Shown here: piece after piece, positions 1 through 64,000 of the stretch | How the letters are laid out: each line of letters begins with the position of its first letter | Position numbering within the stretch: position 1 is the first letter of the stretch | Origin: Coprothermobacter proteolyticus DSM 5265 | GTDB taxonomy: Bacteria > Coprothermobacterota > Coprothermobacteria > Coprothermobacterales > Coprothermobacteraceae | Length of the DNA stretch: 64,000 nt | Reading direction: 5' to 3' | Assembly (NCBI RefSeq): GCF_000020945.1 | Contig: NC_011295.1 | Span: 806,001-870,000, forward strand | The notes under the pieces: generated by a model | What the model saw: only the letters and a program-made list of their open reading frames with translations | What the model was told of the DNA's origin: nothing | The model's database searches: none | Made by a program: the position numbers and the translations under genes

Positions 1-813
1 AAAGAGCACGGCAGTTCCTAAAATCACTAGCACATGCATCCAAGGTTCCATTGGTTGCCCTCCAAAAGAAAACACCACTCCAAGCGTTTCCTTCACATCA
101 AGTACTTTGTCCACAGGAACTGCGCCAAATCCCAGCGACAACGGTTTATCCATGATAATCTGCCTAAGCAATGCTCCTGCATGAGAAACTGGAAACAACT
201 TTATCACCCACTGCATAGAGTTGGACAGTACCCCAGTAGGAACATAAATGCCAGTTATAAAACCAATTAGGGTTCCGACAAGGGTACTAGCAGCAGAAAA
301 TGAAACAGGAGTGGAAAAGAAAGATACAAGTACAAACAATAAACTGTTATTCATCACCGAAGTGATTATCAGAGCTCCGATGACCTCTATGAAGGAGAAA
401 ACATCCAACCATTTACCTCCGTTAGATACAATGTAGACTTCGCCCAGCACCAATGTAATCACACCTACAATAAACCCTGTAACAAGCGCTGACAGTACAT
501 AACCTGCCACTATGTTTTTTCTACTAACCGGGCTGGCATAAAAATCCTTTGAGATTCCTCTTGCTTTGTCTTCCACCATGACCCCATAAGCGCCCATGGC
601 CGAAGTAAAAGAGGTGATTGTCAAAAGACCCGCAATGAGCCAACTATCCATGATCTCTTGCCCGTTAACTATGCTTTCAAGGTTTGAGGTCCACAAATCT
701 CCGAGAAAGAATATATAAAGACCAAATACAATCAAAGCAGATAAGAGCGAAAAGAAAACAGCTGCCTTATCACGGAAAAACACTGTTAAGTTTCTTCGAG
801 CAAGCATGATCAT
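1..813 (-). CDS. ABC-2 type transporter permease (C-terminus off the left edge)
   Basis: Membrane component of a two-part ABC exporter; the ATPase is encoded immediately upstream. The frame is open from position 813 to the window edge (271 codons, no stop), so the C-terminus is missing. It opens with a short basic segment (MIMLARRNL), then a hydrophobic helix, a loop, and several further hydrophobic segments, as in ABC-2/DrrB-type permeases. The ATG at 813 overlaps the ATPase stop as ATGA, and a second in-frame ATG lies at 807. Tight overlap indicates translational coupling with the ATPase. The substrate cannot be read from sequence; drugs, lipids or polysaccharides are all possible for this family. 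Confidence 0.75.
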   Translation of the reverse strand, partial: MIMLARRNLTVFFRDKAAVFFSLLSALIVFGLYIFFLGDLWTSNLESIVNGQEIMDSWLIAGLLTITSFTSAMGAYGVMVEDKARGISKDFYASPVSRKNIVAGYVLSALVTGFIVGVITLVLGEVYIVSNGGKWLDVFSFIEVIGALIITSVMNNSLLFVLVSFFSTPVSFSAASTLVGTLIGFITGIYVPTGVLSNSMQWVIKLFPVSHAGALLRQIIMDKPLSLGFGAVPVDKVLDVKETLGVVFSFGGQPMEPWMHVLVILGTAVLF

Positions 814-1733
814 TCCCTTATCTCCTTCCCTGTAATTGCTATGAATGCTTCGTCCATGGAACCCAAGACAACTTCAAAGGAAAGTAAATACTGCTTACAA
901 AGCTCCAATAATGGCAATGCATCAAGCGATGTTTTTAAAGCAACACTGATTTTGTCACCATTCACGGCAAAGTCAACACCTCTGGTGCGAAAGAGCTCTA
1001 CAACCTTGCTAGTGTTTGAACTCACTAAGATTAACCTGTCAGAAGCGTACTTTTCTTTTAGTTCCAAGGGGGTGCCTTTAGCAACGATTTGTCCATCATC
1101 GATGACGATAACATAGTCAGCCTGTGCTGCCTCTTCCATGTAATGAGTAGTTATAAACACAGTAGTGCCAAGCTGTTCCTTCATATGAATAATCAGGTCC
1201 CACATTCTTTTTCTGGTTTGAGGATCCAATCCCGTAGTAGGTTCATCCAAAAAAAGTACCTTCGGTGTATGAACTAGCGCCCTGGCAATGTCGCATCGCC
1301 TACGCTGCCCGCCAGAGAGGTTTCCATAGGGGCGGTTAACGATCTCGGTTACTGCTGCCAACTGGCAAGCACGTACCACCGCTTCTCGAGCAGATGCCAT
1401 GTCAAGCCCATATAAGGAAGCCCTGAACATTAGGTTTTCCCATACTGTCAGCGTTTTATCTAAAACACCATATTGGAACACCACTCCTATGGACTGCCTT
1501 ATGGCATCATCTTCTTTTCCCAAAATGTTGCCGTCAATGACCACAGTCCCGCTATCGGGCTTCAGTACAGTGCAGAGTATGTCAACAGTTGTAGATTTCC
1601 CAGCTCCATTGGGACCAAGAAAGGCAAACAGCTTCCCTTCCTCAACATAGAAACTGATTCCTTTGACTGCATGTACATCCCCATACGATTTTTCTAAGTT
1701 ATCCACTTCAATGATCTTTGAATTGCCTAACAA
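810..1733 (-). CDS. ABC transporter ATP-binding protein (DrrA-like)
   Basis: Cytoplasmic ATPase of an ABC-2 exporter. It has Walker A GPNGAGKS (about residue 40), the signature NLSGGQRRR, Walker B VLFLDEPTTGLD and the switch His in TTHYMEEA, followed by a roughly 80-residue C-terminal extension typical of DrrA/CcmA-like exporters. The start is placed at TTG 1733 because AGAGGTGAT sits five bases upstream and the ABC domain (KIIEVDNLEKSYG) begins a few residues later. An in-frame start at 1808 would add 25 unrelated residues. The product is 307 aa. It forms an operon with the permease (4-bp overlap). Substrate unknown. Confidence 0.85.
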   Translation of the reverse strand: MLGNSKIIEVDNLEKSYGDVHAVKGISFYVEEGKLFAFLGPNGAGKSTTVDILCTVLKPDSGTVVIDGNILGKEDDAIRQSIGVVFQYGVLDKTLTVWENLMFRASLYGLDMASAREAVVRACQLAAVTEIVNRPYGNLSGGQRRRCDIARALVHTPKVLFLDEPTTGLDPQTRKRMWDLIIHMKEQLGTTVFITTHYMEEAAQADYVIVIDDGQIVAKGTPLELKEKYASDRLILVSSNTSKVVELFRTRGVDFAVNGDKISVALKTSLDALPLLELCKQYLLSFEVVLGSMDEAFIAITGKEIRE

Positions 1734-2042
1734 TGCATCACCTCTTGTTCGGGAATGATTCACTTGCTTGCAGACCATTCCGGTCTTTTTGTTATTCAGG
1801 CTGCTCAACGATGCAGATTATGTTATTTTCGATATTAGCAAGATTGTGGCAATATACAACAAAATTGGATAAGGAGTCCTAAAATACCAGCGTCAAAACT
1901 CCTGTTCTCCTTTGTTGTAGTTGTGCTACTTAGCCTTCAATCAACAGTATAATGAATTTGCTGTCAGTACCTTACCCAACAGGTCCGTAATAATTTGAAG
2001 TACTTCACATCTAAGTAGCTACCAACATATTGTTACTGTTGC
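1734..2042. other. Intergenic stretch without a recognisable gene
   Basis: About 300 bases between the ABC ATPase start and the stop of the AhpD-like gene. I see no convincing ORF and no RNA gene. It is AT-rich and should hold the ABC operon promoter, but no hexamer pair with good spacing stands out. A plus-strand TATAAT at 1948-1953 has no downstream plus-strand gene and is probably chance. Confidence 0.5.
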
Positions 2043-2387
2043 TCACTGCGTCAAGCCCTCAAGAACCTCCATGGCTTCAACTGAATATGCAACTCCAGGA
2101 CCGCCACTCATCATAATCGCCACACCTAAAGCTTCCATTATTTCTTCTCTAGTTGCACCGGCTTGTAAAGCTGATCCAACGTGAGCTACGATGCAGTGAG
2201 AACACCTCACTGCAACAGCAATTCCCAAGGCAATGAGTTCCTTTTCTTTCGTGGAAAGTGCTCCGTCGGCTGTTGCAGCATGATGAACTTCATTGAACCC
2301 TTTCATAACCCCTGGGATCTCGCTCGCCAATTGAGCCATTCCCTCGTTGAGTTCCTTCGCTTCCTCTTTAATATTCCTCTTTGCCAT
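2043..2387 (-). CDS. Carboxymuconolactone decarboxylase / AhpD-like family protein
   Basis: A 114-residue all-helical protein of the AhpD/CMD superfamily. The central motif is RCSHCIVAH, the CxxC...H arrangement of AhpD-type thiol peroxidase or reductase proteins. It is followed by GATREEIMEALGVAIMM, the typical family C-terminal helix. The family includes peroxiredoxin-coupled disulfide reductases and true decarboxylases; the CxxC supports a redox role, but the partner is unknown. The start is ATG 2387 behind GAGGAGGGG; an upstream in-frame start at 2420 would place the ribosome site inside the gene. It stands alone, with a putative -10 at 2479-2484. Confidence 0.8.
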   Translation of the reverse strand: MAKRNIKEEAKELNEGMAQLASEIPGVMKGFNEVHHAATADGALSTKEKELIALGIAVAVRCSHCIVAHVGSALQAGATREEIMEALGVAIMMSGGPGVAYSVEAMEVLEGLTQ

Positions 2388-2478
2388 GCATACCCCTCCT
2401 CTTATGTGTTGCGCCTGCATCTCTTGCTAACCCAACCTGCCAGTCAGCGCAAATTCCGCCCAGCACAACCTACGCATG

Positions 2479-2484
2479 ATTATA
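2479..2484 (-). promoter_or_regulatory. Putative -10 element of the AhpD-like gene
   Basis: TATAAT on the minus strand, about 90 bases upstream of the ATG. No good -35 at 16-18 bases, so the call rests on the perfect -10 alone. Confidence 0.4.
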
Positions 2485-2587
2485 CTATAGAAAAGGTACG
2501 AAACTTAACAGATTGTATTCGTTATTGGTCAAATTAACTATGACCCTGAGCTGGTTTACTAGAATTAAATGAATCAAAAGTTTGTCT

Positions 2588-3016
2588 TTATATCCTAAAA
2601 ATAACATTAACAGGACCGTCGTGCTTCATCGTTATTTCCATGTACGATCCGAACACACTACAAACCTTTTTCTTCGCATCCAAACTGTTACAAAACTCCT
2701 CAAACAACGATTTCGCCTCTTCAAAAGGCAAAGCGTTATCAAAAGACAGCCTTCTACCTTCTACAAAGCCAGCCAAGGTAAAATTACTTACAGCCATTAC
2801 ACTGCCGTCAATGTCCTTCAAAGATAAGCCTAGCCGCCCATTCTCATTCTCGAAAATTTTGATGTCACTAACCTTTAAAGCTCCTCTTCTAACGTTTTCA
2901 GTGTTGTCTCCTTTTTCCAGACCTACAAAACATACAAGTCCCTTGTCAATAGATCCGATCTCTTTCCCATCACAAGTAATAGATGCACTGCTCACTCGAG
3001 AGATTACAAGTATCAT
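2588..3016 (-). CDS. dtd: D-aminoacyl-tRNA deacylase
   Basis: Cytoplasmic editing enzyme that hydrolyses D-amino acids (and glycine from tRNA-Ala) from mischarged tRNA. The 142-residue protein matches Dtd end to end: RVSSASITCDGKEIGSI at the N-terminus, the nucleotide-pocket motif as SNFTLAG (family SQFTL), and the Gly-cisPro loop as DGPVN (family NxPVT). Two normally conserved side chains are therefore replaced (Q to N, T to N), while the Gly-Pro pair is kept. It is the last gene of the operon and overlaps the rel stop by 4 bp. A rel-dtd pair is a common arrangement in bacteria. Confidence 0.9.
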   Translation of the reverse strand: MILVISRVSSASITCDGKEIGSIDKGLVCFVGLEKGDNTENVRRGALKVSDIKIFENENGRLGLSLKDIDGSVMAVSNFTLAGFVEGRRLSFDNALPFEEAKSLFEEFCNSLDAKKKVCSVFGSYMEITMKHDGPVNVIFRI

Positions 3017-5130
3017 TGTTTACCCTTCACCACCTCAATGATCTCTGGCATTTCAGACAGTTTGTTAAGTATGACCTGAAAATCGTCTTTGTTCTTCAGT
3101 TTTACTTCAACCAAGATCTTGATCTGTTCAATCCGTTGTCTCCTTTGAACAGTGATCTTGTCTATGTTCAGACCAGCCACGGCGAAAACAGAACCGATGT
3201 CAGCCAAAAGCCCTAAACGATCCCTAGCAGTGATTTTGATGTCCACAGGATAGCCATCCTTATTCTTGGCTCCATGCAGCTGATCCCAACTAAGTGAAAT
3301 AGTCTTGCTAGCATCACTTACATTCTTGCAGTCAGCGGCATGGACCACTATGCCGTGGCCACTCTCTACAACGCCAACAATGTCCTCTGGAGGAAGTGGG
3401 CTACAGCACTTTGCAAGGCGGTATGGAATACCAGTCACACTGCTAACGGATGTTTGCTCTTTTGTGGCTACTGTTTTGCTTTCCTCGTCTTTAGCTAATT
3501 CGGGCGCAATAAGTCCCAAATTTCTAAGGACTAAATCCAGCGAGGACTGGTTCTTTAAGATATTGATTAACGTTGATTCCACATTCATGTTCTTGGATTT
3601 TAGTGTGTCGATGAATTCTTGGTATGTGAGATCGTACCTTTTTAGAGATTCTTCCAGCAGCTTTCTTGAATCTTCAATGATCTCTTGTCTATCTCTCTTA
3701 CGGAACCAGCTATTTATTTTATCTGCAGCGTGAGCAGTCTTAACTATTTTAAGCCACTCTATGCTAGGGCCAGAACGATTCTTGCTCGTTATTATTTCTA
3801 CACGATCGCCCATTTCAAGCTGTTTATCTAGTGGAACCCATGCACCATTTACCCTTGCTCCCACAGCGTGATGTCCAATCTCCGTATGTATGCGGTAGGC
3901 AAAGTCAAGAACAGTAGCACCCTTGGGTAGTGAAACTACGTCCCCTTTTGGGGTGAAGACCAGTATTTCTTCTTTAAGGGTGTCCATCACCGCCTCAGTT
4001 ATTTCGTCAGTACTCTTCACCTTCTCATCTTCAAAAGCGAAGACCTGCTCCAGCCAATTTATCCTCTCCAAAGTGGATTTAGGAGTGACGCCCTCTTTAT
4101 AGGCCCAGTGTGCAGCAACACCGTATTCAGCGACTTGGTGCATGTACCATGTTCTGATCTGAACTTCTAGTGGTAACCCTTTAGGACCGATGACGGTAGT
4201 ATGTAAACTCTGATAAAAGTTTGGTTTCGGTAAAGCAATATAATCTTTTAACCTTCCAGGGATAGGTGGCCACACAGCATGAACTAATCCCAGAGTAACG
4301 TAGCATTCCTCTTCAGTATTTAGGATTATCCTTAGTCCCATTAGATCGAATATTTCGTCAATGGTTTTGTTTTGAGTAAGCATCTTGGTGTAAACAGAAT
4401 ACAGGTGCTTCATTCGCCCTTCAACTTTAGCTTCCATGCCACGCGCTCTTAACATGTCTTCAACTTTAGTTCTCGCCTCTTCAATAACTTCTCTCTGACC
4501 TCTTAGCTTTTGATTTACCAAAGTCGAGATATACTCGTATTGTTCTGGATAAAGTGTCTTGAAAGCAAGATCTTCTAATTCCCATCTAATCCTGTAAACA
4601 CCCAAACGGTGAGCTAAAGGAGCATAGATGTCCAGTGTTTCTTTGGCCACCCTCTTTTGCTTATCAGCAGGTAGATATTGTATGGTGCGCATATTATGGA
4701 GCCGATCTGCCAGTTTTACTATGACCACACGAGGATCTTGAGCTGCACTTAAGAAAAGCTTGCGCAGATTCTCCTTTTGAGCACCTTCCCAGCCCGTACC
4801 TTTTGGTAACTTTCTTAGTTTTGTCAAACCGTCTACAAGAAGCGCTACCTCTGTACCAAAGTTTTCTTCAACATCCCTTAGCGTTACAGGCGTATCCTCC
4901 ACCACATCATGTAGAATTCCAGCAATTATAGATTCTTGGTCAGCATACAACTCAGCTAAAATCAGTGCGACTCTGAGGGGATGAACCATGTAGTCCTCAC
5001 CAGAGCGTCGTTTTTGACCACTATGAGCTACGCCAGCAAACTCAATAGCTCTTTCAATCTTTTCTGGATCACCTATGTAAGAAGAAACCTTTGTGACAAG
5101 CTCGTCTTTCAGCTTTTTCAGACTGTCAAT
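3013..5130 (-). CDS. rel: (p)ppGpp synthetase/hydrolase, RelA/SpoT family, with non-canonical start
   Basis: Bifunctional stringent-response enzyme. Domains in order: HD hydrolase (LHDVVEDT), synthetase ([21 protein letters not shown]), TGS ([19 protein letters not shown]), a conserved C-terminal Cys pair ([14 protein letters not shown]) and ACT. The first ATG in frame is at 4989, but 47 conserved codons precede it, reading [15 protein letters not shown] then [18 protein letters not shown]. No ATG, GTG or TTG occurs between the stop at 5155 and 4989. I place the start at ATT 5130 because AAGGTG lies eight bases upstream; CTG at 5121, overlapping the apt stop, is the alternative. This gives 705 aa, a normal Rel length. 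It is coupled to apt upstream and dtd downstream. Confidence 0.88.
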
Positions 5131-5645
5131 AGATAAAACACCTTCTTGCCTAGTTTACTTAGTCGTTCGTAACCATCCATGGTTCCGAGACGTAAGAGGA
5201 AGCAAAATCCAGCTACGTCCGCCCCCAATGTGTTTACGAGGTCAGCTGCGGCCTGGGCCGTGCCACCTGTTGCCAACACATCATCTACTATGAGAATAGA
5301 ATCTCCTGGGCCTGCAGCATCCTTGTGTATTTGAAGAACATCTTTGCCATATTCGAGTTCAAATTCTTTCTCCACTACCTCAAAAGGCAATTTACCAGGC
5401 TTTCTAATGGGAATGAAACCCACACCCAGACGGTAAGCTAAAGTACCACCCCATATGAACCCACGAGCTTCCACAGCGGCTACAGCAGTGACGTTCAGTG
5501 AGCTCACTGCTTCTGCCATCAGGTCAACCGTTGTGGCAAATGCATCAGGATTCTTCAGCAAAGGTGTTATATCTCTGAAGATGACTCCCTCGGTGGGGAA
5601 ATTAGGTATATCCCTTATATATTGTCTCAAATCATCTACACGCAC
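5118..5645 (-). CDS. apt: Adenine phosphoribosyltransferase
   Basis: Purine salvage: adenine plus PRPP to AMP and pyrophosphate, in the cytoplasm. The 175-residue protein has the family N-terminus ([21 protein letters not shown]), the [11 protein letters not shown] loop and the PRPP-binding motif [14 protein letters not shown], all intact. The start is GTG 5645 with GGTGAG five bases upstream, three bases after the secF stop. Its stop lies inside the first codons of rel, so the two are likely translationally coupled. The apt-rel neighbourhood is common in Firmicutes and related bacteria. Confidence 0.95.
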
Positions 5646-5647
5646 AA

Positions 5648-6535
5648 CTACTCACCCCAATCGACCAGTAAAGATGCCGCTATGAAAATACTTGAATACG
5701 TTCCTGTTATTAGTCCGACTGTTAAACCAGTAGTAAAGTCAGGCAGGAATCGATACGCAAAAATCATTAAGCATAAAGCAGCTATGAGAGTGGTAATGGA
5801 TGTATTCAATGACCGCCTAAACACAGAGTGTATAGCCGACTCAACGACTTCTGCTGTGGAAGCCTTGCTGTTAAGCTTTCTATTTTCACGAACCCTATCT
5901 AGTACTACTATGCTGTCCTGCAATGAATAACCTACCAATATGAGAAGCACAGCCACAAACGGACTGTTTATTGGTATGAAGAAAATGGCAAAGATACTTA
6001 TGGTGACCAAAACGTCATGCAACAATGCCAGCACGGCTGCTAGACCATATTTGAATCTGAACCTGACAGAGATGTAAACCAGTAGTGCTAAGAGCGCCAC
6101 AGTCAAGCTCAAAACAGCATTCTTTATAAGTGAACTAGCTACAGAGGGGCCAACGAAATTCTCATCAGTTACACTAGCACTAGCCTGTAATGATTCTCTA
6201 ACAGTGGGAAGTGCGGCCTCATCTATTTTTGCCCTAAGTTCATATTCGTTTGCACCGGACTTTCTTACTATGGGATCGTGGATGCCTGCCTCTAAAGCTA
6301 TTCTGGTTAACTCCGAAGCATCCTTGTTCTCAGGGAGAGTAACGGTAAACACTACACCACCGCTGAAGTCAACACCCAGATTTAACGGTTCGTGATACCT
6401 AGCGTAATTTATACCCATAAACAGGAAGCCAACAAGTATAACAACAATGGACGCAGTGTAAAACTTCTTTCTATTCTTAACAACTTCCACAGGAAGCTTA
6501 GAAAACAAAGGGAAACCAAACCAAACGTTTTTCAT
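5648..6535 (-). CDS. secF: Protein translocase subunit SecF
   Basis: Inner-membrane partner of SecD; the pair uses the ion gradient to assist late steps of Sec export. The 295-residue protein has one N-terminal membrane helix, a periplasmic P1 domain ([14 protein letters not shown]), and a C-terminal block of five helices with the conserved LLHDVLVT and [18 protein letters not shown] motifs. It overlaps secD by 4 bp (ATGA), so the two are coupled. Length is normal for SecF. Confidence 0.95.
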
Positions 6536-7809
6536 GCTTGCACCTCCGCTTTCTCAGACCTAGACGAAACAAAGGATTCTAACAGGGGATCCAGTAGGAG
6601 CCAAGGTAGAACAATGTTCAGCACTCCACCCAACCCAAGTGTTATTGCAAAACCTCTCAGAGTGGGGGCGCCAAGGTAGAAAAGAATAAGGGATACTACT
6701 ATTACGGATACGTTTGAGTCAATTACTGTTACAAAAGCATGCCTAAAGGCATCTTCAACAGCTCTACGCGGTGTCTTCCCCTTGTTTAACTCTTCCATAA
6801 ATCGTTCATACAAAATGATGTTACTGTCGATTGCCATACCCAAGGTCAAAATGAAACCACCGATTCCTGAAAGTGACAAGACAGCCTTAAACATACCAAT
6901 ATATATAGCTGCATCCAAGATAACAAAGCTGAGTAAGCTCAGAATTGACATTCCTCCTAGCGCACCGTAGTTTATTATCATGTAGAAGATTATGGCTATG
7001 GCTGCAGCAATACCTGCGAGTTCCATACCTTCCAACGCCTGTGAGCCCACAGAAGGTCCTACATTCCTTAGTGCGCTCACTTTAATCTGAGTAGGTAAAG
7101 CACCACCTTGTAAGAGAGCCGCCAATTGGCGAGCTTCAGCTATGGTGAAACTACCGGTTATGGAAGCTTTGCCACCGGAAATAGCTTCCTGAACAGTAGG
7201 AGAGGAGATCACCTGACCATCCAACCTTATCTCGATTGTTTGACCCACCCACTTGGAAGTAGCATCATAGAACTTCTTAGCGCCTTGCGAGGTAAATTCA
7301 AGCCCCACGGCAGGTAGACCAGCCTGGTCCGTAGTCACATATGCACTTTTTAAATCGGCCCCAGTAATTACCACGTTGCCCTCCGGATCGACGAATTCTA
7401 GTTTAGCTGGTTTACCCAAAAAATCTACCACTCCTTGTGCATCCATTTCTTTTTCGCTAAGAACATCTGCAGGAATCTCCACCACTACTCGTTTCCAATC
7501 ACCCGGATCATCATAAATCTTTATTTCTCCCAATCCAAGTGTATTAATTCTGTTTTCTAAAACCGTTTTCAGCTGATTAACATCATCTTGCGTAAGCGTT
7601 TGGTTCTCGTAAGGCACTGCTTCTAGAGTGATCTGAACTCCGCCTTTTATATCCAAGCCAAAGCGGAATTTTATACCCCACTGATCGCGAACGACCTTTT
7701 GCATATCATAGCCAATACCCGGCAAATTCACCGGCAACGCCAAAATCAAAAACAACAGGCTCACCACTACAAGAGCCGCAGCAATACCAATTTTCCACTC
7801 TTTGCTCAT
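6532..7809 (-). CDS. secD: Protein translocase subunit SecD
   Basis: Membrane subunit of the SecDF accessory complex. The 425-residue protein has an N-terminal helix, FGLDIKGGVQITLE at the start of the P1 region, the P1 base (PAVGLEFTSQGAKKF), and a C-terminal RND-like six-helix domain with GGFILTLGMAIDSNIILYERFMEE. It lacks the larger P1 head of the E. coli protein (615 aa), as in many Gram-positive and Thermotoga relatives. The start is ATG 7809 behind GGAGGG; an in-frame start ten codons upstream would bury that site. The DSNI and DSNV acid residues expected for proton or sodium coupling are present. Confidence 0.94.
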   Translation of the reverse strand: MSKEWKIGIAAALVVVSLLFLILALPVNLPGIGYDMQKVVRDQWGIKFRFGLDIKGGVQITLEAVPYENQTLTQDDVNQLKTVLENRINTLGLGEIKIYDDPGDWKRVVVEIPADVLSEKEMDAQGVVDFLGKPAKLEFVDPEGNVVITGADLKSAYVTTDQAGLPAVGLEFTSQGAKKFYDATSKWVGQTIEIRLDGQVISSPTVQEAISGGKASITGSFTIAEARQLAALLQGGALPTQIKVSALRNVGPSVGSQALEGMELAGIAAAIAIIFYMIINYGALGGMSILSLLSFVILDAAIYIGMFKAVLSLSGIGGFILTLGMAIDSNIILYERFMEELNKGKTPRRAVEDAFRHAFVTVIDSNVSVIVVSLILFYLGAPTLRGFAITLGLGGVLNIVLPWLLLDPLLESFVSSRSEKAEVQA

Positions 7810-7873
7810 CCTTTGCCCTCCTTCATTTATAACGTGCATGCCTTACGCTGTACTACCACATAGATTTTCTCTC

Positions 7874-8968
7874 TTACTCACCTATTATACGTTTTCTCCA
7901 TTGGTAACGGATTTCCTCTTTCAAGCTATCAACGGAGCCACCTTCAATAGCTGCTCGTAATTTCCGCGTTAAATCAGCCATGTAGGAAAGGTTTTCCACT
8001 GTGGCAACGAAAAGCCCTAGCGGTTCCCCAGCCTTAAAAAGGTGATGCAGATAACCGTAGGTGTATTGCGGCTGATACTCTAAGGGTCTAAAATCAAACT
8101 TGTATTTTCCTCGAACAATGACCTGAGGTCCATCTTGCCAAGAGTAAACCCAGCCATGCCTTGCATGTCTTGTTGGCTGAACACAGTCAAACATGTCTAT
8201 ACCCATACTAGCGAGTTCAACAATTTGCACAGGGTCGCCTACTCCCATCATGTATTTAGGTGCCTGTTTAGGTAACGCATCCAGCACCTCGTAAGTTAGC
8301 TCATACATGAGTTCTTCTGGTTCGCCCACAGACAGTCCACCAATGGCGAATCCATCAAAAGGAAGAGAAGCAGTCAGTGCTGCGCTTTCACGTCGAAGAC
8401 GTTTGCTGAAGCCACCCTGAACGATGCCAAACCGTTTTTGACCTTGTAGCGGCTCCACAGACAAGAATCTTTCTCCCCACCTAAGTGTCACATCCATCGC
8501 TTTTTTAGCTTCACTTTCACTAGCAGGATAACCCAAGCACACATCTAGCTGCATGGCAATATCGCTGCCTATAATGTTCTGAGCTCGAGCAACGAATTCG
8601 GGAGTAAAGAAGAATTTTGTTCCATCTATGGGAGATCTGAATTCCAAGCCATTGTTCCTAATCTTCATGGAATGCTTGAGTGAATAGATCTGAAAACCTC
8701 CGCTATCAGTTAACACGTTTTTATCCCAGCCCATAAAGCGATGGGTCCCGCCGATCTTCTCCAAAACTTCAAGCCCTGGTCTAAGGACTAAGTGATAAGT
8801 ATTGTTAAGAATCAAACTGTACCCTAACTGCTTAAGTTCATTAAGGGGTGCAACCCTTATGGCCCCTCTGGTAGCAACTGGCATGTAGACTGGCGTTGTT
8901 ACAATACCATGATTTAAAGAAAGTTGCCCAGTTCGTCCCTTATCTGTTTCCTTGAATATCTCAAACAT
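7874..8968 (-). CDS. tgt: Queuine/preQ1 tRNA-guanine transglycosylase lacking the zinc site
   Basis: Exchanges G34 of GUN-anticodon tRNAs for the queuosine precursor preQ1 (or queuine). Catalytic features are present: LTDSGGFQ, MQLDVC (substrate Asp), IVQGG, the AIGGLSVGE loop and the nucleophile Asp in GIDMFDCVQPTRHARHG. The C-terminal CxCxxC zinc motif is absent: where the family has CDCPVC followed by YLHHL, this protein reads RPLEYQPQYTYGYLHHL. The fourth ligand His (family HNL) is Glu in TVENL. The start is ATG 8968 (GGGTG six bases upstream) rather than the in-frame TTG at 8989. At 364 aa it is near normal length. It sits in an operon with queA and queH. Confidence 0.93.
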   Translation of the reverse strand: MFEIFKETDKGRTGQLSLNHGIVTTPVYMPVATRGAIRVAPLNELKQLGYSLILNNTYHLVLRPGLEVLEKIGGTHRFMGWDKNVLTDSGGFQIYSLKHSMKIRNNGLEFRSPIDGTKFFFTPEFVARAQNIIGSDIAMQLDVCLGYPASESEAKKAMDVTLRWGERFLSVEPLQGQKRFGIVQGGFSKRLRRESAALTASLPFDGFAIGGLSVGEPEELMYELTYEVLDALPKQAPKYMMGVGDPVQIVELASMGIDMFDCVQPTRHARHGWVYSWQDGPQVIVRGKYKFDFRPLEYQPQYTYGYLHHLFKAGEPLGLFVATVENLSYMADLTRKLRAAIEGGSVDSLKEEIRYQWRKRIIGE

Positions 8969-8985
8969 ATCGAACACCCTAACTT

Positions 8986-10008
8986 TCAAAGTATGAGCAT
9001 GGCATCGCCTAAGCTGTAAAACTTGTACTCTTCCTCAATGGCGTGCCTGTATGCCTTTAAAATAAGATCCGGTGTTGCAAAAGAGGATACCAACAGGAGC
9101 AAACTGGTCTGGGGAAGGTGAAAATTCGTCACAAGCTTGTCAACGACCTTCCAGCTGTAACCAGGCTTAATAAACAATGATGTATCCGAAAACACCGAAT
9201 TTAGTTTCCCGTCATCACATGCTGCTGATTCCAAGCTTCTAACCACCGTTGTTCCCACTGCAAAAACGCTGTGCCCGGATTCCTTCGCTTCATTGACAGT
9301 TTTGGTCGTTTCAGCGGAGACGAAGAACGTCTCTTGATGAAGTTCACTCTTCTCTTGCCAATCCGATGCTAGTGATTCAAAGGTACCGAGCGCCACATGT
9401 AAAGTTACGTAAGAGATTTTTACTCCCATGTTCTTCAGATCTTGCAGCAGATTTTCAGTGAAATGCAGACCTGCAGTAGGAGCTGCCACAGCACCAGGTT
9501 TCGAGGCAAACACTGTTTGATATTCTTCGGCTGGCACTTTTCTTCTTATATAAGGAGGAGTCGGTACCTCTCCCCAATCGTCCAGATAACTATCAAGCTC
9601 TTGAGCAGACATCCCCAGTTCAATGATCGCTGTTCTCTCTGTACGTTCCAAGAGCTTGACTTCTGCTCCGCCGTTTAACAAGAGCACCTCGCCAATTTTG
9701 ATTTTTCTAAGCGGTTTAAGGAGGCACTCCCATACATTATCTCTTAATGGTCGAACAAGCAGAATTTCCACTGCGCCACCAGTTTTTCTGCGTCCCTTTA
9801 TTCGTGCTTTTAGTACCTTTGTGTTATTAAGCACTAGTACATCACCAGGCTTAACGTAATCCTTGATCTGATAAAAGCGCTTGTCCTCCAAAGTACCAGT
9901 ATCACGATGAACCACTAGTAGCCTACAAGCATCTCTGGGGTCACTTAACTTCTGAGCAATAAGGTGTTTTGGCAGTTCGTAATTGAGTAGTTCCTCCAAA
10001 GCTGACAA
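8986..10008 (-). CDS. queA: S-adenosylmethionine:tRNA ribosyltransferase-isomerase
   Basis: Third-last step of queuosine synthesis: moves the ribosyl group of SAM onto preQ1 in tRNA to give epoxyqueuosine. Signature stretches are present: NYELPKHLIAQ near the N-terminus, DVLVLNNTKVLKARIKG, AAPTAGLHFT and TNFHLPQTSLLLLVSSF. The start is placed at TTG 10008, seven bases after GGAGG. In-frame GTGs at 10023 and 10017 would overlap that ribosome site and the queH stop. The product is 340 aa, usual for QueA. It lies between queH and tgt, so three consecutive genes serve the same modification. Confidence 0.94.
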   Translation of the reverse strand: MSALEELLNYELPKHLIAQKLSDPRDACRLLVVHRDTGTLEDKRFYQIKDYVKPGDVLVLNNTKVLKARIKGRRKTGGAVEILLVRPLRDNVWECLLKPLRKIKIGEVLLLNGGAEVKLLERTERTAIIELGMSAQELDSYLDDWGEVPTPPYIRRKVPAEEYQTVFASKPGAVAAPTAGLHFTENLLQDLKNMGVKISYVTLHVALGTFESLASDWQEKSELHQETFFVSAETTKTVNEAKESGHSVFAVGTTVVRSLESAACDDGKLNSVFSDTSLFIKPGYSWKVVDKLVTNFHLPQTSLLLLVSSFATPDLILKAYRHAIEEEYKFYSLGDAMLIL

Positions 10009-10013
10009 ACGTT

Positions 10014-10577
10014 TCACCTCCACAGCTGCTCAAACCTTTGCACTTCTCGCTCTAAAAGCGAGCCGTAACAACCACAGTAATTTTGAACATAGATGCCCAT
10101 ATCCTTCAGCTCTCTCATCTTATTCATATACTCTTCATGGGTCACCTCAAAATAATACACCTGTATGGAAAGCTTGCTTTCAATGGCACTTAATATCCCG
10201 CGCAGTAAGTCTTGGTTTTGAGTAGGAGAACTTAGCAATGTAGTGGTAAACATGTCAAAACCTCTTTGCTTTGCGCTGTTTGCGGCTTCAGTTAGCCTCA
10301 AGTCATAACAGAAAGCACATCTTCTACTGAAAAGCAGTTCATGAAGCTCCTTCTTTGGTAACTCCGGAATAACTTCTCCACTTACAGACAAAAGCTCACA
10401 CACATTCAAGAAAGACTGGGCTCTATTTATCCACTCGCTAGGTGGCTCAATATTGGGGTTAAAGAAACTTCCCAACATTGTGTCCACTTGGGGCAAATGT
10501 GAAAAAGAAGCATATAGGCATGGCCCACAGCAGCTATGAACAAATAACCTTTTCGTATGCTTTCCATCCTTTGTCAG
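10014..10577 (-). CDS. queH: Epoxyqueuosine reductase QueH, non-canonical start
   Basis: B12-independent final enzyme of queuosine synthesis, reducing epoxyqueuosine to queuosine with an Fe-S cluster. Family motifs: FFNPNIEP, RRCAFCYDLRLTEAA, TTTLLSSPTQN and YCGCYGS. From the first ordinary start (TTG 10496) the protein would lack the essential N-terminal cysteines. The same frame continues upstream and encodes KRLFVHSCCGPC, the family CCxPC motif, inside the end of ruvB. No ATG, GTG or TTG lies upstream of it before the stop at 10578. The candidates are CTG 10577 (GGAAG eight bases upstream, used here) and ACG 10556. The gene overlaps ruvB by 44 bp. Confidence 0.85.
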   Translation of the reverse strand: MTKDGKHTKRLFVHSCCGPCLYASFSHLPQVDTMLGSFFNPNIEPPSEWINRAQSFLNVCELLSVSGEVIPELPKKELHELLFSRRCAFCYDLRLTEAANSAKQRGFDMFTTTLLSSPTQNQDLLRGILSAIESKLSIQVYYFEVTHEEYMNKMRELKDMGIYVQNYCGCYGSLLEREVQRFEQLWR

Positions 10578-11463
10578 TTAACTTTCTTCCACGGCTTGTG
10601 ACTGTCACGAATCCGAGCATCATCAGGTACGGCTCAACAACCCCTTCAAGGGTTTCTACATCCATTCCCAGAGCTGATGCAAGTACTCTGATGCCAGAAG
10701 GACCTCCCTTAAATGTCTCTGCTAGCGTTCTAATGTAATCTTTGTCTAAGGGAGACAAGCCATATTCATCAATGTTAAGTAGATTAAACAAATCAATGAT
10801 TGCTCCTACGTCTAACGTTTCAAGATGATTGAGCGCGGCATATTCCACCACTCTTCTGCAAATCTGTAAAGCCTCGCGCGGGGTTCCTCTACTCCTTTTA
10901 GCAATCTCCCGCAAGGCTTCAGCAGAAATATCCAACCCTTGCTGTGCTAGTTCTTCTTTTATAATCTTCCCTATTTCCTCTTCGCCGTAGTAGTTAAAAG
11001 AGATCTTTATGGAGAATCGACTTAAAAATGGCTTACTTAAGAAAGAAATCTTTGTCGTCGCTCCGATTAGAGTGAAAGGCTGAAGATCAAACTTGATTAT
11101 GCGAGCAGTCTTATTCTTACCAACCATGACTCTGATAACTTGCTCATCCATGGGAGCATAGAGAAGCTCTTCTACCGATTTTGGTATGCGATGAATTTCA
11201 TCTATAAAAAAAACCGTAGGACGTGAAAATGAAAGAAGTATGTTTAGAACATCTTTCACATTGGTTAGGCTATTACCTGTGGTCTCAACAAAATTCGCTG
11301 CCACTTCCTGAGCCACCAGCCTGGCTAGAGTGGTTTTACCCAAACCAGGAGGGCCAAAAAAGAGCATATGATCGGGCATTTTGCCAAGCTTCTTAGCTGC
11401 TTCCACACTAAAGGATACTGAGGATACGGCAGTTGTTTGGCCAACAAACTCTTTAAGTTCCAT
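10534..11463 (-). CDS. ruvB: Holliday junction branch migration helicase RuvB
   Basis: AAA+ motor that drives RuvA-bound Holliday junctions. It has Walker A GPPGLGKTT, Walker B FFIDEIHR, the sensor stretch FTLIGATTK and Arg finger region FLSRF, followed by the C-terminal winged helix (LGFVTVTSRGRKLTDKG). The start is ATG 11463, overlapping the ruvA stop as TAATG with GAAGG upstream. This gives 309 aa, shorter than the usual 330-350, and lacks the N-terminal RPxxLDE segment: it begins MELKEFVGQ. The conserved LSAPLRDRF block is replaced by LSKPFLSRF. Divergent but likely functional. Operon yebC-ruvC-ruvA-ruvB. Confidence 0.93.
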   Translation of the reverse strand: MELKEFVGQTTAVSSVSFSVEAAKKLGKMPDHMLFFGPPGLGKTTLARLVAQEVAANFVETTGNSLTNVKDVLNILLSFSRPTVFFIDEIHRIPKSVEELLYAPMDEQVIRVMVGKNKTARIIKFDLQPFTLIGATTKISFLSKPFLSRFSIKISFNYYGEEEIGKIIKEELAQQGLDISAEALREIAKRSRGTPREALQICRRVVEYAALNHLETLDVGAIIDLFNLLNIDEYGLSPLDKDYIRTLAETFKGGPSGIRVLASALGMDVETLEGVVEPYLMMLGFVTVTSRGRKLTDKGWKAYEKVICS

Positions 11464-12011
11464 TACGCCTTCTTGTTGAGTTCCCTTATTACCCATCTTA
11501 ATGCATCTTCCAATGTTTTATCTCGCCATTCACTACTACCATTTAAGAGCTCTGTTACCACATTACGTTCATAGCCCAAGTCGCAAGCTGCATTTACCAC
11601 TTCCATAAAATCATTGTCGAAGTCGTGGCGGGTATGTGTCAAACGACCACTAAGTTCCGCCACTATTCTTTTGGCCGTTCGTTCTCCTATACCAGGCAGT
11701 AGTGCCAGCTCATGCTCATCGCCAGCTTTGATCATGTTTAGAAGTTGCTGTACATCATACAACGAAAGTATTCGAGAAGCTTTAATGTTTCCGACGCCCT
11801 TCACATTCTTAAGTACCTGAAAAAGACCAAATTCTTCCTTGTTAGAAAAAACAAAAACGCGTATATCATTGTCAAAAGAAACAAAAAACAAGTATTCGCC
11901 ATCTCCGGCCCTAGTGGTACATCTGGTTACTTCGATGGACAAACCCGTTTTCAAAGAAAACCAATAAGACTCGTCTTCCTGACTAAGTGTTCCACTAACT
12001 TTCAACAGCAC
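11463..12011 (-). CDS. ruvA: Holliday junction DNA-binding subunit RuvA
   Basis: Tetrameric junction-binding protein that loads RuvB. It has an N-terminal OB fold and two helix-hairpin-helix motifs (NVKGVGNIKASRIL and LLPGIGERTAKRIVAELSG), then a C-terminal RuvB-binding domain (MEVVNAACDLGYERNVV and DALRWVIRELNKK). The 182-residue length is slightly short of the usual 190-205. The N-terminal OB domain is poorly conserved. The start is GTG 12011 with AGGA upstream, overlapping ruvC by 17 bp. Confidence 0.92.
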   Translation of the reverse strand: MLLKVSGTLSQEDESYWFSLKTGLSIEVTRCTTRAGDGEYLFFVSFDNDIRVFVFSNKEEFGLFQVLKNVKGVGNIKASRILSLYDVQQLLNMIKAGDEHELALLPGIGERTAKRIVAELSGRLTHTRHDFDNDFMEVVNAACDLGYERNVVTELLNGSSEWRDKTLEDALRWVIRELNKKA

Positions 12012-12474
12012 GGTTATTCCTCATCAGAACATGAATCCAGGCAATTGCCATGGCATCCGAGGCATCATCAAACAAGGGCAACAGGTCAAAGCCTGTTTCA
12101 GCCTGCAGAGTGCGAACAATACCCGCCTTTTCCTCGTGACCATAGCCAGTAGTAAAGGATTTGACCTCAGTAGGAAAGTACTCAAAAACCTTTATGGCTC
12201 TCTTGTATGCCACTAACTTCACTACACCACGACATTCGCTTATTTGGAGCAAGTTATTTCTGTTCTTGCCCCAAATAAGCTTCTCGATAGCCATCTCTTC
12301 GGGATTGAACACGTCGCACAAAGCGCCCACATAGCGCTCTATGGTTGTGTATCTCAAATGCTCAGGCAGCCCTGTTAGTTCTAAACACTGCACATGTAGC
12401 CAATTTCTACTTTCGTCATCTAGCAAAGCCAAGCCCACACGTGTACTACCCGGATCAACACCAAATACAACCAC
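11995..12474 (-). CDS. ruvC: Crossover junction endodeoxyribonuclease RuvC
   Basis: Holliday junction resolvase with an RNase H-like fold. The N-terminal catalytic Asp lies in FGVDPGSTRVGLALL, a Glu in MAIEKLIWGKN, and the C-terminal acidic pair in LLPLFDDASDAMAIAWIH. The start is GTG 12474, overlapping the yebC stop as TAGTG. At 159 aa the length is typical. Co-transcription with ruvA and ruvB supports the identity. Confidence 0.93.
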   Translation of the reverse strand: MVVFGVDPGSTRVGLALLDDESRNWLHVQCLELTGLPEHLRYTTIERYVGALCDVFNPEEMAIEKLIWGKNRNNLLQISECRGVVKLVAYKRAIKVFEYFPTEVKSFTTGYGHEEKAGIVRTLQAETGFDLLPLFDDASDAMAIAWIHVLMRNNRAVES

Positions 12475-13220
12475 TATTCTTCAGCCGTTAATACCTCTGG
12501 CAAGTCGGCATTTGTATAGACTTCCTGCACGTCGTCATTGTCATCCAACTCTTCAAGCATGCTGAGTATTTTCCGTCCCTCTTCTTCCGACACAGAAATA
12601 TAGTTTTTCGGTATGAACTCCAATTCCGCTCTTGAGACTTCAATGCCGACCTCATTTAGGTGATCCAATACTTTCGACAGCGCATCGGGTTGCGTATATA
12701 TGGTTACCGAATCATCTTCCTCTAAAACATCATCTACTCCGAAATCGATAAGTTCCAGCGTAAGTTCGTCGATAGAGGGAACCTGTTCTTTGTTCAGTTC
12801 AATGACGCCCTTCCTTTCGAACTGCCAACTCACAGCTCCACTCTCTGCGAGAGTTCCACCGTGACGACTAAATATTCTGCGTACATCTGCCGCAGTACGA
12901 TTCTTGTTATCGGTGGTGACCTCGACTAGAATGGCAACGCCTCCGGGACCGTAGCCCTCATAGAGAGCCTCAACAAATTCTTGACCTTCTAAATTCCCAG
13001 CTCCCTTGGCTATGGCTTTATCAATGTTGTCCTTTGGCATATTTGCCGCTCTAGCTTTGTCTATAGCTACGCGTAGTCGCAAGTTTGTATCAGGGTTCGG
13101 GCCACCTTCACGTGCAGCTATGACTAATTCTCTTGTCAACTTAGTGAAAATTTTGCCCCTTTGGGCATCCATCTTACTTTTTTTAGCTTTTATGTTGTGC
13201 CACTTCGAGTGTCCAGACAT
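12474..13220 (-). CDS. yebC: YebC/PmpR family DNA-binding regulatory protein
   Basis: Member of the widespread YebC family, described as transcriptional regulators and, for some members, as translation factors. The N-terminus [20 protein letters not shown] is diagnostic, followed by [16 protein letters not shown] and [14 protein letters not shown]. Length 248 aa is standard. It begins with ATG behind GAGGAGG and is the first gene of the yebC-ruvCAB-queHA-tgt-secDF-apt-rel-dtd run; the yebC-ruvC link is very common. Confidence 0.95.
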
Positions 13221-13245
13221 ATCTATACCTCCTCGTACCTGCTCT

Positions 13246-13251
13246 ATTATA
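13246..13251 (-). promoter_or_regulatory. Putative -10 of the yebC-ruv operon
   Basis: TATAAT on the minus strand about 25 bases upstream of the yebC ATG, in the 63-base gap after hutH. The -35 region is weak, so this is supported only by the -10 match and position. Confidence 0.45.
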
Positions 13252-13283
13252 ACTCAGAAAGTCTAAGAGTTTGAAAGACTAAA

Positions 13284-14708
13284 TTAAAGCTGATCCGCGA
13301 AAGCTTCTATGACATCAGAAAAAGAACGTTCACCCCCCACATCTGTCTGCAAGTAGAACTCCAATGCCTCTTGTATGGCAGTTGAAACCTCTATGTTGGC
13401 CATCCTAGAAGCCCTAACGGTAACAAGCAGTGTGCTTGCAAGCAGGTATTTGTACAGTTCTAATTGCCTTTCAAGTAGTCTGTTAGATGTTGGAGCAAAA
13501 GATACTACGTCTTCTTGCCCCGTAGACATGGTTTGGTTCATTATTGTTATGGGACTCGCCAGCATAGAGATTTCGGAAAGCAAATCTGCTGATAAGTATT
13601 GAACAATCATTAGACCAGAGTTAAGGCCTGGTACTTCAGCTAGAAACGCTGGCAGACCACGACTAAACTCAGGGTTTAGCAGTTTTTCCTGCAGCTGATA
13701 TAAGATATTGCCCATAAGAGGCAAGAGAGCCCTTAGCTGTGAAGACATTACAGCAATACTTTCAGCATGGAAATTGCCTTGAAAAACAGGCTCACTATCT
13801 TTGAACAGTGGATTATCGCTAACAATGTTCATCTCTTGCTCCAGCCAAGAATCGACATTGTCTAGTGTTCTTATGACAGGCGCATAAAGCTGCGGGAAAC
13901 ACCTTATTACATAGGGCTCTTGAACCTCAGGACCTGACCTTCTGACCGCAGAAGAATCCTTGAGCACTTCCCTTAGCCAAGAGAGTAGCTGCTCAAAGTA
14001 TGGATCTGGCTTGGCTTGACTAACCAAAGGATCGAGAAATGAAACAATAGCTTTCCTTGTCTCCAGATGAAGGGCGTAGGTCCACCTCGTCATCTTTTCG
14101 AGCCTCTTGAACTTTTCTAACAAGTGAATCATGTGAGAAAGAGAAAAATGAGTGCCGTTTATTACGGCAAGGCCTTCTTTTTCTCTCAGTGCAAATTTCT
14201 CGAGCACGTGGGGATTACCTGAAGCATCGTACACAGGTTTCTCACCAACAATACCTAGCATTAGTGTGGCCAAGAATGACAAATCACCGCTGGCACCCAC
14301 AGAACCGAAGCAACCTACTCTGGGTATGTAGTCCATGTTGATTGCAAATAGGATTCTTTCCAGCAGTTCGGGACTGACCCCAGACAATCCTTGGGCCAAG
14401 CTATGCGCCAAAAGTACCATGGCACCTTTGGTGACTGACCTTGAAACTCTTTGTCCCACCGACTCCGCGTGGCTTCTTATTAGGTTAGCCTGGAACTCCT
14501 CGAGCGTGTCAGCTTTAAGTGCCACATCCTTTAAGGATCCAACACCCGTATTAACTCCGTAGATAACCTTCCCCTCTTGCAAAATACTCAGCAGTTGTTC
14601 ACGCTTTTGCTCCAGCTCATTTCTTGTGTTAGAGCCTAGGTACAACTGTTCTTTTCCTTCAACTACGCTCCAGAATTTTTCCCACGTTAAATGCTCTGAC
14701 ACCTCCAT
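13284..14708 (-). CDS. hutH: Histidine ammonia-lyase (aromatic amino acid lyase family)
   Basis: Eliminates ammonia from histidine to give urocanate. The MIO cofactor triad Ala-Ser-Gly is in GSVGASGDLSFLATL; other family motifs are VIYGVNTGVGSL, NGTHFSLSH, SDNPLF, FQGNFHAES and QEDVVSF. The selectivity position reads Ser-His in NLIRSHAESVG, the pattern of histidine lyases rather than the His-Leu or Phe-Leu of tyrosine and phenylalanine lyases. At 474 aa it is shorter than the usual 500-510. It is the last gene of the methylmalonyl-CoA operon, six bases after mmdB, and no other hut gene is in the window. A different aromatic lyase or mutase activity remains possible. Confidence 0.85.
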   Translation of the reverse strand: MEVSEHLTWEKFWSVVEGKEQLYLGSNTRNELEQKREQLLSILQEGKVIYGVNTGVGSLKDVALKADTLEEFQANLIRSHAESVGQRVSRSVTKGAMVLLAHSLAQGLSGVSPELLERILFAINMDYIPRVGCFGSVGASGDLSFLATLMLGIVGEKPVYDASGNPHVLEKFALREKEGLAVINGTHFSLSHMIHLLEKFKRLEKMTRWTYALHLETRKAIVSFLDPLVSQAKPDPYFEQLLSWLREVLKDSSAVRRSGPEVQEPYVIRCFPQLYAPVIRTLDNVDSWLEQEMNIVSDNPLFKDSEPVFQGNFHAESIAVMSSQLRALLPLMGNILYQLQEKLLNPEFSRGLPAFLAEVPGLNSGLMIVQYLSADLLSEISMLASPITIMNQTMSTGQEDVVSFAPTSNRLLERQLELYKYLLASTLLVTVRASRMANIEVSTAIQEALEFYLQTDVGGERSFSDVIEAFADQL

Positions 14709-14714
14709 AGACTA

Positions 14715-15908
14715 CTAACCTCCTAAGAGTGCGAGGAAAACACCAGCTGCAACAGCTGTCCCCACAACTCCTGCTACGTTGGGCCCCATAGCATGCATCA
14801 GCACAAAATTGTCTGGATCGTAGGACTGTGCTACTGTTTGAGAAACTCGGGCAGACATGGGTACGGCTGAAACCCCTGCCGAGCCAATGAGAGGATTCAC
14901 CTTTCCACCTGTTATGTAATACATAAGTTTCCCCAAAAGCAAACCACCGAACGTAGCAAATGCAAAAGCCAATACACCGAGAACCACAATCTCCAACGTT
15001 TGCAAAGTGAGGAACGTATCTGCTTTCATAGAAGCTCCTACTGCCAACGCTTGGAATATAGTAACAATGTTTATGAGCTCGTTTCCGGCCGTCTCAGCGA
15101 GCCTTCTTGTTTCGCCAGCCTCCTTTAAGAGATTCCCGAACATTATGGCTCCTATGAGTGGTGTCGACGCAGGTACGAAAATAGAAGTAACCACAGTTAT
15201 TGCAATCGGGAACAGTATTCTTTCAACCTTGCTTACAGTCCTAAGCTCCTTCATTCTCACTTTCGCTTCTTTTTCCGTTACCATTAGACGCATTATGGGA
15301 GGCTGTATGATAGGAACAAGGGACATGTAAGTGTAAGCAGCCACAGCAATGGGTCCAAGTAAGTGAGGGGCTAATTTTACTGCCAGGTAAATGGCAGTGG
15401 GCCCATCTGCACCTCCTATGATTCCTATGGCAGCCGCTTCCTTTAAATTGAATCCCAGTACAACAGATATTATCAGTGCCGCGTACACGCCAAATTGCGA
15501 TGCAGCCCCCATCAGGAACGATGAAGGCTGTGCGATCAATGGTCCAAAGTCAGTCATAGCCCCTATACCGATGAAGATTAGTATGGGATAGATTTCGTTT
15601 TTCACGCCGAAATAAAGGATGTCCCCTAGCAATGGTAAACGTGGACTGACAATTTGATTTAACTCACCAACCTGTTTAACGTATTCCAGAGACAAAAAAT
15701 ACCCACCTGCCACCGGTAGGTTAGAAAGCAAGGCACCAAAACCGATTGGAACGAGTAGCAACGGTTCTATTTTCTTAAAAATACCTAAATAAAGAAGTAT
15801 CAGCGCTACAGCAACCATGATCCAATCTTTCCATTGAGCGGCACCTGCGGCAGCAATGCTGGTGCTTTGCCAAAGGGTTTGAAACAGATTAGATATCGTT
15901 AGTTCCAT
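14715..15908 (-). CDS. mmdB: Sodium-pumping (methylmalonyl-CoA) decarboxylase beta subunit
   Basis: Integral membrane subunit that decarboxylates carboxybiotin and pumps sodium ions outward. It has about nine or more hydrophobic helices and the functional Asp motif GGADGPTAIYLAVKLAP, plus LLYLGIFKKIEPLLLVPIGFG near the N-terminus and NVAGVVGTAVAAG at the C-terminus. The family also covers oxaloacetate and glutaconyl-CoA decarboxylases; the neighbouring mutase and epimerase point to methylmalonyl-CoA. The start is ATG 15908 with AGGTG six bases upstream; an in-frame GTG three codons earlier is less well placed. 397 aa. Confidence 0.9.
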   Translation of the reverse strand: MELTISNLFQTLWQSTSIAAAGAAQWKDWIMVAVALILLYLGIFKKIEPLLLVPIGFGALLSNLPVAGGYFLSLEYVKQVGELNQIVSPRLPLLGDILYFGVKNEIYPILIFIGIGAMTDFGPLIAQPSSFLMGAASQFGVYAALIISVVLGFNLKEAAAIGIIGGADGPTAIYLAVKLAPHLLGPIAVAAYTYMSLVPIIQPPIMRLMVTEKEAKVRMKELRTVSKVERILFPIAITVVTSIFVPASTPLIGAIMFGNLLKEAGETRRLAETAGNELINIVTIFQALAVGASMKADTFLTLQTLEIVVLGVLAFAFATFGGLLLGKLMYYITGGKVNPLIGSAGVSAVPMSARVSQTVAQSYDPDNFVLMHAMGPNVAGVVGTAVAAGVFLALLGG

Positions 15909-15917
15909 ATGCTGCAC

Positions 15918-16367
15918 CTACTTCAGCACTACTAAGGGATCGTGAGTATTTACTGTTTGGTTTGGCGAAACTAGTACGCTGTCCACAACTCCATCTACTG
16001 GCGCCAGGATTTCGTTTTCCATTTTCATTGCCTCTAAGATTAGGAGCAGGTCACCTCGTTTTACCTGACTTCCCGCTGACACGTTAATTCTGAGAATCTT
16101 ACCTGGTAGTGGAGCCTCCACCACTGTACCTCCAGTCTTAGATGGAGTAGCAGGCTTTTGAGGTACACTAGAAGTAGTAGGTGCTGAAGTGCCTGCAGCG
16201 GTAGGCGCTGGCTCAACCTTCTGAGTACTTTCCTCCCGTCGTGTTTGTGTTTCGCTTGTGGCGGCTCTGGTCACGCTCTTAAGAAAAATCTCTTCATTTT
16301 CAGATTCGATCTCTACATTGTATTCTTTCCCATTTACTCTAACCACATATTGGAATACTTTGCCCAT
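15918..16367 (-). CDS. mmdC: Biotin carboxyl carrier subunit of methylmalonyl-CoA decarboxylase
   Basis: Carries the carboxyl group on biotin between the alpha and beta subunits. The 149-residue protein has an N-terminal segment (FQYVVRVNGKEYNVEIE), a linker rich in Pro, Ala, Thr and Ser (residues about 45-80), and a C-terminal biotinyl domain with the EAMKMEN motif whose Lys is biotinylated. The start is ATG 16367 behind AGGAGGGG; an in-frame start 12 codons upstream lacks a ribosome site. It overlaps the end region of the delta gene closely and precedes mmdB by nine bases. Confidence 0.93.
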   Translation of the reverse strand: MGKVFQYVVRVNGKEYNVEIESENEEIFLKSVTRAATSETQTRREESTQKVEPAPTAAGTSAPTTSSVPQKPATPSKTGGTVVEAPLPGKILRINVSAGSQVKRGDLLLILEAMKMENEILAPVDGVVDSVLVSPNQTVNTHDPLVVLK

Positions 16368-16368
16368 A

Positions 16369-16704
16369 TCACAGTCCCCTCCTAACATCAGTGCGGCGCA
16401 CAACGCCGTAATTCACCCTTGACATTCTTAACATGTGATAATGCAAAGCGGCTGCAATAGCCGCCACGACTTCTGGTTCAACTTCTTCCAAGGTCTCTCC
16501 CTCTTCCTCTGCCTCTGGTAAACCTTTTGTTGACTCCTGCTCAAATAATGTTCTTTGACTAGGCGGTGGGGTAGCTACTTCTTTCTTCTCTCGGCTTGCA
16601 GACTTTAGCAATGAGGTTACTAAAGCGTCTATGGCGAGAACAAGGAAGACGACAGCCAATCCCACGACAGTGAGTACTAAAGCGTCAAGAAAGCTTGCCA
16701 TCAT
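16369..16704 (-). CDS. mmdD: Decarboxylase delta/gamma subunit (OadG/MmdD family)
   Basis: Small membrane-anchoring subunit that holds the alpha, beta and carrier subunits together. The 111-residue protein has one N-terminal helix (LVLTVVGLAVVFLVLAIDALV), a charged and Pro-rich middle, and a C-terminal motif VAAIAAALHYH, the typical end of MmdD-type subunits. It lies between the alpha and carrier genes, the usual order. It could equally be called OadG on sequence alone. Confidence 0.85.
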   Translation of the reverse strand: MMASFLDALVLTVVGLAVVFLVLAIDALVTSLLKSASREKKEVATPPPSQRTLFEQESTKGLPEAEEEGETLEEVEPEVVAAIAAALHYHMLRMSRVNYGVVRRTDVRRGL

Positions 16705-16716
16705 ATCTCATCGCCC

Positions 16717-18261
16717 CTACAGCGGAATATTTCCATGCTTCACACCTACAGAGCCTTTCTTCGAAAACGTAAGTTCAAGGCCATTGTAAATAGCTAAACG
16801 CACAAACTGAGGCTCAATAACGTCATCAACATAAAGCCTGGAAGCGGCCACATAGGGATTTGCAAATTGTTGCCTATACTCGCTTATCTTTTCTGCTCTG
16901 ACTTGATCAGGATTCTCAGCACTTTCTATCTCTTTCCTGAAAACGATGTTGGCTGCTCCTTCAGCCTCCATGACAGCAATCTGTGCTGATGGAAGAGCCA
17001 GCACCATGTCAGCACCAAGATGCTTGGAACCCATCGCAATGTAGGCTCCGCCGAATGCTTTTCTTACTATGAGAGTAATCTTGGGAACTTCTGCCTCAGA
17101 ATAGGCATAAAGCAGCTTTGCTCCGTGACGTATTATGCCACCGTATTCCTGCTGGGTTCCAGGCATGTACCCAGGTGTGTCCACTAATGTCACAATGGGA
17201 ATATTAAAAACATTACATGTTCTAACAAATCGAGCAGCTTTATCTGAAGAATCGATGTCCAAAACACCAGCCATGTACGAAGATTGGTTTGCCACAATGC
17301 CAATCACGTGACCACCCAACCTGGCAAAGCCAGTCACCATGCTTCGAGCGAATTCCGGCTGTACTTCCAAGAATTCTCCATCATCCACTATCGCTTGTAT
17401 AACCTTTTTTATGTCAAAAGCCTTGTTAGGCTCAGCAGGTATGATGTCCGCAAGCTCTGGAACCAACCTGGTTGGATCATCTTTTGGTTCTATGTACATG
17501 GGTTTTTCGTAAGCGCTGTTCGGTAAATATGAAAGTAACCTACGCGTCAAATCAATGGCTTCTTCATCTGTGTCTGCAACAAAATGTATGTTACCAGATT
17601 TTTGGGCATGAACCAGAGGACCACCAAGCTGTTCATTTGTTACCTTTTCGCCAGTCACTGTTTCTACTACCTTTGGCCCTGTTATAAACATGTATGCATT
17701 GGAGGTCATTAAAACAAAATCCATGAGTGCGGGCGAATAAACTGCGCCACCAGCGCAAGGCCCAAAAACTACAGCTATTTGTGGAACTACACCTGATGCT
17801 TTAACGTTTCTGTAGAAAATGTCACCGTACCCTTTTAAGGCGTCTACGCCCTCTTGAATACGTGCACCACCAGAATCATTCATTATGATCACAGGGGCTT
17901 TGTATTGCAGTGCCATATCCTGCACTCTGGCTATTTTAGCTGCGTGCATTTCCCCCACAGAACCACCCAATACTGAGAAATCCTGTGAAGCTACAAAAAC
18001 CAAACGGCCATTAATGGTTCCAAAACCCGTGACAACGCCATCTGCAGGCGCTTTAGTTTTATCCATACCCAAAGCCGTCGCACGATGTTCCACAAAAGCG
18101 CCAAGTTCTACAAAACTGTTTGGATCTAGCAAATACTCAATACGTTCCCGGGCGGTCAGTTTACCAGCATCTTTGATTTTTTTAATACGCTCCTTACCGC
18201 CCCCTTCAAAGATCTTCTCTTTTCGCTGCCTGTACTGCTGTAAAAGCTCTTCCCAATCCAT
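16717..18261 (-). CDS. mmdA: Methylmalonyl-CoA decarboxylase alpha subunit (carboxyltransferase)
   Basis: Transfers the carboxyl of (S)-methylmalonyl-CoA to biotin on MmdC, releasing propionyl-CoA. It is a 514-residue crotonase-fold carboxyltransferase with two halves: GAFVEHRATALGM, the acyl-CoA pocket stretch NDSGGARIQEG and FGPCAGGAVYSPAL in the first, and TLVDTPGYMPGTQQE and RKAFGGAYIAMGSK in the second. The sequence alone cannot separate it from propionyl-CoA carboxylase beta. The cluster has the membrane decarboxylase subunits and no biotin carboxylase gene, which favours the decarboxylase. The start is ATG 18261 behind AAGGAGAG. Confidence 0.9.
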   Translation of the reverse strand: MDWEELLQQYRQRKEKIFEGGGKERIKKIKDAGKLTARERIEYLLDPNSFVELGAFVEHRATALGMDKTKAPADGVVTGFGTINGRLVFVASQDFSVLGGSVGEMHAAKIARVQDMALQYKAPVIIMNDSGGARIQEGVDALKGYGDIFYRNVKASGVVPQIAVVFGPCAGGAVYSPALMDFVLMTSNAYMFITGPKVVETVTGEKVTNEQLGGPLVHAQKSGNIHFVADTDEEAIDLTRRLLSYLPNSAYEKPMYIEPKDDPTRLVPELADIIPAEPNKAFDIKKVIQAIVDDGEFLEVQPEFARSMVTGFARLGGHVIGIVANQSSYMAGVLDIDSSDKAARFVRTCNVFNIPIVTLVDTPGYMPGTQQEYGGIIRHGAKLLYAYSEAEVPKITLIVRKAFGGAYIAMGSKHLGADMVLALPSAQIAVMEAEGAANIVFRKEIESAENPDQVRAEKISEYRQQFANPYVAASRLYVDDVIEPQFVRLAIYNGLELTFSKKGSVGVKHGNIPL

Positions 18262-18264
18262 GGT

Positions 18265-18669
18265 TTACTCTCCTTCTACCAGTTCCACTAAGACTCTACC
18301 TGTGCTTTTGGGGTGTATGAAAGCGATTCTTGTTCCCTCTACACCTTCTCGAGGACTTTCATCTATCATACGCACACCTTTTTCTTTAAGTTCTTGAATG
18401 GCTTCTTCAACACTGTCAACAGCAAAGGCAAGATGGTGCAGCCCTTGCCCGCGATCGGATAAAAACTTAGCTATGGTACTGTCTTCAGACGTTGGAACCA
18501 AGAACTCTATCTTCGTCTGTCCAACTCTGTAAATATAGGTCTTAACCTTCTGTGAAGACACCTCTTCTACTGTATCAGGCTCCCTCCCAAAAAGGAGTCT
18601 TCCCAGCTGCAATGATTCTTCTTCAGAAGGCATCGCTATACCTATGTGCTCTACATGTTTAATGTTCAT
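18265..18669 (-). CDS. mce: Methylmalonyl-CoA epimerase
   Basis: Interconverts the (R) and (S) forms of methylmalonyl-CoA, linking the mutase to the decarboxylase. It is a 134-residue vicinal-oxygen-chelate protein with metal ligands in VEHIGIAMP (His), QGLHHLAFAV (His) and RVLVELVEGE (Glu), and the family phrase IAFIHPKSTGRVLVEL. It overlaps meaB by 11 bp and lies three bases before mmdA. Confidence 0.95.
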   Translation of the reverse strand: MNIKHVEHIGIAMPSEEESLQLGRLLFGREPDTVEEVSSQKVKTYIYRVGQTKIEFLVPTSEDSTIAKFLSDRGQGLHHLAFAVDSVEEAIQELKEKGVRMIDESPREGVEGTRIAFIHPKSTGRVLVELVEGE

Positions 18670-19573
18670 CCAAGCACCTCCCTATGCGATCCACAAAGGT
18701 CTTTGCCGCAATATAAGGAACTTCTCCCTCACTGTACCGTTGGTCTACAATGGGTTCAAGCATTTGCATCATCCATGAGTGGTACAAAGCTTTGTTTCGC
18801 TCTTTACGTATTTTTTCGAGCTCCTTTGTTTCTTGCTTTTTCTCATAGCACTTATCGATTTTAGAAAGAAGAACATCAATATTGCGTCGTTCAATAGCTG
18901 AGACGGGCACCACTGTTGGTGGTTCATCAAGTAGCCTGGCATAGGCTTCGAGAGCCGCCAAGCTAATATTGGCACTGGGCATATCCATTTTGTTCATTAC
19001 CAGTATGTCAGCAATTTCCATAATGCCACCTTTCAAAAACTGGATTTCATCGCCTAATCCGGGTGAAAGCACCAAGACCACCACGTCAGCAAAGTGAGTT
19101 ATATCCACTTCACTTTGTCCAATACCTACAGTTTCTAAGAATATGTAATCGAAACCAGCTACTTCCAGGATCTTCACAGACTCCATCAAAATTGGGCTTA
19201 AACCCCCAAGAGCACCTTTATTGGCAAAGCTTCTAAAAAACAAATTCTCATTAGGGAAAAGATGTTGAAGCCTTATTCTGTCCCCCAGCAAAGCGCCGCC
19301 GGATCTTGGAGATGTGGGGTCCACAGCCATAACACCTACTCTTTTGCCCTCTTTGAGTAAAGCTTCTGCCAAAGCTCCAACTAGACTGCTTTTGCCCGCT
19401 CCACCAAAACCCGTTAAACCAATCAAAGGAGCAGGGCTCGTGTGTTCTCGATAAAGCAAGTCTAGAAACTCGGACATGTCCTCCCCGTTTTTTTCAATCA
19501 AAGAAATGGCTCTGGCTATGTCAGCCTGCGAACCATTCCTAAGTGCCTTTATCAGGGATTGGCTTGTTCCCAT
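18659..19573 (-). CDS. meaB: Methylmalonyl-CoA mutase chaperone GTPase MeaB
   Basis: G3E-family GTPase that protects and reloads the B12-dependent mutase. The 304-residue protein has a P-loop GFGGAGKSSL, the base-recognition NKMD, Asp in AVDPTSPRSGGALLGDRIR, and the family stretch FLETVGIGQSEVDI. The C-terminal arm (about 50 residues) fits MeaB dimerisation. The position between mutase small subunit and epimerase strongly supports the role. It overlaps mcmA2 by 22 bp. Confidence 0.94.
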   Translation of the reverse strand: MGTSQSLIKALRNGSQADIARAISLIEKNGEDMSEFLDLLYREHTSPAPLIGLTGFGGAGKSSLVGALAEALLKEGKRVGVMAVDPTSPRSGGALLGDRIRLQHLFPNENLFFRSFANKGALGGLSPILMESVKILEVAGFDYIFLETVGIGQSEVDITHFADVVVLVLSPGLGDEIQFLKGGIMEIADILVMNKMDMPSANISLAALEAYARLLDEPPTVVPVSAIERRNIDVLLSKIDKCYEKKQETKELEKIRKERNKALYHSWMMQMLEPIVDQRYSEGEVPYIAAKTFVDRIGRCLDEH

Positions 19574-19944
19574 TTTTTAATAGCTTCCACTATGGTCTGA
19601 GGAGGAGTGCCAGGTCCAAAAACAACGTCTAGACCTTTTTTCAAAAGCTCTTCTTGGTCTTCAGGCGGTATAACCCCTGTCCCAATGATAAAAGGATTTA
19701 GACCAAGTTCACGTATTTTCTTAGCCGTTTCAGGAAAAAGTTCTAGGTGGGCTCCGCTTAGGTTGTTTAGCACAACTACTTCTGCTGATTCCTGAAGAAC
19801 AGTTTGCGCAATTTGACTAGGCGTTTGCCTGATACCTGTGTAAACTACATCGTAACCATTGTCTTTTAACACTCTCGCAATAACCTTTGCTTGCCTATCA
19901 TGTCCATCCAGACCAGGCTTAGCAACAACAACTTTCCTTCCCAT
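19552..19944 (-). CDS. mcmA2: Methylmalonyl-CoA mutase small (B12-binding) subunit, altered motifs
   Basis: Binds adenosylcobalamin and works with the separate large subunit. The 130-residue protein aligns throughout with the C-terminal domain of methylmalonyl-CoA mutase (KPGLDGHD, YTGIRQTP, LSGAHLELFPE). The cobalamin-ligating His is kept, but the DxHxxG motif reads DGHDRQ, the SxL motif reads NNL (about residue 61), and the GGG turn reads GTG (about residue 92). Each change is clear in the DNA. The protein may use an adapted pocket; loss of function is less likely given an intact operon. A split large/small mutase is usual in archaea and some anaerobes. Confidence 0.9.
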   Translation of the reverse strand: MGRKVVVAKPGLDGHDRQAKVIARVLKDNGYDVVYTGIRQTPSQIAQTVLQESAEVVVLNNLSGAHLELFPETAKKIRELGLNPFIIGTGVIPPEDQEELLKKGLDVVFGPGTPPQTIVEAIKKWEQANP

Positions 19945-19964
19945 GATCTATTTGCACCCCCCTT

Positions 19965-21623
19965 TTAGAAAACCACAGGCGGTCTGTATTCGCCAAATAC
20001 ATCCCTAAGAGTATCCATTATTTCTCCTAAGGTGCACCTATTTCTTACAGCATCAATTATGAGTGGCATCAAATTTACGTTCTCAGTTGCAGCCGCTTTT
20101 CCAAGTTCTTCCAAAGATTTCTCAACCTTCACGTTGTCGCGGTTGCTCTTTACCGCCTTTATAGATGCAATTTGTTCTTCCCTAATCTTTGGATCTACCC
20201 TGAGAACTCTAAAGCTCTGATCTTCTTCCGAGTCTGCGAATTTGTTCACACCAACTATGACCTTTTCTCCGTTAGCCACTCCCCTGTAATACTCGTATGC
20301 GCTCTCAGCTATCCTCTTTTGCATGTAGCCCGACTCGATAGCAGCCACAGCACCACCCATGTCGTCAATGACTTTCAATTCCTTCGCAATATGTTCTTCA
20401 AGTTCGTTGGTCAACTGCTCAATAACGTAGCTTCCGCCAAGCGGGTCAACCGTGTCAGCCACGCCAGACTCATATGCAAGTATTTGCTGCGTCCTCAACG
20501 CCACCTTCACCGCTTCCTCTGTGGGCAAGGAGAGAGCCTCATCATAAGAATTGGTATGCAAAGACTGCGTGCCACCGAGTACTGCAGCCAATGCCTGCAA
20601 GGTTACACGAATAATGTTGTTCAGAGGCTGCTGTGCTGTCAAAGTGGAGCCCGCAGTTTGCGTATGGAAACGAAGCATCATTGCACGCTCTTTTGTTGCT
20701 CCGTACTGTTCTTTCATGATCTTCGCCCAGAGCCGACGAGCAGCCCTAAATTTAGCAACCTCTTCCAAAAGATTATTATGAGCAGCAAAGAAGAAAGAAA
20801 GCTGTCCCGCAAAATCGTCCACAGAAATATTTCTCTTTAATACAGCATCTACATAAGCTTTTGCATTGGCAAAGGTGAACGCGATTTCTTCAACGGCATT
20901 GGCTCCTGCTTCACGTATGTGGTAGCCACTTATGGAAATAGGATTCCATTTTGGCATTTCTTTTGCACAGAATTCTATGGTGTCAGCAATGAGCCTTAAA
21001 GAAGGTTTTGGAGGAAATATGTAGGTTCCGCGAGCCACATATTCTTTAAGAATGTCATTTTGAATAGTACCAGAAAGTACCTTGCGGCCCAAACCGTTCT
21101 CTTCCGCTACAACAATGTACATTGCCAAAAGTACAGCTGCAGGTGCGTTTATTGTCATACTTGTAGAAACCTTGGATAGGTCGATTTGGTCGAAAAGAAC
21201 GTGCATGTCTTCCACTGTATCAATGGCAACGCCAACCTTTCCCACTTCACCCATGGAAAGCTCATGATCTGAATCGTAGCCAATTTGCGTAGGTAAGTCA
21301 AAAGCCACAGATAAACCTGTTTGACCTTGTTCCAACAAGTACCGAAATCGCTCGTTGGTTTCCTTTGCTGTACCATAACCCGCATATTGCCTCATGGTCC
21401 AGAATCGACCTCTGTACATGTTAGGTTGAACCCCACGTGTGAAAGGATACATACCAGGCCAGCCTAAATCCTGTTCGTAGTCCACATGTGAATTGGTAGG
21501 GTCATAAACGGGCTCTAAAACTAAACCACTGTCAAGAACAAACTCCTTTCGCCTTTCAGCATACTTGCCGATGTGCTTGTTGTAAAGCTCCATCCATTTT
21601 TCTTTTCCTTCCTCCAGTCCCAT
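19965..21623 (-). CDS. mcmA1: Methylmalonyl-CoA mutase large (catalytic) subunit
   Basis: TIM-barrel subunit that rearranges succinyl-CoA and (R)-methylmalonyl-CoA. It has the family core [86 protein letters not shown] and [17 protein letters not shown]. At 552 aa it lacks the B12 domain, which is the next gene. The TSMTIN and TQTAGS residues match methylmalonyl- rather than isobutyryl- or ethylmalonyl-CoA mutases as far as I can judge by eye. The start is ATG 21623 with GGAGGGG upstream, two bases after the ftsH stop. Confidence 0.94.
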
Positions 21624-21625
21624 AT

Positions 21626-23443
21626 TCACCCCTCCGCTAAAAGAGTCAAAAACTCATCGGAAGACATGGTTTCAACTTCCATGAGTCTTTCTGCTAATTT
21701 GTGAATTCTGTCAATCCGTTCAGCAAGTGTTTTCTTAGCCATTTGATAAGCTTCTTCAAGAATTTCTTTAATCTTTTGGTCGATCAGCTGAGCAGTGGCT
21801 TCACTGTAGTTCTTATTCCTAGTTATTTCCCGCCCCAAAAACACCAAGTCTTGACGCTCTTCCAAGGTTACTGGGCCCAGTTCGCTCATGCCCCACTCTA
21901 CTACCATGCGCCTTGCGATATCAGTAGCGCGCTGCAAATCATTTTGTGCTCCTGTAGTCTGAGTTTTAAGGAATTCTTCTTCCGAAGCTCTTCCACCCAA
22001 GAGAACAGCAATTTTCCTAATAAGCTCCTCTCTGGTATACATGACCTTTTCCTCACCACTACCGCCGAACACATAACCTACGGCCATACCTCTGGGCACT
22101 ATGGATATCTTATGTATTTCTTTAGGGTCATCAAGGACTGCGGTACAAACGGCATGACCTATCTCGTGATAAGCAGTTATCTTCTTTTCTTCAGCGCTTA
22201 GCACACGACCACGCTGAGGACCCAGCATGACCTTCTCAACGGCTTCCTCGAACTCTTCCATGGTTACCAAATTTCTGTTCTTTCGAGCAGCTAAAAGCGC
22301 TGCTTCATTTACAAGGTTAGCCAAATCAGCTCCGCTAAATCCTGGAGTAAGTTGAGCTAGCCTATCTACATCCACATCCTGTGAGATGGGTTTGCCTCTC
22401 ATATGTATTAGCAGTATTTGTTTTCTCCCGTTTACGTCAGGCATGTCCAATATTACTTTTCTATCAAATCTGCCTGGCCTTAGCAGAGCAGGATCTAGTA
22501 TATCAGGGCGGTTCGTAGCAGCAAGCACAATGATTCCAGCATAAGGGTCAAAACCGTCCATCTCTACCAGTAACTGGTTCAATGTCTGTTCTCGTTCATC
22601 ATGACCTCCACCTATGCCTGCTCCTCTTTCCCTTCCCACTGCGTCTATCTCATCGATGAACACAATGCAAGGTGCAAACTTACGAGCTTGTTCGAATAAA
22701 TCTCTTACACGAGCAGCACCAACACCCACAAACATTTCTACAAACTCCGAACCGCTGACGGAGAAAAATGGTACGCCTGCTTCACCTGCAACAGCCTTAG
22801 CCATTAGGGTTTTACCAACACCTGGAGGACCTACTAAGAGTACACCCTTAGGAATTTTGGCACCGATAAGCTGATACTTCTTTGGATTTTTGAGAAAATC
22901 AACAATTTCCAAAAGGTCCTTTTTAGCCTCCTCAGATCCTGCTACGTCTTTAAAAGTGACGGTAGGTTTGTCCTCCATATAAAGCCGCGCTTTTGACCGT
23001 GTAAAAGAGAAAACCTGGTTGCTCCCAGCAGAGCTTTGCCTAAACATGAACATGAGGAAAAAGATCATAGCCAAGATGGGAATCCAGTTTCCCAAAATTG
23101 TTATCCAAATGCTGGTTTTTTCTTGTTGAACACTAAACCTAACCGGCGTAGGGCTGTTCTTGGTAGCATCTAGGAGTAAACCTTCCGCGATCAGATCAAT
23201 ATCAGCAGTGTAAACTTTTCCATCTTTTGTCGTAGCCTTCACATTGGAGTTCGAGACAATGATCATGGATTCTATTTCACCGTTTTCGATCATGTCGACA
23301 ATTTCACTAGTTGTTACCGTAGTGGGAGCAGTAGATGGAATTAAACTACTTCCTAAGAATAAGGGTCCTATCATGGTAACAATGATTAGAGCTACCATTA
23401 TGAACACCAATAAACCCAAATCCGGTCTTTTATTGTTCTTCAT
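21626..23443 (-). CDS. ftsH: ATP-dependent zinc metalloprotease FtsH
   Basis: Membrane AAA protease for quality control of membrane and regulatory proteins. The 605-residue protein has two membrane helices (residues about 10-32 and 105-125) flanking an extracytoplasmic domain, Walker A GPPGVGKT, Walker B FIDEIDA, second region of homology [18 protein letters not shown], and the zinc site HEIGH. The clear ribosome site GGAG lies about 15 bases before the ATG, an unusually long spacing. Gene order tilS-hpt-ftsH is conserved in many Gram-positive bacteria. Confidence 0.96.
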
Positions 23444-23511
23444 TCTTTTCTTTTCAACTCCTTTAACCCCATTTTATCATTGTAGGGTTTATCGAATATA
23501 CCCACTTGCTT

Positions 23512-24060
23512 CTATTCATAAACTTCCTTATAGGGAATACCTATAAAAGGAAGATTCCTGTAAAACTCAGCGTAATCCAAACCGTATCCAACCACAAACG
23601 CGTTAGGTATTTCAAAACCCACATAGTTCAGATGCACATCTACTATGCGTCTTTCTTTTTTATCCAACAATGTACAAACAGCCAAGCTTGCTGGCTTACG
23701 TGCAGACAGCAGTTCCAGTAGATGCTGCATGGTTACTCCAGTATCAACAATGTCCTCCACAATGATCACATGCCGATCTTCAACTGATATATCCAAATCC
23801 TTCAGGATCTTGACAATACCGGAGGACTCTGTACCACTGCCATAGCTGGAAACCTGCATAAAATCAACATGGGCAGGGATCTTCACATGCCTGATCAAAT
23901 CTGAAAGAAAGACAAATGCTCCTTTTAAAATGCCAACAAACAAAGGGTTCTTACCTTCGTAGTCAATGGAAATCTGGTTGGCCAACTCTGCAACTTTCGC
24001 TTGTAACTGGTTTTCATTGATGAGTATTCTTTCGATAGTTTCACTGGTACCAAGCTCCAT
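23512..24060 (-). CDS. hpt: Hypoxanthine phosphoribosyltransferase
   Basis: Purine salvage of hypoxanthine and guanine to IMP and GMP with PRPP. The 182-residue protein has FVGILKGAFVFLSDL, the PRPP motif VIIVEDIVDTGVTM, DKKERR and the C-terminal VVGYGLDYAEFYRNLP. The start is ATG 24060, overlapping the tilS stop as TGATG with GGAGGTG six bases upstream; the in-frame TTG just before it is less well spaced. Cytoplasmic. Confidence 0.95.
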   Translation of the reverse strand: MELGTSETIERILINENQLQAKVAELANQISIDYEGKNPLFVGILKGAFVFLSDLIRHVKIPAHVDFMQVSSYGSGTESSGIVKILKDLDISVEDRHVIIVEDIVDTGVTMQHLLELLSARKPASLAVCTLLDKKERRIVDVHLNYVGFEIPNAFVVGYGLDYAEFYRNLPFIGIPYKEVYE

Positions 24061-25004
24061 CAAAGCACCTCCACAACAAAAATTTCTTTATTGACCTTTA
24101 AAGCAAAATTGCCAAAATCCCTATCGCTGATCTTACTTACGCAGTTCACTGCATCCTCCAAGTGACCGCGGCTTCTTATGTCTCCTTTTAGAGACTTCAC
24201 CGCCAAGTAAAACAGCACAAGCTGTGCACTGCGCGAGTAAGAAAGAAAAGCTTTACGTCTCAATTTTAGCATTTTAGGTACTCTTTCTACCGTTAATTGA
24301 TCAAGTAGACATAGACCTTGCTCCTCCACGAATTCTCTAAACACTGACATCGATGTCAAGCTGGAAAAGAGAGTCTTTCTTACATCGTAACCTAGTAATT
24401 CTGACCAAAACGGAATGAGCTCAAGCCTAATCTTGTTGCGTTCATAATCAGTGAGTAAATTGGTACTATCTTCTCTAAAGGGAACACCGAAGCGCCTTCT
24501 AAACTCTTCTATATCCTCACTAAAGACTGTTAAGAGCGGCTTTGCCCAGGGATCATCGTAAAGCTTAGGACTAGTAGCCCCCATCAAGCCAGCACCGCGC
24601 CCAAGCCTTAGAACCATTGTTTCCACAGCATCATCGGCGTGGTGAGCAGTCCAAATCCGGTCAGCCTTCACTTGATCCATAACGTCAAGCAGAAACGCTC
24701 TTCTATGGCTTCGCAAGGTATTTTCATCACAAAAACTTTTTGGACTTAAAGAGCCTACTATTACTGGGAATTCAAGGTTTTGTGCACATTGAACCACTAA
24801 TTTTACATCTTCTAATGCGTCACGCCTAATTCCGTGGTTAAGGGTCGCTACTACCACATTGTTGGGAAGATGGTGTTCAAACCTTTTTGCAAGATGCAAT
24901 AAAACCATGGAATCTTTTCCACCAGAAACAGCTAGCACAATTCCTTGAGTTCCAACTATCTCGGGGTTACTTTTAAGCGTGCTGATAAAAGTTCTTTCAA
25001 GCAT
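24060..25004 (-). CDS. tilS: tRNA(Ile)-lysidine synthetase
   Basis: Modifies C34 of tRNA-Ile2(CAT) to lysidine so that it reads AUA and carries isoleucine. The ATP-pyrophosphatase loop SGGKDSMVLLHL is near residue 28, followed by ATLNHGIR, TAHHADDAVETMVLRLGRG and a STNLLTDYERNKIRLELIP stretch, all TilS features. At 314 aa it has the short form lacking a full C-terminal domain. It follows two CAT-anticodon tRNA genes by 24 bases and may be read from their promoter. Confidence 0.92.
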   Translation of the reverse strand: MLERTFISTLKSNPEIVGTQGIVLAVSGGKDSMVLLHLAKRFEHHLPNNVVVATLNHGIRRDALEDVKLVVQCAQNLEFPVIVGSLSPKSFCDENTLRSHRRAFLLDVMDQVKADRIWTAHHADDAVETMVLRLGRGAGLMGATSPKLYDDPWAKPLLTVFSEDIEEFRRRFGVPFREDSTNLLTDYERNKIRLELIPFWSELLGYDVRKTLFSSLTSMSVFREFVEEQGLCLLDQLTVERVPKMLKLRRKAFLSYSRSAQLVLFYLAVKSLKGDIRSRGHLEDAVNCVSKISDRDFGNFALKVNKEIFVVEVL

Positions 25005-25028
25005 AACAAGTATATATTAGCAGTGTTT

Positions 25029-25103
25029 TGGTGGCGGCGCAGGGAATCGAACCCCGGACACGGCGGGTATGAGCCGCCTGCTCTACCTCTGAGCTACGCC
25101 GCC
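25029..25103 (-). tRNA. tRNA-Met(CAT), elongator type
   Basis: Complete cloverleaf of 75 nt with encoded CCA: acceptor GGCGGCG/CGCCGCC, anticodon stem GGCGG/CCGCC, loop CTCATAC (anticodon CAT), T arm with GTTCGATTC. The fully paired first base rules out initiator. The GGCGGCGTAGCTC 5' end resembles elongator Met genes; tRNA-Ile2, the TilS substrate, has the same anticodon and cannot be wholly excluded. The D arm is short. Confidence 0.9.
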
Positions 25104-25116
25104 ATATAAAAAAACA

Positions 25117-25193
<77 letters not shown>

Positions 25194-25205
25194 ACCTCAT
25201 CATGA

Positions 25206-25234
25206 ATTATAGCAGCGAGCACTTATGTTGTCAA
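25206..25234 (-). promoter_or_regulatory. Consensus sigma-70 promoter of tRNA-fMet/tRNA-Met (tilS)
   Basis: Perfect TTGACA (25234-25229), exactly 17 bases, perfect TATAAT (25211-25206) with an extended -10 TGC before it. Transcription should start near 25199, six bases before the mature tRNA-fMet. It is the strongest promoter match in the window. Confidence 0.92.
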
Positions 25235-25237
25235 GTG

Positions 25238-25456
25238 TCAAAAAGGCACATATAACCATTTATGCCTGAAGAAAAGCATAGCGCCATTCTTGTCCAAAGA
25301 CATGAGACACTTGCCACCATGTCGAAAGAACGCGTTGACCACCGACGCAGATATCTTCTGATGAATCACAATAACGTCTGCGTTCAAATCAGAAGTAATC
25401 GTGCCTTCAGAAACTGCTTCATCGAAGTATTTCAACCTAATCTCTGGATATTCCAT
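25238..25456 (-). CDS. Small protein of unknown function at the end of the hydrogenase operon
   Basis: 72-residue soluble protein that I do not recognise. It starts at ATG 25456 behind GGAGG and overlaps the ferredoxin-like subunit gene by 20 bp, so it is very probably translated with the operon. The sequence is mixed alpha/beta in look (ADVIVIHQKISASVVNAFFRHGG), with one Cys and an aromatic C-terminus (FFRHKWLYVPF). There is no signal peptide, membrane helix or metal motif. It could be an accessory or regulatory subunit. Confidence 0.7.
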   Translation of the reverse strand: MEYPEIRLKYFDEAVSEGTITSDLNADVIVIHQKISASVVNAFFRHGGKCLMSLDKNGAMLFFRHKWLYVPF

Positions 25457-25988
25457 GGTCCTCCAGATATTTCTGAACTGCAGATTCTATTTCTTCGGGA
25501 GTCTTTTCTCTTCTGCACTTGGGGCATACTGATGCTCTGACCAATGTCTCAGGCGTGTATTTCTTGAATTGTCTAATGACCAATGTCCTAGCAGGCCTCA
25601 ATACCTTCGAACCGCATACTGGACATTCCACATAAGGCACACCACTTTCAATCCTCTCTTGAGTCCGATCAGTGCCCACATAAAGGCCCGTTTTGTCATC
25701 ACCTGTTAGTGCCGTGGTAGGACAAGCATCAATGCAGTACCAACAGTATATGCACACACCATAGTCAATCTTGTAATGAAAGAACTCCCCTTTTTTATCC
25801 TCAATAGTTATTGCTCCCGGTGGGCAGACCCGCTCACACTGACGACAACCAGTGCAATCTTCAGCGTCGTACAACGGCTTCCCGCGCCACTTGGGAGGAA
25901 CTTTTACAGGCTCTTTTGGAAAAGGTTTTACCACGGGTCCACCAACAAGTGTATCCATGAGTTTTCCGAATATTTCGCCGAAAGGCAT
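25437..25988 (-). CDS. mbhN: Hydrogenase ferredoxin-like subunit (MbhN/NuoI type)
   Basis: Electron-input subunit with two [4Fe-4S] clusters: CTGCRQCERVCPPGA at about residue 45 and CIYCWYCIDACPTTA at about residue 78. It passes electrons from reduced ferredoxin to the NuoB-like subunit. The C-terminal third carries a second set of paired cysteines, ECPVCGSKVL and SVCPKCRRE, forming a probable zinc ribbon that I do not expect in standard MbhN or NuoI. The 183-residue gene lies one base after mbhJ. Confidence 0.9.
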   Translation of the reverse strand: MPFGEIFGKLMDTLVGGPVVKPFPKEPVKVPPKWRGKPLYDAEDCTGCRQCERVCPPGAITIEDKKGEFFHYKIDYGVCIYCWYCIDACPTTALTGDDKTGLYVGTDRTQERIESGVPYVECPVCGSKVLRPARTLVIRQFKKYTPETLVRASVCPKCRREKTPEEIESAVQKYLEDHGISRD

Positions 25989-25989
25989 C

Positions 25990-26463
25990 TTACAATACGC
26001 CTCCTGTCTCTGTAATCTTTACCACGTCTTTCTGGTAAACTCCTTTGCGTTTTAACTCAAGAACCTCAGCAGCTTTCAATATCCCTACCATGATTCCTTC
26101 TGGCTTCGGTGGGCAGCCGAAAACGTAGACATCCACTGGAACCAATGTATCTAGTGGTCCAGCTATGCTGTACCCGCCCCTAAAAACACCGCCTGTAATG
26201 CCGCAAACACCTACTACCACGATAGCTTTTGGTTCAGGAACCTGATCGATAACGCGAAGAACGCTTTCTTTTGCTACTGCGGTAACGGGACCAGTAGCTA
26301 CAATGATGTCAGCGTGCCTTGGACTACCGACTAGTTTCACACCAAAACGTTCTGCGTCATATTTAGGCGTTAAAGCTGCGAGTATTTCTATGTCGCACCC
26401 GTTGCAGCTTCCAGTGTTCAGGTGGTATATCCATAAAGATTTTTCTGGTTTAAACACGCTCAT
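25990..26463 (-). CDS. mbhJ: [NiFe] hydrogenase small subunit (MbhJ/NuoB type)
   Basis: Holds the proximal [4Fe-4S] cluster next to the active site. The four cysteines are visible: SCNGCDIEILAAL near residue 18, GVCGITGG near 84 and FGCPPKPEGI near 116. The 157-residue length is that of group 4 hydrogenase small subunits, which lack the medial and distal cluster domains of uptake enzymes. It sits between the NuoH-like and ferredoxin-like genes. Confidence 0.94.
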   Translation of the reverse strand: MSVFKPEKSLWIYHLNTGSCNGCDIEILAALTPKYDAERFGVKLVGSPRHADIIVATGPVTAVAKESVLRVIDQVPEPKAIVVVGVCGITGGVFRGGYSIAGPLDTLVPVDVYVFGCPPKPEGIMVGILKAAEVLELKRKGVYQKDVVKITETGGVL

Positions 26464-26476
26464 GCGATATTCCCTC

Positions 26477-27436
26477 CTATACCAATGTTAGTAGCAGCAG
26501 TAGAAGTGAAGCTAAACCAGGACCCAAGAGGTAGAACTTTGCACCTTGATCGATCCTAAATCGACCACTAACTGCTCTTGGAATGGTGTTAATGATTATG
26601 GCAACAAGTAGCGTTCCAAACAGAGTACTGAGCAAGTTGACAAAGACGTTTCCTGAAGCAGGACTAACAAAAACCATCCACAAGAAATAGCTGTATGCTA
26701 TCAGTTTCATGTGCTTAAGGCCAAACAACACAGCTAAGCGTGGTCCATGAAGTTCAGCACCGTAACCATCCACGATCTCTGTTTCAGCCTCTGGAATGTC
26801 AAAAGGTACAGAACCCACAATAGCTGGGCCTAACACCAGTAGAACAAGAAAAGTGCCAAGGAATATGGGGTCCATCAGTAGCGTACCTAGCTGGCTTTTA
26901 GCCACTAATAAAGCACTCATGGAGAATATCGACTCCACAGGTAACCCGGTAACAAACACTGCTCTATATCCCAATGCAACTATAAGCAGTATGAAAGGTA
27001 CTTCATAACTCAAAAGCATGGAGATTTCTCTTGAAGCACCTACTAACGTATAAGGGGATTTTCCTCCAAATCCGATGAGTACATAAACCATGGCCATGAG
27101 AGCAAAGGCGTAAGCGAAAATAATCAAGTCACCATTGGTCGATAGGAGTTGGAAATACCCTCCTGCCATGGGAAAAGGCAACACGCTTAGTGCTAACACC
27201 GCAGCTACAATTCCCATGACCAGAGCAGCATCCACAACCATGAGGGCACTTCTGCTAGCTACTTTTCCTTTTTTGTAGAACAGTTTCACAAAGTCAGTGA
27301 TGTTTTGCCAAAAAGGAGGGCCATATCTTCCTTGTAGACGAGCTACAATTTTTCTATCGATACCGCCCACTAAAAGCGCCCATATTGAGAGCAGCAAAAT
27401 CCACAGCAACCAATACACAACTTTCACATTAACCAC
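26477..27436 (-). CDS. mbhM: Membrane anchor subunit (MbhM/NuoH type)
   Basis: Connects the peripheral hydrogenase arm to the ion-translocating membrane arm. The 319-residue protein has about eight hydrophobic helices and NuoH-family motifs: GGIDRKIVARLQGRYGPP, FFAYAFALM-like helix at about 95, and the acidic loop PFDIPEAETEIVDGYGAELHGPR. The start is ATG 27436, overlapping the antiporter gene by 13 bp. Confidence 0.92.
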   Translation of the reverse strand: MVNVKVVYWLLWILLLSIWALLVGGIDRKIVARLQGRYGPPFWQNITDFVKLFYKKGKVASRSALMVVDAALVMGIVAAVLALSVLPFPMAGGYFQLLSTNGDLIIFAYAFALMAMVYVLIGFGGKSPYTLVGASREISMLLSYEVPFILLIVALGYRAVFVTGLPVESIFSMSALLVAKSQLGTLLMDPIFLGTFLVLLVLGPAIVGSVPFDIPEAETEIVDGYGAELHGPRLAVLFGLKHMKLIAYSYFLWMVFVSPASGNVFVNLLSTLFGTLLVAIIINTIPRAVSGRFRIDQGAKFYLLGPGLASLLLLLLTLV

Positions 27437-30400
27437 CCCCTACCAATAACAAACGCAGCAATGAAGAAGATCACTATGTATGTGGCATAATCGTTTATTA
27501 CTCCAGTATAAGTAGACCTTACCACATCTGCCATGAAGTCGAAAAATGACGTCAAGTACGTGTAACCAGCTTCTAAAGCATGTGCAGCCGCCTTGGATAA
27601 CCACAAACCATAAGGATAGAAAAGGTCTTCAAATTGCATGGTGGCACGTTCTGGCTCAAACAACGCACTACCGGTATAAACTTCACCTTCTTGCCTAGCT
27701 TTACGGAAAAATGGTACAAGCATGACAATAGTAGCCAACAGTGTTAGTAGCACAATCCAGAAAAATGCACCTGTCCATGAAATTCCAAGTTGAATGAAAC
27801 TGGTACCGATCAAAGCCAGTGCGCCAACCAAAAGAGAGACGTTTTCTACACCGCGCTTCGTGACTGATGTACTACCGAGCCACAAGATAAACCATTTCGC
27901 CGTGTATGCAATACTCAGTATGGTTCCCAGCATGAGCACAGCCGTTAACAAGGGCGAAAACGCGTAAATACTGCTCATGTACACACTCCACTTTGCTAAG
28001 AACCCTGAGGTCAAAGGCATAGCGGCCGATGCCAGTGAAGCTACAACTACAGACAAGCTGAGTAAAACTCCTTTGTTGCTCCTTTGGTAGCTGGTACCCA
28101 GGAACAGAACAGATTCGAAAAGCGCGTAGGCAACGGCAAAAATAAATGGAGCATAGCTAACGATGGCATTGGAACCTAAACCTGCTCCCTGAAGAGCTTT
28201 TGAACTTAAGAAGATAGCAATTATCAAGAAGCCCATGTTTGACAAAGATGAATAAGCCAATATTTCGCGGAGATTCTCCTTGCCCAATGCAATAAGCCCA
28301 CCATATATAATCTGAACTCCTGCCAGAATGACCACAGGGAACATAAGATAATTCTCCACGCCATACTTAAATGTAACCACCACCGCTCCCAAAGACAGGA
28401 TTCCGCTAAAGACTGCTCCCACTACTGGAGAGCTTTCGCCATACACCTTTATCATCCAACCGTGGAAACCAAACATACCAAGTTTTATCAATACACCGAG
28501 AGTCAATGCCAAGAGCCACCAGTTCTGACCTAAAGCCTGACCTGCCACTGCAAACATAAATGCCAGCCCAGAAGCCATAGCCCAGCCATAGTACGAGGAA
28601 GCTAATTCTCTGTTACCTTCTCCTACCACCATCATTAGACCGCTCCAGCTCAGAACCTCCCAAGCTACCAGTGTGCTGAGCAGACTGTTTGACGAAATTA
28701 ACCAAAGAAGGCTGATAAAACCAAGCAAAGCAGCGTTTATTTGAAAGCTCTTGTTTTTACCCCAACCTGTTCCTGAGAGACATACCATGCTAAGCACGGC
28801 TGATCCCACAGCCAAAAGCCCTAAGAGGATCGTAGATGTAACGCTACCTGCACTCAGCCCTAAGAGCTCAGCCGCGTTTTGTGGGAAAACTAGCACAAGC
28901 ACCGAAATCAGCAAACCTGCATAACCAACAGCGTGCAAACTCAGGTTGGCTAAAATGAACAAGGCAACAATGCATAACCACATCCAACCGTTATTAATGA
29001 GCCATTCAGCAACATTAAAAACTGCATGATCAAAACCCATTTGAGTTCCGGCGGTAAAGTTGAGTAATCCCTGAGAGAAATTATCTACAAACGGCGATAA
29101 GAACGAAATAGCTACAAGACCAGAAGCAAGCAGAATATAACCAACAGTGCGCCAACTCACGCGATCCCACTTCAGAGGAGAACCGCTAGTGATTGCCAAG
29201 TAAGAACCGTAATAGCTAGCTTCCACTATGCTGCCGATGGCTAACACTGCTGCTGCCCAGTAGAACTGTCTTTGAACCAATCCTATGATTATGAACAGTT
29301 TTGAGAAAAATGTCAAAAACGGGGGCATGCTTGAAAGACCAAGTACGGCAACCAAATTCGAATAGGCAGTGCTAATCCCACTCAAAGAACCTCCAGCCTT
29401 ATTCAGATCCCTGTCTGGTACTTTGTCGGTAATCTCGCCACTAAGCAAGAAGGCAAGCGCTTTACTTAGGCCATGGCCAAAAACATGCAGTATACCACCC
29501 ACAAATCCGATGGGGCTGCCTGAAAAAATGCCTAGTACCATGTAACCGACTTGGGCGGTGGATGAAAACGCCAAAAGCCTTTTTACATCGTGCTGCCTAT
29601 ATGCAGAAAATTCTCCCACAAGTACGGTCAAAGCGGCAATTACCATAAGAAATACCGAAAACTGTTTGGTCGTAGCAATAGCACCAGTGAAGACGATGTA
29701 CATAAAGCGCACCATGGCCAAAATACCTATCTTAATCACTGCACCTGAAAGTAAAGCGGAAATGGAAGCCGGTGCAGCGGGGTGAGCATCTGGAAGCCAA
29801 CTGTTAAGAGGCCAGATTGCTCCTTCCACACCAAAACCCACAAAGAGCGAAGCAATCGCCAGCCAAAGGGTGCCCGTAGGCATGGAACCAATCTTGAAAG
29901 AGATGTCCCACATGTTCAGCGAACGAGTACCTTGGTAGATCAGTATCAAAGCAAATAGAACAAATGAAGTAGCTACTGAACCAAGAATTAGGTACTTCAT
30001 GCTCGCTTCCGCAGTTTCTGCAGTCCTGTACGCGTTGACCAAAGCGTAGGCACTAATACTTGCAATTTCTAAGAACACGTACATGTTAAACAAATCATTC
30101 GTAAGAGAAACACCCGTGGCTCCCGTCACCATGAGTATGGTAAGTATGATGAACCGCATCTCGTCGTGCACATGAAGATAGGAAAGGTTATATATGAATG
30201 CAGCTAAAGCAATAAACCACAACAACATACTCAGACCCGCACCGAAAACATCTATCCAAAGAGCAATTCCCAGCGGGGGTTTAAACCCGGACATAAACAC
30301 GAAGATGGGTTTATCCATCGCTTTTGGTAACACTACAAGAAGTCCAAATAGTAATTGGAACAATGCAAGACCTACGCCCACAAAGGTCGCAAGAAACTTC

Positions 30401-30498
30401 CTTTTTCCGAAAAGTAGGTTTATAAAAGGAAGCAAGAAAGCAACTACCAAAGGTATACCAATTAATAAAGCTGCCGGTTGATATGTTTGCCAGGTCAT
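27424..30498 (-). CDS. Large antiporter-like subunit, apparently two MrpD/NuoL modules in one protein
   Basis: Ion-translocating membrane subunit of the hydrogenase; 1024 residues, about twice a single MbhH or MrpD. The first module (about 1-480) has the TM5 Glu in MYVFLEIASISAYALVNAY, WPLNSWLPDAHPAAPASISALLSGAVIKIG and a VKRLLAFSSTAQVGYMV loop. The second (about 500-930) repeats the plan: TLVAWEVLSWSGLMMVVG, LIKLGMFGFHGWMIKVYG and LREILAYSSLSNMGFLI, but at the TM8 position it reads SGILSLGAVV, without the Lys. The last 90 residues add a charged linker and helices, perhaps the MbhI-like or lateral-helix part. No separate mbhI is seen. It overlaps mbhG by 4 bp. Confidence 0.85.
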   Translation of the reverse strand: MTWQTYQPAALLIGIPLVVAFLLPFINLLFGKRKFLATFVGVGLALFQLLFGLLVVLPKAMDKPIFVFMSGFKPPLGIALWIDVFGAGLSMLLWFIALAAFIYNLSYLHVHDEMRFIILTILMVTGATGVSLTNDLFNMYVFLEIASISAYALVNAYRTAETAEASMKYLILGSVATSFVLFALILIYQGTRSLNMWDISFKIGSMPTGTLWLAIASLFVGFGVEGAIWPLNSWLPDAHPAAPASISALLSGAVIKIGILAMVRFMYIVFTGAIATTKQFSVFLMVIAALTVLVGEFSAYRQHDVKRLLAFSSTAQVGYMVLGIFSGSPIGFVGGILHVFGHGLSKALAFLLSGEITDKVPDRDLNKAGGSLSGISTAYSNLVAVLGLSSMPPFLTFFSKLFIIIGLVQRQFYWAAAVLAIGSIVEASYYGSYLAITSGSPLKWDRVSWRTVGYILLASGLVAISFLSPFVDNFSQGLLNFTAGTQMGFDHAVFNVAEWLINNGWMWLCIVALFILANLSLHAVGYAGLLISVLVLVFPQNAAELLGLSAGSVTSTILLGLLAVGSAVLSMVCLSGTGWGKNKSFQINAALLGFISLLWLISSNSLLSTLVAWEVLSWSGLMMVVGEGNRELASSYYGWAMASGLAFMFAVAGQALGQNWWLLALTLGVLIKLGMFGFHGWMIKVYGESSPVVGAVFSGILSLGAVVVTFKYGVENYLMFPVVILAGVQIIYGGLIALGKENLREILAYSSLSNMGFLIIAIFLSSKALQGAGLGSNAIVSYAPFIFAVAYALFESVLFLGTSYQRSNKGVLLSLSVVVASLASAAMPLTSGFLAKWSVYMSSIYAFSPLLTAVLMLGTILSIAYTAKWFILWLGSTSVTKRGVENVSLLVGALALIGTSFIQLGISWTGAFFWIVLLTLLATIVMLVPFFRKARQEGEVYTGSALFEPERATMQFEDLFYPYGLWLSKAAAHALEAGYTYLTSFFDFMADVVRSTYTGVINDYATYIVIFFIAAFVIGRGWLM

Positions 30499-30836
30499 CC
30501 TTTCAGCCTCCTCACCTTATTCATGTCAAAGGTGCCAAAATGTTTGTGGATCCAAAGTGCAATACTTAAAGCCATGGCGGTTACTGCAACATCAATGACG
30601 ATGGACGTAAGCGTTAAAGCGTGTGGAACAGGATCTGCTACTGAGAGTGTTGGTTCTATATCCAAAAAGATGGGAGCTGTGGCACCAATGCCCCAATATC
30701 CCAAAGATACAATCATCAAGTTTAAACCTGAAGTTACCACAGACAAACTTATGATGATTTTTATCAGATTCTTTCGGGCCAATATGCCATAAAGCCCAGC
30801 TAGGAACACACCAGCCATGAGTAAGAATGCAAGCAT
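30495..30836 (-). CDS. mbhG: Antiporter-type subunit MbhG (MrpC/NuoK family)
   Basis: Three-helix membrane protein of 113 residues. The family features are an N-terminal helix, a RKNLIKIIISLSVVTSGLNL helix and LTLTSIVIDVAVTAMALSIAL with the C-terminal RLKG. It resembles MrpC, contributing to the sodium/proton module of the hydrogenase. It sits directly after mbhF (one-base gap). Confidence 0.9.
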   Translation of the reverse strand: MLAFLLMAGVFLAGLYGILARKNLIKIIISLSVVTSGLNLMIVSLGYWGIGATAPIFLDIEPTLSVADPVPHALTLTSIVIDVAVTAMALSIALWIHKHFGTFDMNKVRRLKG

Positions 30837-31259
30837 TTAAAACTCCCCCTCCTTAGTCTCAGCCATGGCACCGATAACTTCAACGATGCCTCCAAAAACT
30901 TTAACGCCAACGAAAAAGTTCATTAAAGCAACTACTCCAGCACTAAGGATCTTACCGGTTATGCCAACACCAAGAAAGTCGCCCATAAAAAAACCGGTCT
31001 TCCACAACCCTATGATAGCCGCGCCTGCAAAACCAATACCACCCAAAGCTTCCATGAGAGTGTACTTCTCCAAGTTGAATCTGTGTAACACAACGTCAGC
31101 TCCAAAGACGAGGAACACCAACGCTGCCACACCACCTAGAATAACTCCGCCCTGGAAACCTCCTCCCGGACTGAGATGGCCATGTAACACCACATAAGCT
31201 CCCAGTGTCATTACTATTGGAGAGATAAACTTTACGATGACTTTTGGTACCATGGTCAT
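30837..31259 (-). CDS. mbhF: Antiporter-type subunit MbhF (MrpB family)
   Basis: Four-helix membrane protein of 140 residues. It has the diagnostic MrpB loop HGHLSPGGGFQGGVILG (about residues 26-42) and a Gly-rich C-terminal helix region ending AETKEGEF. It is part of the Mrp-like ion-translocating module and overlaps mbhE by 4 bp. Confidence 0.93.
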   Translation of the reverse strand: MTMVPKVIVKFISPIVMTLGAYVVLHGHLSPGGGFQGGVILGGVAALVFLVFGADVVLHRFNLEKYTLMEALGGIGFAGAAIIGLWKTGFFMGDFLGVGITGKILSAGVVALMNFFVGVKVFGGIVEVIGAMAETKEGEF

Positions 31260-31636
31260 TTTTCTTCGCCACCTTTCAAAGCCGTAACCATGTAAACCAG
31301 ACCAGTTATGGCAACGAACAAGATTGTGGCTTCACCTAATGTATCGTATCCTCTGTAACCAAACACAATGGACGTTACTACGTTGGCTGCATTTACACTG
31401 CATTCACCACCGGCAAACTTGCAATCAGGCTTATTACCGGTCTGCTGTGCTATTTCATACTCGGTTATGGTTTTACCAATATTTGGTATGGGCATAAGAG
31501 GATCAGGTGTATCCTGCAGCGTAGAATACTCAGAAAGAGGCGTATTGAAAAGGCTGTCGTTGCCGTGCAGCGATAAGAATATGCCGAAAAACAAAAAAGC
31601 CACTATGACAAAAGCCAGAAAATCTCTAAATTTCAT
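31256..31636 (-). CDS. mbhE: Antiporter-type subunit MbhE (MrpB N-terminal / MrpA C-terminal-like)
   Basis: 126-residue membrane protein with an N-terminal helix, a roughly 55-residue outside loop and a C-terminal helix. The C-terminal block NVVTSIVFGYRGYDTLGEATILFVA is the Mrp/Mbh signature. The loop carries two cysteines (PDCKFAGGECSV) not expected in an ion channel part; they could form a disulfide on the outer face. Overlaps with both neighbours are 4 bp. Confidence 0.88.
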   Translation of the reverse strand: MKFRDFLAFVIVAFLFFGIFLSLHGNDSLFNTPLSEYSTLQDTPDPLMPIPNIGKTITEYEIAQQTGNKPDCKFAGGECSVNAANVVTSIVFGYRGYDTLGEATILFVAITGLVYMVTALKGGEEK

Positions 31637-31884
31637 TCTTCCACCTCCTTGGTTCTTTGCAGAACCACGAAGAAGATAATTGGTACAACAACAACACCCA
31701 CTGCAGCTTCTGCAATTGCAACGTCGGGAGCATTTAGAAGAAGGAACTCCAAAGCAACAAATGAACCCATAACAGCTTGACCAATGACAGCTCTGACAAG
31801 ATTCCTCTGCAAAACCGTGAACCAGGCGCTAATTAGTGCCCCTACGAGGTTAATCACGTGGAGCAAAAGGATGCCATTACTCAT
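31633..31884 (-). CDS. mbhD: Antiporter-type subunit MbhD (MrpA C-terminal domain / DUF4040)
   Basis: 83-residue protein with three hydrophobic helices. It matches the DUF4040 pattern: RNLVRAVIGQAVMGSFVALEFLLLNAPDVAIAEAAVG, where APDVAxxEAAVG is the signature. It is part of the Mrp-like module. It overlaps mbhC by 8 bp and mbhE by 4 bp. Confidence 0.9.
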   Translation of the reverse strand: MSNGILLLHVINLVGALISAWFTVLQRNLVRAVIGQAVMGSFVALEFLLLNAPDVAIAEAAVGVVVVPIIFFVVLQRTKEVEE

Positions 31885-32227
31885 CTGCTTTAGCCTCCTT
31901 TCTGCTCTTCAAATGGTCCGTTACAGATTTCTCCCAAAGTGGAACGCCCGCGTAATAACACGCTCTAGCTAGTACATGAGAAGCAGTGGGGTTTGTAATG
32001 AGCATAAAAAGTGAGAGTAGTAATGCCTTCACTCCAAAGCTAGAAAGCAAACCCAAATGAATCTCTCTTAGAAAAACGCCAAGCATTATGCTTATACAGC
32101 CGAGTGTTACATTCTTTGTAGAAGTCTGTAACTTGCAGAAGGGATCAGGCATACGAAGTATACCTACTACACCAGCAAAATTGAAAAAAGCACCTATGGC
32201 ATAAAAAACATAAGCTACATAATCCAT
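31877..32227 (-). CDS. mbhC: Antiporter-type subunit MbhC (MrpG family)
   Basis: 116-residue, three-helix membrane protein with the MrpG phrase GVVGILRMPDPFCKLQTSTKN and the helix-end LITNPTASHVLARACYYAGV. This family is always found in Mrp antiporters and Mbh-type complexes. It lies one base after mbhB. Confidence 0.92.
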   Translation of the reverse strand: MDYVAYVFYAIGAFFNFAGVVGILRMPDPFCKLQTSTKNVTLGCISIMLGVFLREIHLGLLSSFGVKALLLSLFMLITNPTASHVLARACYYAGVPLWEKSVTDHLKSRKEAKADE

Positions 32228-32228
32228 G

Positions 32229-32483
32229 CTATAGCTCCCCCCTTATGTAGCGTGCATAAGCAACTACCATGATAAAGTCCAGTAAGGCCAGTACCAAAGC
32301 TATGTCCAGGTAAATACCACGTCGCATTTCCAAGCTCCAAAGAGCTAATACCACCGCAATAATAGGAGAGATTGTCGACATCGCAACAATACGATCCATG
32401 TCCTGGGGCCCTATTACAACCCTGTACAGAAGAACCACAGACAAAATGATAAGGAATAACATGAGCAGTAATTCAACACTCAT
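32229..32483 (-). CDS. mbhB: Antiporter-type subunit MbhB (MrpF family)
   Basis: 84-residue, three-helix membrane protein with the MrpF features RVVIGPQDMDRIVAMSTISPI and ALVLALLDFIMVVAYARYI. It overlaps mbhA by 4 bp. Confidence 0.92.
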   Translation of the reverse strand: MSVELLLMLFLIILSVVLLYRVVIGPQDMDRIVAMSTISPIIAVVLALWSLEMRRGIYLDIALVLALLDFIMVVAYARYIRGEL

Positions 32484-32989
32484 GGGAAAAGCCTCCTCGC
32501 AAACGGGGCGGCAAAACCATAGATGATTTCCGCACCCTTTTTAGGATCCTCCGTATCAACGTGGATCCAGTGGATGTACATTTTCTTCTCGTCTTTATCT
32601 ATATCAACTGTTATGGTACCTGGGGTCAATGTTATGGAATTAGCTACCAGCGTATATGCCTCGTCTGATGGGAAGTCCGCTTCTATTTCCACTATGCCAG
32701 GATAAATAGGCAACCTTGGATTCAACGTCCGTAGAGCCAAGTCAATATTGGCTTTTACCATTTCTTTTAAGAGCACAAAGAAATAAACTATGAGCGTTGG
32801 CCAATTTAACGGGTTCAACACATTCAAGAATTTCGTATCTAACCAAAGGTCGTATGTGAAAAGCGTAACCACAAACGTTAATATGAGCCCGAAGATTAAT
32901 TCTTGAGCATCTAATGACCAAGTAAACAACAGCCAAAAGACCATGCTAAGAAACCATACGCCCGCGAAAGTCTTAGCTTTATTATTCAC
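32480..32989 (-). CDS. mbhA: Antiporter-type subunit MbhA (MrpE family)
   Basis: 169-residue protein with two or three N-terminal helices and a cytoplasmic domain. MrpE hallmarks are FFVLLKEMVKANIDLALRTLNP and VANSITLTPGTITVDIDKD, followed by MYIHWIHVDTEDP. It follows the large-subunit gene by 18 bases. Confidence 0.93.
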   Translation of the reverse strand: MNNKAKTFAGVWFLSMVFWLLFTWSLDAQELIFGLILTFVVTLFTYDLWLDTKFLNVLNPLNWPTLIVYFFVLLKEMVKANIDLALRTLNPRLPIYPGIVEIEADFPSDEAYTLVANSITLTPGTITVDIDKDEKKMYIHWIHVDTEDPKKGAEIIYGFAAPFARRLFP

Positions 32990-33007
32990 ATGCCATCACC
33001 TACCCAT

Positions 33008-34090
33008 CTATCGATCCATGCAACTCATGCAAGGATCAATGTGACCAACTATAACAGGAGCGTCAGCCAAGTTAGATCCACGCATCATGTGCTCAGAAGC
33101 AGGCAAGTTAATCAAAGTAGGTGTTCTGATCTTTAGCCTACCTGGCTTGTCAGTTCCATCAGTGATCAGATGGTAAGCTAATTCACCTCGTGGAGCCTCT
33201 ACACGGCCAATGACATCATTGGGTTCAATCTTCAAAACCGGCTTCGGATTCTTTATTTGCCCTGCAGGCATCTTGTCCAAAACCTGTCTGATGATTTTAA
33301 TGGATTCTAATACCTCGAGAACCCTAACAAACGTACGTGACCAAACATCACCGTCATCTAATACTACTAGGTCAAAATCCAACAATGGATAAACAGCATA
33401 TGGCGCGGTTTTTCTCAAATCCTCTCTAATGCCTGAACCTCGAGCGGTGGGACCAACCACGCCTAGCAAATGAGCTTCCTTCCTACTCACAATACCCACA
33501 TTTTTTGTCCTAGCTAATATGCTCGCATCTTTGCTCCACGTGTCCTTAAGCTTGAGCCCAAGGTCTTCAAGGGTTTCTAGAGCAGCCTTTATTTGACTAG
33601 AAATACTCTCATCGACATCACGCCTTACACCACCCAAAGTGTTTATTGCGTAGTTAACACGATTACCTGACAACAGCTCCAGCATGTCCATCACAGCTTC
33701 TCTTCCAGACCACGTGAACATGAACAGCGTATCAAACCCCATCTTGTGAGCCATTGCTCCCAAGTACATTAAGTGGCTGTGTATCCTCTCGAGCTCAGCT
33801 GTTAAAACACGAATGTATTCGGCTCTTTCCGGAACTTCCAAGCCCGCCGCCTTCTCTACCGCCAGACAGTATGCCCAGCTGTGATGAAAAGAGCAAATAC
33901 CGCAGGTTCTCTCCACTAAGCCTAGATCGCGAATAAAAGTTCTTTTGGTAGCGCTTTTCTCAATGGCTCTGTGAATGAAACCAATCTTGATTTCAGCATC
34001 GACCACCATTTCTCCCTCGAGCTGAAGTTCGATGTATTCCCCTTCCTCGAAGGCCGGATGATAGGGTCCCAAAGGAAATTTATAGCCCAT
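33008..34090 (-). CDS. mbhL: [NiFe] hydrogenase large subunit, group 4 (MbhL/NuoD type)
   Basis: Catalytic subunit for proton reduction to H2. Both nickel-binding motifs are intact: ERTCGICSFHHS near residue 65 and HIDPCMSCMDR at the very C-terminus. This makes it a true hydrogenase rather than the sulfane reductase (Mbs/Mbx) paralogue, in which these motifs are degraded. The 360-residue chain ends with the Arg of the second motif, so there is no C-terminal extension to be cleaved. The rest follows NuoD/EchE (IHSHLMYLG, GPTARGSGIREDLRK, RGELAYHLITDGT). It follows mbhK by ten bases. Confidence 0.95.
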   Translation of the reverse strand: MGYKFPLGPYHPAFEEGEYIELQLEGEMVVDAEIKIGFIHRAIEKSATKRTFIRDLGLVERTCGICSFHHSWAYCLAVEKAAGLEVPERAEYIRVLTAELERIHSHLMYLGAMAHKMGFDTLFMFTWSGREAVMDMLELLSGNRVNYAINTLGGVRRDVDESISSQIKAALETLEDLGLKLKDTWSKDASILARTKNVGIVSRKEAHLLGVVGPTARGSGIREDLRKTAPYAVYPLLDFDLVVLDDGDVWSRTFVRVLEVLESIKIIRQVLDKMPAGQIKNPKPVLKIEPNDVIGRVEAPRGELAYHLITDGTDKPGRLKIRTPTLINLPASEHMMRGSNLADAPVIVGHIDPCMSCMDR

Positions 34091-34100
34091 TATGCACCTC

Positions 34101-34490
34101 CTAAAAGTCTAGATAGATTCCGCGCTTAGCATCATCCGGGATGATTAGCCTTTTTGGACGCGGATGGTTGGAGAACTTGATGTCAAACAAATCCATAATC
34201 TCTCTTTCTGCCCAATCAGCAGCTGGTAGTAAAGGTGTTATAGAAGGAACAGTTTTGTCTTCAGGTACCGGCAGTTTCAGCGAACACACCCAATTCCCAT
34301 AGGAAAAATGATATTGCATAAATAGGCGATCTTCCTCAGGATATGCAGTTATGGTGATAAAGCGCAATACATCTTTGAAATCTGTGATGAACTCTAAAAG
34401 CTTAAGTACGTCCACATCTACTATTTCTCTTTCACCTTCTCCGTTCAAACCGTAACGTTGTAACTTAGATTGTTCTACACCAGGTAACAA
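34101..34490 (-). CDS. mbhK: Hydrogenase subunit MbhK (NuoC type)
   Basis: First gene of the hydrogenase operon. The 129-residue soluble subunit has the NuoC signature as AADWAEREIMDLFDIKFSNHPRPKRLIIPDD, ending KRGIYLDF. It sits between the large subunit and the small subunit in group 4 enzymes. The start is set at TTG 34490, about eight bases after GAGGGGG; a GTG at 34496 would touch the ribosome site. Confidence 0.9.
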   Translation of the reverse strand: MLPGVEQSKLQRYGLNGEGEREIVDVDVLKLLEFITDFKDVLRFITITAYPEEDRLFMQYHFSYGNWVCSLKLPVPEDKTVPSITPLLPAADWAEREIMDLFDIKFSNHPRPKRLIIPDDAKRGIYLDF

Positions 34491-34611
34491 ACTCACACCC
34501 CCTCACTTTTTGGAAAGCATTTTTTACCGTCCGCTGTATCACTTCTTCTAAATTCAGTTAGACATTTTAACACTATTCAGTCCAACTAGAACCAACATCG
34601 CAAACAACTTA

Positions 34612-34617
34612 ATTATA
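34612..34617 (-). promoter_or_regulatory. Possible -10 of the hydrogenase operon
   Basis: TATAAT on the minus strand, 122 bases before mbhK, with no good -35. It lies five bases from the hypF -10 on the other strand, so the two would compete for polymerase if both are real. A second, weaker AT-rich candidate is near 34563-34570. Confidence 0.35.
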
Positions 34618-34619
34618 CC

Positions 34620-34628
34620 TGCTATAAT
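34620..34628 (+). promoter_or_regulatory. Extended -10 promoter of the hyp operon (leaderless hypF)
   Basis: TGCTATAAT matches the extended -10 consensus exactly; the -35 region is poor, as is usual for such promoters. The predicted start of transcription is about 34634-34636, two to four bases before the hypF ATG at 34638. There is no ribosome site before that ATG, so hypF should be translated from a leaderless mRNA. Confidence 0.65.
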
Positions 34629-34637
34629 TCAATCTTG

Positions 34638-36929
34638 ATGAGAAAAGCTTTCAGAATCAATGGGATTGTACAAGGCGTCGGCTTCCGACCCTTTGTCGCG
34701 AGAATCGCTAAACAATTGAATCTAACTGGATTCGTCCTCAATAGTGGACACGGCGTATATATAGAAGTTCAGGGAGAAGAACATCTCGTAAAGGTGTTTG
34801 AGGAAAAATTGAATAATGAAAAACCTCACGAGTCCATATATATCGAATTTGACACGTGGGAATGCGAAGAGATTCAAGATGAAAAGGACTTTGTTATACT
34901 AGCTTCTGAAACCAACGCAGACGTATTCACATTCATCCCCCCTGATTTAGCTACTTGCCATGACTGCGTTGAAGAGATTCTTACGCCAAGTAACCGGAGA
35001 TACTTGTACCCATTAACCAACTGCACCAATTGTGGTCCAAGGTACACTGTCATAGAAAAGCTACCTTACGATCGCCCTAATACTTCAATGAAGCCTTTCC
35101 CCTTATGTGCTGAGTGTTACAGAGAATACACTAATCCAAAGGACAGAAGGTATCATGCGCAACCAGTGGCATGTCCAGACTGCGGTCCACAAACATATAT
35201 TGTTTCCAAAGACGGTGGAATGATTGCCGACCCGGATCTAAGGAAAACAGTAGATATTCTTAAGGACGGAAAGGTTGTGGCTATTAAAAGCTTAGGGGGT
35301 TACCTCTTGGCTTGCGATGCTCTCAATGAGACAGCAGTTAATAGACTAAGAAAACTAAAGAGAAGACCGCAGGAACCTTTCGCCCTAATGAGCACACTCC
35401 CAAATATTGAAAACTTTTGCTACGTAAACAGTGCTGAAAAAGATCTTCTTGAGTCACCGGCAGCACCCATTGTACTCTTGCAAAAGAAACCTTATGGTAG
35501 CTTACCCGAAGTTGTAGCCCCTGGACAAAATTATTTGGGGTTCATGCTGCCCTACTCCCCCCTTCACCACATAATTTTTTACCATTGGCCAGAAGCAGTC
35601 TTGGTAATGACGTCAGCAAACCTCCATGGTGAAGTAATCTACTACGAAGAATCAGACTTGCCAAAGCTTCTAGAAATGGCAGATTACGTACTGACGCACG
35701 ATCGTGCAATAGTAACCCACGTAGATGATTCTGTAGTTCAAATGCTAAGCGATGGGCCTCATTTAATAAGACGAAGCCGCGGCTACGTTCCGCTACCCAT
35801 AAAGCTTTCAAACCAGTGCAAGGTTCCTATTCTAGCCACAGGTGGAGATGAAAAGGCGACACCAGCGCTTGCGAAAAACGGATACGCTATTTTGGGCCAA
35901 TACGTGGGCGACTTGAAGAACGTAAGAACCATGGATACCTATTTAAAGGTCATCGATCACTTGAAGGAGCTTTTTGAGATAGAACCCCAAGTAGTAGTTA
36001 CCGACAAACATCCAGGATATCTTTCACACAGGTTCGCCTATTCAACGGGCTTACCAGTAATTGAACTACAGCACCATGTAGCACATGCACTTTCTGTCAT
36101 GGAAGAGAACCAACTTTCCAAGGCGATAGCCATTGTATACGATGGAACAGGATATGGGGACGACGGAACATTATGGGGTTCAGAAGTGCTCCTTGTTGAA
36201 AATGCAGACTACCAAAGGCTGTTTCATTTTGACTACATGCCTTTAGTTGGTGGCGAAAAAGCTATTGAAGAACCCTGGCGGTTAGCTGCTAGCTTGCTTC
36301 AAATAGACCAGGCTGAGAGGTTTTTTGGCGAAAGAGGAAGAAACATTGCCCTTCTCGGTGCAAAAGGACGTTTCCCTTTGGCTTGTGGAATGGGCCGCAT
36401 TTTTGACGCTGTTTCCGCCCTTCTGGGGGTTTGTTCCATGGCAACATACGAAGGTGAGCCAGCCCAAAAGCTGCAAATGATAGCTGAAAACAGCTTAGAA
36501 AAGGGCAACTTTGCAGATAACATCACCATACATGAGTCGACGGTTTCAACCAGAGATATAATTCAAAACATAGTAGAGCTCTTAAATAAAGGCTACGAGA
36601 TAAACGACATATCGAGGATTTTTCATAACACGGTCGCAGAATTGACCGTAAGGATGGTCATTAAGTTTGACTGGGAAAATGTAGTTTTAAGTGGTGGATC
36701 ATTCCAAAACAATATTCTTTACAAGTCCGTTCGTGACCGGTTGGAGAAGCTGGGGCTGAAAGTTTTTAGAAATAGGCAAGTCCCCATGAATGACAATGGC
36801 ATTGCCTTGGGGCAAATTGCATATGTTTTGAGGAGGAGCGACAATGTGTTTGGGAATACCCATGTTAATAGAGAAGATCCAGGACAACAAAGCAGTAGCA
36901 TCATTCATGAACGTACGCAGAGAAATTAG
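34638..36929 (+). CDS. hypF: Carbamoyltransferase HypF
   Basis: Makes the CN precursor for the NiFe cofactor: converts carbamoyl phosphate and transfers the carbamoyl group to HypE. Domains in order: acylphosphatase (IVQGVGFRPFVARIA), two zinc fingers (CHDCVEEIL...NCTNCGP and CAECYREYT...CPDCGP), a YrdC-like domain (KRRPQEPFALM) and a Kae1-like domain (LQHHVAHALSVM, YDGTGYGDDG, VVLSGGSFQN). The expected C-terminus NDNGIALGQ is followed by about 30 extra residues read through hypC in another frame, an 86-bp overlap. The start is ATG 34638, with a TTG just before it. Confidence 0.94.
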   Translation: MRKAFRINGIVQGVGFRPFVARIAKQLNLTGFVLNSGHGVYIEVQGEEHLVKVFEEKLNNEKPHESIYIEFDTWECEEIQDEKDFVILASETNADVFTFIPPDLATCHDCVEEILTPSNRRYLYPLTNCTNCGPRYTVIEKLPYDRPNTSMKPFPLCAECYREYTNPKDRRYHAQPVACPDCGPQTYIVSKDGGMIADPDLRKTVDILKDGKVVAIKSLGGYLLACDALNETAVNRLRKLKRRPQEPFALMSTLPNIENFCYVNSAEKDLLESPAAPIVLLQKKPYGSLPEVVAPGQNYLGFMLPYSPLHHIIFYHWPEAVLVMTSANLHGEVIYYEESDLPKLLEMADYVLTHDRAIVTHVDDSVVQMLSDGPHLIRRSRGYVPLPIKLSNQCKVPILATGGDEKATPALAKNGYAILGQYVGDLKNVRTMDTYLKVIDHLKELFEIEPQVVVTDKHPGYLSHRFAYSTGLPVIELQHHVAHALSVMEENQLSKAIAIVYDGTGYGDDGTLWGSEVLLVENADYQRLFHFDYMPLVGGEKAIEEPWRLAASLLQIDQAERFFGERGRNIALLGAKGRFPLACGMGRIFDAVSALLGVCSMATYEGEPAQKLQMIAENSLEKGNFADNITIHESTVSTRDIIQNIVELLNKGYEINDISRIFHNTVAELTVRMVIKFDWENVVLSGGSFQNNILYKSVRDRLEKLGLKVFRNRQVPMNDNGIALGQIAYVLRRSDNVFGNTHVNREDPGQQSSSIIHERTQRN

Positions 36930-37074
36930 GATTGACGTGGTACCAGAGGTAAAACCTGGTGATTACGTCATGGTGCATGCAGGAATGGCCATAGAAATCT
37001 TGAATCAGGAAGAAGCACAGGAAACATTGGAAATGTGGAAGGAATTGGGTGATGAGAACGTTTTCCTCAGATAA
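36844..37074 (+). CDS. hypC: Hydrogenase assembly chaperone HypC
   Basis: Carries the Fe(CN)2CO group with HypD and delivers it to the large subunit. The 76-residue protein starts with the essential MCLGIP (N-terminal Cys2) and contains PGDYVMVHAGMAIEIL. GAGGAG lies seven bases upstream of the ATG, inside the hypF reading frame. Its end overlaps hypD by 23 bp. Confidence 0.95.
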   Translation: MCLGIPMLIEKIQDNKAVASFMNVRREIRIDVVPEVKPGDYVMVHAGMAIEILNQEEAQETLEMWKELGDENVFLR

Positions 37075-38095
37075 CCCTGCTACTATTATGGAGGTATGCG
37101 GCACGCACACCCATGAGCTTTTTAGAACAGGGATCCGTTTTGCCCTACCTAACTGGGTGAAGCTAATTAGCGGGCCAGGTTGTCCTGTGTGTGTTACTGA
37201 TGACAAAGACTTAGCCAAGGTCATATTAATGGCAACCAACTACGATTTAACCGTTATCACTTTTGGCGACATGATCAAGGTACCAACACCTTTCGGTTCT
37301 TTGGCTTCATTACGCAGCGAAGGGAAAAATGTTCAAGTTGTTTATTCACCTGTTGATGCTGTAAAGTACGCCATGGAGCACCAAGAAGAAACGTGCCTCT
37401 TTTTTGCTGTAGGATTTGAAACCACCATGCCAGCCGTGGCTGCCGCTATTAAGGATCGTTTAGCAAGAAACGTTGATAACTTATTCTTCTTAGTGAACCA
37501 TAAGCGCATTGTCCCTGCTTTATATGCCTTATTTGGGTCTGGGCGAGTAAAAATAGACGGCCTTTTGCTACCTGGCCATGTTTCTGCCATCATAGGATCC
37601 AAGCCCTATGAGCCAGTATTAAGTAAATACGACGTGCCTGGCGTAGTGACTGGTTTTAGCAAAGACCAAATGCTCAGAGGGATAAACATCCTCCTTAAAC
37701 TCATTGTGAATGATAAGTTCGACGTGATAAATGCATACCCCGAAGTAGTGCGTGAGGAAGGTAACAAGAAAGCACAGGCACTCATAGAAAGCTATTTCGA
37801 AGTAGGTGGAGCATTTTGGAGAGGGTTTGGCTTCATTCCAGATAGTGCCATGGTGCTCAAAAAAGAGTTCTCTGATTTGGATGCAGAAACACAGTTTCCG
37901 GTTGAAGAGCCTAATGTAAGCCCTCCACCAGGGTGCAGATGCGCAGACGTGGTGCTGGGTGCGGCAGACCCACCCAGTTGTCCTTTGTTTGGCAAAACAT
38001 GTACTCTGCAGAATCCCGTAGGACCATGCATGGTATCATCAGAGGGAACTTGTGCTGCATGGCTCAGGTACGGAGGTGCAACCTCAAATGGATAA
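37052..38095 (+). CDS. hypD: Hydrogenase maturation protein HypD
   Basis: Iron-sulfur scaffold on which the Fe(CN)2CO group is built together with HypC and HypE. The motifs are IMEVCGTHTH near residue 14, SGPGCPVCVT near 47, FFAVGFETTMPA near 120, LLPGHVSAIIG, and C-terminal cluster cysteines PPPGCRCADVV and CPLFGKTCT. The start is ATG 37052 (a GTG precedes it). It overlaps hypE by 8 bp. 347 aa, normal. Confidence 0.96.
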   Translation: MRTFSSDNPATIMEVCGTHTHELFRTGIRFALPNWVKLISGPGCPVCVTDDKDLAKVILMATNYDLTVITFGDMIKVPTPFGSLASLRSEGKNVQVVYSPVDAVKYAMEHQEETCLFFAVGFETTMPAVAAAIKDRLARNVDNLFFLVNHKRIVPALYALFGSGRVKIDGLLLPGHVSAIIGSKPYEPVLSKYDVPGVVTGFSKDQMLRGINILLKLIVNDKFDVINAYPEVVREEGNKKAQALIESYFEVGGAFWRGFGFIPDSAMVLKKEFSDLDAETQFPVEEPNVSPPPGCRCADVVLGAADPPSCPLFGKTCTLQNPVGPCMVSSEGTCAAWLRYGGATSNG

Positions 38096-39047
38096 AATCA
38101 CACTAAGCATAGGTACTGGCGGAGAAGAAATGACTCAGTTTCTTCAAAAGACTGTTTTCCCCATCCTTGAGGAAAGCATTTCTGGTGATGCCGCACTGGT
38201 TAACCATACTGCTTTTACGATCGACAGTTTTGTAGCAGAACCTCCTTTTTTTCCAGGTGGTTCTATTGGAACACTAGCCGTGAGCGGAACAGTAAATGAC
38301 TTGGTAGCTGCAGGAGCTAAACCTTCAGCGCTGGCGCTGAGTTTAATCTTGGAGGAAGGTTTGGACATGGAAGTGGTACGAAGAATCTTGCAGGACGCCA
38401 AGGAGACAGCGAAGTTGGCACAAATAAAGATCGTTACTGGAGATACTAAAGTAGTCCAAAAGGGCGCAGCCGACAAAGTATTCGTAACTACCTCAGGCAT
38501 TGGCCAGAAAGTACTTGATTTTGAATCCCCAGCGCCCGGAGACGCAGTTGTGGTAACAGGCGATATTGCCAGACACGGCGCAACCATGCTACTCGCGTCA
38601 AAAAAGTTTGAGCTTGAGAGTCAGCTAACTAGTGACTGTGAACCACTATGTTGGTTAATCGATGTTTTGAAGCCTTTTGAAGGTTTTTTAAAATGGATGA
38701 GAGATCCTACTCGCGGCGGCGTGGGTACCATTCTTCATGAGTTCTGCAGCCAGTTTTCCCTGGGCGTGAGACTCTTTCAAAAACAAATACCTATCATGCC
38801 CGAGGTTAAAGGTATATGCGAACTTCTTGGCCTAGAACCTCTTCACCTGGCATCAGAAGGAAGAATGGTAATCGTAATAAGCCCTGATAAAGCCCATGAA
38901 TTCCTTGAGTCCTTGAAGCCCTTTGCACCAAATGCATCGGTCATTGGAGAAGTAGTAGACGATCACAAAACGCTGACTCAAGTAGTAGATGGTTACGAGA
39001 CTTATGTACCACCCTTAACAGGTGAGATACTGCCAAGAATATGCTGA
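38088..39047 (+). CDS. hypE: Hydrogenase maturation protein HypE
   Basis: Dehydrates the thiocarboxamide on its C-terminal cysteine to thiocyanate, giving the CN ligand. The protein ends PRIC, the exact tail that HypF modifies. PurM-like ATP-binding features are GDAALVNHTAFTIDSF, GGSIGTLAVSGTVNDLVAAGA and DPTRGGVGTILHE. The start is ATG 38088 behind GGAGGTG; an in-frame start twelve codons earlier is unlikely. 319 aa. Confidence 0.96.
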   Translation: MDKITLSIGTGGEEMTQFLQKTVFPILEESISGDAALVNHTAFTIDSFVAEPPFFPGGSIGTLAVSGTVNDLVAAGAKPSALALSLILEEGLDMEVVRRILQDAKETAKLAQIKIVTGDTKVVQKGAADKVFVTTSGIGQKVLDFESPAPGDAVVVTGDIARHGATMLLASKKFELESQLTSDCEPLCWLIDVLKPFEGFLKWMRDPTRGGVGTILHEFCSQFSLGVRLFQKQIPIMPEVKGICELLGLEPLHLASEGRMVIVISPDKAHEFLESLKPFAPNASVIGEVVDDHKTLTQVVDGYETYVPPLTGEILPRIC

Positions 39048-39059
39048 GCGGAGCTAACC

Positions 39060-39419
39060 ATGCATGAGTATTACGTGGCAAAGCACACAATCTATCAAGT
39101 GAAGAAGGAGCTCGGAGAAGTGCATCCAAGCCTGGTTAAGAAGGTTGGTCTTGAAATTGGGAAAATGTCAGGTATCATACCAGAGGCTTTGGAGATGTAT
39201 CTTGGTTTGATAGCGCCCGAAGAAGGCTTAACTAATGCGAGCTTTGTCATCACTCTCGCTCCGGTCCTTTTTAGGTGTAATGATTGCAATACTCTTTTTG
39301 AGCCTTCACGTGAACTGTTTTGGTGTCCAAATTGTAACAGTAGCAATGTTACATTCGTAAGTGGCAACGAATTGAAGATACAATACATTGATGTGCAGAA
39401 TGAAAGTAAGGAGGTATAA
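39060..39419 (+). CDS. hypA: Nickel metallochaperone HypA
   Basis: Inserts nickel with HypB. The 119-residue protein starts MHEY; the N-terminal Met-His-Glu is the nickel site. The zinc site is formed by CNDC and CPNC, about residues 72-92. KVGLEIGKMSGIIPEALEMYL is the usual core. Position between hypE and hypB agrees. Confidence 0.94.
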   Translation: MHEYYVAKHTIYQVKKELGEVHPSLVKKVGLEIGKMSGIIPEALEMYLGLIAPEEGLTNASFVITLAPVLFRCNDCNTLFEPSRELFWCPNCNSSNVTFVSGNELKIQYIDVQNESKEV

Positions 39420-39427
39420 AGAAGAAC

Positions 39428-40150
39428 ATGAGGCGAATACATGTTTTCGAACACTTGGAAGGCCATGGTGCACCACAGGACCTTACACGCATTAACTTGG
39501 GAAAAAACATATTAGAAGCCAACGAAGAGGTGGCTCATGAGGTATACCATTTGTACACGGACCGGGGTGTATTCCTTACCAATGTAATGGGATCACCCGG
39601 AAGCGGAAAAACCACACTTATAAAAGCTTTAGCACAGCATCTAAAGATTGCCGTGTTGGAGGGAGATATAGCTTCATCAGTAGACTCCATCGAGTTTGCC
39701 AAAATGAATGTACCAGTAGTACAAGTAAACACAGATATTTATGGTTCCGCTTGTCACCTGGAAGCCCCCTGGGTAGCAGATAAACTCCGACTGCTAATTG
39801 AATACAAGCCCGAATTTGTTTTCATTGAGAATGTAGGCAATTTGGTCTGCCCTTCTGATTTCAACTTGGGCGAACACGAAAGATTAGTCGTATACTCCAT
39901 TCCCGAAGGCTTTGACAAACCTATTAAGTACCCGCCCATGTTCACTAAAGCCACCGCAGTAGTTTTGACCAAAGTCGACTTAGCGCCTGTCATGGATTTG
40001 GACGTTGAAAAATTCGAAGAAAGCGTACGGAAGATTAATCCTCACGTTCAAATATTCACTTTTTCTGCAAAGGATGAAAAAAGCATCCAGCCAATTGTGG
40101 CCTATCTGGAAGGCAAAAGGCAGGCCCTGCTAAACAATAGAAGCAATTGA
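39428..40150 (+). CDS. hypB: Nickel-inserting GTPase HypB
   Basis: GTP-driven nickel delivery to the hydrogenase large subunit. The P-loop is MGSPGSGKTTL, the metal-site Cys and His are in YGSACHLEAPWV, and the switch and base motifs are FIENVGNLVCPSDFNLGE and VVLTKVDL. The 240-residue protein lacks the N-terminal His-rich nickel store and the extra N-terminal Cys motif of the E. coli protein. The gene's 3' end overlaps the convergent ribF by 49 bp. Confidence 0.95.
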   Translation: MRRIHVFEHLEGHGAPQDLTRINLGKNILEANEEVAHEVYHLYTDRGVFLTNVMGSPGSGKTTLIKALAQHLKIAVLEGDIASSVDSIEFAKMNVPVVQVNTDIYGSACHLEAPWVADKLRLLIEYKPEFVFIENVGNLVCPSDFNLGEHERLVVYSIPEGFDKPIKYPPMFTKATAVVLTKVDLAPVMDLDVEKFEESVRKINPHVQIFTFSAKDEKSIQPIVAYLEGKRQALLNNRSN

Positions 40151-41037
40151 TTCATTTCAGCTTCAATTAAGGGTGCGTCCTTAGCCAAATCGTTTTCGTC
40201 TTCTCTGATCTGTTGCACTAGCGAGGTAGCATCTGGGAACTTCTTTTCTTCTCTGACGAACCTGTGGAAGCCGTAAAGCACGATTTCGCCTGCCCCAATA
40301 TTTAAATCAATTCCGGGAACATATATCTCCAAGAGCACATCTTTGCGGTCAAAGGTCGGAGCCTTTCCAAAAGAAGCCAAAGCAGGACCTGACCACTGAT
40401 TACTTAGCAGGAATCCATCATAAACCCCGTAGGGGGGTCGGGTCTTTTGTTTACTCCAGTGAAGGTTTACGGTAGGAACGCCTATTTTACTGCCAATTCT
40501 GTTTCCGTGAACCCTAGGTCCCCTTATAAAATAAGGATAGCCCAACAACTTCATTGCCCTTTCCATGTTGCCATGGTGAATGTAGTTCTTTATCGCCTTC
40601 GTACTAACTATTTCCCCATCCACCGAGACTAAAGGCTCCACTATGAGATTCTTTCTATTAAGCTGACACCACTGTTTTAGTAGTGAAATATCTCCTACGG
40701 CGTTACGCCCAAAACGAAAGTTTTCGCCCACCACGATGGTTTGAACATCCTCAAGGTATCTGGAAAGGAACGTTTCCGGTTCTAAGTCTTTAATCTTTTC
40801 AAAAGGCAGCTTTATTATCTGATTTATACCCATGCTCTCAAAAGCGCACAACCTTTCATCATCAGTAAGAACCCTGCTTTCACTGTAACCTAAGGCTTCC
40901 TTTGGCAAAGGTTCGAAGGTCAGCACCCCACCGTCGTTAACTCCAGAGACATGTGAAAGCAATCTTCTATGTCCCAAATGTATGGATTCAAATCCACCAA
41001 AAACGATCGTTACGACTTTTTCAATCTTGTCATCCAC
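40102..41037 (-). CDS. ribF: Bifunctional riboflavin kinase / FAD synthetase
   Basis: Makes FMN then FAD from riboflavin and ATP. The N-terminal nucleotidyltransferase domain has FGGFESIHLGHRRLL, VVGENFRFGRNAVGD and a KAIKNYIHHG loop. The C-terminal kinase domain has GNRIGSKIGVPTVNLHW (family PTAN) and GVYDGFLL. The start is set at GTG 41037 after GGTGG, next to the truB stop, giving 311 aa; in-frame codons further up run into truB. The last gene of the rimP operon; its 3' end overlaps hypB tail to tail. Confidence 0.92.
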   Translation of the reverse strand: MDDKIEKVVTIVFGGFESIHLGHRRLLSHVSGVNDGGVLTFEPLPKEALGYSESRVLTDDERLCAFESMGINQIIKLPFEKIKDLEPETFLSRYLEDVQTIVVGENFRFGRNAVGDISLLKQWCQLNRKNLIVEPLVSVDGEIVSTKAIKNYIHHGNMERAMKLLGYPYFIRGPRVHGNRIGSKIGVPTVNLHWSKQKTRPPYGVYDGFLLSNQWSGPALASFGKAPTFDRKDVLLEIYVPGIDLNIGAGEIVLYGFHRFVREEKKFPDATSLVQQIREDENDLAKDAPLIEAEMNQLLLLFSRACLLPSR

Positions 41038-41042
41038 AACAG

Positions 41043-41915
41043 TTACCACCAACGCTCCATCACCAACTCTCCTGTGCTTATCCTGCCAACACCCAAGAAA
41101 CCATGAGTTCCCCATATTCTGTAGTACGAAGACGCACTACTCACGCTCATAGAATAATCCACTCTGCCCGATTGCCTCAGGCGCTTTTCTACGGCGCCCT
41201 GTACAGGTATGTCTGGCAAGAAAGATAAAGCTTCATCGGTGGATATAACTTTTCCCGGGTCAACGTCCTGCAAGGGAACCCCTGCGCTTATGCTTATGTG
41301 TCCGATTTTTACACGCGCCAGCTCCGATACCACACAGGGAACATTTAGCATGTCGCCAATTTTCTTTGCCAGTCCTCTAATGTAAGTGCCTTTGCTAACT
41401 TCGAATAACAGAGTGGCTTTTTCGATTCCCTTCTCATTCGACTCCAATACTTCAAGTAACAAACTTTTGCTAACGTGAGCGATACCCTTAAGGCCTGTAA
41501 CGGGTTTGCCATCATAGAACAGGTAGTAAAGCCTTTTACCATTTACTTTTTTTGAAGAAAGAGGTGGAATGGGATACTCTACCTGTCCCCTTAACGTGTC
41601 TAAACACTCCTTTAATGCTTCCACGCTTGGTCTGTGTTCTGAAAGATTAATAACGTTTCCAGTTATGTCCCAAGTGTCCGTCTCTAAACCAAACTGAAGT
41701 ACACATACATAGGTCTTAGGTAGAGAAAGAAAAAAGTCAGAAAACCGACAAGCTCTGCCTATACAAACAGGCATAAGACCCCAGGCAAAAGGATCCAAAG
41801 CTCCCACATAGCCAGCTTTTTTTACGCCAAGCGCTGACTTCACTTTGGACAAGAATGCCATGGGCTTTAGTCCTCTGGGTTTTATTGTCCACAGAAAACC
41901 ATCTAACTCTTGCAC
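41043..41915 (-). CDS. truB: tRNA pseudouridine(55) synthase
   Basis: Makes pseudouridine 55 in the T loop of tRNAs. The catalytic Asp is in GYVGALDPFAWGLMPVCIGRA. The family motif is GHTGTLDPxATG, so the usually conserved His is Tyr here and the Thr before Gly is Trp. Other features: KTYVCVLQFGLETDTWDITG, SSKKVNGKRLYY (family SAxKxxGxRxY) and VSKGTYIRGLAKKIG, then a C-terminal PUA-like region. 290 aa, near normal. Overlaps nrnA by 13 bp. Confidence 0.92.
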   Translation of the reverse strand: MQELDGFLWTIKPRGLKPMAFLSKVKSALGVKKAGYVGALDPFAWGLMPVCIGRACRFSDFFLSLPKTYVCVLQFGLETDTWDITGNVINLSEHRPSVEALKECLDTLRGQVEYPIPPLSSKKVNGKRLYYLFYDGKPVTGLKGIAHVSKSLLLEVLESNEKGIEKATLLFEVSKGTYIRGLAKKIGDMLNVPCVVSELARVKIGHISISAGVPLQDVDPGKVISTDEALSFLPDIPVQGAVEKRLRQSGRVDYSMSVSSASSYYRIWGTHGFLGVGRISTGELVMERWW

Positions 41916-43138
41916 GAGAAGTCCACCTGTCTGTAAAACATGCGCTGAACAAGACTCTTAGGGCTCTTAAGGTCATCACTGCTCATAATCCAGTCAGACA
42001 ACTGCTGCAAACTTTCCAAGTCAATGTTCTCCCGTACCTTCATAGCCGCTCTCTCAGCGCTGCCACCTTTAGAAACCAAATCACAGATGCTTAGCAGTAG
42101 CTCCTCAGTCACATCGACGCTCAAGAGTTCAGATTTCGCGTAAAGCTCAGCAAGCTGCAGATCAAGTTCATTCAAATTTGCTGGCTCATTACGTGTTTGA
42201 CTTAAAGCATCTACATCAGCAGTGACCCAAGCTAGTACTGTCTCCATGACCTCACTTAATCGATTTGAAACCTTTGCTGCCGCCGCCATCCTGTGTCCGC
42301 CTCCATTTAAGCGTTTGGCATACGCTATAGCTTCCAAAGGATGCCTGGAACGAAACGATATATTCGTAACAGGCATTTGGTTATTGTTTTCTCGAGCTGA
42401 AATGAATAAGAGACCGCGACCAATCCATTGCATAATGGACAAAGCTATACTAAAATCATCATCGGTAAAACCTTGCTCTAATCTATCTTCTTTAGGAACA
42501 CTCAGAACGAAAACCCCAGGCTTGTATTCATATACCTTTCTGAGGAGCCTGGCAATGCGTTTTGCTTGCTCCATACCGCAAATCTTAGTGGCTTCAACAT
42601 AGGCAGCATTCCAGTTAGCGCCTGCTTGTACCAACCTTATAGCATCGTTCAAAGCACGTTCATCAACATTGCTGTAAGATAACACACCAGTGTCAGCCAG
42701 CAACCCAGCCAAAAAGCACACTGAGGACTTGCTATCTAGGTGATCAGAAAACAACTCAGACAGCAAGGCAGAGGTTGCGCAGCAGCTTGGATCAATAAGG
42801 TGCATGAAGGGCACATCCTCTACCGCATGATGGTCAATAATCAGTGTTTCTAAACCTTTGTCATAACCAAAAGCCCTCTTGGGGTCGGAAACATCAAGCA
42901 TTAGTTGAACGTCCACTTCTGACGCTGATACTAGAGGTCGCAGCTCTGTAAAAAACGACAACCATGATTCCACACACACGGAAACCGGTACACGCATAGA
43001 ATTAAGTACCCAGCTCATGCCAGCTACTGAACCTAACGCATCCACATCTGGTCTTTCGTGAGTGATAATCTTGATTCCCTTACGGCTCTTCGTTAGTCTC
43101 TTCAGTATGGTCTGTGGATTCGTCTTCGTGAGATTCAT
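41903..43138 (-). CDS. nrnA: DHH/DHHA1 phosphoesterase, NrnA-like, with C-terminal extension
   Basis: Likely nano-RNase or pAp phosphatase. Motifs: THERPDVDALGSVAGM, MLDVSD, IDHHAVEDVPF, and in DHHA1 the substrate motif NGGGHRMAAAA. The core ends near residue 315. About 95 more residues, rich in Leu and Glu (ELDLQLAELYAKSELLSVDVTE and onward), have no match I recognise. The rbfA-nrnA-truB-ribF order is common in Firmicutes. The start at ATG 43138 lies inside rbfA (59-bp overlap); a start a little downstream cannot be excluded. Confidence 0.88.
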   Translation of the reverse strand: MNLTKTNPQTILKRLTKSRKGIKIITHERPDVDALGSVAGMSWVLNSMRVPVSVCVESWLSFFTELRPLVSASEVDVQLMLDVSDPKRAFGYDKGLETLIIDHHAVEDVPFMHLIDPSCCATSALLSELFSDHLDSKSSVCFLAGLLADTGVLSYSNVDERALNDAIRLVQAGANWNAAYVEATKICGMEQAKRIARLLRKVYEYKPGVFVLSVPKEDRLEQGFTDDDFSIALSIMQWIGRGLLFISARENNNQMPVTNISFRSRHPLEAIAYAKRLNGGGHRMAAAAKVSNRLSEVMETVLAWVTADVDALSQTRNEPANLNELDLQLAELYAKSELLSVDVTEELLLSICDLVSKGGSAERAAMKVRENIDLESLQQLSDWIMSSDDLKSPKSLVQRMFYRQVDFSCKS

Positions 43139-43493
43139 CTTCTTTTACTTCATCTTTCTTTTCCAAATCTTCTAGCAATTTCACCATGCGGACTCCTCTC
43201 TCGATAGAGTTGTCCAATTCAAACTTTATCTCTGGCGCAAACCTCAGTCTCAAGGTTCTTGCTACTTCACCACTAACATACCCTTTTACTCTTTCCAAAG
43301 ACTGTAGTATTTGTTCTGAATTTTTTCCTGGCATGGTAGAAAAGTAAACCTTCAAATACTTTTGATCATCAGACAACTCCACGTCAGTAATGGTCACGAA
43401 TTTGAGACGTTCGTCATTCATGTCTTCCAGCAGAATTTTGGACAATTCCTGCTTTATTGCTTGCTGTAGCCGCTCTTTTCTGAGAGGTTTCAT
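43080..43493 (-). CDS. rbfA: Ribosome-binding factor A
   Basis: KH-fold factor for late 30S maturation and 16S 5' end processing. The 137-residue protein has RKERLQQAIKQELSKILLED, FVTITDVELSDDQKYLKVYFS and RFAPEIKFELDNSIERGVRM. The last 25 residues are strongly acidic and His-containing and lie in the overlap with nrnA. The start is ATG 43493 behind AAGGGGTG. Confidence 0.93.
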   Translation of the reverse strand: MKPLRKERLQQAIKQELSKILLEDMNDERLKFVTITDVELSDDQKYLKVYFSTMPGKNSEQILQSLERVKGYVSGEVARTLRLRFAPEIKFELDNSIERGVRMVKLLEDLEKKDEVKEDESHEDESTDHTEETNEEP

Positions 43494-43513
43494 ATCAATC
43501 ACCCCTTGAACCG

Positions 43514-43795
43514 TTAGTAAACGGTAATTTCCTGTTCTAAAATCTCTAAGTCGTAATTATCTTGGATAAAGTTAACAATCCAATCCACGGACTCTCTTAC
43601 TTTGTTCATTTGCCCATTTACTGTAGCAAAACCAAGCTCTGCCACAGAAGTGTTGTCTAAACTCCCCACCTCTGCAGCAGCCACGTTTCTCCGAGACCTC
43701 ACCGTATCTAAAATAGACCTTACAACTTGTCTCTTGTCCTTCAATGTTCGAGAACCATTTATTAGTAGTTTCAACCTCAAACTACCAACAAACAA
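43514..43795 (-). CDS. ylxP: YlxP family protein (DUF503)
   Basis: 93-residue protein of a small family found between infB and rbfA in many Gram-positive bacteria; function unresolved, probably ribosome or RNA related. The N-terminus MFVGSLRLKLLINGSRTLKDKRQVVRSI and the stretch FNVAVAE-like AAAEVGSLDNTSVAELGFA follow the family pattern. It starts immediately after the infB stop. Confidence 0.9.
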   Translation of the reverse strand: MFVGSLRLKLLINGSRTLKDKRQVVRSILDTVRSRRNVAAAEVGSLDNTSVAELGFATVNGQMNKVRESVDWIVNFIQDNYDLEILEQEITVY

Positions 43796-45550
43796 CTAAG
43801 CCACTTCCTCCTGAATTGTATAAACCTCCAGTATGTCGCCTTCCTTGATGTCATGGAAGTTCTCCAAACCGACACCGCATTCAAATCCTTGAACCACTTC
43901 TCGTACATCATCTTTGAATCGCTTTAAGCTACCAATGGATGTCTCGGCAACGATGACACCGTTTCTAAGAACTCTGACTCGACCATTTCTCACTATCTTC
44001 CCGTCAGTCACATAACAACCAGCCACGGTGCCCACACGAGGTACCTTGAAGGTTCGACGAACCTCAGCATGTCCAAGCACTACTTCTACTTCTTTGGGTT
44101 TTACAAGTCCTTTTAGGAGGTTAGCCATATCGTCAACGAGATCATAAATGATACGATACGTCAAAACCTTAATACCTTTTTCTTCAATGAGCTTGTTAGT
44201 CTTACCCACAGGACGCACGTTGAAGCCAACAATGAGAGCCTTTGACGCCTCAGCCAAAATGACGTCGCCATCTGAAATGGCACCAACACCAGCATGTATT
44301 ATGTTCATATCGACTTCGCCTTTTTCCAATTTCAACAGCGCATTTTGTACGGCCTCCAGGGAACCTGCCGTATCAGCCTTCAATATTAGGTTAAGAACAG
44401 GCTTTTCTTCTTCAGATGAACTCAGGATTTCCTCTAACGAGAATTCCTTCCTGGTTTTTTGTTGTTTATCACGCTGCAGATCCGAGTTGGATTTTGCAAT
44501 TCTTTCAGCTTCTTCTAAAGAATCTACCCTTTGCACCAAAGTACCTGCCTCTGGAACATCCTGAATCCCCATTATCTCCGCAGGCATTGAAGGACCTGCA
44601 GATGAGATTGGGTCTCCTTTGTCGTCAAACATGGCCCTGATCTTGCCGTAAGTTGTCCCCACGACAACAAAATCACCGACTCTGAGTGTTCCTTCTCGAA
44701 CCACCACTGTTGCCAGAGGGCCTTTACCTTTGTCCAAGCGTGATTCAATAACATAAGCTTTTAAAGGTGCTTCAGGGTCTCCCCTAAGGTCTAGCAAATC
44801 TGCAATTAGGATGATCGCTTCGAGAAGATCTTCGATACCTTCACCTTTTATGGCTGAAACAGGTACGTAAATCGTGTCGCCACCCCAGCTCTCAGGTATC
44901 AATCCCATGGCAGCAAGCTGATTCATTACTCTGTCTGGATTAGCACCAGGACGATCCATTTTATTTAGAGCTACAATGATTGCAACACCTGCAGCTTTTG
45001 CGTGATTCAAAGCCTCTATGGTTTGGGGCATAACGCCTTCGTCAGCTGCCACTACAAGTACAACTATATCTGTTACCATGGCTCCTCGAGCACGCATTTC
45101 AGTGAAAGCTTCGTGCCCAGGAGTATCTATGAAAACAATCTTCTGCCCTTTATAATTAACCACCGAAGCACCTATGGATTGCGTGATTCCACCAACTTCT
45201 CTTTCTGCCACACGAGTGCGCCTTATGGCATCGAGCAATGTAGTTTTTCCATGGTCTACGTGCCCCATAACAGTAACTACTGGTGGCCGCTTCGGCGCAA
45301 GCTCTTTTTCACTCTTACCAGCTTCTGCAGTAACTGTTTCTTCCTCAGTAGATTCAACCTTACTTTCTTTACCGCTTTCAGCTACCTGCAATGGTTCGGC
45401 CTTAAGCAGCTCTCTGAGTAAATCTGCCGTTTCTTCATCTACTGTTGACTGATATGAAACAATATCCACTCCAAGTTTTTTAAGCTCTTCAACTAGCTGT
45501 TTTGAAGGGACACCTAATTCTTTCGCCAGTTGGTAAACTCTAATCTTCAT
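43796..45550 (-). CDS. infB: Translation initiation factor IF-2
   Basis: GTPase that brings fMet-tRNA to the 30S subunit. The 584-residue protein has a short N-terminal region (IF2_N motif [20 protein letters not shown], then about 45 acidic residues), the G domain ([38 protein letters not shown]), and domains II-IV. Short N-terminal regions are usual in thermophiles. The start is ATG 45550; it overlaps nusA by 11 bp. The ylxR and L7Ae-like genes often found between nusA and infB are absent. Confidence 0.96.
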
Positions 45551-46571
45551 CAGGACCACCCTCCCTCACATCAATTGTCCATCCTGTTAGCTGTTCAGCT
45601 AGCTCCACATTCTCGCCATCTTCTCCCACCACTACTTTTATGTTATCGGGAGTGGTGTAAACCAATGCTCTTTTATTCTTTGGATCTAGAACCTCTACTT
45701 TATCCACCTTTCCTGGCGAAAGAACGTTTGCAATCAACTTTGCTGGATCAGTATCCCATCTCACCACATCAATTTTCTCGTTGGCCAGACTTCTTGAAAT
45801 CGCCTGAATACGTTGCCCTTTGTAACCAATACATGCTCCTTGAGGGTCAAGTCTGGGATCAATACTCATAACTGCCACTTTTGATCTCCGTCCAGGTTTC
45901 CTTGCAATACCCATGATTCGTACCACCCCATCAGCCACTTCTGGTACTTCCAAAGTAAACAACAGCTTTAGCAAATCAGGAGAAGAACGGGACAATGCTA
46001 CTCCTTGACCGTACATGGGTATGTTCTTCGCACCCAGGACTAAACACCTTAGGGAATCACCTGGAGCATACCTATCAGTAGGTAGTTGTTCACTGGGCTC
46101 CAGCACACATTCAACACCATCCACGTCCATGTAGATCAGTTTTGTCTTAGGATCTCTTCTTATGACCCTTGCTGTGACAACTTCACCAGAAAACTGAGCT
46201 ATTCGCTTAATGGCCTTTTCCTTACTCTTTTCATTCATTCTGTTCTTTAACGTATTCTCTGCAGTCTGTATGGAAACACGGCTCAGATTGGACAGAGGGA
46301 ACTCAATCCAATCTGATACGGCCTCATCTTCAGGTATTGTTTTTACGAAATCCTTATTTACCAGAAACTTCAAACTGCTCCCGTTCTCTTCAATCTTGAT
46401 AGCCGATCCCACAGCCTCTTTAGGAATATCCAGTTCTTTCCTTATAGCAGAAACTAAAGCGTCTTTTAACGCTTCAATTATTTCTTGAGGTGTAAGATCC
46501 AGATCACTAGCTATTTGCCTTATATATTCATTAAGTGCCTTTTCTATGGCTTCGCTTTTGTTTTTTTCCAT
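45540..46571 (-). CDS. nusA: Transcription elongation/termination factor NusA
   Basis: Binds RNA polymerase and RNA to control pausing, termination and antitermination. Domains in order: N-terminal polymerase-binding (EAIEKALNEYIRQIASDLDLT), S1 (GEVVTARVIRRDPKTKLIYM), KH1 (VEVPEVADGVVRIMGIARKPGRRSKVAV) and KH2 (DPQGACIGYKGQRIQAIS, VVVGEDGENVELAEQLTG). 343 aa, with no C-terminal acidic repeats. The start is ATG 46571 behind AAGGAGGG; the longer frame to 46649 is only the rimP overlap. Confidence 0.95.
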   Translation of the reverse strand: MEKNKSEAIEKALNEYIRQIASDLDLTPQEIIEALKDALVSAIRKELDIPKEAVGSAIKIEENGSSLKFLVNKDFVKTIPEDEAVSDWIEFPLSNLSRVSIQTAENTLKNRMNEKSKEKAIKRIAQFSGEVVTARVIRRDPKTKLIYMDVDGVECVLEPSEQLPTDRYAPGDSLRCLVLGAKNIPMYGQGVALSRSSPDLLKLLFTLEVPEVADGVVRIMGIARKPGRRSKVAVMSIDPRLDPQGACIGYKGQRIQAISRSLANEKIDVVRWDTDPAKLIANVLSPGKVDKVEVLDPKNKRALVYTTPDNIKVVVGEDGENVELAEQLTGWTIDVREGGPDED

Positions 46572-47040
46572 GCTCTTTCCCTCCTTCGTCGAATACCAGT
46601 TTCGCCTTTCTAACTTGGTCGAAGGGAATGCGGAAGTAATTTCCTTCATACTCGATTACAACGTTTTCATTTTCCCTACCCACAAGCTTTGCACGAATTG
46701 TTTGCGATTTACCATCTCTATCGAAGGAAATATCAATAACCCTTCCTTTAAAAATTTCATATTCCCATTCTCTTTTTAGAACCCTATCCAATCCCGGGCT
46801 GGTAACCTCCAAATGATCATTGTCGCCGTACCACGGAAAGCTTTCCAATAAAGGCAAAATGGCTCTGGTTAGTTTTTCGCAGTCGCCAATGGTCACCGAC
46901 GGTTCCCCGTGAACAACAACAGAGATTATATGAGCACCTTTTTCCATACGCTCTTCCAAGTCAATAAAATAAAAACCTTTTGACACAACAATTTTGGAAA
47001 TCCGCTCTTCAAGATCGGCTCTATCCTTTGGCGACAGCAT
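46531..47040 (-). CDS. rimP: Ribosome maturation factor RimP
   Basis: 30S assembly factor, the usual first gene before nusA. The 169-residue protein has the two-domain pattern: GFYFIDLEERMEKGAHIISVVV, SLLESFPWYGDNDHLEVTSPGLDRVLKRE (family LEVSSPGLdRPL) and a C-terminal Sm-like domain, then a basic tail KKQKRSHRK that lies in the 41-bp overlap with nusA. It is preceded by a well-formed promoter and a hairpin in the leader. Confidence 0.93.
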   Translation of the reverse strand: MLSPKDRADLEERISKIVVSKGFYFIDLEERMEKGAHIISVVVHGEPSVTIGDCEKLTRAILPLLESFPWYGDNDHLEVTSPGLDRVLKREWEYEIFKGRVIDISFDRDGKSQTIRAKLVGRENENVVIEYEGNYFRIPFDQVRKAKLVFDEGGKEHGKKQKRSHRKGT

Positions 47041-47076
47041 TCAATAATCACTCCTTACGGTCCTTATAAAGAAGAA

Positions 47077-47095
47077 GTGGGACTCAAGGCCCCAC
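47077..47095 (-). terminator. Hairpin with T-rich tail between the rimP promoter and rimP
   Basis: On the minus strand a 7-bp stem (47095-47089 with 47083-47077, one G-U) and a 5-base loop are followed by TTCTTCTTT. It can serve as the rplL terminator, but it lies downstream of the predicted rimP start site (near 47102) and so is also in the rimP 5' leader, where it could attenuate. Confidence 0.6.
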
Positions 47096-47108
47096 CTCTC
47101 CTTTATAC

Positions 47109-47137
47109 ATTATATACTCTTAAACGAAGCTTTTCAA
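47109..47137 (-). promoter_or_regulatory. Promoter of the rimP-nusA-infB operon
   Basis: TTGAAA (47137-47132), exactly 17 bases, TATAAT (47114-47109). It begins only four bases beyond the rplL stop. Transcription start near 47102, leader about 62 nt. Confidence 0.82.
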
Positions 47138-47140
47138 AAC

Positions 47141-47518
47141 TTACTGCAATTCGATTACCGCTCCGGCTTCCTCGAGCTTTTTCTTCAATTCTTCTGCCTC
47201 TTCCTTGGTAACTCCTTCTTTAATTGGCTTCGGTGCACTTTCCACTAAATCCTTTGCTTCCTTCAGACCAAGGCCCGTAATCTCGCGAACGACCTTTATA
47301 ACCTCAAGCTTCTTGGCACCAGCTTCCTTTAGAATAACGTCAAAGGATGTCTTTTCCTCTTCAGCTGGAGCAGCAGCTGCCGGTCCAGCTACTGGTGCTG
47401 CTACTGCCACGGGCATGGACGCGGACACACCAAACTTCTCCTCAAGTGCCTTAACCAATTCTGCCAGCTGGGAAACTGACATGTTCTCAATTTCGCTAAT
47501 GATTTCCTCAATTGTCAT
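47141..47518 (-). CDS. rplL: 50S ribosomal protein L7/L12
   Basis: Stalk protein that recruits translation GTPases. The 125-residue sequence has the dimerising N-terminal domain ([23 protein letters not shown]), an Ala-rich hinge ([15 protein letters not shown]) and the C-terminal factor-binding domain ([24 protein letters not shown]). ATG with GGAGG upstream. Confidence 0.97.
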
Positions 47519-47534
47519 CTGTAAGTAACCTCCT

Positions 47535-48074
47535 TTATGCAGCTTTTTCTTTCTTCTCTTTTATTGCTTGCAATACATAAACCAAGTTTCTGTAGGGACC
47601 GGACAACACTGTTACCAATCCCCTCATTGGTGAAGAAACTACTCCTACCAACTGTGCATAGAGCTCTTGTCTGCCCGGAAGCTTCGCAATAGCATCCACT
47701 TCTTTAGCAGAGATCCAACGCCCTTCTAATATGCCCCCTTTGGCTTGCAGCACTCCATATTTCTTCACCTGCTCAACAAAGAGCTTGAAGGGGGCTAATT
47801 CATCCTCATTGGAAAACAAAAGGGCAGTGGTTCCTCTAAACAAAGACTCATCGACGTTCAAACCAACTTCCTTTACTGCAAGTTCCAGCAGTGTGTTTTT
47901 TACCACCTTTACTGTGAGGCCGTTTCTCTTCATGTCGGCTCTCATGGCTTGCATGTCCTTGCTGGTCAATCCCTCGAAAGAGAAAAAGACCATTCCTTTG
48001 CTTTGGTCAATCCATTCACGTAACTGCTCAACAACAGCTTGCTTTTCGGGTCGAACCCTGGTCACATATGCCAA
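47535..48074 (-). CDS. rplJ: 50S ribosomal protein L10
   Basis: Stalk base protein that binds 23S rRNA and L7/L12 dimers, and is expected to bind its own leader. The 179-residue protein has [22 protein letters not shown] and [11 protein letters not shown] motifs and an L12-binding C-terminal helix. The start is TTG 48074 with AAGGAGGTGAT eight bases upstream. Forms an operon with rplL. Confidence 0.95.
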
Positions 48075-48206
48075 TGTATCACCTCCTTACGCAAAAGGCC
48101 ACCGACGGTAGGTCGGTGGCCTCAACCCAATATCCACCCAAATAACCTCCGCCGGTTGCCCAATTTAGGCATTAGTACCGACTTCTTCGGTCTAATTTTC
48201 ATTCCA
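48075..48206 (-). promoter_or_regulatory. L10 leader with terminal attenuator-like hairpin
   Basis: The rplJ 5' region holds conserved-looking L10-leader segments on the minus strand: ACCGAAGAAGTCGGTACTAATGCC and GGCGGAGGTTAT. It ends in a perfect 11-bp stem with a 5-base loop (48122-48112 with 48106-48096) followed by TTTT, 12 bases before the ribosome site. L10, with L7/L12, is known to bind such leaders and repress the operon; the terminal hairpin would stop transcription. Confidence 0.7.
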
Positions 48207-48212
48207 ATTATA
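48207..48212 (-). promoter_or_regulatory. Putative -10 of the rplJ-rplL operon
   Basis: TATAAT on the minus strand just upstream of the leader and after the rplA stop. No good -35. It would start the leader near 48200. Confidence 0.5.
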
Positions 48213-48244
48213 CTGGAATTTTAACACACCTTAGTAAATGTTAC

Positions 48245-48952
48245 TTAAAACTGCTTCTTAAGTGATTCTTCGATAGCCAAACGTGTGTCCACCTTAACTG
48301 CTGGACCCATGGTACTGCACAGTGATATGGTCTTCACATAAGTACCCTTAGCAGTTGCGGGTTTAGCATGAATTATGGCAGCTGTAACAGCATAGAAGTT
48401 ATCAAGTAGTTTTTCGTTATCAAAGCTGGCTTTCCCGATGGGCACATGCAGATTTCCAGTCTTGTCGTTGCGAACTTCAACTTTACCCGCCTTGAACTCT
48501 TTCACTGTCTTTTCAATATCCATGGTCACAGTGCCAGCTTTGGGGTTGGGCATTAGGCCTCTGGGGCCAAGAATCTTACCTAAACGTCCCACGGCTCCCA
48601 TCATGTCAGGAGTAGCAATGACCACGTCAAAGTCCAACCACCCCTGTTGTATTTTCTCAACAAGATCGTCAGCACCTACATAGTCAGCACCAGCATTGGC
48701 AGCTTCAGTAGCTTTCTCACCTTTCGCCAGTACCAAAACTCTGACAGGCTTACCAGTGCCGTGAGGCAGAATTACAGTGAACCTGACGTTCTGATCAGGA
48801 TACTTTGGGTTAATGCCCAAGCGGTAGTGTGCCTCCACTGTTTCGTCAAACTTTGCAGAAGCCATCTTCTTAACGAGTTCGATGGCCTCTGAAGGCGTAT
48901 ATACCTTCGTTAAATCAAATTGCTGAGTTAGCTGCGCATATCTCTTACTCAT
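48245..48952 (-). CDS. rplA: 50S ribosomal protein L1
   Basis: L1 stalk protein of the 50S subunit. The 235-residue protein has [56 protein letters not shown] and [19 protein letters not shown]. The start is ATG 48952 behind AGGAGGTG; an in-frame start three codons earlier lies within that site. Follows rplK by 66 bases. Confidence 0.96.
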
Positions 48953-49018
48953 AGCATTCACCTCCTGTGGTTAACGAGCTAATTTGCTCTCCCACGACTT
49001 ATGGTCTGAAACCTAAAA

Positions 49019-49444
49019 CTAATCCACTACCTGAATACCCATGCTTCTCGCTGTGCCTTCGATAATCCGAACCGCCGCTTCTAAGTCTTCTGTATTCAAG
49101 TCCTTCATCTTTTGCTTGGCAATCTCTTCCACTTGAGCACGGGTAACCTTACCAACAGTAACCTTATTAGGCTCACCAGAGCCCTTCTCCACCTTCGCAG
49201 CCTTTTTTAGCAAGAATGAAGCAGGCGGAGTCCTCACCTCAAAGGTAAAGCTCTTGTCAGCGAAAACGGTAACATCCACAGGCACTAAAACATCGCCCAT
49301 ACTAGCCGTAGCCGCGTTAAACCTCTTTATGAATTCCATTATATTTACGCCACGCTGTCCCAATGCTGGTCCAACTGGTGGCGCAGGAGTAGCTTTACCT
49401 GCAGGTAACAACAACCTGAACTGAGCTGCAATCTTTTTAGCCAA
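49019..49444 (-). CDS. rplK: 50S ribosomal protein L11
   Basis: Binds the GTPase-associated region of 23S rRNA and is needed for the ribosome-dependent stringent response. The 141-residue protein has the family start [31 protein letters not shown] and C-terminal [13 protein letters not shown]. It starts at TTG 49444 with GAGGTG upstream. Confidence 0.97.
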
Positions 49445-49470
49445 TGCCTATCACCTCTTAATTCAACTTT

Positions 49471-50019
49471 CTAACTTTTCTTTCTCACTTGTACGGCATC
49501 CAAATCTGAGATAACTTCTCGACCAAACATGCTTATCTTAACAAATACTTTCTGTTTTTCATGATCCACGTCAACGACCACACCCGTAAGACCTTTAAGA
49601 GCACCATCCCTTACTTCCACTTCATCACCAGTCTGGAGGTCAACCTTTACAGCTTCTTGCTCTCTGCTCTTTTGAAGCACCTTTTCCATTTCGTTGTCCT
49701 GCACGGGAATGGGTGTATGATCTGGCGTTGAAATGAACCCCCGTACACCAGGGGTATAGCGTATTAAAGACCACGTTTCTGGGTCAATAACACCTTTTTC
49801 AGGATCCACTTCAACTTCTACAAAAACATAACCGGGGTAAATGACCCTTTGAACCCTTTCAGGTCTGGGTTTTTTACCTCTGTATTCAAGACGCCATTCT
49901 TTGGGAACTAAGACATCACTTATAGCTGTGTTACCCGCGTTCTCAGCACGAAGCTTAATTGCTTCAGCCACTGCAGATTCCTTGCCATGAACTGTTGTAA
50001 CTATGTACCACTTTTTCAT
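49471..50019 (-). CDS. nusG: Transcription termination/antitermination protein NusG
   Basis: Elongation factor linking RNA polymerase to the ribosome or Rho. The NGN domain has WYIVTTVHGKESAVAEA and YPGYVFVEVEVD, followed by RYTPGVRGF; the C-terminal KOW domain is TGDEVEVRDGALKGLTGVV. 182 aa. Follows secE by 19 bases. Confidence 0.97.
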   Translation of the reverse strand: MKKWYIVTTVHGKESAVAEAIKLRAENAGNTAISDVLVPKEWRLEYRGKKPRPERVQRVIYPGYVFVEVEVDPEKGVIDPETWSLIRYTPGVRGFISTPDHTPIPVQDNEMEKVLQKSREQEAVKVDLQTGDEVEVRDGALKGLTGVVVDVDHEKQKVFVKISMFGREVISDLDAVQVRKKS

Positions 50020-50038
50020 ATTCGTCTTCTTCCTTATA

Positions 50039-50242
50039 CTACTTCACTAATAGTGGCAATAATCTTGCAAAACCTAGGTCCAACAAGGTTACTAGCACAG
50101 CCCATATACCTGAAAACACAAGTATGGCCAACACTGCATTTACAGTTTGCTCCCTTGATGGCCAGCTCACCCTGCCGAGTTCCACTTTAGCGCTTCTGAA
50201 GAAATTCTTTATCCTGTTTCCTAATGTCTGCTTTTCCGCCAT
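50039..50242 (-). CDS. secE: Preprotein translocase subunit SecE
   Basis: Single-helix essential component of SecYEG. The 67-residue protein has the amphipathic segment IKNFFRSAKVELGRVSWPSREQ followed by one membrane helix. It lies between tRNA-Trp and nusG, the standard setting. Confidence 0.96.
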   Translation of the reverse strand: MAEKQTLGNRIKNFFRSAKVELGRVSWPSREQTVNAVLAILVFSGIWAVLVTLLDLGFARLLPLLVK

Positions 50243-50268
50243 TTGGCATCACCATTCGCTAAGAATAT

Positions 50269-50344
50269 TGGCAGGGGCGGAGGGAGTTGAACCCCCAGCC
50301 TGCGGATTTGGAGTCCGCTGCTCTGCCAATTGAGCTACGCCCCT
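50269..50344 (-). tRNA. tRNA-Trp(CCA)
   Basis: 76 nt with encoded CCA tail; acceptor AGGGGCG/CGCCCCT, anticodon loop CTCCAAA between GCGGA and TCCGC, T arm GGTTCAACTCC. Position between rpmG and secE is typical for Gram-positive and related bacteria. Confidence 0.96.
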
Positions 50345-50350
50345 TCAACC

Positions 50351-50500
50351 CTACCTTGTCTCCTTATGTAGCGTGTGCTTCTTGCAGTTAGGGCAGTACT
50401 TCTTAAACTGTAACCTGTCAGTGGTCTTCGTCTTATTCTTTTCCGTGTGGTAGTTACGATGACCACATTCAGTACACTCTAATGTAACTAATACTCTCAT
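50351..50500 (-). CDS. rpmG: 50S ribosomal protein L33
   Basis: Small 49-residue ribosomal protein: [35 protein letters not shown], ending THKE-like TLHKETR. Two CxxC pairs (CTEC, CPNC) indicate the zinc-binding form. The start is ATG 50500, 13 bases after the tuf stop, and it ends six bases before tRNA-Trp. Confidence 0.95.
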
Positions 50501-50513
50501 CTGAAATCACCCA

Positions 50514-51731
50514 TTATTCCAAGAGCTTGGTGATAACACCAGCTCCTACTGTCCTTCCGCCTTCTCTGATTGCAAATCTCATGCCCTCTTCTAATGCTAC
50601 GGGGTAGATCAGTTCTACTTCGAACTCTGCATTGTCTCCTGGCATTACCATCTCTACTCCTGGGTCTAGCTTTATTGTCCCAGTTACGTCTGTTGTCCTT
50701 ATGTAGAATTGTGGCCTGTATCCATTGAAGAATGGTGTGTGCCTTCCACCTTCCTCTTTCTTCAATACATACACTTGCGCCCTGAACTTCTTGTATGGCC
50801 TTATTGACCCTACCTTCGCTACTACTTCCCCTCGCTCTACTTCGTCTTTCCCTATGCCCCTTAACAATAGACCTACGTTGTCTCCTGCCATCGCTTCGTC
50901 TAACGTCTTACGGAACATCTCTATGCCTGTTACTACTGTCTTCCTTATACCTTCTCGTAATCCTACTATCTCTACTTCTTCCCCTACTTTTAACTTTCCT
51001 CGCTCTACCCTTCCTGTCACTACTGTCCCTCGCCCAGTTATGCTAAATACGTCCTCTATCGGCATAAGGAATGGCTTGTCTACTTCCCTTACTGGGTCCG
51101 GTATGTAGCTATCCATGGCGTCTATGAGCTCCCATATCCGGTCTACCCATTCGTTCTCCCCACGCTTCGTCTGCGGGTTCTTGCTTAGTACCTCTAGTGC
51201 CTCTAGCGCTGATCCCTTTATCACTGGTACTTCGTCTCCTGGAAATCCATATCGGTTCAGTAAGTCCCTTACTTCCATCTCTACTAGCTCCACTAGCTCA
51301 GGATCGTCTACCATGTCTGTCTTGTTAATGAATACCACCATCGCAGGTACGTTCACTTGCCTTGCTAGTAGTACGTGCTCCCTCGTCTGTGGCATTACTC
51401 CGTCTGTAGCCGCTACTACCAGAATTGCTCCGTCCATCTGCGCTGCCCCTGTGATCATGTTCTTGATGTAGTCTGCGTGCCCTGGACAGTCTATGTGCGC
51501 ATAGTGCCTCTTCGGTGTCTCGTATTCTACGTGCGTTATGTTTATCGTTATGCCTCTCGCTTTCTCTTCCGGTGCTTTGTCTATGTCAAAGTATCCCTGC
51601 GGCTTCGCTAAACCTTCTGCTGCCAATGTCTGCGTTATCGCTGCCGTCAATGTCGTCTTACCATGGTCTATGTGCCCTATGGTCCCTACATTTACGTGCG
51701 GCTTCGTCCTCTCAAACTTCTCTTTCGCCAT
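50514..51731 (-). CDS. tuf: Elongation factor Tu
   Basis: Delivers aminoacyl-tRNA to the ribosome. The 405-residue protein has P-loop GHIDHGKTT, switch [14 protein letters not shown], base motif NKTD, and an extended insert in the G domain (about residues 182-195, [13 protein letters not shown]) as in many thermophiles. Codon use differs sharply from neighbouring genes: Ile is almost always ATA, Val mostly GTA, Arg often AGG, and the coding strand is strongly purine-rich. nusG and rplL alongside use ATT/ATC and GTT freely. This is unexpected in a highly expressed gene and suggests transfer or gene conversion from a hyperthermophile-like source. Confidence 0.97.
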
Positions 51732-51770
51732 TACTCTTCACTCCTCCTTGACACTTGTTAGAACCAGTAC

Positions 51771-51846
51771 TGGAGCCCAGGACCGGACTTGAACCGGTGG
51801 CCTTTTCCTTACCAAGGAAACGCTCTGCCGACTGAGCTACCTGGGC
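51771..51846 (-). tRNA. tRNA-Thr(GGT)
   Basis: 76 nt with CCA. Acceptor GCCCAGG/CCTGGGC, discriminator T, anticodon loop TTGGTAA in stem TTTCC/GGAAA. Third tRNA of the Tyr-Gly-Thr-tuf unit. Confidence 0.95.
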
Positions 51847-51851
51847 TCACT

Positions 51852-51927
51852 TGGAGCGGGAGACGGGACTCGAACCCGCGACCCTCAGCTTGGAAGGCTG
51901 ATGCTCTACCAACTGAGCTACTCCCGC
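51852..51927 (-). tRNA. tRNA-Gly(TCC)
   Basis: 76 nt with CCA. Acceptor GCGGGAG/CTCCCGC, anticodon loop CTTCCAA in stem TCAGC/GCTGA, T arm GGTTCGAGTCC. Five bases separate it from each neighbour tRNA. Confidence 0.95.
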
Positions 51928-51932
51928 TCTTT

Positions 51933-52018
51933 TGGTGGGGAGGGGTGGATTCGAACCACCGAAGGCTTCCGCCGAGGGATTTACAGTCCCTTGCCTTTGG
52001 CCGCTCGGCAACCTCCCC
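51933..52018 (-). tRNA. tRNA-Tyr(GTA)
   Basis: 86 nt, class II with a long variable arm (CGGCGGAAGCCTTC). Acceptor GGGGAGG/CCTCCCC, anticodon loop CTGTAAA, encoded CCA. First gene of the tRNA-tuf unit; a GTA anticodon is a target of the Tgt/QueA/QueH pathway in this window. Confidence 0.95.
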
Positions 52019-52030
52019 AAACTTAGCACA

Positions 52031-52052
52031 GACCATATTATAACATATGGTC
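52031..52052 (-). promoter_or_regulatory. Extended -10 promoter inside an inverted repeat, tRNA-Tyr-tuf operon
   Basis: Minus strand TGTTATAAT (52045-52037) matches the extended -10. It is flanked by a perfect 8-bp inverted repeat, GACCATAT at 52031-52038 and ATATGGTC at 52045-52052, which could be an operator. No -35 at normal spacing. Transcript start near 52030, 12 bases before tRNA-Tyr. Confidence 0.6.
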
Positions 52053-52410
52053 TTTAGTGCACTCTGCTGCCTTGCAAAGAAAAAACAAAGCAAACACAGT
52101 GTCACGTAAATAATATATCATTAGATGCACTTAACTTCAAGTGCATAGAAAATAATATGGGAAATCTCCTCAAAGCCATGAGCTTGTTAAAAGCTTGTTA
52201 TGAACAAGCTTTCCCTTTCGACCAAGAACTACAAGCATATTGCAGAACTGCTTCAGACAACGCTTGGGGATTCGTTGACAAACCCCGTATATGCCGCTAA
52301 GCCTAATCTAACCACTTAGTTACATGAATCCATCCCCCGATTTACATCAAGGAAACTCTGGGTAACCTAAGCAGGGTAAGTGGTCATCTTATCACACGAG
52401 GGGAACAAAA
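52053..52410. other. Unexplained intergenic region with inverted repeats and a 47-codon ORF
   Basis: No known gene. Contents seen: IR ATGCACTT...AAGTGCAT at 52125-52146; perfect 9-bp IR AAGCTTGTT-ATG-AACAAGCTT near 52192-52212; GGGG...CCCC near 52266-52285; a two-part stem, ACCACTTA-GTTAC near 52310-52323 with GTAAC near 52362 and TAAGTGGT near 52377. A plus-strand ORF at 52157-52300 encodes 47 residues (begins MGNLLKAMSLLKACYEQAF, ends GFVDKPRICR) without a ribosome site. It could be a structured RNA, a small gene or a decayed gene. The signatures of tmRNA, RNase P and SRP RNA are absent. Confidence 0.4.
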
Positions 52411-52486
52411 TGGAGCCGGCGTTGGGACTCGAACCCAAAACCTGCTGATTACAAATCAGCTGCTCTGCCGATTGAGCTACGCCGGC
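52411..52486 (-). tRNA. tRNA-Thr(TGT)
   Basis: 76 nt with CCA. Acceptor GCCGGCG/CGCCGGC, anticodon loop TTTGTAA in stem GCTGA/TCAGC, T arm GGTTCGAGTCC. Single gene with its own promoter. Confidence 0.95.
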
Positions 52487-52498
52487 TGCTGCTGTTCT

Positions 52499-52527
52499 AT
52501 TATAAAACATGGATTCCGTATTTGCAA
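52499..52527 (-). promoter_or_regulatory. Promoter of tRNA-Thr(TGT)
   Basis: TTGCAA (52527-52522), 17 bases, TATAAT (52504-52499). Start near 52492, six bases before the tRNA. Confidence 0.85.
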
Positions 52528-52590
52528 GTACTCTACACAGCTTCGTCACCCCGCAAAATGCATACTTTTATGATCACCACATCAACACTA

Positions 52591-52619
52591 TTGGGCAGCA
52601 AATTCTGATAACATATAAA
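52591..52619 (+). promoter_or_regulatory. Promoter of the 2-hydroxyacid dehydrogenase-rqcH unit
   Basis: TTGGGC (52591-52596), 17 bases, TATAAA (52614-52619). Start near 52626, immediately before the strong ribosome site AGGAGGTG at 52627-52634. Confidence 0.65.
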
Positions 52620-52644
52620 CACAACCAGGAGGTGCGAATGAATT

Positions 52645-53616
52645 ATGCCAAAAATCCTTTTGAACTGGGTACCGACTCAAAGCGATTTTGAGCTTATGCG
52701 TAAGACTCTTCCCGATGCAGAATTCGAGGTTCCGCCATGGCAAAACTTGGAAGAAGCAGAAATACTCCTCTATTCTCCAAAAACTCCCGACCTTGACGCG
52801 CTCATACCAAACATGAAGAATCTAAGGTTTATCCAATCACTTATGGCAGGTGTTGATCATTTGCCATGGAGTCTGATACCGAATAACGTAATAGTTGCTA
52901 GCGGATCTGGTGCAAACTCAGAAGCAGTAGCGGATATGGCTTTAGCTTTAGCGCTCTCGGCTCTTAAGTTTATACCTTTCTACCAGAACGAAATGAAAAT
53001 GGATCTATGGAAAAGACGCGTTAGCAAAGACCTGGATTCTCTCACAGCAGTCATATTGGGTACAGGGAGCATCGGCAAAGCTATCGCTAAAAGACTAAAA
53101 GCTTTTGGCATGCAGGTTGTTGGAGTTTCAAGAAGTGGCAACCAGGTGGAAGGCTTTGATAATGTAGCATCGTCTGCTGACTGGTCTAGCGAGCCCTATG
53201 GCGACCTAATTGTCATTGCACTGCCTTTGAACCGAGATTCGTATCACATGATCGATAAAGACGTTTTGTCTCGGTTAGGTGGTACGCGTGTCATCGTTAA
53301 CATTGCAAGGGCAGCCATCGTAGAACCGCAAGCATTAAAGGTTTGGCTTCAGGAAAACCCTACTTCCGTGTACGCTTCCGATGTTTGGTGGAATGAAAAG
53401 TTGAGTCTGCAGCCAGTTGTTGTGGAACAGCCCATCTCCATTTCGTACCTGCCAAATGTAATTATGTCGCCGCACACTGCTGGACTTACAGAATACGCAC
53501 AGGAAAGAATGCTCACTACATCTTGCGAGAACATTCGGCGTTTCCTAGAGGGTGGGCAGCCTTTAGGCATTGTGCGTAAAGAAGATTATTCCCAAACGCC
53601 ATGGAATGAAAATTGA
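52645..53616 (+). CDS. D-isomer specific 2-hydroxyacid dehydrogenase family protein
   Basis: NAD(P)-dependent oxidoreductase of the D-2-hydroxyacid dehydrogenase family; substrate unknown. The 323-residue protein has a nucleotide-binding motif GTGSIGKAIAKRLKAFGM near residue 138, catalytic Arg in VNIARAAIVEP, Glu in DVWWNEK and His in SPHTAGLT. The divergent nucleotide fold and the short form resemble phosphoglycerate and glyoxylate reductases, but this does not fix the substrate. The start is ATG 52645, ten bases after AGGAGGTG; an ATG at 52638 opens only a 17-codon frame. Confidence 0.88.
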   Translation: MPKILLNWVPTQSDFELMRKTLPDAEFEVPPWQNLEEAEILLYSPKTPDLDALIPNMKNLRFIQSLMAGVDHLPWSLIPNNVIVASGSGANSEAVADMALALALSALKFIPFYQNEMKMDLWKRRVSKDLDSLTAVILGTGSIGKAIAKRLKAFGMQVVGVSRSGNQVEGFDNVASSADWSSEPYGDLIVIALPLNRDSYHMIDKDVLSRLGGTRVIVNIARAAIVEPQALKVWLQENPTSVYASDVWWNEKLSLQPVVVEQPISISYLPNVIMSPHTAGLTEYAQERMLTTSCENIRRFLEGGQPLGIVRKEDYSQTPWNEN

Positions 53617-54958
53617 TAGTTTTTATTTATCATACTTAGCGCGAGATCTCGAGAGCTCCTTTCGCGGTGCTCGTATAAATGCAGTTCTTTGTGAAGCTTA
53701 CTTTTATCAACTAGATACTACTAAGGGACCGCTACTCATCTCTTTGCTGCAATCTTCACCCCTAATAGGCAAGACCTTTCTACCTACGGACAAGAAGGAA
53801 AGAAAGCTTAGCCAAATGATTGGAAATCTGTCCATTGATGCCATAAGAAGTGTGGAGGGAGACCGGATCATAGTTTTTCAACTGAGCGATCGGCTTAAGA
53901 TCATAAACAGGCAGCTAGTCGTGGAACTCATTCCAAACTATGCAACCCTCCTCATCCTTGAAAATGACAATATCATCTTTTCCACAAGGTTAATTGGAGC
54001 AGGAAAGCGCTCATTTGTTTTGGGAAAAAGATATCTTTTCCCGCCTAAACCAGAAGGCGCAAAAAACCTCTACCACCCATTAAGAAAAGAAATCATTGAA
54101 AAAGTACCAGAGCATGCACGACATCTTTTAGAGAAGCACTTAAGTAGAAGAGACCTACCCCATATGGTGGTGGGGCGGGAACTCGCTTGGCCAACACCTT
54201 CTGCTACTACAACAGCTTTAGACCTGGCTTCTACAGAGGTAAGCAGACAAATCGAATCGTACTACGAAAACATTGAAAGGAAGAATGCACGTAAAGAGAC
54301 CCAGTGGGAACAGCGTGGACCCGTTGATAAACAGGAAATCGAAGAACGGGTGGATAAACTTAAGCGTTGGGGACAAGTACTGCTTTCACTGCCACTGGAT
54401 ACAAAAGGCGAAGTGCTTATAAAAGACTGGGTCACGGGAGAAGAAACCAGTGTCAATCTTTCTCAGTTTCATACCCCAGTGGAAGCTGCTAAAAGTTTCT
54501 TTGAAAAAGCAAAGAAAACTGAAAAACAGCTTCTGAACGGTGAAACAAAAAAAGCGCGATTTGCTAGAAAGGAGACCTCGGCGAAGGCTCAGCGCTATCC
54601 CTATAGGAGAATATTGTATGACGATGTGCCCATTTACATTGGGCTATCTGCGTCTGGAAATGATTTTGTAACGTTTTCCTCAGCTCCTGAACACTGGTGG
54701 TTCCATGTGAAGGAGGGAACAGGGTCTCACGTGGTTGTAAGAACGAATTTTCTTACGGATGACATTGCTCAGGTAGCAGCCAAGCTCGCCGCTTTTCACA
54801 GTTCTAAGTCTGCTGAAAACAAGGTGGAAGTGGTTTACACACAAATAAAGAATGTTTGGCGTCATCCAAAAAACAAGAAAGGGCTTGTCCTGTACAAGAA
54901 TTTTCAGACTATGGTAGTGGAACCAGCTTCTGAGGAAACCGTTTTAGGTACTACTTAA
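53606..54958 (+). CDS. rqcH: Ribosome quality control factor RqcH / NFACT family, short form
   Basis: Binds stalled 50S-nascent chain complexes and directs Ala-tailing in bacteria; older annotations call the family fibronectin-binding. The NFACT-N domain (DSFYLSYLARDLESSFRGARIN, LLISLLQSS, FLPTDKKERKLSQMIG) is followed by a shortened helical middle (about residues 220-315) and NFACT-R (YIGLSASGNDFVTFSSAPEHWWFHVKEG then GSHVVVRT). At 450 aa it is over 100 residues shorter than B. subtilis RqcH, mostly in the coiled-coil. The start is ATG 53606 inside the previous gene, without a good ribosome site. It ends overlapping convergent ctpA by 8 bp. Confidence 0.88.
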   Translation: MKIDSFYLSYLARDLESSFRGARINAVLCEAYFYQLDTTKGPLLISLLQSSPLIGKTFLPTDKKERKLSQMIGNLSIDAIRSVEGDRIIVFQLSDRLKIINRQLVVELIPNYATLLILENDNIIFSTRLIGAGKRSFVLGKRYLFPPKPEGAKNLYHPLRKEIIEKVPEHARHLLEKHLSRRDLPHMVVGRELAWPTPSATTTALDLASTEVSRQIESYYENIERKNARKETQWEQRGPVDKQEIEERVDKLKRWGQVLLSLPLDTKGEVLIKDWVTGEETSVNLSQFHTPVEAAKSFFEKAKKTEKQLLNGETKKARFARKETSAKAQRYPYRRILYDDVPIYIGLSASGNDFVTFSSAPEHWWFHVKEGTGSHVVVRTNFLTDDIAQVAAKLAAFHSSKSAENKVEVVYTQIKNVWRHPKNKKGLVLYKNFQTMVVEPASEETVLGTT

Positions 54959-56084
54959 AGACTTCCAGCGATGCTTCCAAAAGCTTCGCGTCATCAGTAG
55001 CAGTAACTTGCACGTCGGGAGCCAACCCAACCTTGTTAAGAGCAGTCTTGTTAGGCGTCAAGTATTCGGCAACTGTCACCTTCACAGCACCTTCACTAAG
55101 TGGTTCAATGGTCTGAATTTCTCCCTTTCCGAAGGTTTTTTCACCCACCAACTTAGCACCAATGAGATCTCGTAAAGCTCCCGCTACAATCTCAGAAGCA
55201 GAAGCAGAACCACCATTCACCCAAACTACAACATTGCCCTCAAACAATTTCGCCCCACCGGGTGCCTTCAACGGTTTTGTTTCCTGCTTATCTTTCTCAT
55301 ATACCACAACCTGTGCAGGGGCGAAGTAACCTACAATTTTGCGAGCTTCCTCGAGCATACCTCCTGGATTATCTCTTAAGTCAATTATTAAAGAGGTCAT
55401 ACCTTCCTTTTTTAATTGAACAAGAGCACTTTTTAACTCAGAAGAAGCTTTGTTGTCATAGAACTGCATTAGCCTTATATAACCCACTGTTGGGGTAACC
55501 ATCTTGCTCTCTGTAACAGCAGGTATGGATACCTCTTCTCGCTTCAAATCAAATGAAAGTGTCTGCCCATCACGCAGAATTTCCAGTGTGACAGAAGTAC
55601 CCGCACTCCCTCTAACCATGGAAGAAACAACGTCCACTGAAACTTGCTCCACACTTTTTCCATCCACGGCCATGATAATATCCCCTGCCTTCAAACCAGC
55701 CTTAGCAGCAGGCGTATTAGGAAAAACTGTTTGAATGACAATCTGGTCGCCTGTCTTGCTAATTACTACTCCAATGCCCGTGTAAGTGCCTTCCAAATCG
55801 CTTTGCAGCACTGAAATCTCTTCCGGTGTTAAATACTCCGTCCAGGGATCACCCAAAGCCGCAGTCAAGCCCTTAGCAGAACCATAGAGTAGCTCTTTAT
55901 CTGAGGGTAAATCAGTGTAGTACCGCTCTTGAAGTACCGCTTTCAGCTCATCAAGAAGACGATAATCACCTGCCTGCAGAACAATGGGGCGACCGCTGGT
56001 AAGAAAACCAAGGACATAACCAGCTGTAATGCCCAGCACGAGAATTAGTACAACTACTCCAGCGCCTACACTTCTTTTATTCAT
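54951..56084 (-). CDS. ctpA: Carboxy-terminal processing serine protease (S41)
   Basis: Exported, membrane-anchored protease. The 377-residue protein has an N-terminal helix (VGAGVVVLILVLGITAGYVL), a PDZ domain (GIGVVISKTGDQIVIQTVF, AAKAGLKAGDIIMAVDG), and a catalytic core with Ser in VNGGSASASEIVAGAL and Lys in GEKTFGKGEIQ; DLRDNPGG precedes. It follows the M23 hydrolase gene by eight bases. S41 proteases often act on cell-wall hydrolases or their regulators, so a link to the upstream gene is a fair inference. Confidence 0.94.
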   Translation of the reverse strand: MNKRSVGAGVVVLILVLGITAGYVLGFLTSGRPIVLQAGDYRLLDELKAVLQERYYTDLPSDKELLYGSAKGLTAALGDPWTEYLTPEEISVLQSDLEGTYTGIGVVISKTGDQIVIQTVFPNTPAAKAGLKAGDIIMAVDGKSVEQVSVDVVSSMVRGSAGTSVTLEILRDGQTLSFDLKREEVSIPAVTESKMVTPTVGYIRLMQFYDNKASSELKSALVQLKKEGMTSLIIDLRDNPGGMLEEARKIVGYFAPAQVVVYEKDKQETKPLKAPGGAKLFEGNVVVWVNGGSASASEIVAGALRDLIGAKLVGEKTFGKGEIQTIEPLSEGAVKVTVAEYLTPNKTALNKVGLAPDVQVTATDDAKLLEASLEVFK

Positions 56085-56092
56085 GGATCACC

Positions 56093-57235
56093 TCAGAATT
56101 GCACAAATTTAGCAGGATTGGTTGGCTCACCCTGTATTCTTATCTCAAAATGCAGATGCGGGCCTGTTGCCCAACCTGTAGAACCTTCGTATCCAACTAC
56201 AGTGCCAGCAGAGACCTTTTGTCCCGACTTTACAGCTATGCGAGACATATGAGCGTAAACAGTACCATAGCCATCTTGATGGTCGATAATAACACACAGC
56301 CCGTAACCCGTTTTCCAACCTGCCCAAATGACCACACCAGTCCTACTGGCCTTTATTGGTGTTCCATATTGGTTGGCAACGTCGATACCTGTATGAAAAT
56401 CTTTACCTCTACCTGTTAGTGGATTTATACGCCACCCGAACGGACTTGTCACCATTCCAGACATTGGCTTAATAAAACCACTAGAATTCGCATTACTACT
56501 GAGCTTTGTTGATGAGAGCATTCGTTGTATCTCAGCACTCACTTCTCGCTGCTGCTGCTCTATCATGGCTAACTGTGAAGCATATTTGTTTTGTTCCTTC
56601 TTAAGTTGAGCATACAAAGATTCTCTTTCATCGTACTTACTCTGCAAGGTTGCTAGCTGTGTTTGGAGCGATTCGATTGTCTGCGCAACTTCATTCTTTG
56701 CTTCTGCAATTTCCTTTCGCTTGGCATGAAGTTTGGCCACATTGTCTTCATATGATTCCAACTTATCATTCTGGTTTGTGAGCACTTTCTCCAAGGCATA
56801 GGTTGCCAGTTCCGGATTTACTGAAGAAGTAACCACTAAAACCAGTGCAGAAGGGGCCACTTTTTGCCACTTATACATGGTCACTAGTGTCTGCTCCAGG
56901 TTTGCTCTTTCTTCTTCAATTGTCTTCTCCAGATCTTTTATCTGACTATCCAATGTGGCAATTTGCTCCTCAAGTAACTGGCGTCTTTGAACTAATGAAG
57001 AAGACTGCTGCTCCAGCTTCTCTATTTGGCTTTGCAGCTCAACTAGTGCCTGGAAAGCGTCCTGAGTCTTACTTTTGACTTCGCTCAGCTGCTGCTGAGT
57101 TGCTTTTTTCTGTTGTTCTAGCTGTTCATTTTTCTTCTGCAGATCAGAGTATGTTGCCGCCTCACCCGGCAAAGGAATAGCCAAAGCGGCAATTATAACA
57201 AAAACAATTATCACAGAAACCCACTTTGAAAACAC
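56093..57235 (-). CDS. Coiled-coil peptidoglycan endopeptidase, M23 family, FtsEX partner
   Basis: Exported cell-wall hydrolase. N-terminal signal (FSKWVSVIIVFVIIAALAI, cleavage probably after GEA-A), then a long coiled coil (about residues 30-245), then an M23/LytM domain with metal ligands HTGID and the pair HLHFE. The catalytic residues are intact, unlike degenerate EnvC of E. coli. The start is GTG 57235, with GGAG seven bases upstream; longer in-frame starts would extend into ftsX. It directly follows ftsE-ftsX, so FtsEX probably controls its activity. Confidence 0.92.
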   Translation of the reverse strand: MFSKWVSVIIVFVIIAALAIPLPGEAATYSDLQKKNEQLEQQKKATQQQLSEVKSKTQDAFQALVELQSQIEKLEQQSSSLVQRRQLLEEQIATLDSQIKDLEKTIEEERANLEQTLVTMYKWQKVAPSALVLVVTSSVNPELATYALEKVLTNQNDKLESYEDNVAKLHAKRKEIAEAKNEVAQTIESLQTQLATLQSKYDERESLYAQLKKEQNKYASQLAMIEQQQREVSAEIQRMLSSTKLSSNANSSGFIKPMSGMVTSPFGWRINPLTGRGKDFHTGIDVANQYGTPIKASRTGVVIWAGWKTGYGLCVIIDHQDGYGTVYAHMSRIAVKSGQKVSAGTVVGYEGSTGWATGPHLHFEIRIQGEPTNPAKFVQF

Positions 57236-57236
57236 C

Positions 57237-58175
57237 CTACATCTCCAACTCACTACTAGCCACCTCCCTAATGCTTCTGTGTATGGCCAAGTATGTCCCT
57301 CCGAACACAAATACAACTGACAAAACTGCACTCAAAAGTACATAGGGCTCCCAACTCGATAGCGGTACAGTTAATCCAAACAAGAGGCTGTTAACAACAT
57401 TTACCAAATCAATCACAAGCGGCGCTGCATATATGCCTAATATCACCGATACAATGACCCCTATGGCAGCAAAACTTACAATGTACAACAAGAACGGCAT
57501 AAGTAAGAACCTTGGGCTAGCTCCCAGTAAGGAGTACAGTGCCAACGATTCGCGTTGTTTTAACACCTCAGATTCCACGAGTAGCATGGCTAGAATAGCC
57601 AATACAGCTACCATAACTATAAGTATAGCGAATATTGCTTTGTACATGCCAGATATAAATGTTGAAACACTCTGAGCCTGTTCATATGGCGCCAGCAAGT
57701 CAGTTATATAGGTAGCAGTCCTCATCTCATCAATGAACTGTTTCATGCTTTCCAGACTGGTAAACCTGATTTCAAAGGAAGGCGGTATGGGATTTTCGGA
57801 AATATTTTCGAACAGCCAACTGTACTGGGAAAGGGAAAGCCTTAGCTCTGCTAACGCTTGTTCCGAACTTACGAAGGTTACTTCAGCCACACCTGGCCTA
57901 CGGACGAAATCAGCTCTTATGGATTGTATTTCCTCTTGTGGTAAAGATTTATCTATGAACACCACTGTTTGAAGCTGACTCAGAGCTGTACTCTGGATTT
58001 TTTGAAACCACACGCTGGTACTAAAGGCGAAACCTCCCAGCAACGTCGCAATAATGATAAGTCCAGCCAATACAGCTCCCTGAGCTATATTAGATCGAAT
58101 TAGCCTCCACGCCCACACTAATTCACGGAGCAACCGATTAAGCCAAAGATTTGAGTTTTTTTGCATCGAAAACAA
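57237..58175 (-). CDS. ftsX: Cell division protein FtsX
   Basis: Membrane component of the FtsEX complex that controls septal hydrolases. The 312-residue protein has a first helix at about residues 34-55, a large extracytoplasmic domain (VVFIDKSLPQEEIQ, VTFVSSEQALAELR), and three further helices with the FtsX permease pattern. The start is uncertain: TTG 58175 has AAGGGG five bases upstream, while ATG 58166 is farther away. It overlaps ftsE by 38 bp. Confidence 0.92.
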   Translation of the reverse strand: MFSMQKNSNLWLNRLLRELVWAWRLIRSNIAQGAVLAGLIIIATLLGGFAFSTSVWFQKIQSTALSQLQTVVFIDKSLPQEEIQSIRADFVRRPGVAEVTFVSSEQALAELRLSLSQYSWLFENISENPIPPSFEIRFTSLESMKQFIDEMRTATYITDLLAPYEQAQSVSTFISGMYKAIFAILIVMVAVLAILAMLLVESEVLKQRESLALYSLLGASPRFLLMPFLLYIVSFAAIGVIVSVILGIYAAPLVIDLVNVVNSLLFGLTVPLSSWEPYVLLSAVLSVVFVFGGTYLAIHRSIREVASSELEM

Positions 58176-58854
58176 TTCTTCCCCTTTCCAACCTGATTAC
58201 CCTAGTTCCCATTTCTGCAACCAATTCCACGTTATGCGTAGCCAACAAAACGGTGGTATTCATATTCGCAGTAAGGTTCTGTATGGTTTTGATAAGGTCT
58301 CTTGCCGTATTCATGTCCAAGTTCGCTGTGGGTTCATCAGCAATAAGTAGTTCTGGTTCATGTAAAATAGCTCTGGCAAAAGCGACTAGTTGCTTCTGCC
58401 CACCAGATAATTCCTCAGGCATGAAGCTCTTCTTATCCAAGAGGCCAAGTTTGTACAGCAACGCTTCTGCACGTCGTTTCACTTCTGGCACGGGGTAATC
58501 TCTGACCTCTAAACTCATGATGACATTCTCGTAAACTGTCCTATCATTAAGGAGATAAGAACCCTGAAAGATGATACCTGTCCGAAGCCTCAAGTCACGT
58601 AGGTCCCTTTCACCACCAGCAGGATCAATTCGGTGCCCAAGAATATCAGCGTAACCCGACGTAGGCTTTCTAAGCCCCATTAGGATATGGAGAAGTGTTG
58701 TTTTACCTGCACCAGTTGGACCAATAAGGTAAACAAACTCACCTCGATGCAAATCAAAACTAACGTTGTCCAAAGCCGGTTCATAACCCTTCCCATATAC
58801 TTTTGTTAAACCGTGTACACTGATTACTGTGTCTTGAAGATCCATGTTATTCAT
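58138..58854 (-). CDS. ftsE: Cell division ATP-binding protein FtsE
   Basis: ATPase of FtsEX. The 238-residue ABC protein has Walker [10 protein letters not shown], signature LSGGQKQ, Walker [13 protein letters not shown] and the switch His in LATHNVELV. The [20 protein letters not shown] pattern is that of FtsE. It overlaps prfB by 8 bp with GGAG ahead of its ATG. The prfB-ftsE-ftsX order is widespread. Confidence 0.95.
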
Positions 58855-59959
58855 CTGATGACTCCACTTTTACACCCTGCAAGAACTTTACCATAAAATC
58901 CGTTATATCGCCGTCCATAACGTTATCTATGTCACCTCTGGAATATCCGGTGCGATGATCTTTAACCATGTTGTATGGATGAAAGACATAAGAGCGTATC
59001 TGGTTTCCCCATGAAGCAGATTTTACATCTCCCCTGATTTCTTCTAAAGACTTCTTTCGTTCCTCTTCATGATATTGGTGAACACGTGCCCTCAAAATGC
59101 GCATTGCTCTTTCCCTGTTTTGAAGCTGCGAACGTTCCTCAGTGACTGTAACAGTGATACCAGTTGGCTTATGTATTAATCTGACGCCAGATTCGGTTTT
59201 GTTCTGGTGTTGTCCGCCCGCACCACCACTTCTAAACGTTTCAACTTCAATATCATCAGGATTTATCTCCACTTCAACATCTTCTACATCGGGCACTACA
59301 TCAACCAAAGCAAAAGAGGTATGTCTTCTGTGATCGGCGTCAAAAGGCGACAACCTAACCAAGCGGTGAACACCTTTCTCTGCACGTAGGTAGCCATATG
59401 CGTAGGAACCGCGCACGAAAACTGTACACGACTTCACACCGGCTTCTTCTCCTCTGGAGATGTCCACAATTTCTGTTTCGAAACCCATCCGCTCAGCCCA
59501 ACGTAAGTACATTCGCATGAGCATTTGTGTCCAATCCATAGCATCCACACCGCCAGCTCCAGCATGTAGCATCAATATGGCGTCGTTCGTATCATAGGGT
59601 TCTGTAAAGAGCGTCACCAGCCTAAAAAGCTCAATACGTTGCTGAAGTTCCTTCAACGTAGCGAGTGCATGCTCAAACAGCTCTTCATCATACCCTTCCT
59701 GGAGAAGCTCCAAAGCAGCATCAAGGTCTTTTAACAGGTTTTCAATCTGCTCAACGCGTTCAATTTCTTCTTCCAGCCGCTGTACTTTTCTTGCTACAGC
59801 CACGGCTTTATCTGGATCAGACCAAATGTCAGGCTTCTCGTACACTTTACGTACGTCGCTAAGCTCAGCCTTCTTATCGTCCAGCTTTATGTTCTCAACT
59901 ATTTCTTGAAATTCCGATGCAGTATTGTCTCGTGCTTGTATGATTTCTTCCAGTGTCAA
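58847..59959 (-). CDS. prfB: Peptide chain release factor 2, without frameshift
   Basis: Releases the peptide at UGA and UAA. The codon-recognition tripeptide is SPF (RLSPFDAD) and the catalytic motif is GGQ ([13 protein letters not shown]). The 370-residue reading frame is continuous; around codon 25, where many bacteria have a UGA and a slippery CUU, the text reads KLDDKKAEL in one frame. The autoregulatory frameshift is therefore absent. It overlaps secA by 4 bp. Confidence 0.96.
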
Positions 59960-62274
59960 CGATTCCGTCCCTTCCTTTGAGTGTCTCTTTGGACTAATCT
60001 AATGTTCAAGAAGTACGTGAAGAAATCTTTTCTGACGTTGCTAAGCATTTCTGCAAACATCATGGCAGCTTGGTACTGATATTCAACTAGAGGATCCTTT
60101 TGTCCTAAAGCTTGCCATCCTATGCCTTGTTGCAAGTACTCCATGTTCTGTAAATGATTGATAAAATTCCAGTCCATTACTCGAAGCAAAACTTTCTTGT
60201 CCAGCTCCGGATCAACATTACTAAGTTCATTTTTCTTTGCTTCATAGTTGGACATTATCACAGAGAATACAACATCCTTTACCTCATCTTGGCTAGCATT
60301 TTCTAGGCCTTCAACTGTTATGCCCACAGCCAATAGCTGATCTGAAACACTTTCAGGATTGCGCGCTAAGTCTTCAGCGTAATGCTCCGCTAAACGTTCC
60401 GCCAAGGGAGTAACATCTTCCATCTCCAAGATTTGTCTTCTTTCCTTGTAGATGTACTCCCTTTGTTGACCCAAAACATTATCGTAATCCAAAAGCCTTT
60501 TTCTTATTTCATAATGGTAGTTTTCAACTCTTTTTTGAGCTGTTTCAATGGCACGAGTCAAAAGTGGGTGTTCGATGCGGTCGTCCTCTTCCACATGCAG
60601 TTTATCAAAAATGCCTTTGAGCGTATCACCGCCATAAAGTTTCAAGAGCTCATCTTCTAAAGACAAGTAAAACTGCGAGCTACCAGGATCGCCTTGCCTT
60701 CCGCTTCGTCCTCGAAGCTGGTCATCTATTCTTCGAGCCTCATGCCGTTCACTACCAATGACATGCAGTCCGCCCAGCTCTGCAACACCTTCACCAAGAA
60801 CAATGTCAACGCCTCGTCCTGCCATGTTTGTGGCCACTGTGACAGCACCACGTTGGCCAGCTTTTGCAATGATTTCTGCTTCTTTTTCGTGGTACTTAGC
60901 ATTTAAAACTTCGTGCGGAATGCCTTCTTTCTTCAACATTCTTGAAAGTTTTTCAGATTTCTCCACAGACCTGGTGCCTATAAGTACAGGTTGTCCCTTA
61001 GCATGCCTTTCTTTAATATCTGCCACAATGGCACGAAACTTTCCTTCTTCACTACTGTAAATCACGTCAGGCAGGTCCACTCTGATCATGGGTTTGTTAG
61101 TAGGAACCACTACAACGTCCATATTGTAAATACCACTAAATTCATTCGCTGCTGACGCTGCAGTTCCTGTCATGCCAGCAATCTTGTTGTACAGCTTAAA
61201 GAAGTTCTGATATGAAATCAGAGCCAACACCTGTGATTCGCCTTTAACTTGGACGCCTTCTTTGGCTTCAATTGCTTGATGAAGTCCATCACTGTATCTA
61301 CGCCCATACATGAGCCGACCAGTGAACTCGTCTATGATAATTACTTCACCATCTTTTACTATGTAATCCACTTCTGACTTATAAAGATATTCAGCGCGCA
61401 ATGCTTGAAGAACTTTTCTAAGAAGGTCAGCGTTTTCAGGTGCATACAGATTATCAGTTTTTACGAACCGTTCTACCTTATGTGCTCCAGACTCATGCAA
61501 AATGACATTTCGTTCCTTTTCTTCAATGTCAAAGTCCACACCTGGAACCATTCTTCGAGCCAGTTTGGCCAGCTCGTAGTAGATGCGAGTGTCTTCCTGA
61601 CCGGGTCCGCTAATGATAAGAGGCGTTCTGGCTTCATCGATAAGTACAGAATCTGCTTCGTCTACTATTGCATAATCCAGTCCCTGCTGAACAATGTCCT
61701 CTAGGCTTAAAGCCATGTTATCCCGTAAGTAATCAAAACCAAATTCATAGTTTGTCCCGTAAACTACATCAGCCGCATAAGCCGCCTTTTTTTCTTCGGT
61801 AGTTTGGTTGCTGTGAATGTAGGCAACTGTCAAACCAAGTGCTTCATAAACAGGCTTCATCCAATTAGCGTCACGTTTTGCCAAATATTCGTTAACAGTC
61901 ACAACATGCACTTTGTGACCAGAGACAGCCATGGCGTAAACGGGCAACGTGGCAACCAGTGTCTTGCCTTCCCCGGTCTTCATTTCCGCTACTTTACCTT
62001 CAAACAGCACCTTACCACCTATAAGCTGTACATCAAAATGTCGCATGTTGAGCTGCCGTCGAGCTACTTCTCTGACCACTGCAAACATCTCAGGGAGTAG
62101 TTCATCCACCGACTGACCTTTATCAAGTTGATTCTGAAAATACGTTTTTTTGTTGTGAAGGTCCTCATCGGATAACTGCATCATTGCAGGCTCAAAAGCA
62201 TTTACTTTATATGCGAAATCAAAATACTTTTTCAAATGTCGATCCGATGAGGATCGCCCGAACCACTTGAACAT
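59956..62274 (-). CDS. secA: Preprotein translocase ATPase SecA
   Basis: Motor of Sec export. It has Walker [10 protein letters not shown], the DEAD-like [20 protein letters not shown], the preprotein cross-linking region with GMTGTA, and [23 protein letters not shown]. The 772-residue chain ends after the helical scaffold region without the C-terminal zinc motif, as in several thermophiles. It follows hpf with a one-base overlap (stop/start). Confidence 0.97.
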
Positions 62275-62846
62275 TACTCAGTCAATACCTCTATAACACC
62301 GTAACCACGTTTCTTTCTCTTATACACGATTTTAGGGTTGCCTGTATCAGGATCCATGAACACGAAGAATGTATGACCCAATGACTCCATTTGCAGTACG
62401 GCCTCTTCCTCGCTCATGGGTAGCACAACAAATCTCTTGCGCCGCTCAATAAGTGGTTCCTCAACCTTCTCTTCTCCGAGGAGAGAACCTACGTTCAAAG
62501 TCGTTGTTTTCTCTACCTTTCCACCCTGACGTGAATCAAATAGCTTTTCTTTGAAACGCTTTATGTTGGATTCCAACTTATCAGCAGCTTTATCAATGGC
62601 AGCATAAAGATCGGGGTCTTCCACTTCTGCACGAATAAGCCTTCCGTTAGCGTCAAGCGTCACTTCAACATCAAAAACAGGTTCACGAGCTTGACGTTCT
62701 TTTTCAACCACTACTTTTACGCCGAGAATGGGATCAAAATAGCGGTAAACACGCCCGATTTTTTCTTCGATGTACTGTTTTATGGCTGCAGTCAGTTCTA
62801 TGTTCTTTCCAACCATGTCAATTTTCACGTTTTCGTCTTTCACCAT
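62274..62846 (-). CDS. hpf: Ribosome hibernation promoting factor, long form
   Basis: Forms inactive 100S ribosome dimers in stationary phase. The 190-residue protein has the N-terminal S30AE domain (TAAIKQYIEEKIGRVYRYFDP) and the long C-terminal dimerisation domain (VVLPMSEEEAVLQMESLGHTFFVFMD). The hpf-secA-prfB order is conserved in Firmicutes and related groups. Confidence 0.95.
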   Translation of the reverse strand: MVKDENVKIDMVGKNIELTAAIKQYIEEKIGRVYRYFDPILGVKVVVEKERQAREPVFDVEVTLDANGRLIRAEVEDPDLYAAIDKAADKLESNIKRFKEKLFDSRQGGKVEKTTTLNVGSLLGEEKVEEPLIERRKRFVVLPMSEEEAVLQMESLGHTFFVFMDPDTGNPKIVYKRKKRGYGVIEVLTE

Positions 62847-62866
62847 TCATCCCCTCCTTAATATGC

Positions 62867-63739
62867 TTATACCCAAGATGGTGACCTAAAACCCTCTCCT
62901 ACTACTCTTACACCTTCAACAACGATGTAAAAACTCTTTGGATCAACACGCCTAATGATCCTCTCCATTTCATCTGTTTCTGATTGCGAAACACAAACTA
63001 CGAGAGCCTTCCTTTCAGTCCCGGCATAGGAGCCCCAACTTTGAAGCAGCGTTGCACCTCTACCTAGATTCTCATCTACTTCCTTCAACATTTGCTCGTA
63101 ATTGTCGCTTATTATGAAGAACACACGCTCTCTGATGAATCCCTTCTGCATCATGTCCACTGCAGCGCTACCAATAAATATGCTCACGATTGCCAGCAAC
63201 GCCACATCAGTACTCCTAAAGACCAGCGCCATGAGAGTCACTACCGTTGCATCAGCAATGAAAATAGATTGTCCCACTGAGATACCAGTGTATTTGTTGA
63301 TTATAAAACCTACTATATCCGTTCCCCCCGTGGTTGCTCTGCCCTTGAAAACGAGTCCCAACCCAATACCAGATAAAGCTCCTCCATAGAGAACGCTCAA
63401 AATGAGGTCATTGGTAAGTGGTTGAGCATAGTACTTGCTTAGCAGATCCACAAAAAAACTAAGGAAAAATGTCCCAATGAGTGTTCCCGTACCAATATGA
63501 GAACCCAAGAGCCAAAAAGCCAGTGCGAACAATACCAGGTTCAATATGAGCATCCATGTTCCAATACTTAGAAAGGGAACAAAGTGGTTAATAGTGAGAG
63601 CTAATCCTCCTACACCACCAGGCGCCAAATTATGGGGAAACAAGAAGGCTACTAAACCAAAAGCAGTTACTAAACACCCCAACACAATTAATAGAACATC
63701 TTTAAAACGGGGAATAGATTTTCTAAAAGAGTCAATCAT
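62867..63739 (-). CDS. yitT: YitT family membrane protein (DUF161/DUF2179)
   Basis: Five or six membrane helices, with the YitT phrases GLVAFLFPHNLAPGGVGGLAL and KGRATTGGTDIVGFIINKYT, then a cytoplasmic DUF2179 domain (FFIISDNYEQMLKEVDENLGRGATLL). 290 aa, usual. The transport role is unproven. It lies 20 bases before hpf in the same direction. Confidence 0.9.
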   Translation of the reverse strand: MIDSFRKSIPRFKDVLLIVLGCLVTAFGLVAFLFPHNLAPGGVGGLALTINHFVPFLSIGTWMLILNLVLFALAFWLLGSHIGTGTLIGTFFLSFFVDLLSKYYAQPLTNDLILSVLYGGALSGIGLGLVFKGRATTGGTDIVGFIINKYTGISVGQSIFIADATVVTLMALVFRSTDVALLAIVSIFIGSAAVDMMQKGFIRERVFFIISDNYEQMLKEVDENLGRGATLLQSWGSYAGTERKALVVCVSQSETDEMERIIRRVDPKSFYIVVEGVRVVGEGFRSPSWV

Positions 63740-63758
63740 GTGACTAGCACCCTACTTC

Positions 63759-64000
63759 CTACTCTGCAAAAGCTGTCATGTACTTATCTTTGAGTTTGAT
63801 GTAGTCCAATGCATTTTCTTTTATGCCCTGAATTTCTTCCTCACTCAGCGTCCTCACAATCTTGTAAGGATTCCCCACGACCAGAGAACCTGATGGAATA
63901 CGCTTGCGAGGAGGAATAAGCGTCCCAGCTGCTACCAGTACATTGTCTTCTATTTGTGCTCCATCAAGTACAATAGCACCCATACCAATGAGCACATTGT
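63759..64000 (-). CDS. Gamma-carbonic-anhydrase-like hexapeptide protein (N-terminus off the right edge)
   Basis: C-terminal part of a left-handed beta-helix protein: NVLIGMGAIVLDGAQIEDNV and LVAAGTLIPPRKRIPSGSLVVGNPYKIVR, the usual end of the YrdA/PaaY/CaiE group. The reading frame continues to the window edge, so the start and the metal His residues are not visible. Enzymatic carbonic anhydrase activity cannot be judged. Confidence 0.85.
   Translation of the reverse strand, partial: NVLIGMGAIVLDGAQIEDNVLVAAGTLIPPRKRIPSGSLVVGNPYKIVRTLSEEEIQGIKENALDYIKLKDKYMTAFAE

Follow-up and report, generated by a model that had tools for sequence, protein, structure and literature searches.

The queH gene of Coprothermobacter proteolyticus DSM 5265 very probably starts at an ACG codon (position 10556), at which the ordinary initiator tRNA would initiate weakly, probably with help from coupling to the upstream gene ruvB. 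The codon lies in a window of 64,000 nucleotides (G000:C1:806001–870000, where G000 denotes the window genome, a single contig of 1,424,912 bases). Coprothermobacter is heat-loving, QueH is a tRNA-modifying enzyme, and ACG is usually thought to be too weak to matter as a start signal. The features discussed here are listed in Table 1.

Table 1. Features of the queH and rel regions, in window positions.
Feature	Position	Strand	Basis
rel (RelA/SpoT homologue), read from ATT	3013..5130	-	HD_4, RelA_SpoT, TGS, and ACT domains
ATT, inferred rel start codon	5128..5130	-	ATT in 5/5 family genomes
tgt, queuosine pathway gene	7874..8989	-	PF01702, 395.7 bits
queA, next queuosine gene	8986..10017	-	PF02547, 394.7 bits
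queH CDS, ACG to stop, 180 aa	10014..10556	-	PF02677, 125.8 bits; PDB 7lc5, E 7e-24
TTG, first ordinary in-frame start codon	10494..10496	-	3′ of CCGPC
CCGPC motif (TGC TGT GGG CCA TGC)	10518..10532	-	Direct reading; 5/5 family genomes
ruvB, last 23 nt overlap queH	10534..11463	-	Pfam RuvB_N and RuvB_C
ACG, inferred queH start codon	10554..10556	-	ATG/GTG at the same column in relatives
AAGGA, Shine–Dalgarno-like site of queH, inside ruvB	10567..10571	-	Scan score 12
CTG, alternative start proposed earlier	10575..10577	-	CTG in G000, G002, and G001

The queH reading frame and its start column

The queH frame was read directly on the minus strand, where it opens after a TAA (10580–10578) and its stop codon ends at 10014. 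Its first codons are CTG (10577) ACA AAG GAT GGA AAG CAT ACG (10556) AAA AGG TTA TTT GTT CAT AGC, and the next five, TGC TGT GGG CCA TGC, encode CCGPC. The product is (M)KRLFVHSCCGPC, with ACG 10556–10554 at the position of the M. A preliminary description of this DNA had placed CCGPC upstream of every ordinary start codon, and the frame bears this out: no in-frame ATG, GTG, or TTG lies 5′ of the motif, and the first one is TTG 10496. The ORF from this TTG encodes 160 residues, lacks CCGPC, and is shorter than the ACG form by the first 20 residues. Because it lies downstream of CCGPC, TTG 10496 is not credible as the start. Gene finders in common use are generally limited to ATG, GTG, and TTG as starts; queH would therefore be annotated as the 160-residue protein without CCGPC, and the enzyme would look dead.

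Read from ACG, the protein covers positions 1–172 of the 175 in the PF02677 profile (125.8 bits; cut-off, 23.5). In the alignment with a solved epoxyqueuosine reductase QueH of the same family (PDB 7lc5, E 7e-24, presumably from Thermotoga maritima), residue 4 of the query falls on residue 4 of the chain; the N-terminal segment is thus in register with the ACG start, and numbering from ACG agrees with the solved protein. CCGPC, CAFC, and CGC are all present and aligned with 7lc5, which differs in having CCAPD where Coprothermobacter QueH has CCGPC. An N-terminal CC.P and later Cys pairs are motifs of QueH (PF02677), and both occur here. As judged from these sequence features, the queH frame is a real gene. 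We assign its product to the epoxyqueuosine reductase family PF02677, and its activity is predicted from the family match and from the context of queA and tgt, since queH, queA, and tgt are adjacent in that order. QueG (TIGR00276) had no match in G000, and its one hit in G002 was a weak fragment that scored well under the cut-off. QueH thus has no obvious substitute in G000, given that QueG was not matched there.

A search of 41 genomes gave queH matches in 23. Start regions were compared for 17 of the 23 loci and for two more (L002 and L004), and four others, including those of G007 and G008, were left out. The start column sits eight codons before the first Cys. It reads ACG in G000 and in two sister Coprothermobacter genomes (G002 and G003), ATG in two further genomes of the family (G001 and G004), and GTG in two genomes of the order (G005 and G006). 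The queH ACG therefore differs by one base from AUG, at the very column where relatives have ATG or GTG.

The codons downstream of this column behave as coding sequence. Past the ruvB stop, the 12 codons that begin at the first Cys and end directly ahead of TTG 10496 comprise seven identical and five synonymous codons and no amino acid change between G000 and G003. Against G001, three of the same codons are identical, six are synonymous, and three change the amino acid; against G004, there are also three amino acid changes. Because these 12 codons show no amino acid change between G000 and G003, the frame 5′ of TTG 10496 is not chance read-through, and the pattern of substitution indicates that the queH codons before this TTG are under purifying selection. 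The TTG itself is TTG in G002, TTA in G003, ATT in G001, and CTG in G004. A functional QueH that begins at TTG 10496 has in its favor that ordinary start codons yield this ORF, but it would lack CCGPC together with the preceding segment that aligns with the solved QueH, its start codon is replaced by TTA in G003 and by ATT in G001, and selection acts on the codons that it omits; we regard it as scarcely believable.

The sequence on the other side of the column is of a different kind. Of the seven queH-frame codons 5′ of ACG, four are identical and three change the amino acid between G000 and G003, and two are identical and five change the amino acid between G000 and G001. From CTG 10577 up to ACG, these seven codons are poorly conserved except in G002. 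The preliminary description had offered CTG 10577 or ACG 10556 as the start. Its second option agrees with the ATG or GTG of four relatives; its first is disfavored, as the CTG of G000, G002, and G001 (three of the five family genomes) is replaced by CCG in G003 and by CTC in G004. Comparison of the aligned genomes thus shows the start column, its variants, and the selection on the protein downstream.

Initiation context and coupling to ruvB

An AAGGA sequence stands at the usual spacing from ACG 10556 and is at the same time ruvB coding sequence; on the scale of our Shine–Dalgarno scan, the quartiles of called ordinary starts are 8.5, 13, and 16. RNA structure predicted over the queH start did not rise above that of shuffled sequences (z +1.09). 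In the mechanism that we propose, the AAGGA site inside ruvB would place the initiator tRNA at ACG, whose middle base would be mismatched with the CAU anticodon of fMet-tRNA. Initiation at ACG is expected to be very weak, and ribosomes that end ruvB translation about 20 nt further on would probably help it. Coupling to ruvB is plausible with an overlap of 23 nt, and it would aid the use of a codon, not replace one. From these features, we infer that ribosomes use the ACG, that coupling assists them, and that QueH output is low. A low output would likely be tolerated, or even favored, given how few tRNAs the enzyme acts on. Initiation from all 64 codons has reportedly been measured in E. coli in one study.

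Coupling could also be taken to do most of the work, with queH starting at AAA 10553, AGG 10550, TTA 10547, or CTG 10577. The 23-nt overlap and the CTG shared with G002 and G001 are consistent with such a start, and ribosomes are known to re-initiate after termination (PMC2268962). Moreover, alignment alone cannot separate AAA and AGG, which stand beside ACG, from ACG as the start. Against these codons, it is only at the ACG column that relatives have ATG or GTG; AGG is replaced by AAG in G003 and G001 and by GGT in G004; and the CTG column reads CCG in G003, itself a genome with ACG. We therefore consider a start at one of these neighboring codons unlikely, and initiation at ACG remains the preferred reading.

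The same 23-nt overlap, and the fact that the queH frame is +1 relative to that of ruvB, would allow a RuvB–QueH fusion made by +1 frameshifting before the ruvB stop. However, the genomes share no slippery run (GAA AAG GTT ATT in G000 versus GAA GAA GTT GTT in G003), and a conserved slippery site, as expected of a programmed +1 frameshift, was not found by eye in the last ruvB codons of the five genomes. The ATG or GTG that four relatives carry where queH would start also speaks against a fusion, which we consider very improbable.

A special initiation apparatus was considered as well. For a changed initiator tRNA, the stem-loop GGGCTCATAACCC was found once per genome in nine of nine genomes, and every tRNA that ARAGORN called in the five scanned loci was a tRNA-Met with anticodon CAT; by these sequence criteria, nothing marks the initiator tRNA as unusual. 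IF3, which discriminates between start codons, has both of its domains in G000. Its C domain carries RGRERA or RGRERS in four sequences of the family (L037–L040), and G020 also has RGRERA; RGREMxH occurs in four of 13 other IF3 sequences, with sequences extracted from 17 of 31 loci. Because the motif varies in other bacteria too, and only 17 of the 31 loci were caught, it gives no evidence of a changed IF3. Elevated IF3 is reported to inhibit non-canonical starts in E. coli and also re-initiation, less so with a Shine–Dalgarno site (PMC2268962). In vitro work on IF3 has used AUU and ACG mRNAs beside AUG (PMC8266586).

Origin and persistence of the ACG

The start column of queH overlies the ruvB codons TAY GAA, and the Tyr-Glu that they encode is kept in five of five family genomes. 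Because of this TAY-GAA, only ATG or ACG is possible at the queH start with RuvB unchanged, and a change from ATG to ACG is silent in ruvB (TAT to TAC). Most simply, the ancestral queH start in the family would have been ATG, and the change to ACG would have taken place before G000, G002, and G003 diverged and then not have been reversed; none of the three genomes has returned to ATG. Overlaps of this kind would offer a simple route to the erosion of a start codon, by a change that leaves the protein of the upstream gene unaltered.

The clade with ACG is not young, as judged from sequence divergence: in 25 aligned ORFs, 1603 of the 3068 fourfold sites carry different bases in G000 and G003. 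Among 104 TAC Tyr codons of G000, 76 are also TAC in G003 and 28 are TAT. Since the clade is old and 28 of 104 TAC codons became TAT, a return to ATG was within reach; since the other 76 were kept, however, retention of ACG in three species is not proof of selection. The comparison shows that ACG is tolerated as the putative queH start, from which a preference for ACG does not follow.

An error in the sequence, which the preliminary description had named as a possible refutation, is countered by the same ACG in three genome records. That ACG is one base from ATG would fit such an error, or a recent loss-of-function mutation, but with identical ACG codons in three records and purifying selection on QueH continuing across the fourfold-site divergence given above, either one is extremely unlikely. 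Sequencing error, pseudogene, and frameshift all fit the data poorly. If the ACG of queH has indeed been kept through at least two speciations, such starts would be overlooked and not impossible, and its survival through the split of three species suggests that a start signal held to be "too weak" can be a stable choice.

Other non-canonical starts and known systems

The preliminary description had noted a non-canonical start in rel as well and raised the possibility that this organism turns to such codons more often than is usual. The remark on rel holds, as its frame has no ATG, GTG, or TTG until 4989. Rel, encoded in the gene cluster that also holds queH, is a stringent-response enzyme with an apparent infC-type start codon across the family. 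From the ATT to the His of AH..QKR.SGE there are 36 codons, equal to the distance from the rel ATG in G007 and G008; the rel genes of G005 and G006 have a longer N-terminus and are uninformative on this start. The ATT overlaps the end of apt by 13 nt, and part of the conservation at the rel start may be due to this overlapping gene end.

Start codons were screened over 464 kb of G000 (one-third of the genome) against collinear stretches of G001 and G004, by a method that misses cases near an ordinary start. One screen looked for conserved residues before the first ordinary start in 477 conserved ORFs, some of which are not real genes. It listed 36, of which rel, infC, yceD, and queH were kept by eye; the other 32 had an ordinary start just downstream or were RNA genes and overlaps. 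The other screen, of 409 ORFs, looked for an ordinary start in both relatives with none within three codons in G000; it listed 17, and queH and coaE were kept.

In infC (G000:C1:537772), ATA follows AGGAGG in four family genomes, G003 being the one in which the gene was not found. Immediately behind the AGGAGG of G004 there is a GTG as well, three codons ahead of the ATA, and in G000 and G002 a GTG lies ten codons downstream of the ATA. Apparently, going by this alignment, infC starts at ATA in the four genomes. In yceD (PF02620; G000:C1:456928), ATA was read in five family genomes, in G000 with a 4-nt overlap with the stop of the gene before it. The N-terminus shows little conservation, and an ATG follows three codons later in G001; a start at ATA is probable. 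In coaE (PF01121, 41.2 bits; G000:C1:658396), which overlaps the end of the upstream gene, ACG stands behind AAGGTGA in G000 and G003, and G001 and G004 have an ATG that is offset by one codon in the alignment; the gene was not found in the incomplete G002. As counter-evidence, a TTG with a Shine–Dalgarno-like score of 11 follows seven codons later in G000, and in G003 an ATG lies a further two codons along. A start at either would shorten the N-terminal strand that precedes the P-loop. Less surely than queH, coaE may be a second case of an ACG start.

The candidates amount to five of 477 ORFs (about 1%), with coaE and yceD uncertain. The suggestion of more frequent use has some support, in that rel, infC, probably yceD, and possibly coaE join queH in 464 kb; with the screens confined to genomes of the family, a true excess is no more than a possibility. 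In G000, four of the five candidate starts overlap the upstream gene by at least 4 nt, compared with 149 of 450 called ordinary starts, a set in which some of the candidate genes may be present with an ordinary start forced on them; with n = 5, this excess is only suggestive. We consider it possible, although doubtful, that the clade of G000, G002, and G003 has a relaxed start choice in which ACG is a regular and stably inherited start (queH, perhaps coaE) beside ATT (rel) and ATA (infC, yceD), mostly inside the ends of upstream genes, where terminating ribosomes would offset the weak codon.

In the reverse direction, five of 372 ORFs were listed for G001 and none was kept, and nine of 364 were listed for G004, with one kept as a CTG candidate. 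The ORF at G000:C1:647451, which has ATG in G000 and G001, has a homologue in G004 with CTG behind AGGAGG. A CTG start of wecB was rejected, a GTG lying three codons upstream in three of three genomes. When starts were ranked by the Shine–Dalgarno score alone, the top place went to a non-canonical codon in 83 of 282 ORFs; most of these codons lay within genes, and the ranking was too noisy to use. In a wider listing inspected by eye, 62 of 279 ORFs had no shared ordinary start column.

The closest known systems are the infC genes of E. coli, which starts at AUU, and of S. aureus, with AUA, where a near-cognate start is combined with a Shine–Dalgarno site as in queH. Their mismatch falls on the third codon base, whereas that of the queH ACG falls on the middle base, and we know of no IF3 autoregulation of queH. 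In pcnB of E. coli (AUU) and in cvfC1 (AUU), ccpN, and citZ (AUA) of S. aureus, a weak start codon limits output; output was measured for these genes, whereas queH is known by sequence comparison alone and uses ACG. S. aureus infC is reported to start at AUA, and weak-start reporters in that species reached about 10% of AUG in poor medium (PMC13009471). ACG also stands in the start position in the DNA of chloroplast genes in which it is edited to AUG, editing that is reported not to be observed in bacteria (PMC9845219); none is proposed for queH. A reconstruction of start switches in 36 genome groups counted, among 61,358 ancestral AUG starts, two changes to CUG and one to AUU (PMC5622118). 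The string ACG is absent from the text of that article as available to us, and we suspect that the study drew on starts as annotated, among which an ACG would not show. In our searches of the openly licensed literature, as far as its text was accessible, an ACG start native to a bacterium did not come up. For AUU and AUA, bacterial examples are on record (PMC13009471), and queH would add, by comparison of genomes, a case of ACG.

Follow-up and report, generated by a model that had tools for sequence, protein, structure and literature searches.

Introduction

The closest described systems are two complexes of Pyrococcus furiosus. In MBS, a sulfane sulfur reductase (PDB 6u8y; PMC7684303), two antiporter modules, MbsH and MbsH′, are present as separate chains together with Mrp-like subunits, and the large subunit lacks the [NiFe] ligand set. 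MbsH carries a Glu at the TM7 position, and MbsH′, which ends in an HL/TM16 tail, has a charged axis consisting of E128, K217, K248, H336 and K399. In MBH (PDB 6cfw), a group 4, Mrp-linked [NiFe] hydrogenase, the subunits L, M, J, K and N and the Mrp-like A–G are combined with one antiporter module (MbhH, with a TM7 Lys) and a separate MbhI. The antiporter subunit HycC of the Escherichia coli formate hydrogenlyase (FHL; PDB 7z0s) is a single module with an HL/ND3-like tail, in a complex without an Mrp part. Its antiporter residues are altered: the TM7 Lys is lost, the TM8 Lys and the TM11 His/His/Lys are kept and TM12 has a Glu. In MrpA chains (805–958 aa), an antiporter module is followed by an MbhD/MbhE-like domain.

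The residues in the middle of these modules are considered necessary for the passage of protons. For NuoM, proton transfer between the TM8 Lys and TM12 is thought to involve a TM11 His (PMC9271201), and the K247A mutant of E. coli NuoN, which affects the matching TM8 Lys, retains about 8–35% of its activity in electron transfer and pumping, according to the assay (PMC13073174). Sazanov considers the TM12, TM8 and TM7/TM5 sites to be the apparent minimum for a domino mechanism (PMC10212512). Here, we describe a fused antiporter subunit encoded in a 64,000-nucleotide stretch (the window) of the Coprothermobacter proteolyticus DSM 5265 genome.

Results

A preliminary description of the window had recognised a hydrogenase subunit with two antiporter modules in one chain, and our analysis bears this out. 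The gene is a single unbroken minus-strand ORF encoding 1024 aa (Table 1), in which PF00361 is found twice (192 and 75 bits; curated cut-off 21.5), a double match that is beyond chance. All of the motifs quoted earlier are present: FLEIAS (142–147), WLPDAH (234–239), SGAVIKIG (251–258) and LAFSS (309–313) in module 1, and WEVLSW (613–618), FHGWM (678–682), SGILSLG (698–704) and LAYSS (747–751) in module 2.

Module 1 is nearest to MbsH (E 9e-64), and the C-terminal half, used alone as a query, retrieves MbsH′ (6u8y_X, E 6.5e-10); furthermore, residues 916–1022 are matched by an HMM of H′ (E 1e-9). Structure prediction, which the preliminary description had proposed as a check, gave antiporter-type helices in each half of the chain (AlphaFold, pTM 0.81) at moderate confidence (mean pLDDT 75, and 69.5 for module 2 alone), with low pLDDT at residues 922–980 in the C-terminal extension; in the rows of the folding alignment, H and H′ were placed in one frame and the intervening stop was read through. 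In Foldseek comparisons, module 1 superimposes on 6u8y_H with a TMt of 0.88, and HycC (7z0s_C), the top match, and MbsH′ (6u8y_X) rank first for module 2. Because the direct BLASTP alignment between the halves is weak (E 9e-5), the two modules are ancient paralogues. We reject a recent tandem duplication, since module 1 clusters with H, module 2 is matched in order by the H′ profile and BLASTP hardly aligns one half with the other.

Table 1. Features of the fused gene, its key residues and the surrounding operon (window coordinates)
Feature	Position	Strand	Remarks
K subunit (30-kDa/NuoC-like)	34101..34496	-	PF00329
L subunit, [NiFe] large subunit, ligand motifs CGIC and DPCMSC	33008..34090	-	best PDB match MbhL 6cfw_L
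A (MrpE-like)	32480..32989	-	PF01899
B (MrpF-like)	32229..32483	-	PF04066
C (MrpG-like)	31877..32227	-	PF03334
D (MbhD)	31633..31884	-	PF13244
E (MbhE-like)	31256..31636	-	PF20501 at 21.9 bits, below cut-off of 27; place in operon
F (MrpB-like)	30837..31259	-	PF04039
G (MrpC-like)	30495..30836	-	PF00420; 4-bp overlap with start of fused gene
Fused MbsH–MbsH′-type antiporter subunit, 1024 aa	27424..30498	-
Module 1, residues 1–483, MbsH-type	29050..30498	-	distal by homology to MBS
Glu144, module 1 TM5	30067..30069	-	MbsH E138
Glu225, module 1 TM7, Glu replacing Lys	29824..29826	-	MbsH E219
Lys256, module 1 TM8	29731..29733	-	MbsH K250
His338, module 1 TM11	29485..29487	-	MbsH H330
Lys400, module 1 TM12	29299..29301	-	MbsH K393
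Module 2, about residues 505–905, MbsH′-type	27784..28986	-	proximal (adjoining M) by homology to MBS
Glu614, module 2 TM5, kept	28657..28659	-	MbsH′ E128
Lys672, module 2 TM7, kept	28483..28485	-	MbsH′ K217
Leu703, module 2 TM8, replaces bridging Lys	28390..28392	-	MbsH′ K248; K/R in 69/70 other H′/H2-class rows
Phe787, module 2 TM11, replaces His	28138..28140	-	MbsH′ H336; His in 67/70 other H′/H2-class rows
Tyr791, module 2 TM11, replaces His	28126..28128	-	MbsH′ H340
Glu795, module 2 TM11; Lys in MbsH′	28114..28116	-	Glu in 5/5 full-length fused proteins
Lys836, module 2 TM12, kept	27991..27993	-	MbsH′ K399
C-terminal extension, residues 906–1024: TM15, loop, lateral helix HL, TM16	27427..27783	-	as in MbsH′ and HycC (ND3-like)
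M subunit (NuoH/ND1-like)	26477..27436	-	PF00146; best PDB match MbhM 6cfw_M
J subunit (NuoB-like)	25990..26463	-	PF01058
N subunit (2[4Fe-4S], NuoI-like)	25437..25988	-	PF12838/PF00037

The fused gene lies in an operon with the order K-L-A-B-C-D-E-F-G-HH′-M-J-N, which shares L, M, J, K, N and the Mrp-like A–G with MBH, and the MbhI gene is absent between the fused gene and M. The L subunit matches MbhL (6cfw_L, E 7.6e-91) more closely than MbsL (E 1.7e-56), falls in the [NiFe] clade of our tree and, in contrast to the MBS large subunit, has both CxxC ligand motifs, one near the N-terminus and one at the C-terminus. Because L is thus an intact [NiFe] subunit closest to MbhL, unlike that of MBS, the locus encodes a hydrogenase whose MBS-type arm has its two antiporters in one chain, where MBH has a single one. 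The complex is presumably a ferredoxin-dependent, Mrp-linked [NiFe] hydrogenase, sharing with MBH the presumed reaction from ferredoxin to H2. The preliminary description had counted modules against the single MbhH of MBH; this yardstick was misplaced, since the closest arm is that of MBS. Because that arm already has both MbsH and MbsH′, the gene unites two subunits already known as neighbours. These adjacent proximal-arm subunits have been joined in operon order, with no new doubling.

How widespread is this fusion? C. platensis, the MAG Ch108 and two order-level relatives, one a Dictyoglomota MAG and the other a further MAG, carry this operon with the same fused ORF. Part of the linker was also seen in a third Coprothermobacter. 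At 62 bacterial loci, H and H′ are encoded side by side by two genes, which frequently overlap by 4 bp. Most of these loci, and the second operon of genomes G005 and G006, are MBS-like (A B C D (EF) G H H′ M J L N); their H and H′ are homologous to the modules described here but unfused, and where L was read, its [NiFe] ligand set is incomplete. A similar fusion occurred at least once elsewhere: on contig C53 of genome G051, a 1080-aa fused H–H′ (L123) lies between G and M, as in Coprothermobacter. It is MBS-like, in that its candidate L, encoded on a different contig, has a single CxxC, and both of its modules retain most canonical residues, unlike module 2 of the Coprothermobacteraceae. Because it branches within the MBS clade in a tree of module 1, it is probably independent. 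The placement of module 2 in trees is unreliable, because long branches meet. Other long frames (L111, L112, L113 and L115) were rejected as fusions; they are separate genes.

Module 1 retains the complete MbsH residue set. The preliminary description had listed its landmark motifs correctly and had overlooked that Glu225 occupies the position of the usual antiporter TM7 Lys, as it does in MbsH. As for module 2, the absence of the TM8 Lys had been noted correctly; the loss of both TM11 His residues and of the TM11 Lys had escaped notice. Compared with the MbsH′ axis, K248 has become L703 and H336 has become F787, and the other three residues are kept. Module 2 of the Coprothermobacteraceae has therefore kept its edge residues (E614, K672 and K836) and lost those in the middle of the proton wire: its TM8 (residues 689–710) has neither a charged residue nor a histidine, and Glu795 is the only such residue of TM11. 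This is the opposite of the pattern in HycC. The loss of the TM8 Lys and TM11 His is common to all four Coprothermobacteraceae genomes examined, whereas module 2 of the two order-level fused relatives retains them in our residue table. A decaying module 2 was considered and rejected, because dN/dS in its core is about 0.04, a rough figure with dS near saturation; the module remains under strong purifying selection.

Discussion

How might such a complex work? From the identity, operon and residues of the fused subunit, we infer a mechanism that we regard as probable, although with some reserve: module 1 pumps, and module 2 serves as a conserved structural and electrostatic relay, being unlikely to be a second full pump because the TM8 and TM11 residues that join its two faces have been lost. 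By homology with MBS and MBH, module 2 (H′) would pack on M beside the hydrogenase, with module 1 (H) beyond it and the Mrp-like Na+ module (A–G) distal. Electron flow from ferredoxin to H2 would trigger the L/J/M loop network, and module 1 would translocate one proton and be linked to Na+/H+ exchange. Module 2 would turn K836 towards M and E614/K672 towards module 1, and the covalent link and the HL strap would fix the pair in a 1:1 order. The preliminary description had suggested a changed ion stoichiometry per H2; with the central residues missing from module 2, a single-pump stoichiometry like that of MBH, not a doubled one, is the conservative expectation.

The alternative in which both modules pump, with Glu795, tyrosines and ordered water standing in for the TM8 Lys and TM11 His in module 2, would yield the two protons per H2 that have been proposed for MBS. 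The strong purifying selection on module 2, its retention of E614, K672 and K836, the invariance of Glu795 in all five full-length fused proteins and the full residue set of the sister-lineage fused proteins are consistent with such a function, and the gap in module 2 could be spanned by E795 or by chains of water. Nevertheless, its TM8 is without charge or histidine and its TM11 has Glu795 only, and the small free energy of the reaction from ferredoxin to H2 (12 kJ/mol per 2e-; PMC7684303) fits one pump better than two, so that we consider this reading distinctly improbable. Module 2 might instead resemble HycC, acting as a half-channel that delivers cytoplasmic substrate protons to the [NiFe] site, first via K836 on TM12 and then via M, without transmembrane pumping of its own. 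HycC and MbsH′ are, as noted, its first structural matches, and in HycC, which has a cytoplasmic path of Glu294/His291/Cys430/Lys433, the TM12 residue touches HycD and a clear P-side path was not seen (PMC9474812). Moreover, the HycC mutations K239A (TM8), H328A and K336A (TM11) did not significantly reduce H2 production in FHL (PMC9474812), so that the loss of the TM8 and TM11 residues need not matter in a hydrogenase. Module 2, however, still carries the TM7 Lys, which is missing from HycC, and its TM12 residue is a Lys, not a Glu, and we regard a half-channel as rather unlikely.

Two further readings concern the gene itself. Other bacteria often have unfused H and H′ genes that overlap by 4 bp, so that a single-base error could mimic a fusion. 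Yet C. platensis, Ch108 and two MAGs of another family all read through the junction without a change of frame, and the linker fragment of the third Coprothermobacter agrees with this; since these relatives carry the fused ORF in the same operon, we reject a frameshift or assembly artefact. We likewise reject an MrpA-like architecture, that is, one antiporter module with an MrpA C-terminal domain. MrpA chains are similarly long and match the fused protein at the whole-chain level, but PF00361 recurs in the second half, which ends in an MbsH′-like tail and is not an unrelated domain, and MbhD and MbhE, which correspond to the C-terminal parts of MrpA, are encoded by separate genes in the operon.

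Yu et al. proposed a test by adding or inactivating one MBS pump (PMC7684303). Coprothermobacter has a natural, selected variant whose proximal module lacks the TM8 and TM11 sites, which bears on how complex I-type enzymes work, and its same-order relatives have the same fused hydrogenase with the sites intact, so that the two could usefully be compared. An MBS-type arm on an enzyme with an intact [NiFe] site also has implications for the relationship between MBH and MBS. We speculate, as a doubtful but possible extension, that the proximal module, although it has no central proton wire, couples the hydrogenase to the distal pump via the covalent link, the HL strap or electrostatics. If this is true, an unbroken charged axis through every antiporter module, as demanded by current models of complex I, would not be essential, and a hydrogenase with an MBS-type arm would represent a surviving intermediate between MBH and MBS.

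The fused gene and its operon

The C. proteolyticus genome consists of one contig of 1,424,912 bases. The fused gene overlaps gene G by 4 bases at its start and gene M by 13 bases at its end, and hypF, hypD, hypE and other maturation genes lie on the plus strand, divergent from the hydrogenase operon. We looked for a second gene encoding the 49-kDa large subunit (L) in this genome and found none. The genome encodes a single further PF00361 protein, the N-terminus of which carries a tandem repeat with a unit of about 26 residues.

Positions of the fused gene, its operon and other PF00361 proteins discussed in the text
Feature	Position	Strand	Description
Fused antiporter ORF	27424-30498	minus	1024 residues, uninterrupted
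Hydrogenase operon K-L-A-B-C-D-E-F-G-HH′-M-J-N	34496 down to 25437	minus	from gene reading and Pfam matches
Other PF00361 protein of C. proteolyticus	G000:C1:1312771-1314540 (= L029:4772-6541)	minus (in L029)	589 residues
H-H′ fusion of genome G051, contig C53	L123:1179-4421	minus	1080 residues
Multi-module protein of genome G031, contig C2	L124:8676-12491	minus	1271 residues

Two antiporter modules in one chain

The encoded protein is an H-H′ fusion. PF00361 matches it twice (192 and 75 bits; cut-off 21.5); the best solved structure for the whole protein is MbsH of the Pyrococcus sulfane sulfur reductase MBS (E 9e-64), followed by MbhH of the hydrogenase MBH, and that for the C-terminal half alone is MbsH′. 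A profile of 60 H′ sequences only (59 separate bacterial H′ and MbsH′) aligned colinearly with module 2 and its C-terminal HL/TM16 tail. These matches bear out the preliminary description of two antiporter modules in one chain, and the structure prediction it proposed gave an AlphaFold model (pTM 0.81, mean pLDDT 75) with antiporter-type helices in both halves. In Foldseek, the whole model matched MbsH (target TM 0.88), and module 2 alone had HycC of E. coli formate hydrogenlyase (FHL) and MbsH′ among its three best matches, with modest TM scores. An antiporter fold of module 2 is supported by this model of moderate confidence.

Numbering residues after MbsH and MbsH′ (PMC7684303), we found the full MbsH set in module 1 (E144, E225, K256, H338 and K400). 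Module 2 of the Coprothermobacteraceae retains E614, K672 and K836; the TM8 Lys is absent, as the preliminary description had noticed, with L703 replacing K248 of MbsH′, and in TM11 F787 (Y in the MAG Ch108) and Y791 replace H336 and H340. A partial gene in a fourth genome of the family has the same motifs. Because residues 689-710 contain no charged residue or His and TM11 has only E795, the loss holds whatever the details of the alignment. This Glu, at the next TM11 position, occurs in all five full-length fused proteins where MbsH′ has Lys. We compared 70 other H′/H2-class sequences, most of them from separate H′ genes and some from the antiporter subunits of other hydrogenases. The TM12 Lys is invariant in these 70, the TM11 His is retained in 67, and TM8 has Lys or Arg in 69. 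Two fused relatives at the order level keep K, H and H at the three sites, whereas the Coprothermobacteraceae do not; from this distribution, the fusion probably predates the loss of the central residues, which took place within one family.

Is module 2 then degenerating? In a codon comparison with the closest MAG, dN/dS was about 0.035 in the module 2 core and 0.057 in its C-terminal part, close to the 0.054 of module 1, values that are rough because dS is high; the linker was the most variable region of the gene. Judged from these substitutions, module 2 is maintained and not decaying. Of the earlier suggestion that one of the two translocation sites is possibly altered or inactive, alteration of the second module is supported.

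As a separate observation, 79 unfused H sequences from bacterial MBS-like operons have TM8 Glu (37/79) or Lys (26/79) and mostly TM11 Gln (63/79), so the Pyrococcus residue set is not fully conserved in the distal module of these complexes either.

Distribution of the fusion

The fused ORF and its operon order recur in C. platensis DSM 11748, the nearest named relative found (fused protein 73% identical), in Ch108 and in two MAGs of another family in the order (1048 and 1049 aa), which rules out a frameshift or assembly artefact. In a third Coprothermobacter MAG, the two pieces of the gene lie at contig ends. Besides the fused hydrogenase operon, the two MAGs of the other family (G005 and G006; L131 and L132) have an MBS-like operon in which H (476 aa) and H′ (675 aa) are not fused. 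H and H′ are distinct neighbouring genes at 62 bacterial loci, where they often overlap by 4 bases, so a small junction mutation would be enough to fuse them.

The search for other fused proteins proposed earlier thus succeeded within the order and in genome G051; among 60 relatives and two more phyla (17 and 54 genomes), no clear case beyond G051 was found. The G051 fusion lies between G and M in an MBS-like operon, and its second module has the canonical TM8 and TM11 residues. A candidate L with a single CxxC opens another contig (L125). Because module 1 of the G051 fusion falls within the MBS clade, apart from the Coprothermobacter group, this fusion probably arose independently, although its branch in the tree is long.

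An MBS-type arm on a hydrogenase

L carries both ligand motifs (CGIC and DPCMSC), matches MbhL best among solved structures (E 7.6e-91; 1.7e-56 for MbsL) and clusters with [NiFe] enzymes with full support, and the closest structure to M is MbhM. Module 1, however, is joined to the MbsH-type subunits with support 99, as a basal branch of their clade, and its TM7 Glu corresponds to MbsH E219 (PMC7684303). The complex could be a chimera or else a relic from before MBS lost its [NiFe] site. Two modules are not unique among hydrogenases, since others surveyed have more than one antiporter gene: [NiFe] operons of WOR-3 and Stahlbacteria MAGs (L046, L051, L072 and L093) contain three separate antiporter ORFs, Mrp-like subunits and L with CGIC and CYCC. 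Within the survey, only the Coprothermobacter-type fused operon combined a hydrogenase with an MBS-type arm made of a single chain. In the G031 protein PF00361 matches three stretches, equivalent to roughly two and a half antiporter modules. Its gene immediately precedes M, J, N/K and an L whose motifs are CSLC and CISC, and no neighbouring Mrp-like genes were recognised.

Zhurongbacter 3DAC, of a sister lineage of Coprothermobacterota, is reported to have a 12-gene, sulfur-repressed MBH cluster and a 13-gene MBS cluster (PMC10356935); the available part of that account mentions no fused subunit. The available part of a 2025 complex I survey reports B/C/D fusions and mentions no antiporter fusion. 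The literature searched, mostly outside subscription journals, contained no description of the present H-H′ fusion or of the module 2 residue losses.

Possible roles of module 2

MBS has two modules and MBH one, and in MBS H′ adjoins M with H further out (PMC7684303). By homology, module 2 would adjoin M, with module 1 beyond it. Since the TM12 residue faces M in MBH, MBS and FHL, where HycC Glu391 lies about 4 Å from HycD Tyr102 (PMC9474812), K836 should face M and E614/K672 module 1. The lost TM8 and TM11 residues are those that would join these two faces. The matching TM8 Lys mutant of E. coli NuoN, K247A, loses most activity (PMC13073174), whereas HycC tolerates K239A, H328A and K336A for H2 production (PMC9474812). 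We prefer a reading in which module 1 would act as the pump and module 2 as a conserved spacer and relay. Less probably, module 2 may feed protons to M in a HycC-like way, or be an altered second pump. The free energy from ferredoxin to H2 is small (12 kJ/mol per 2e-; PMC7684303), which would fit a single pump.
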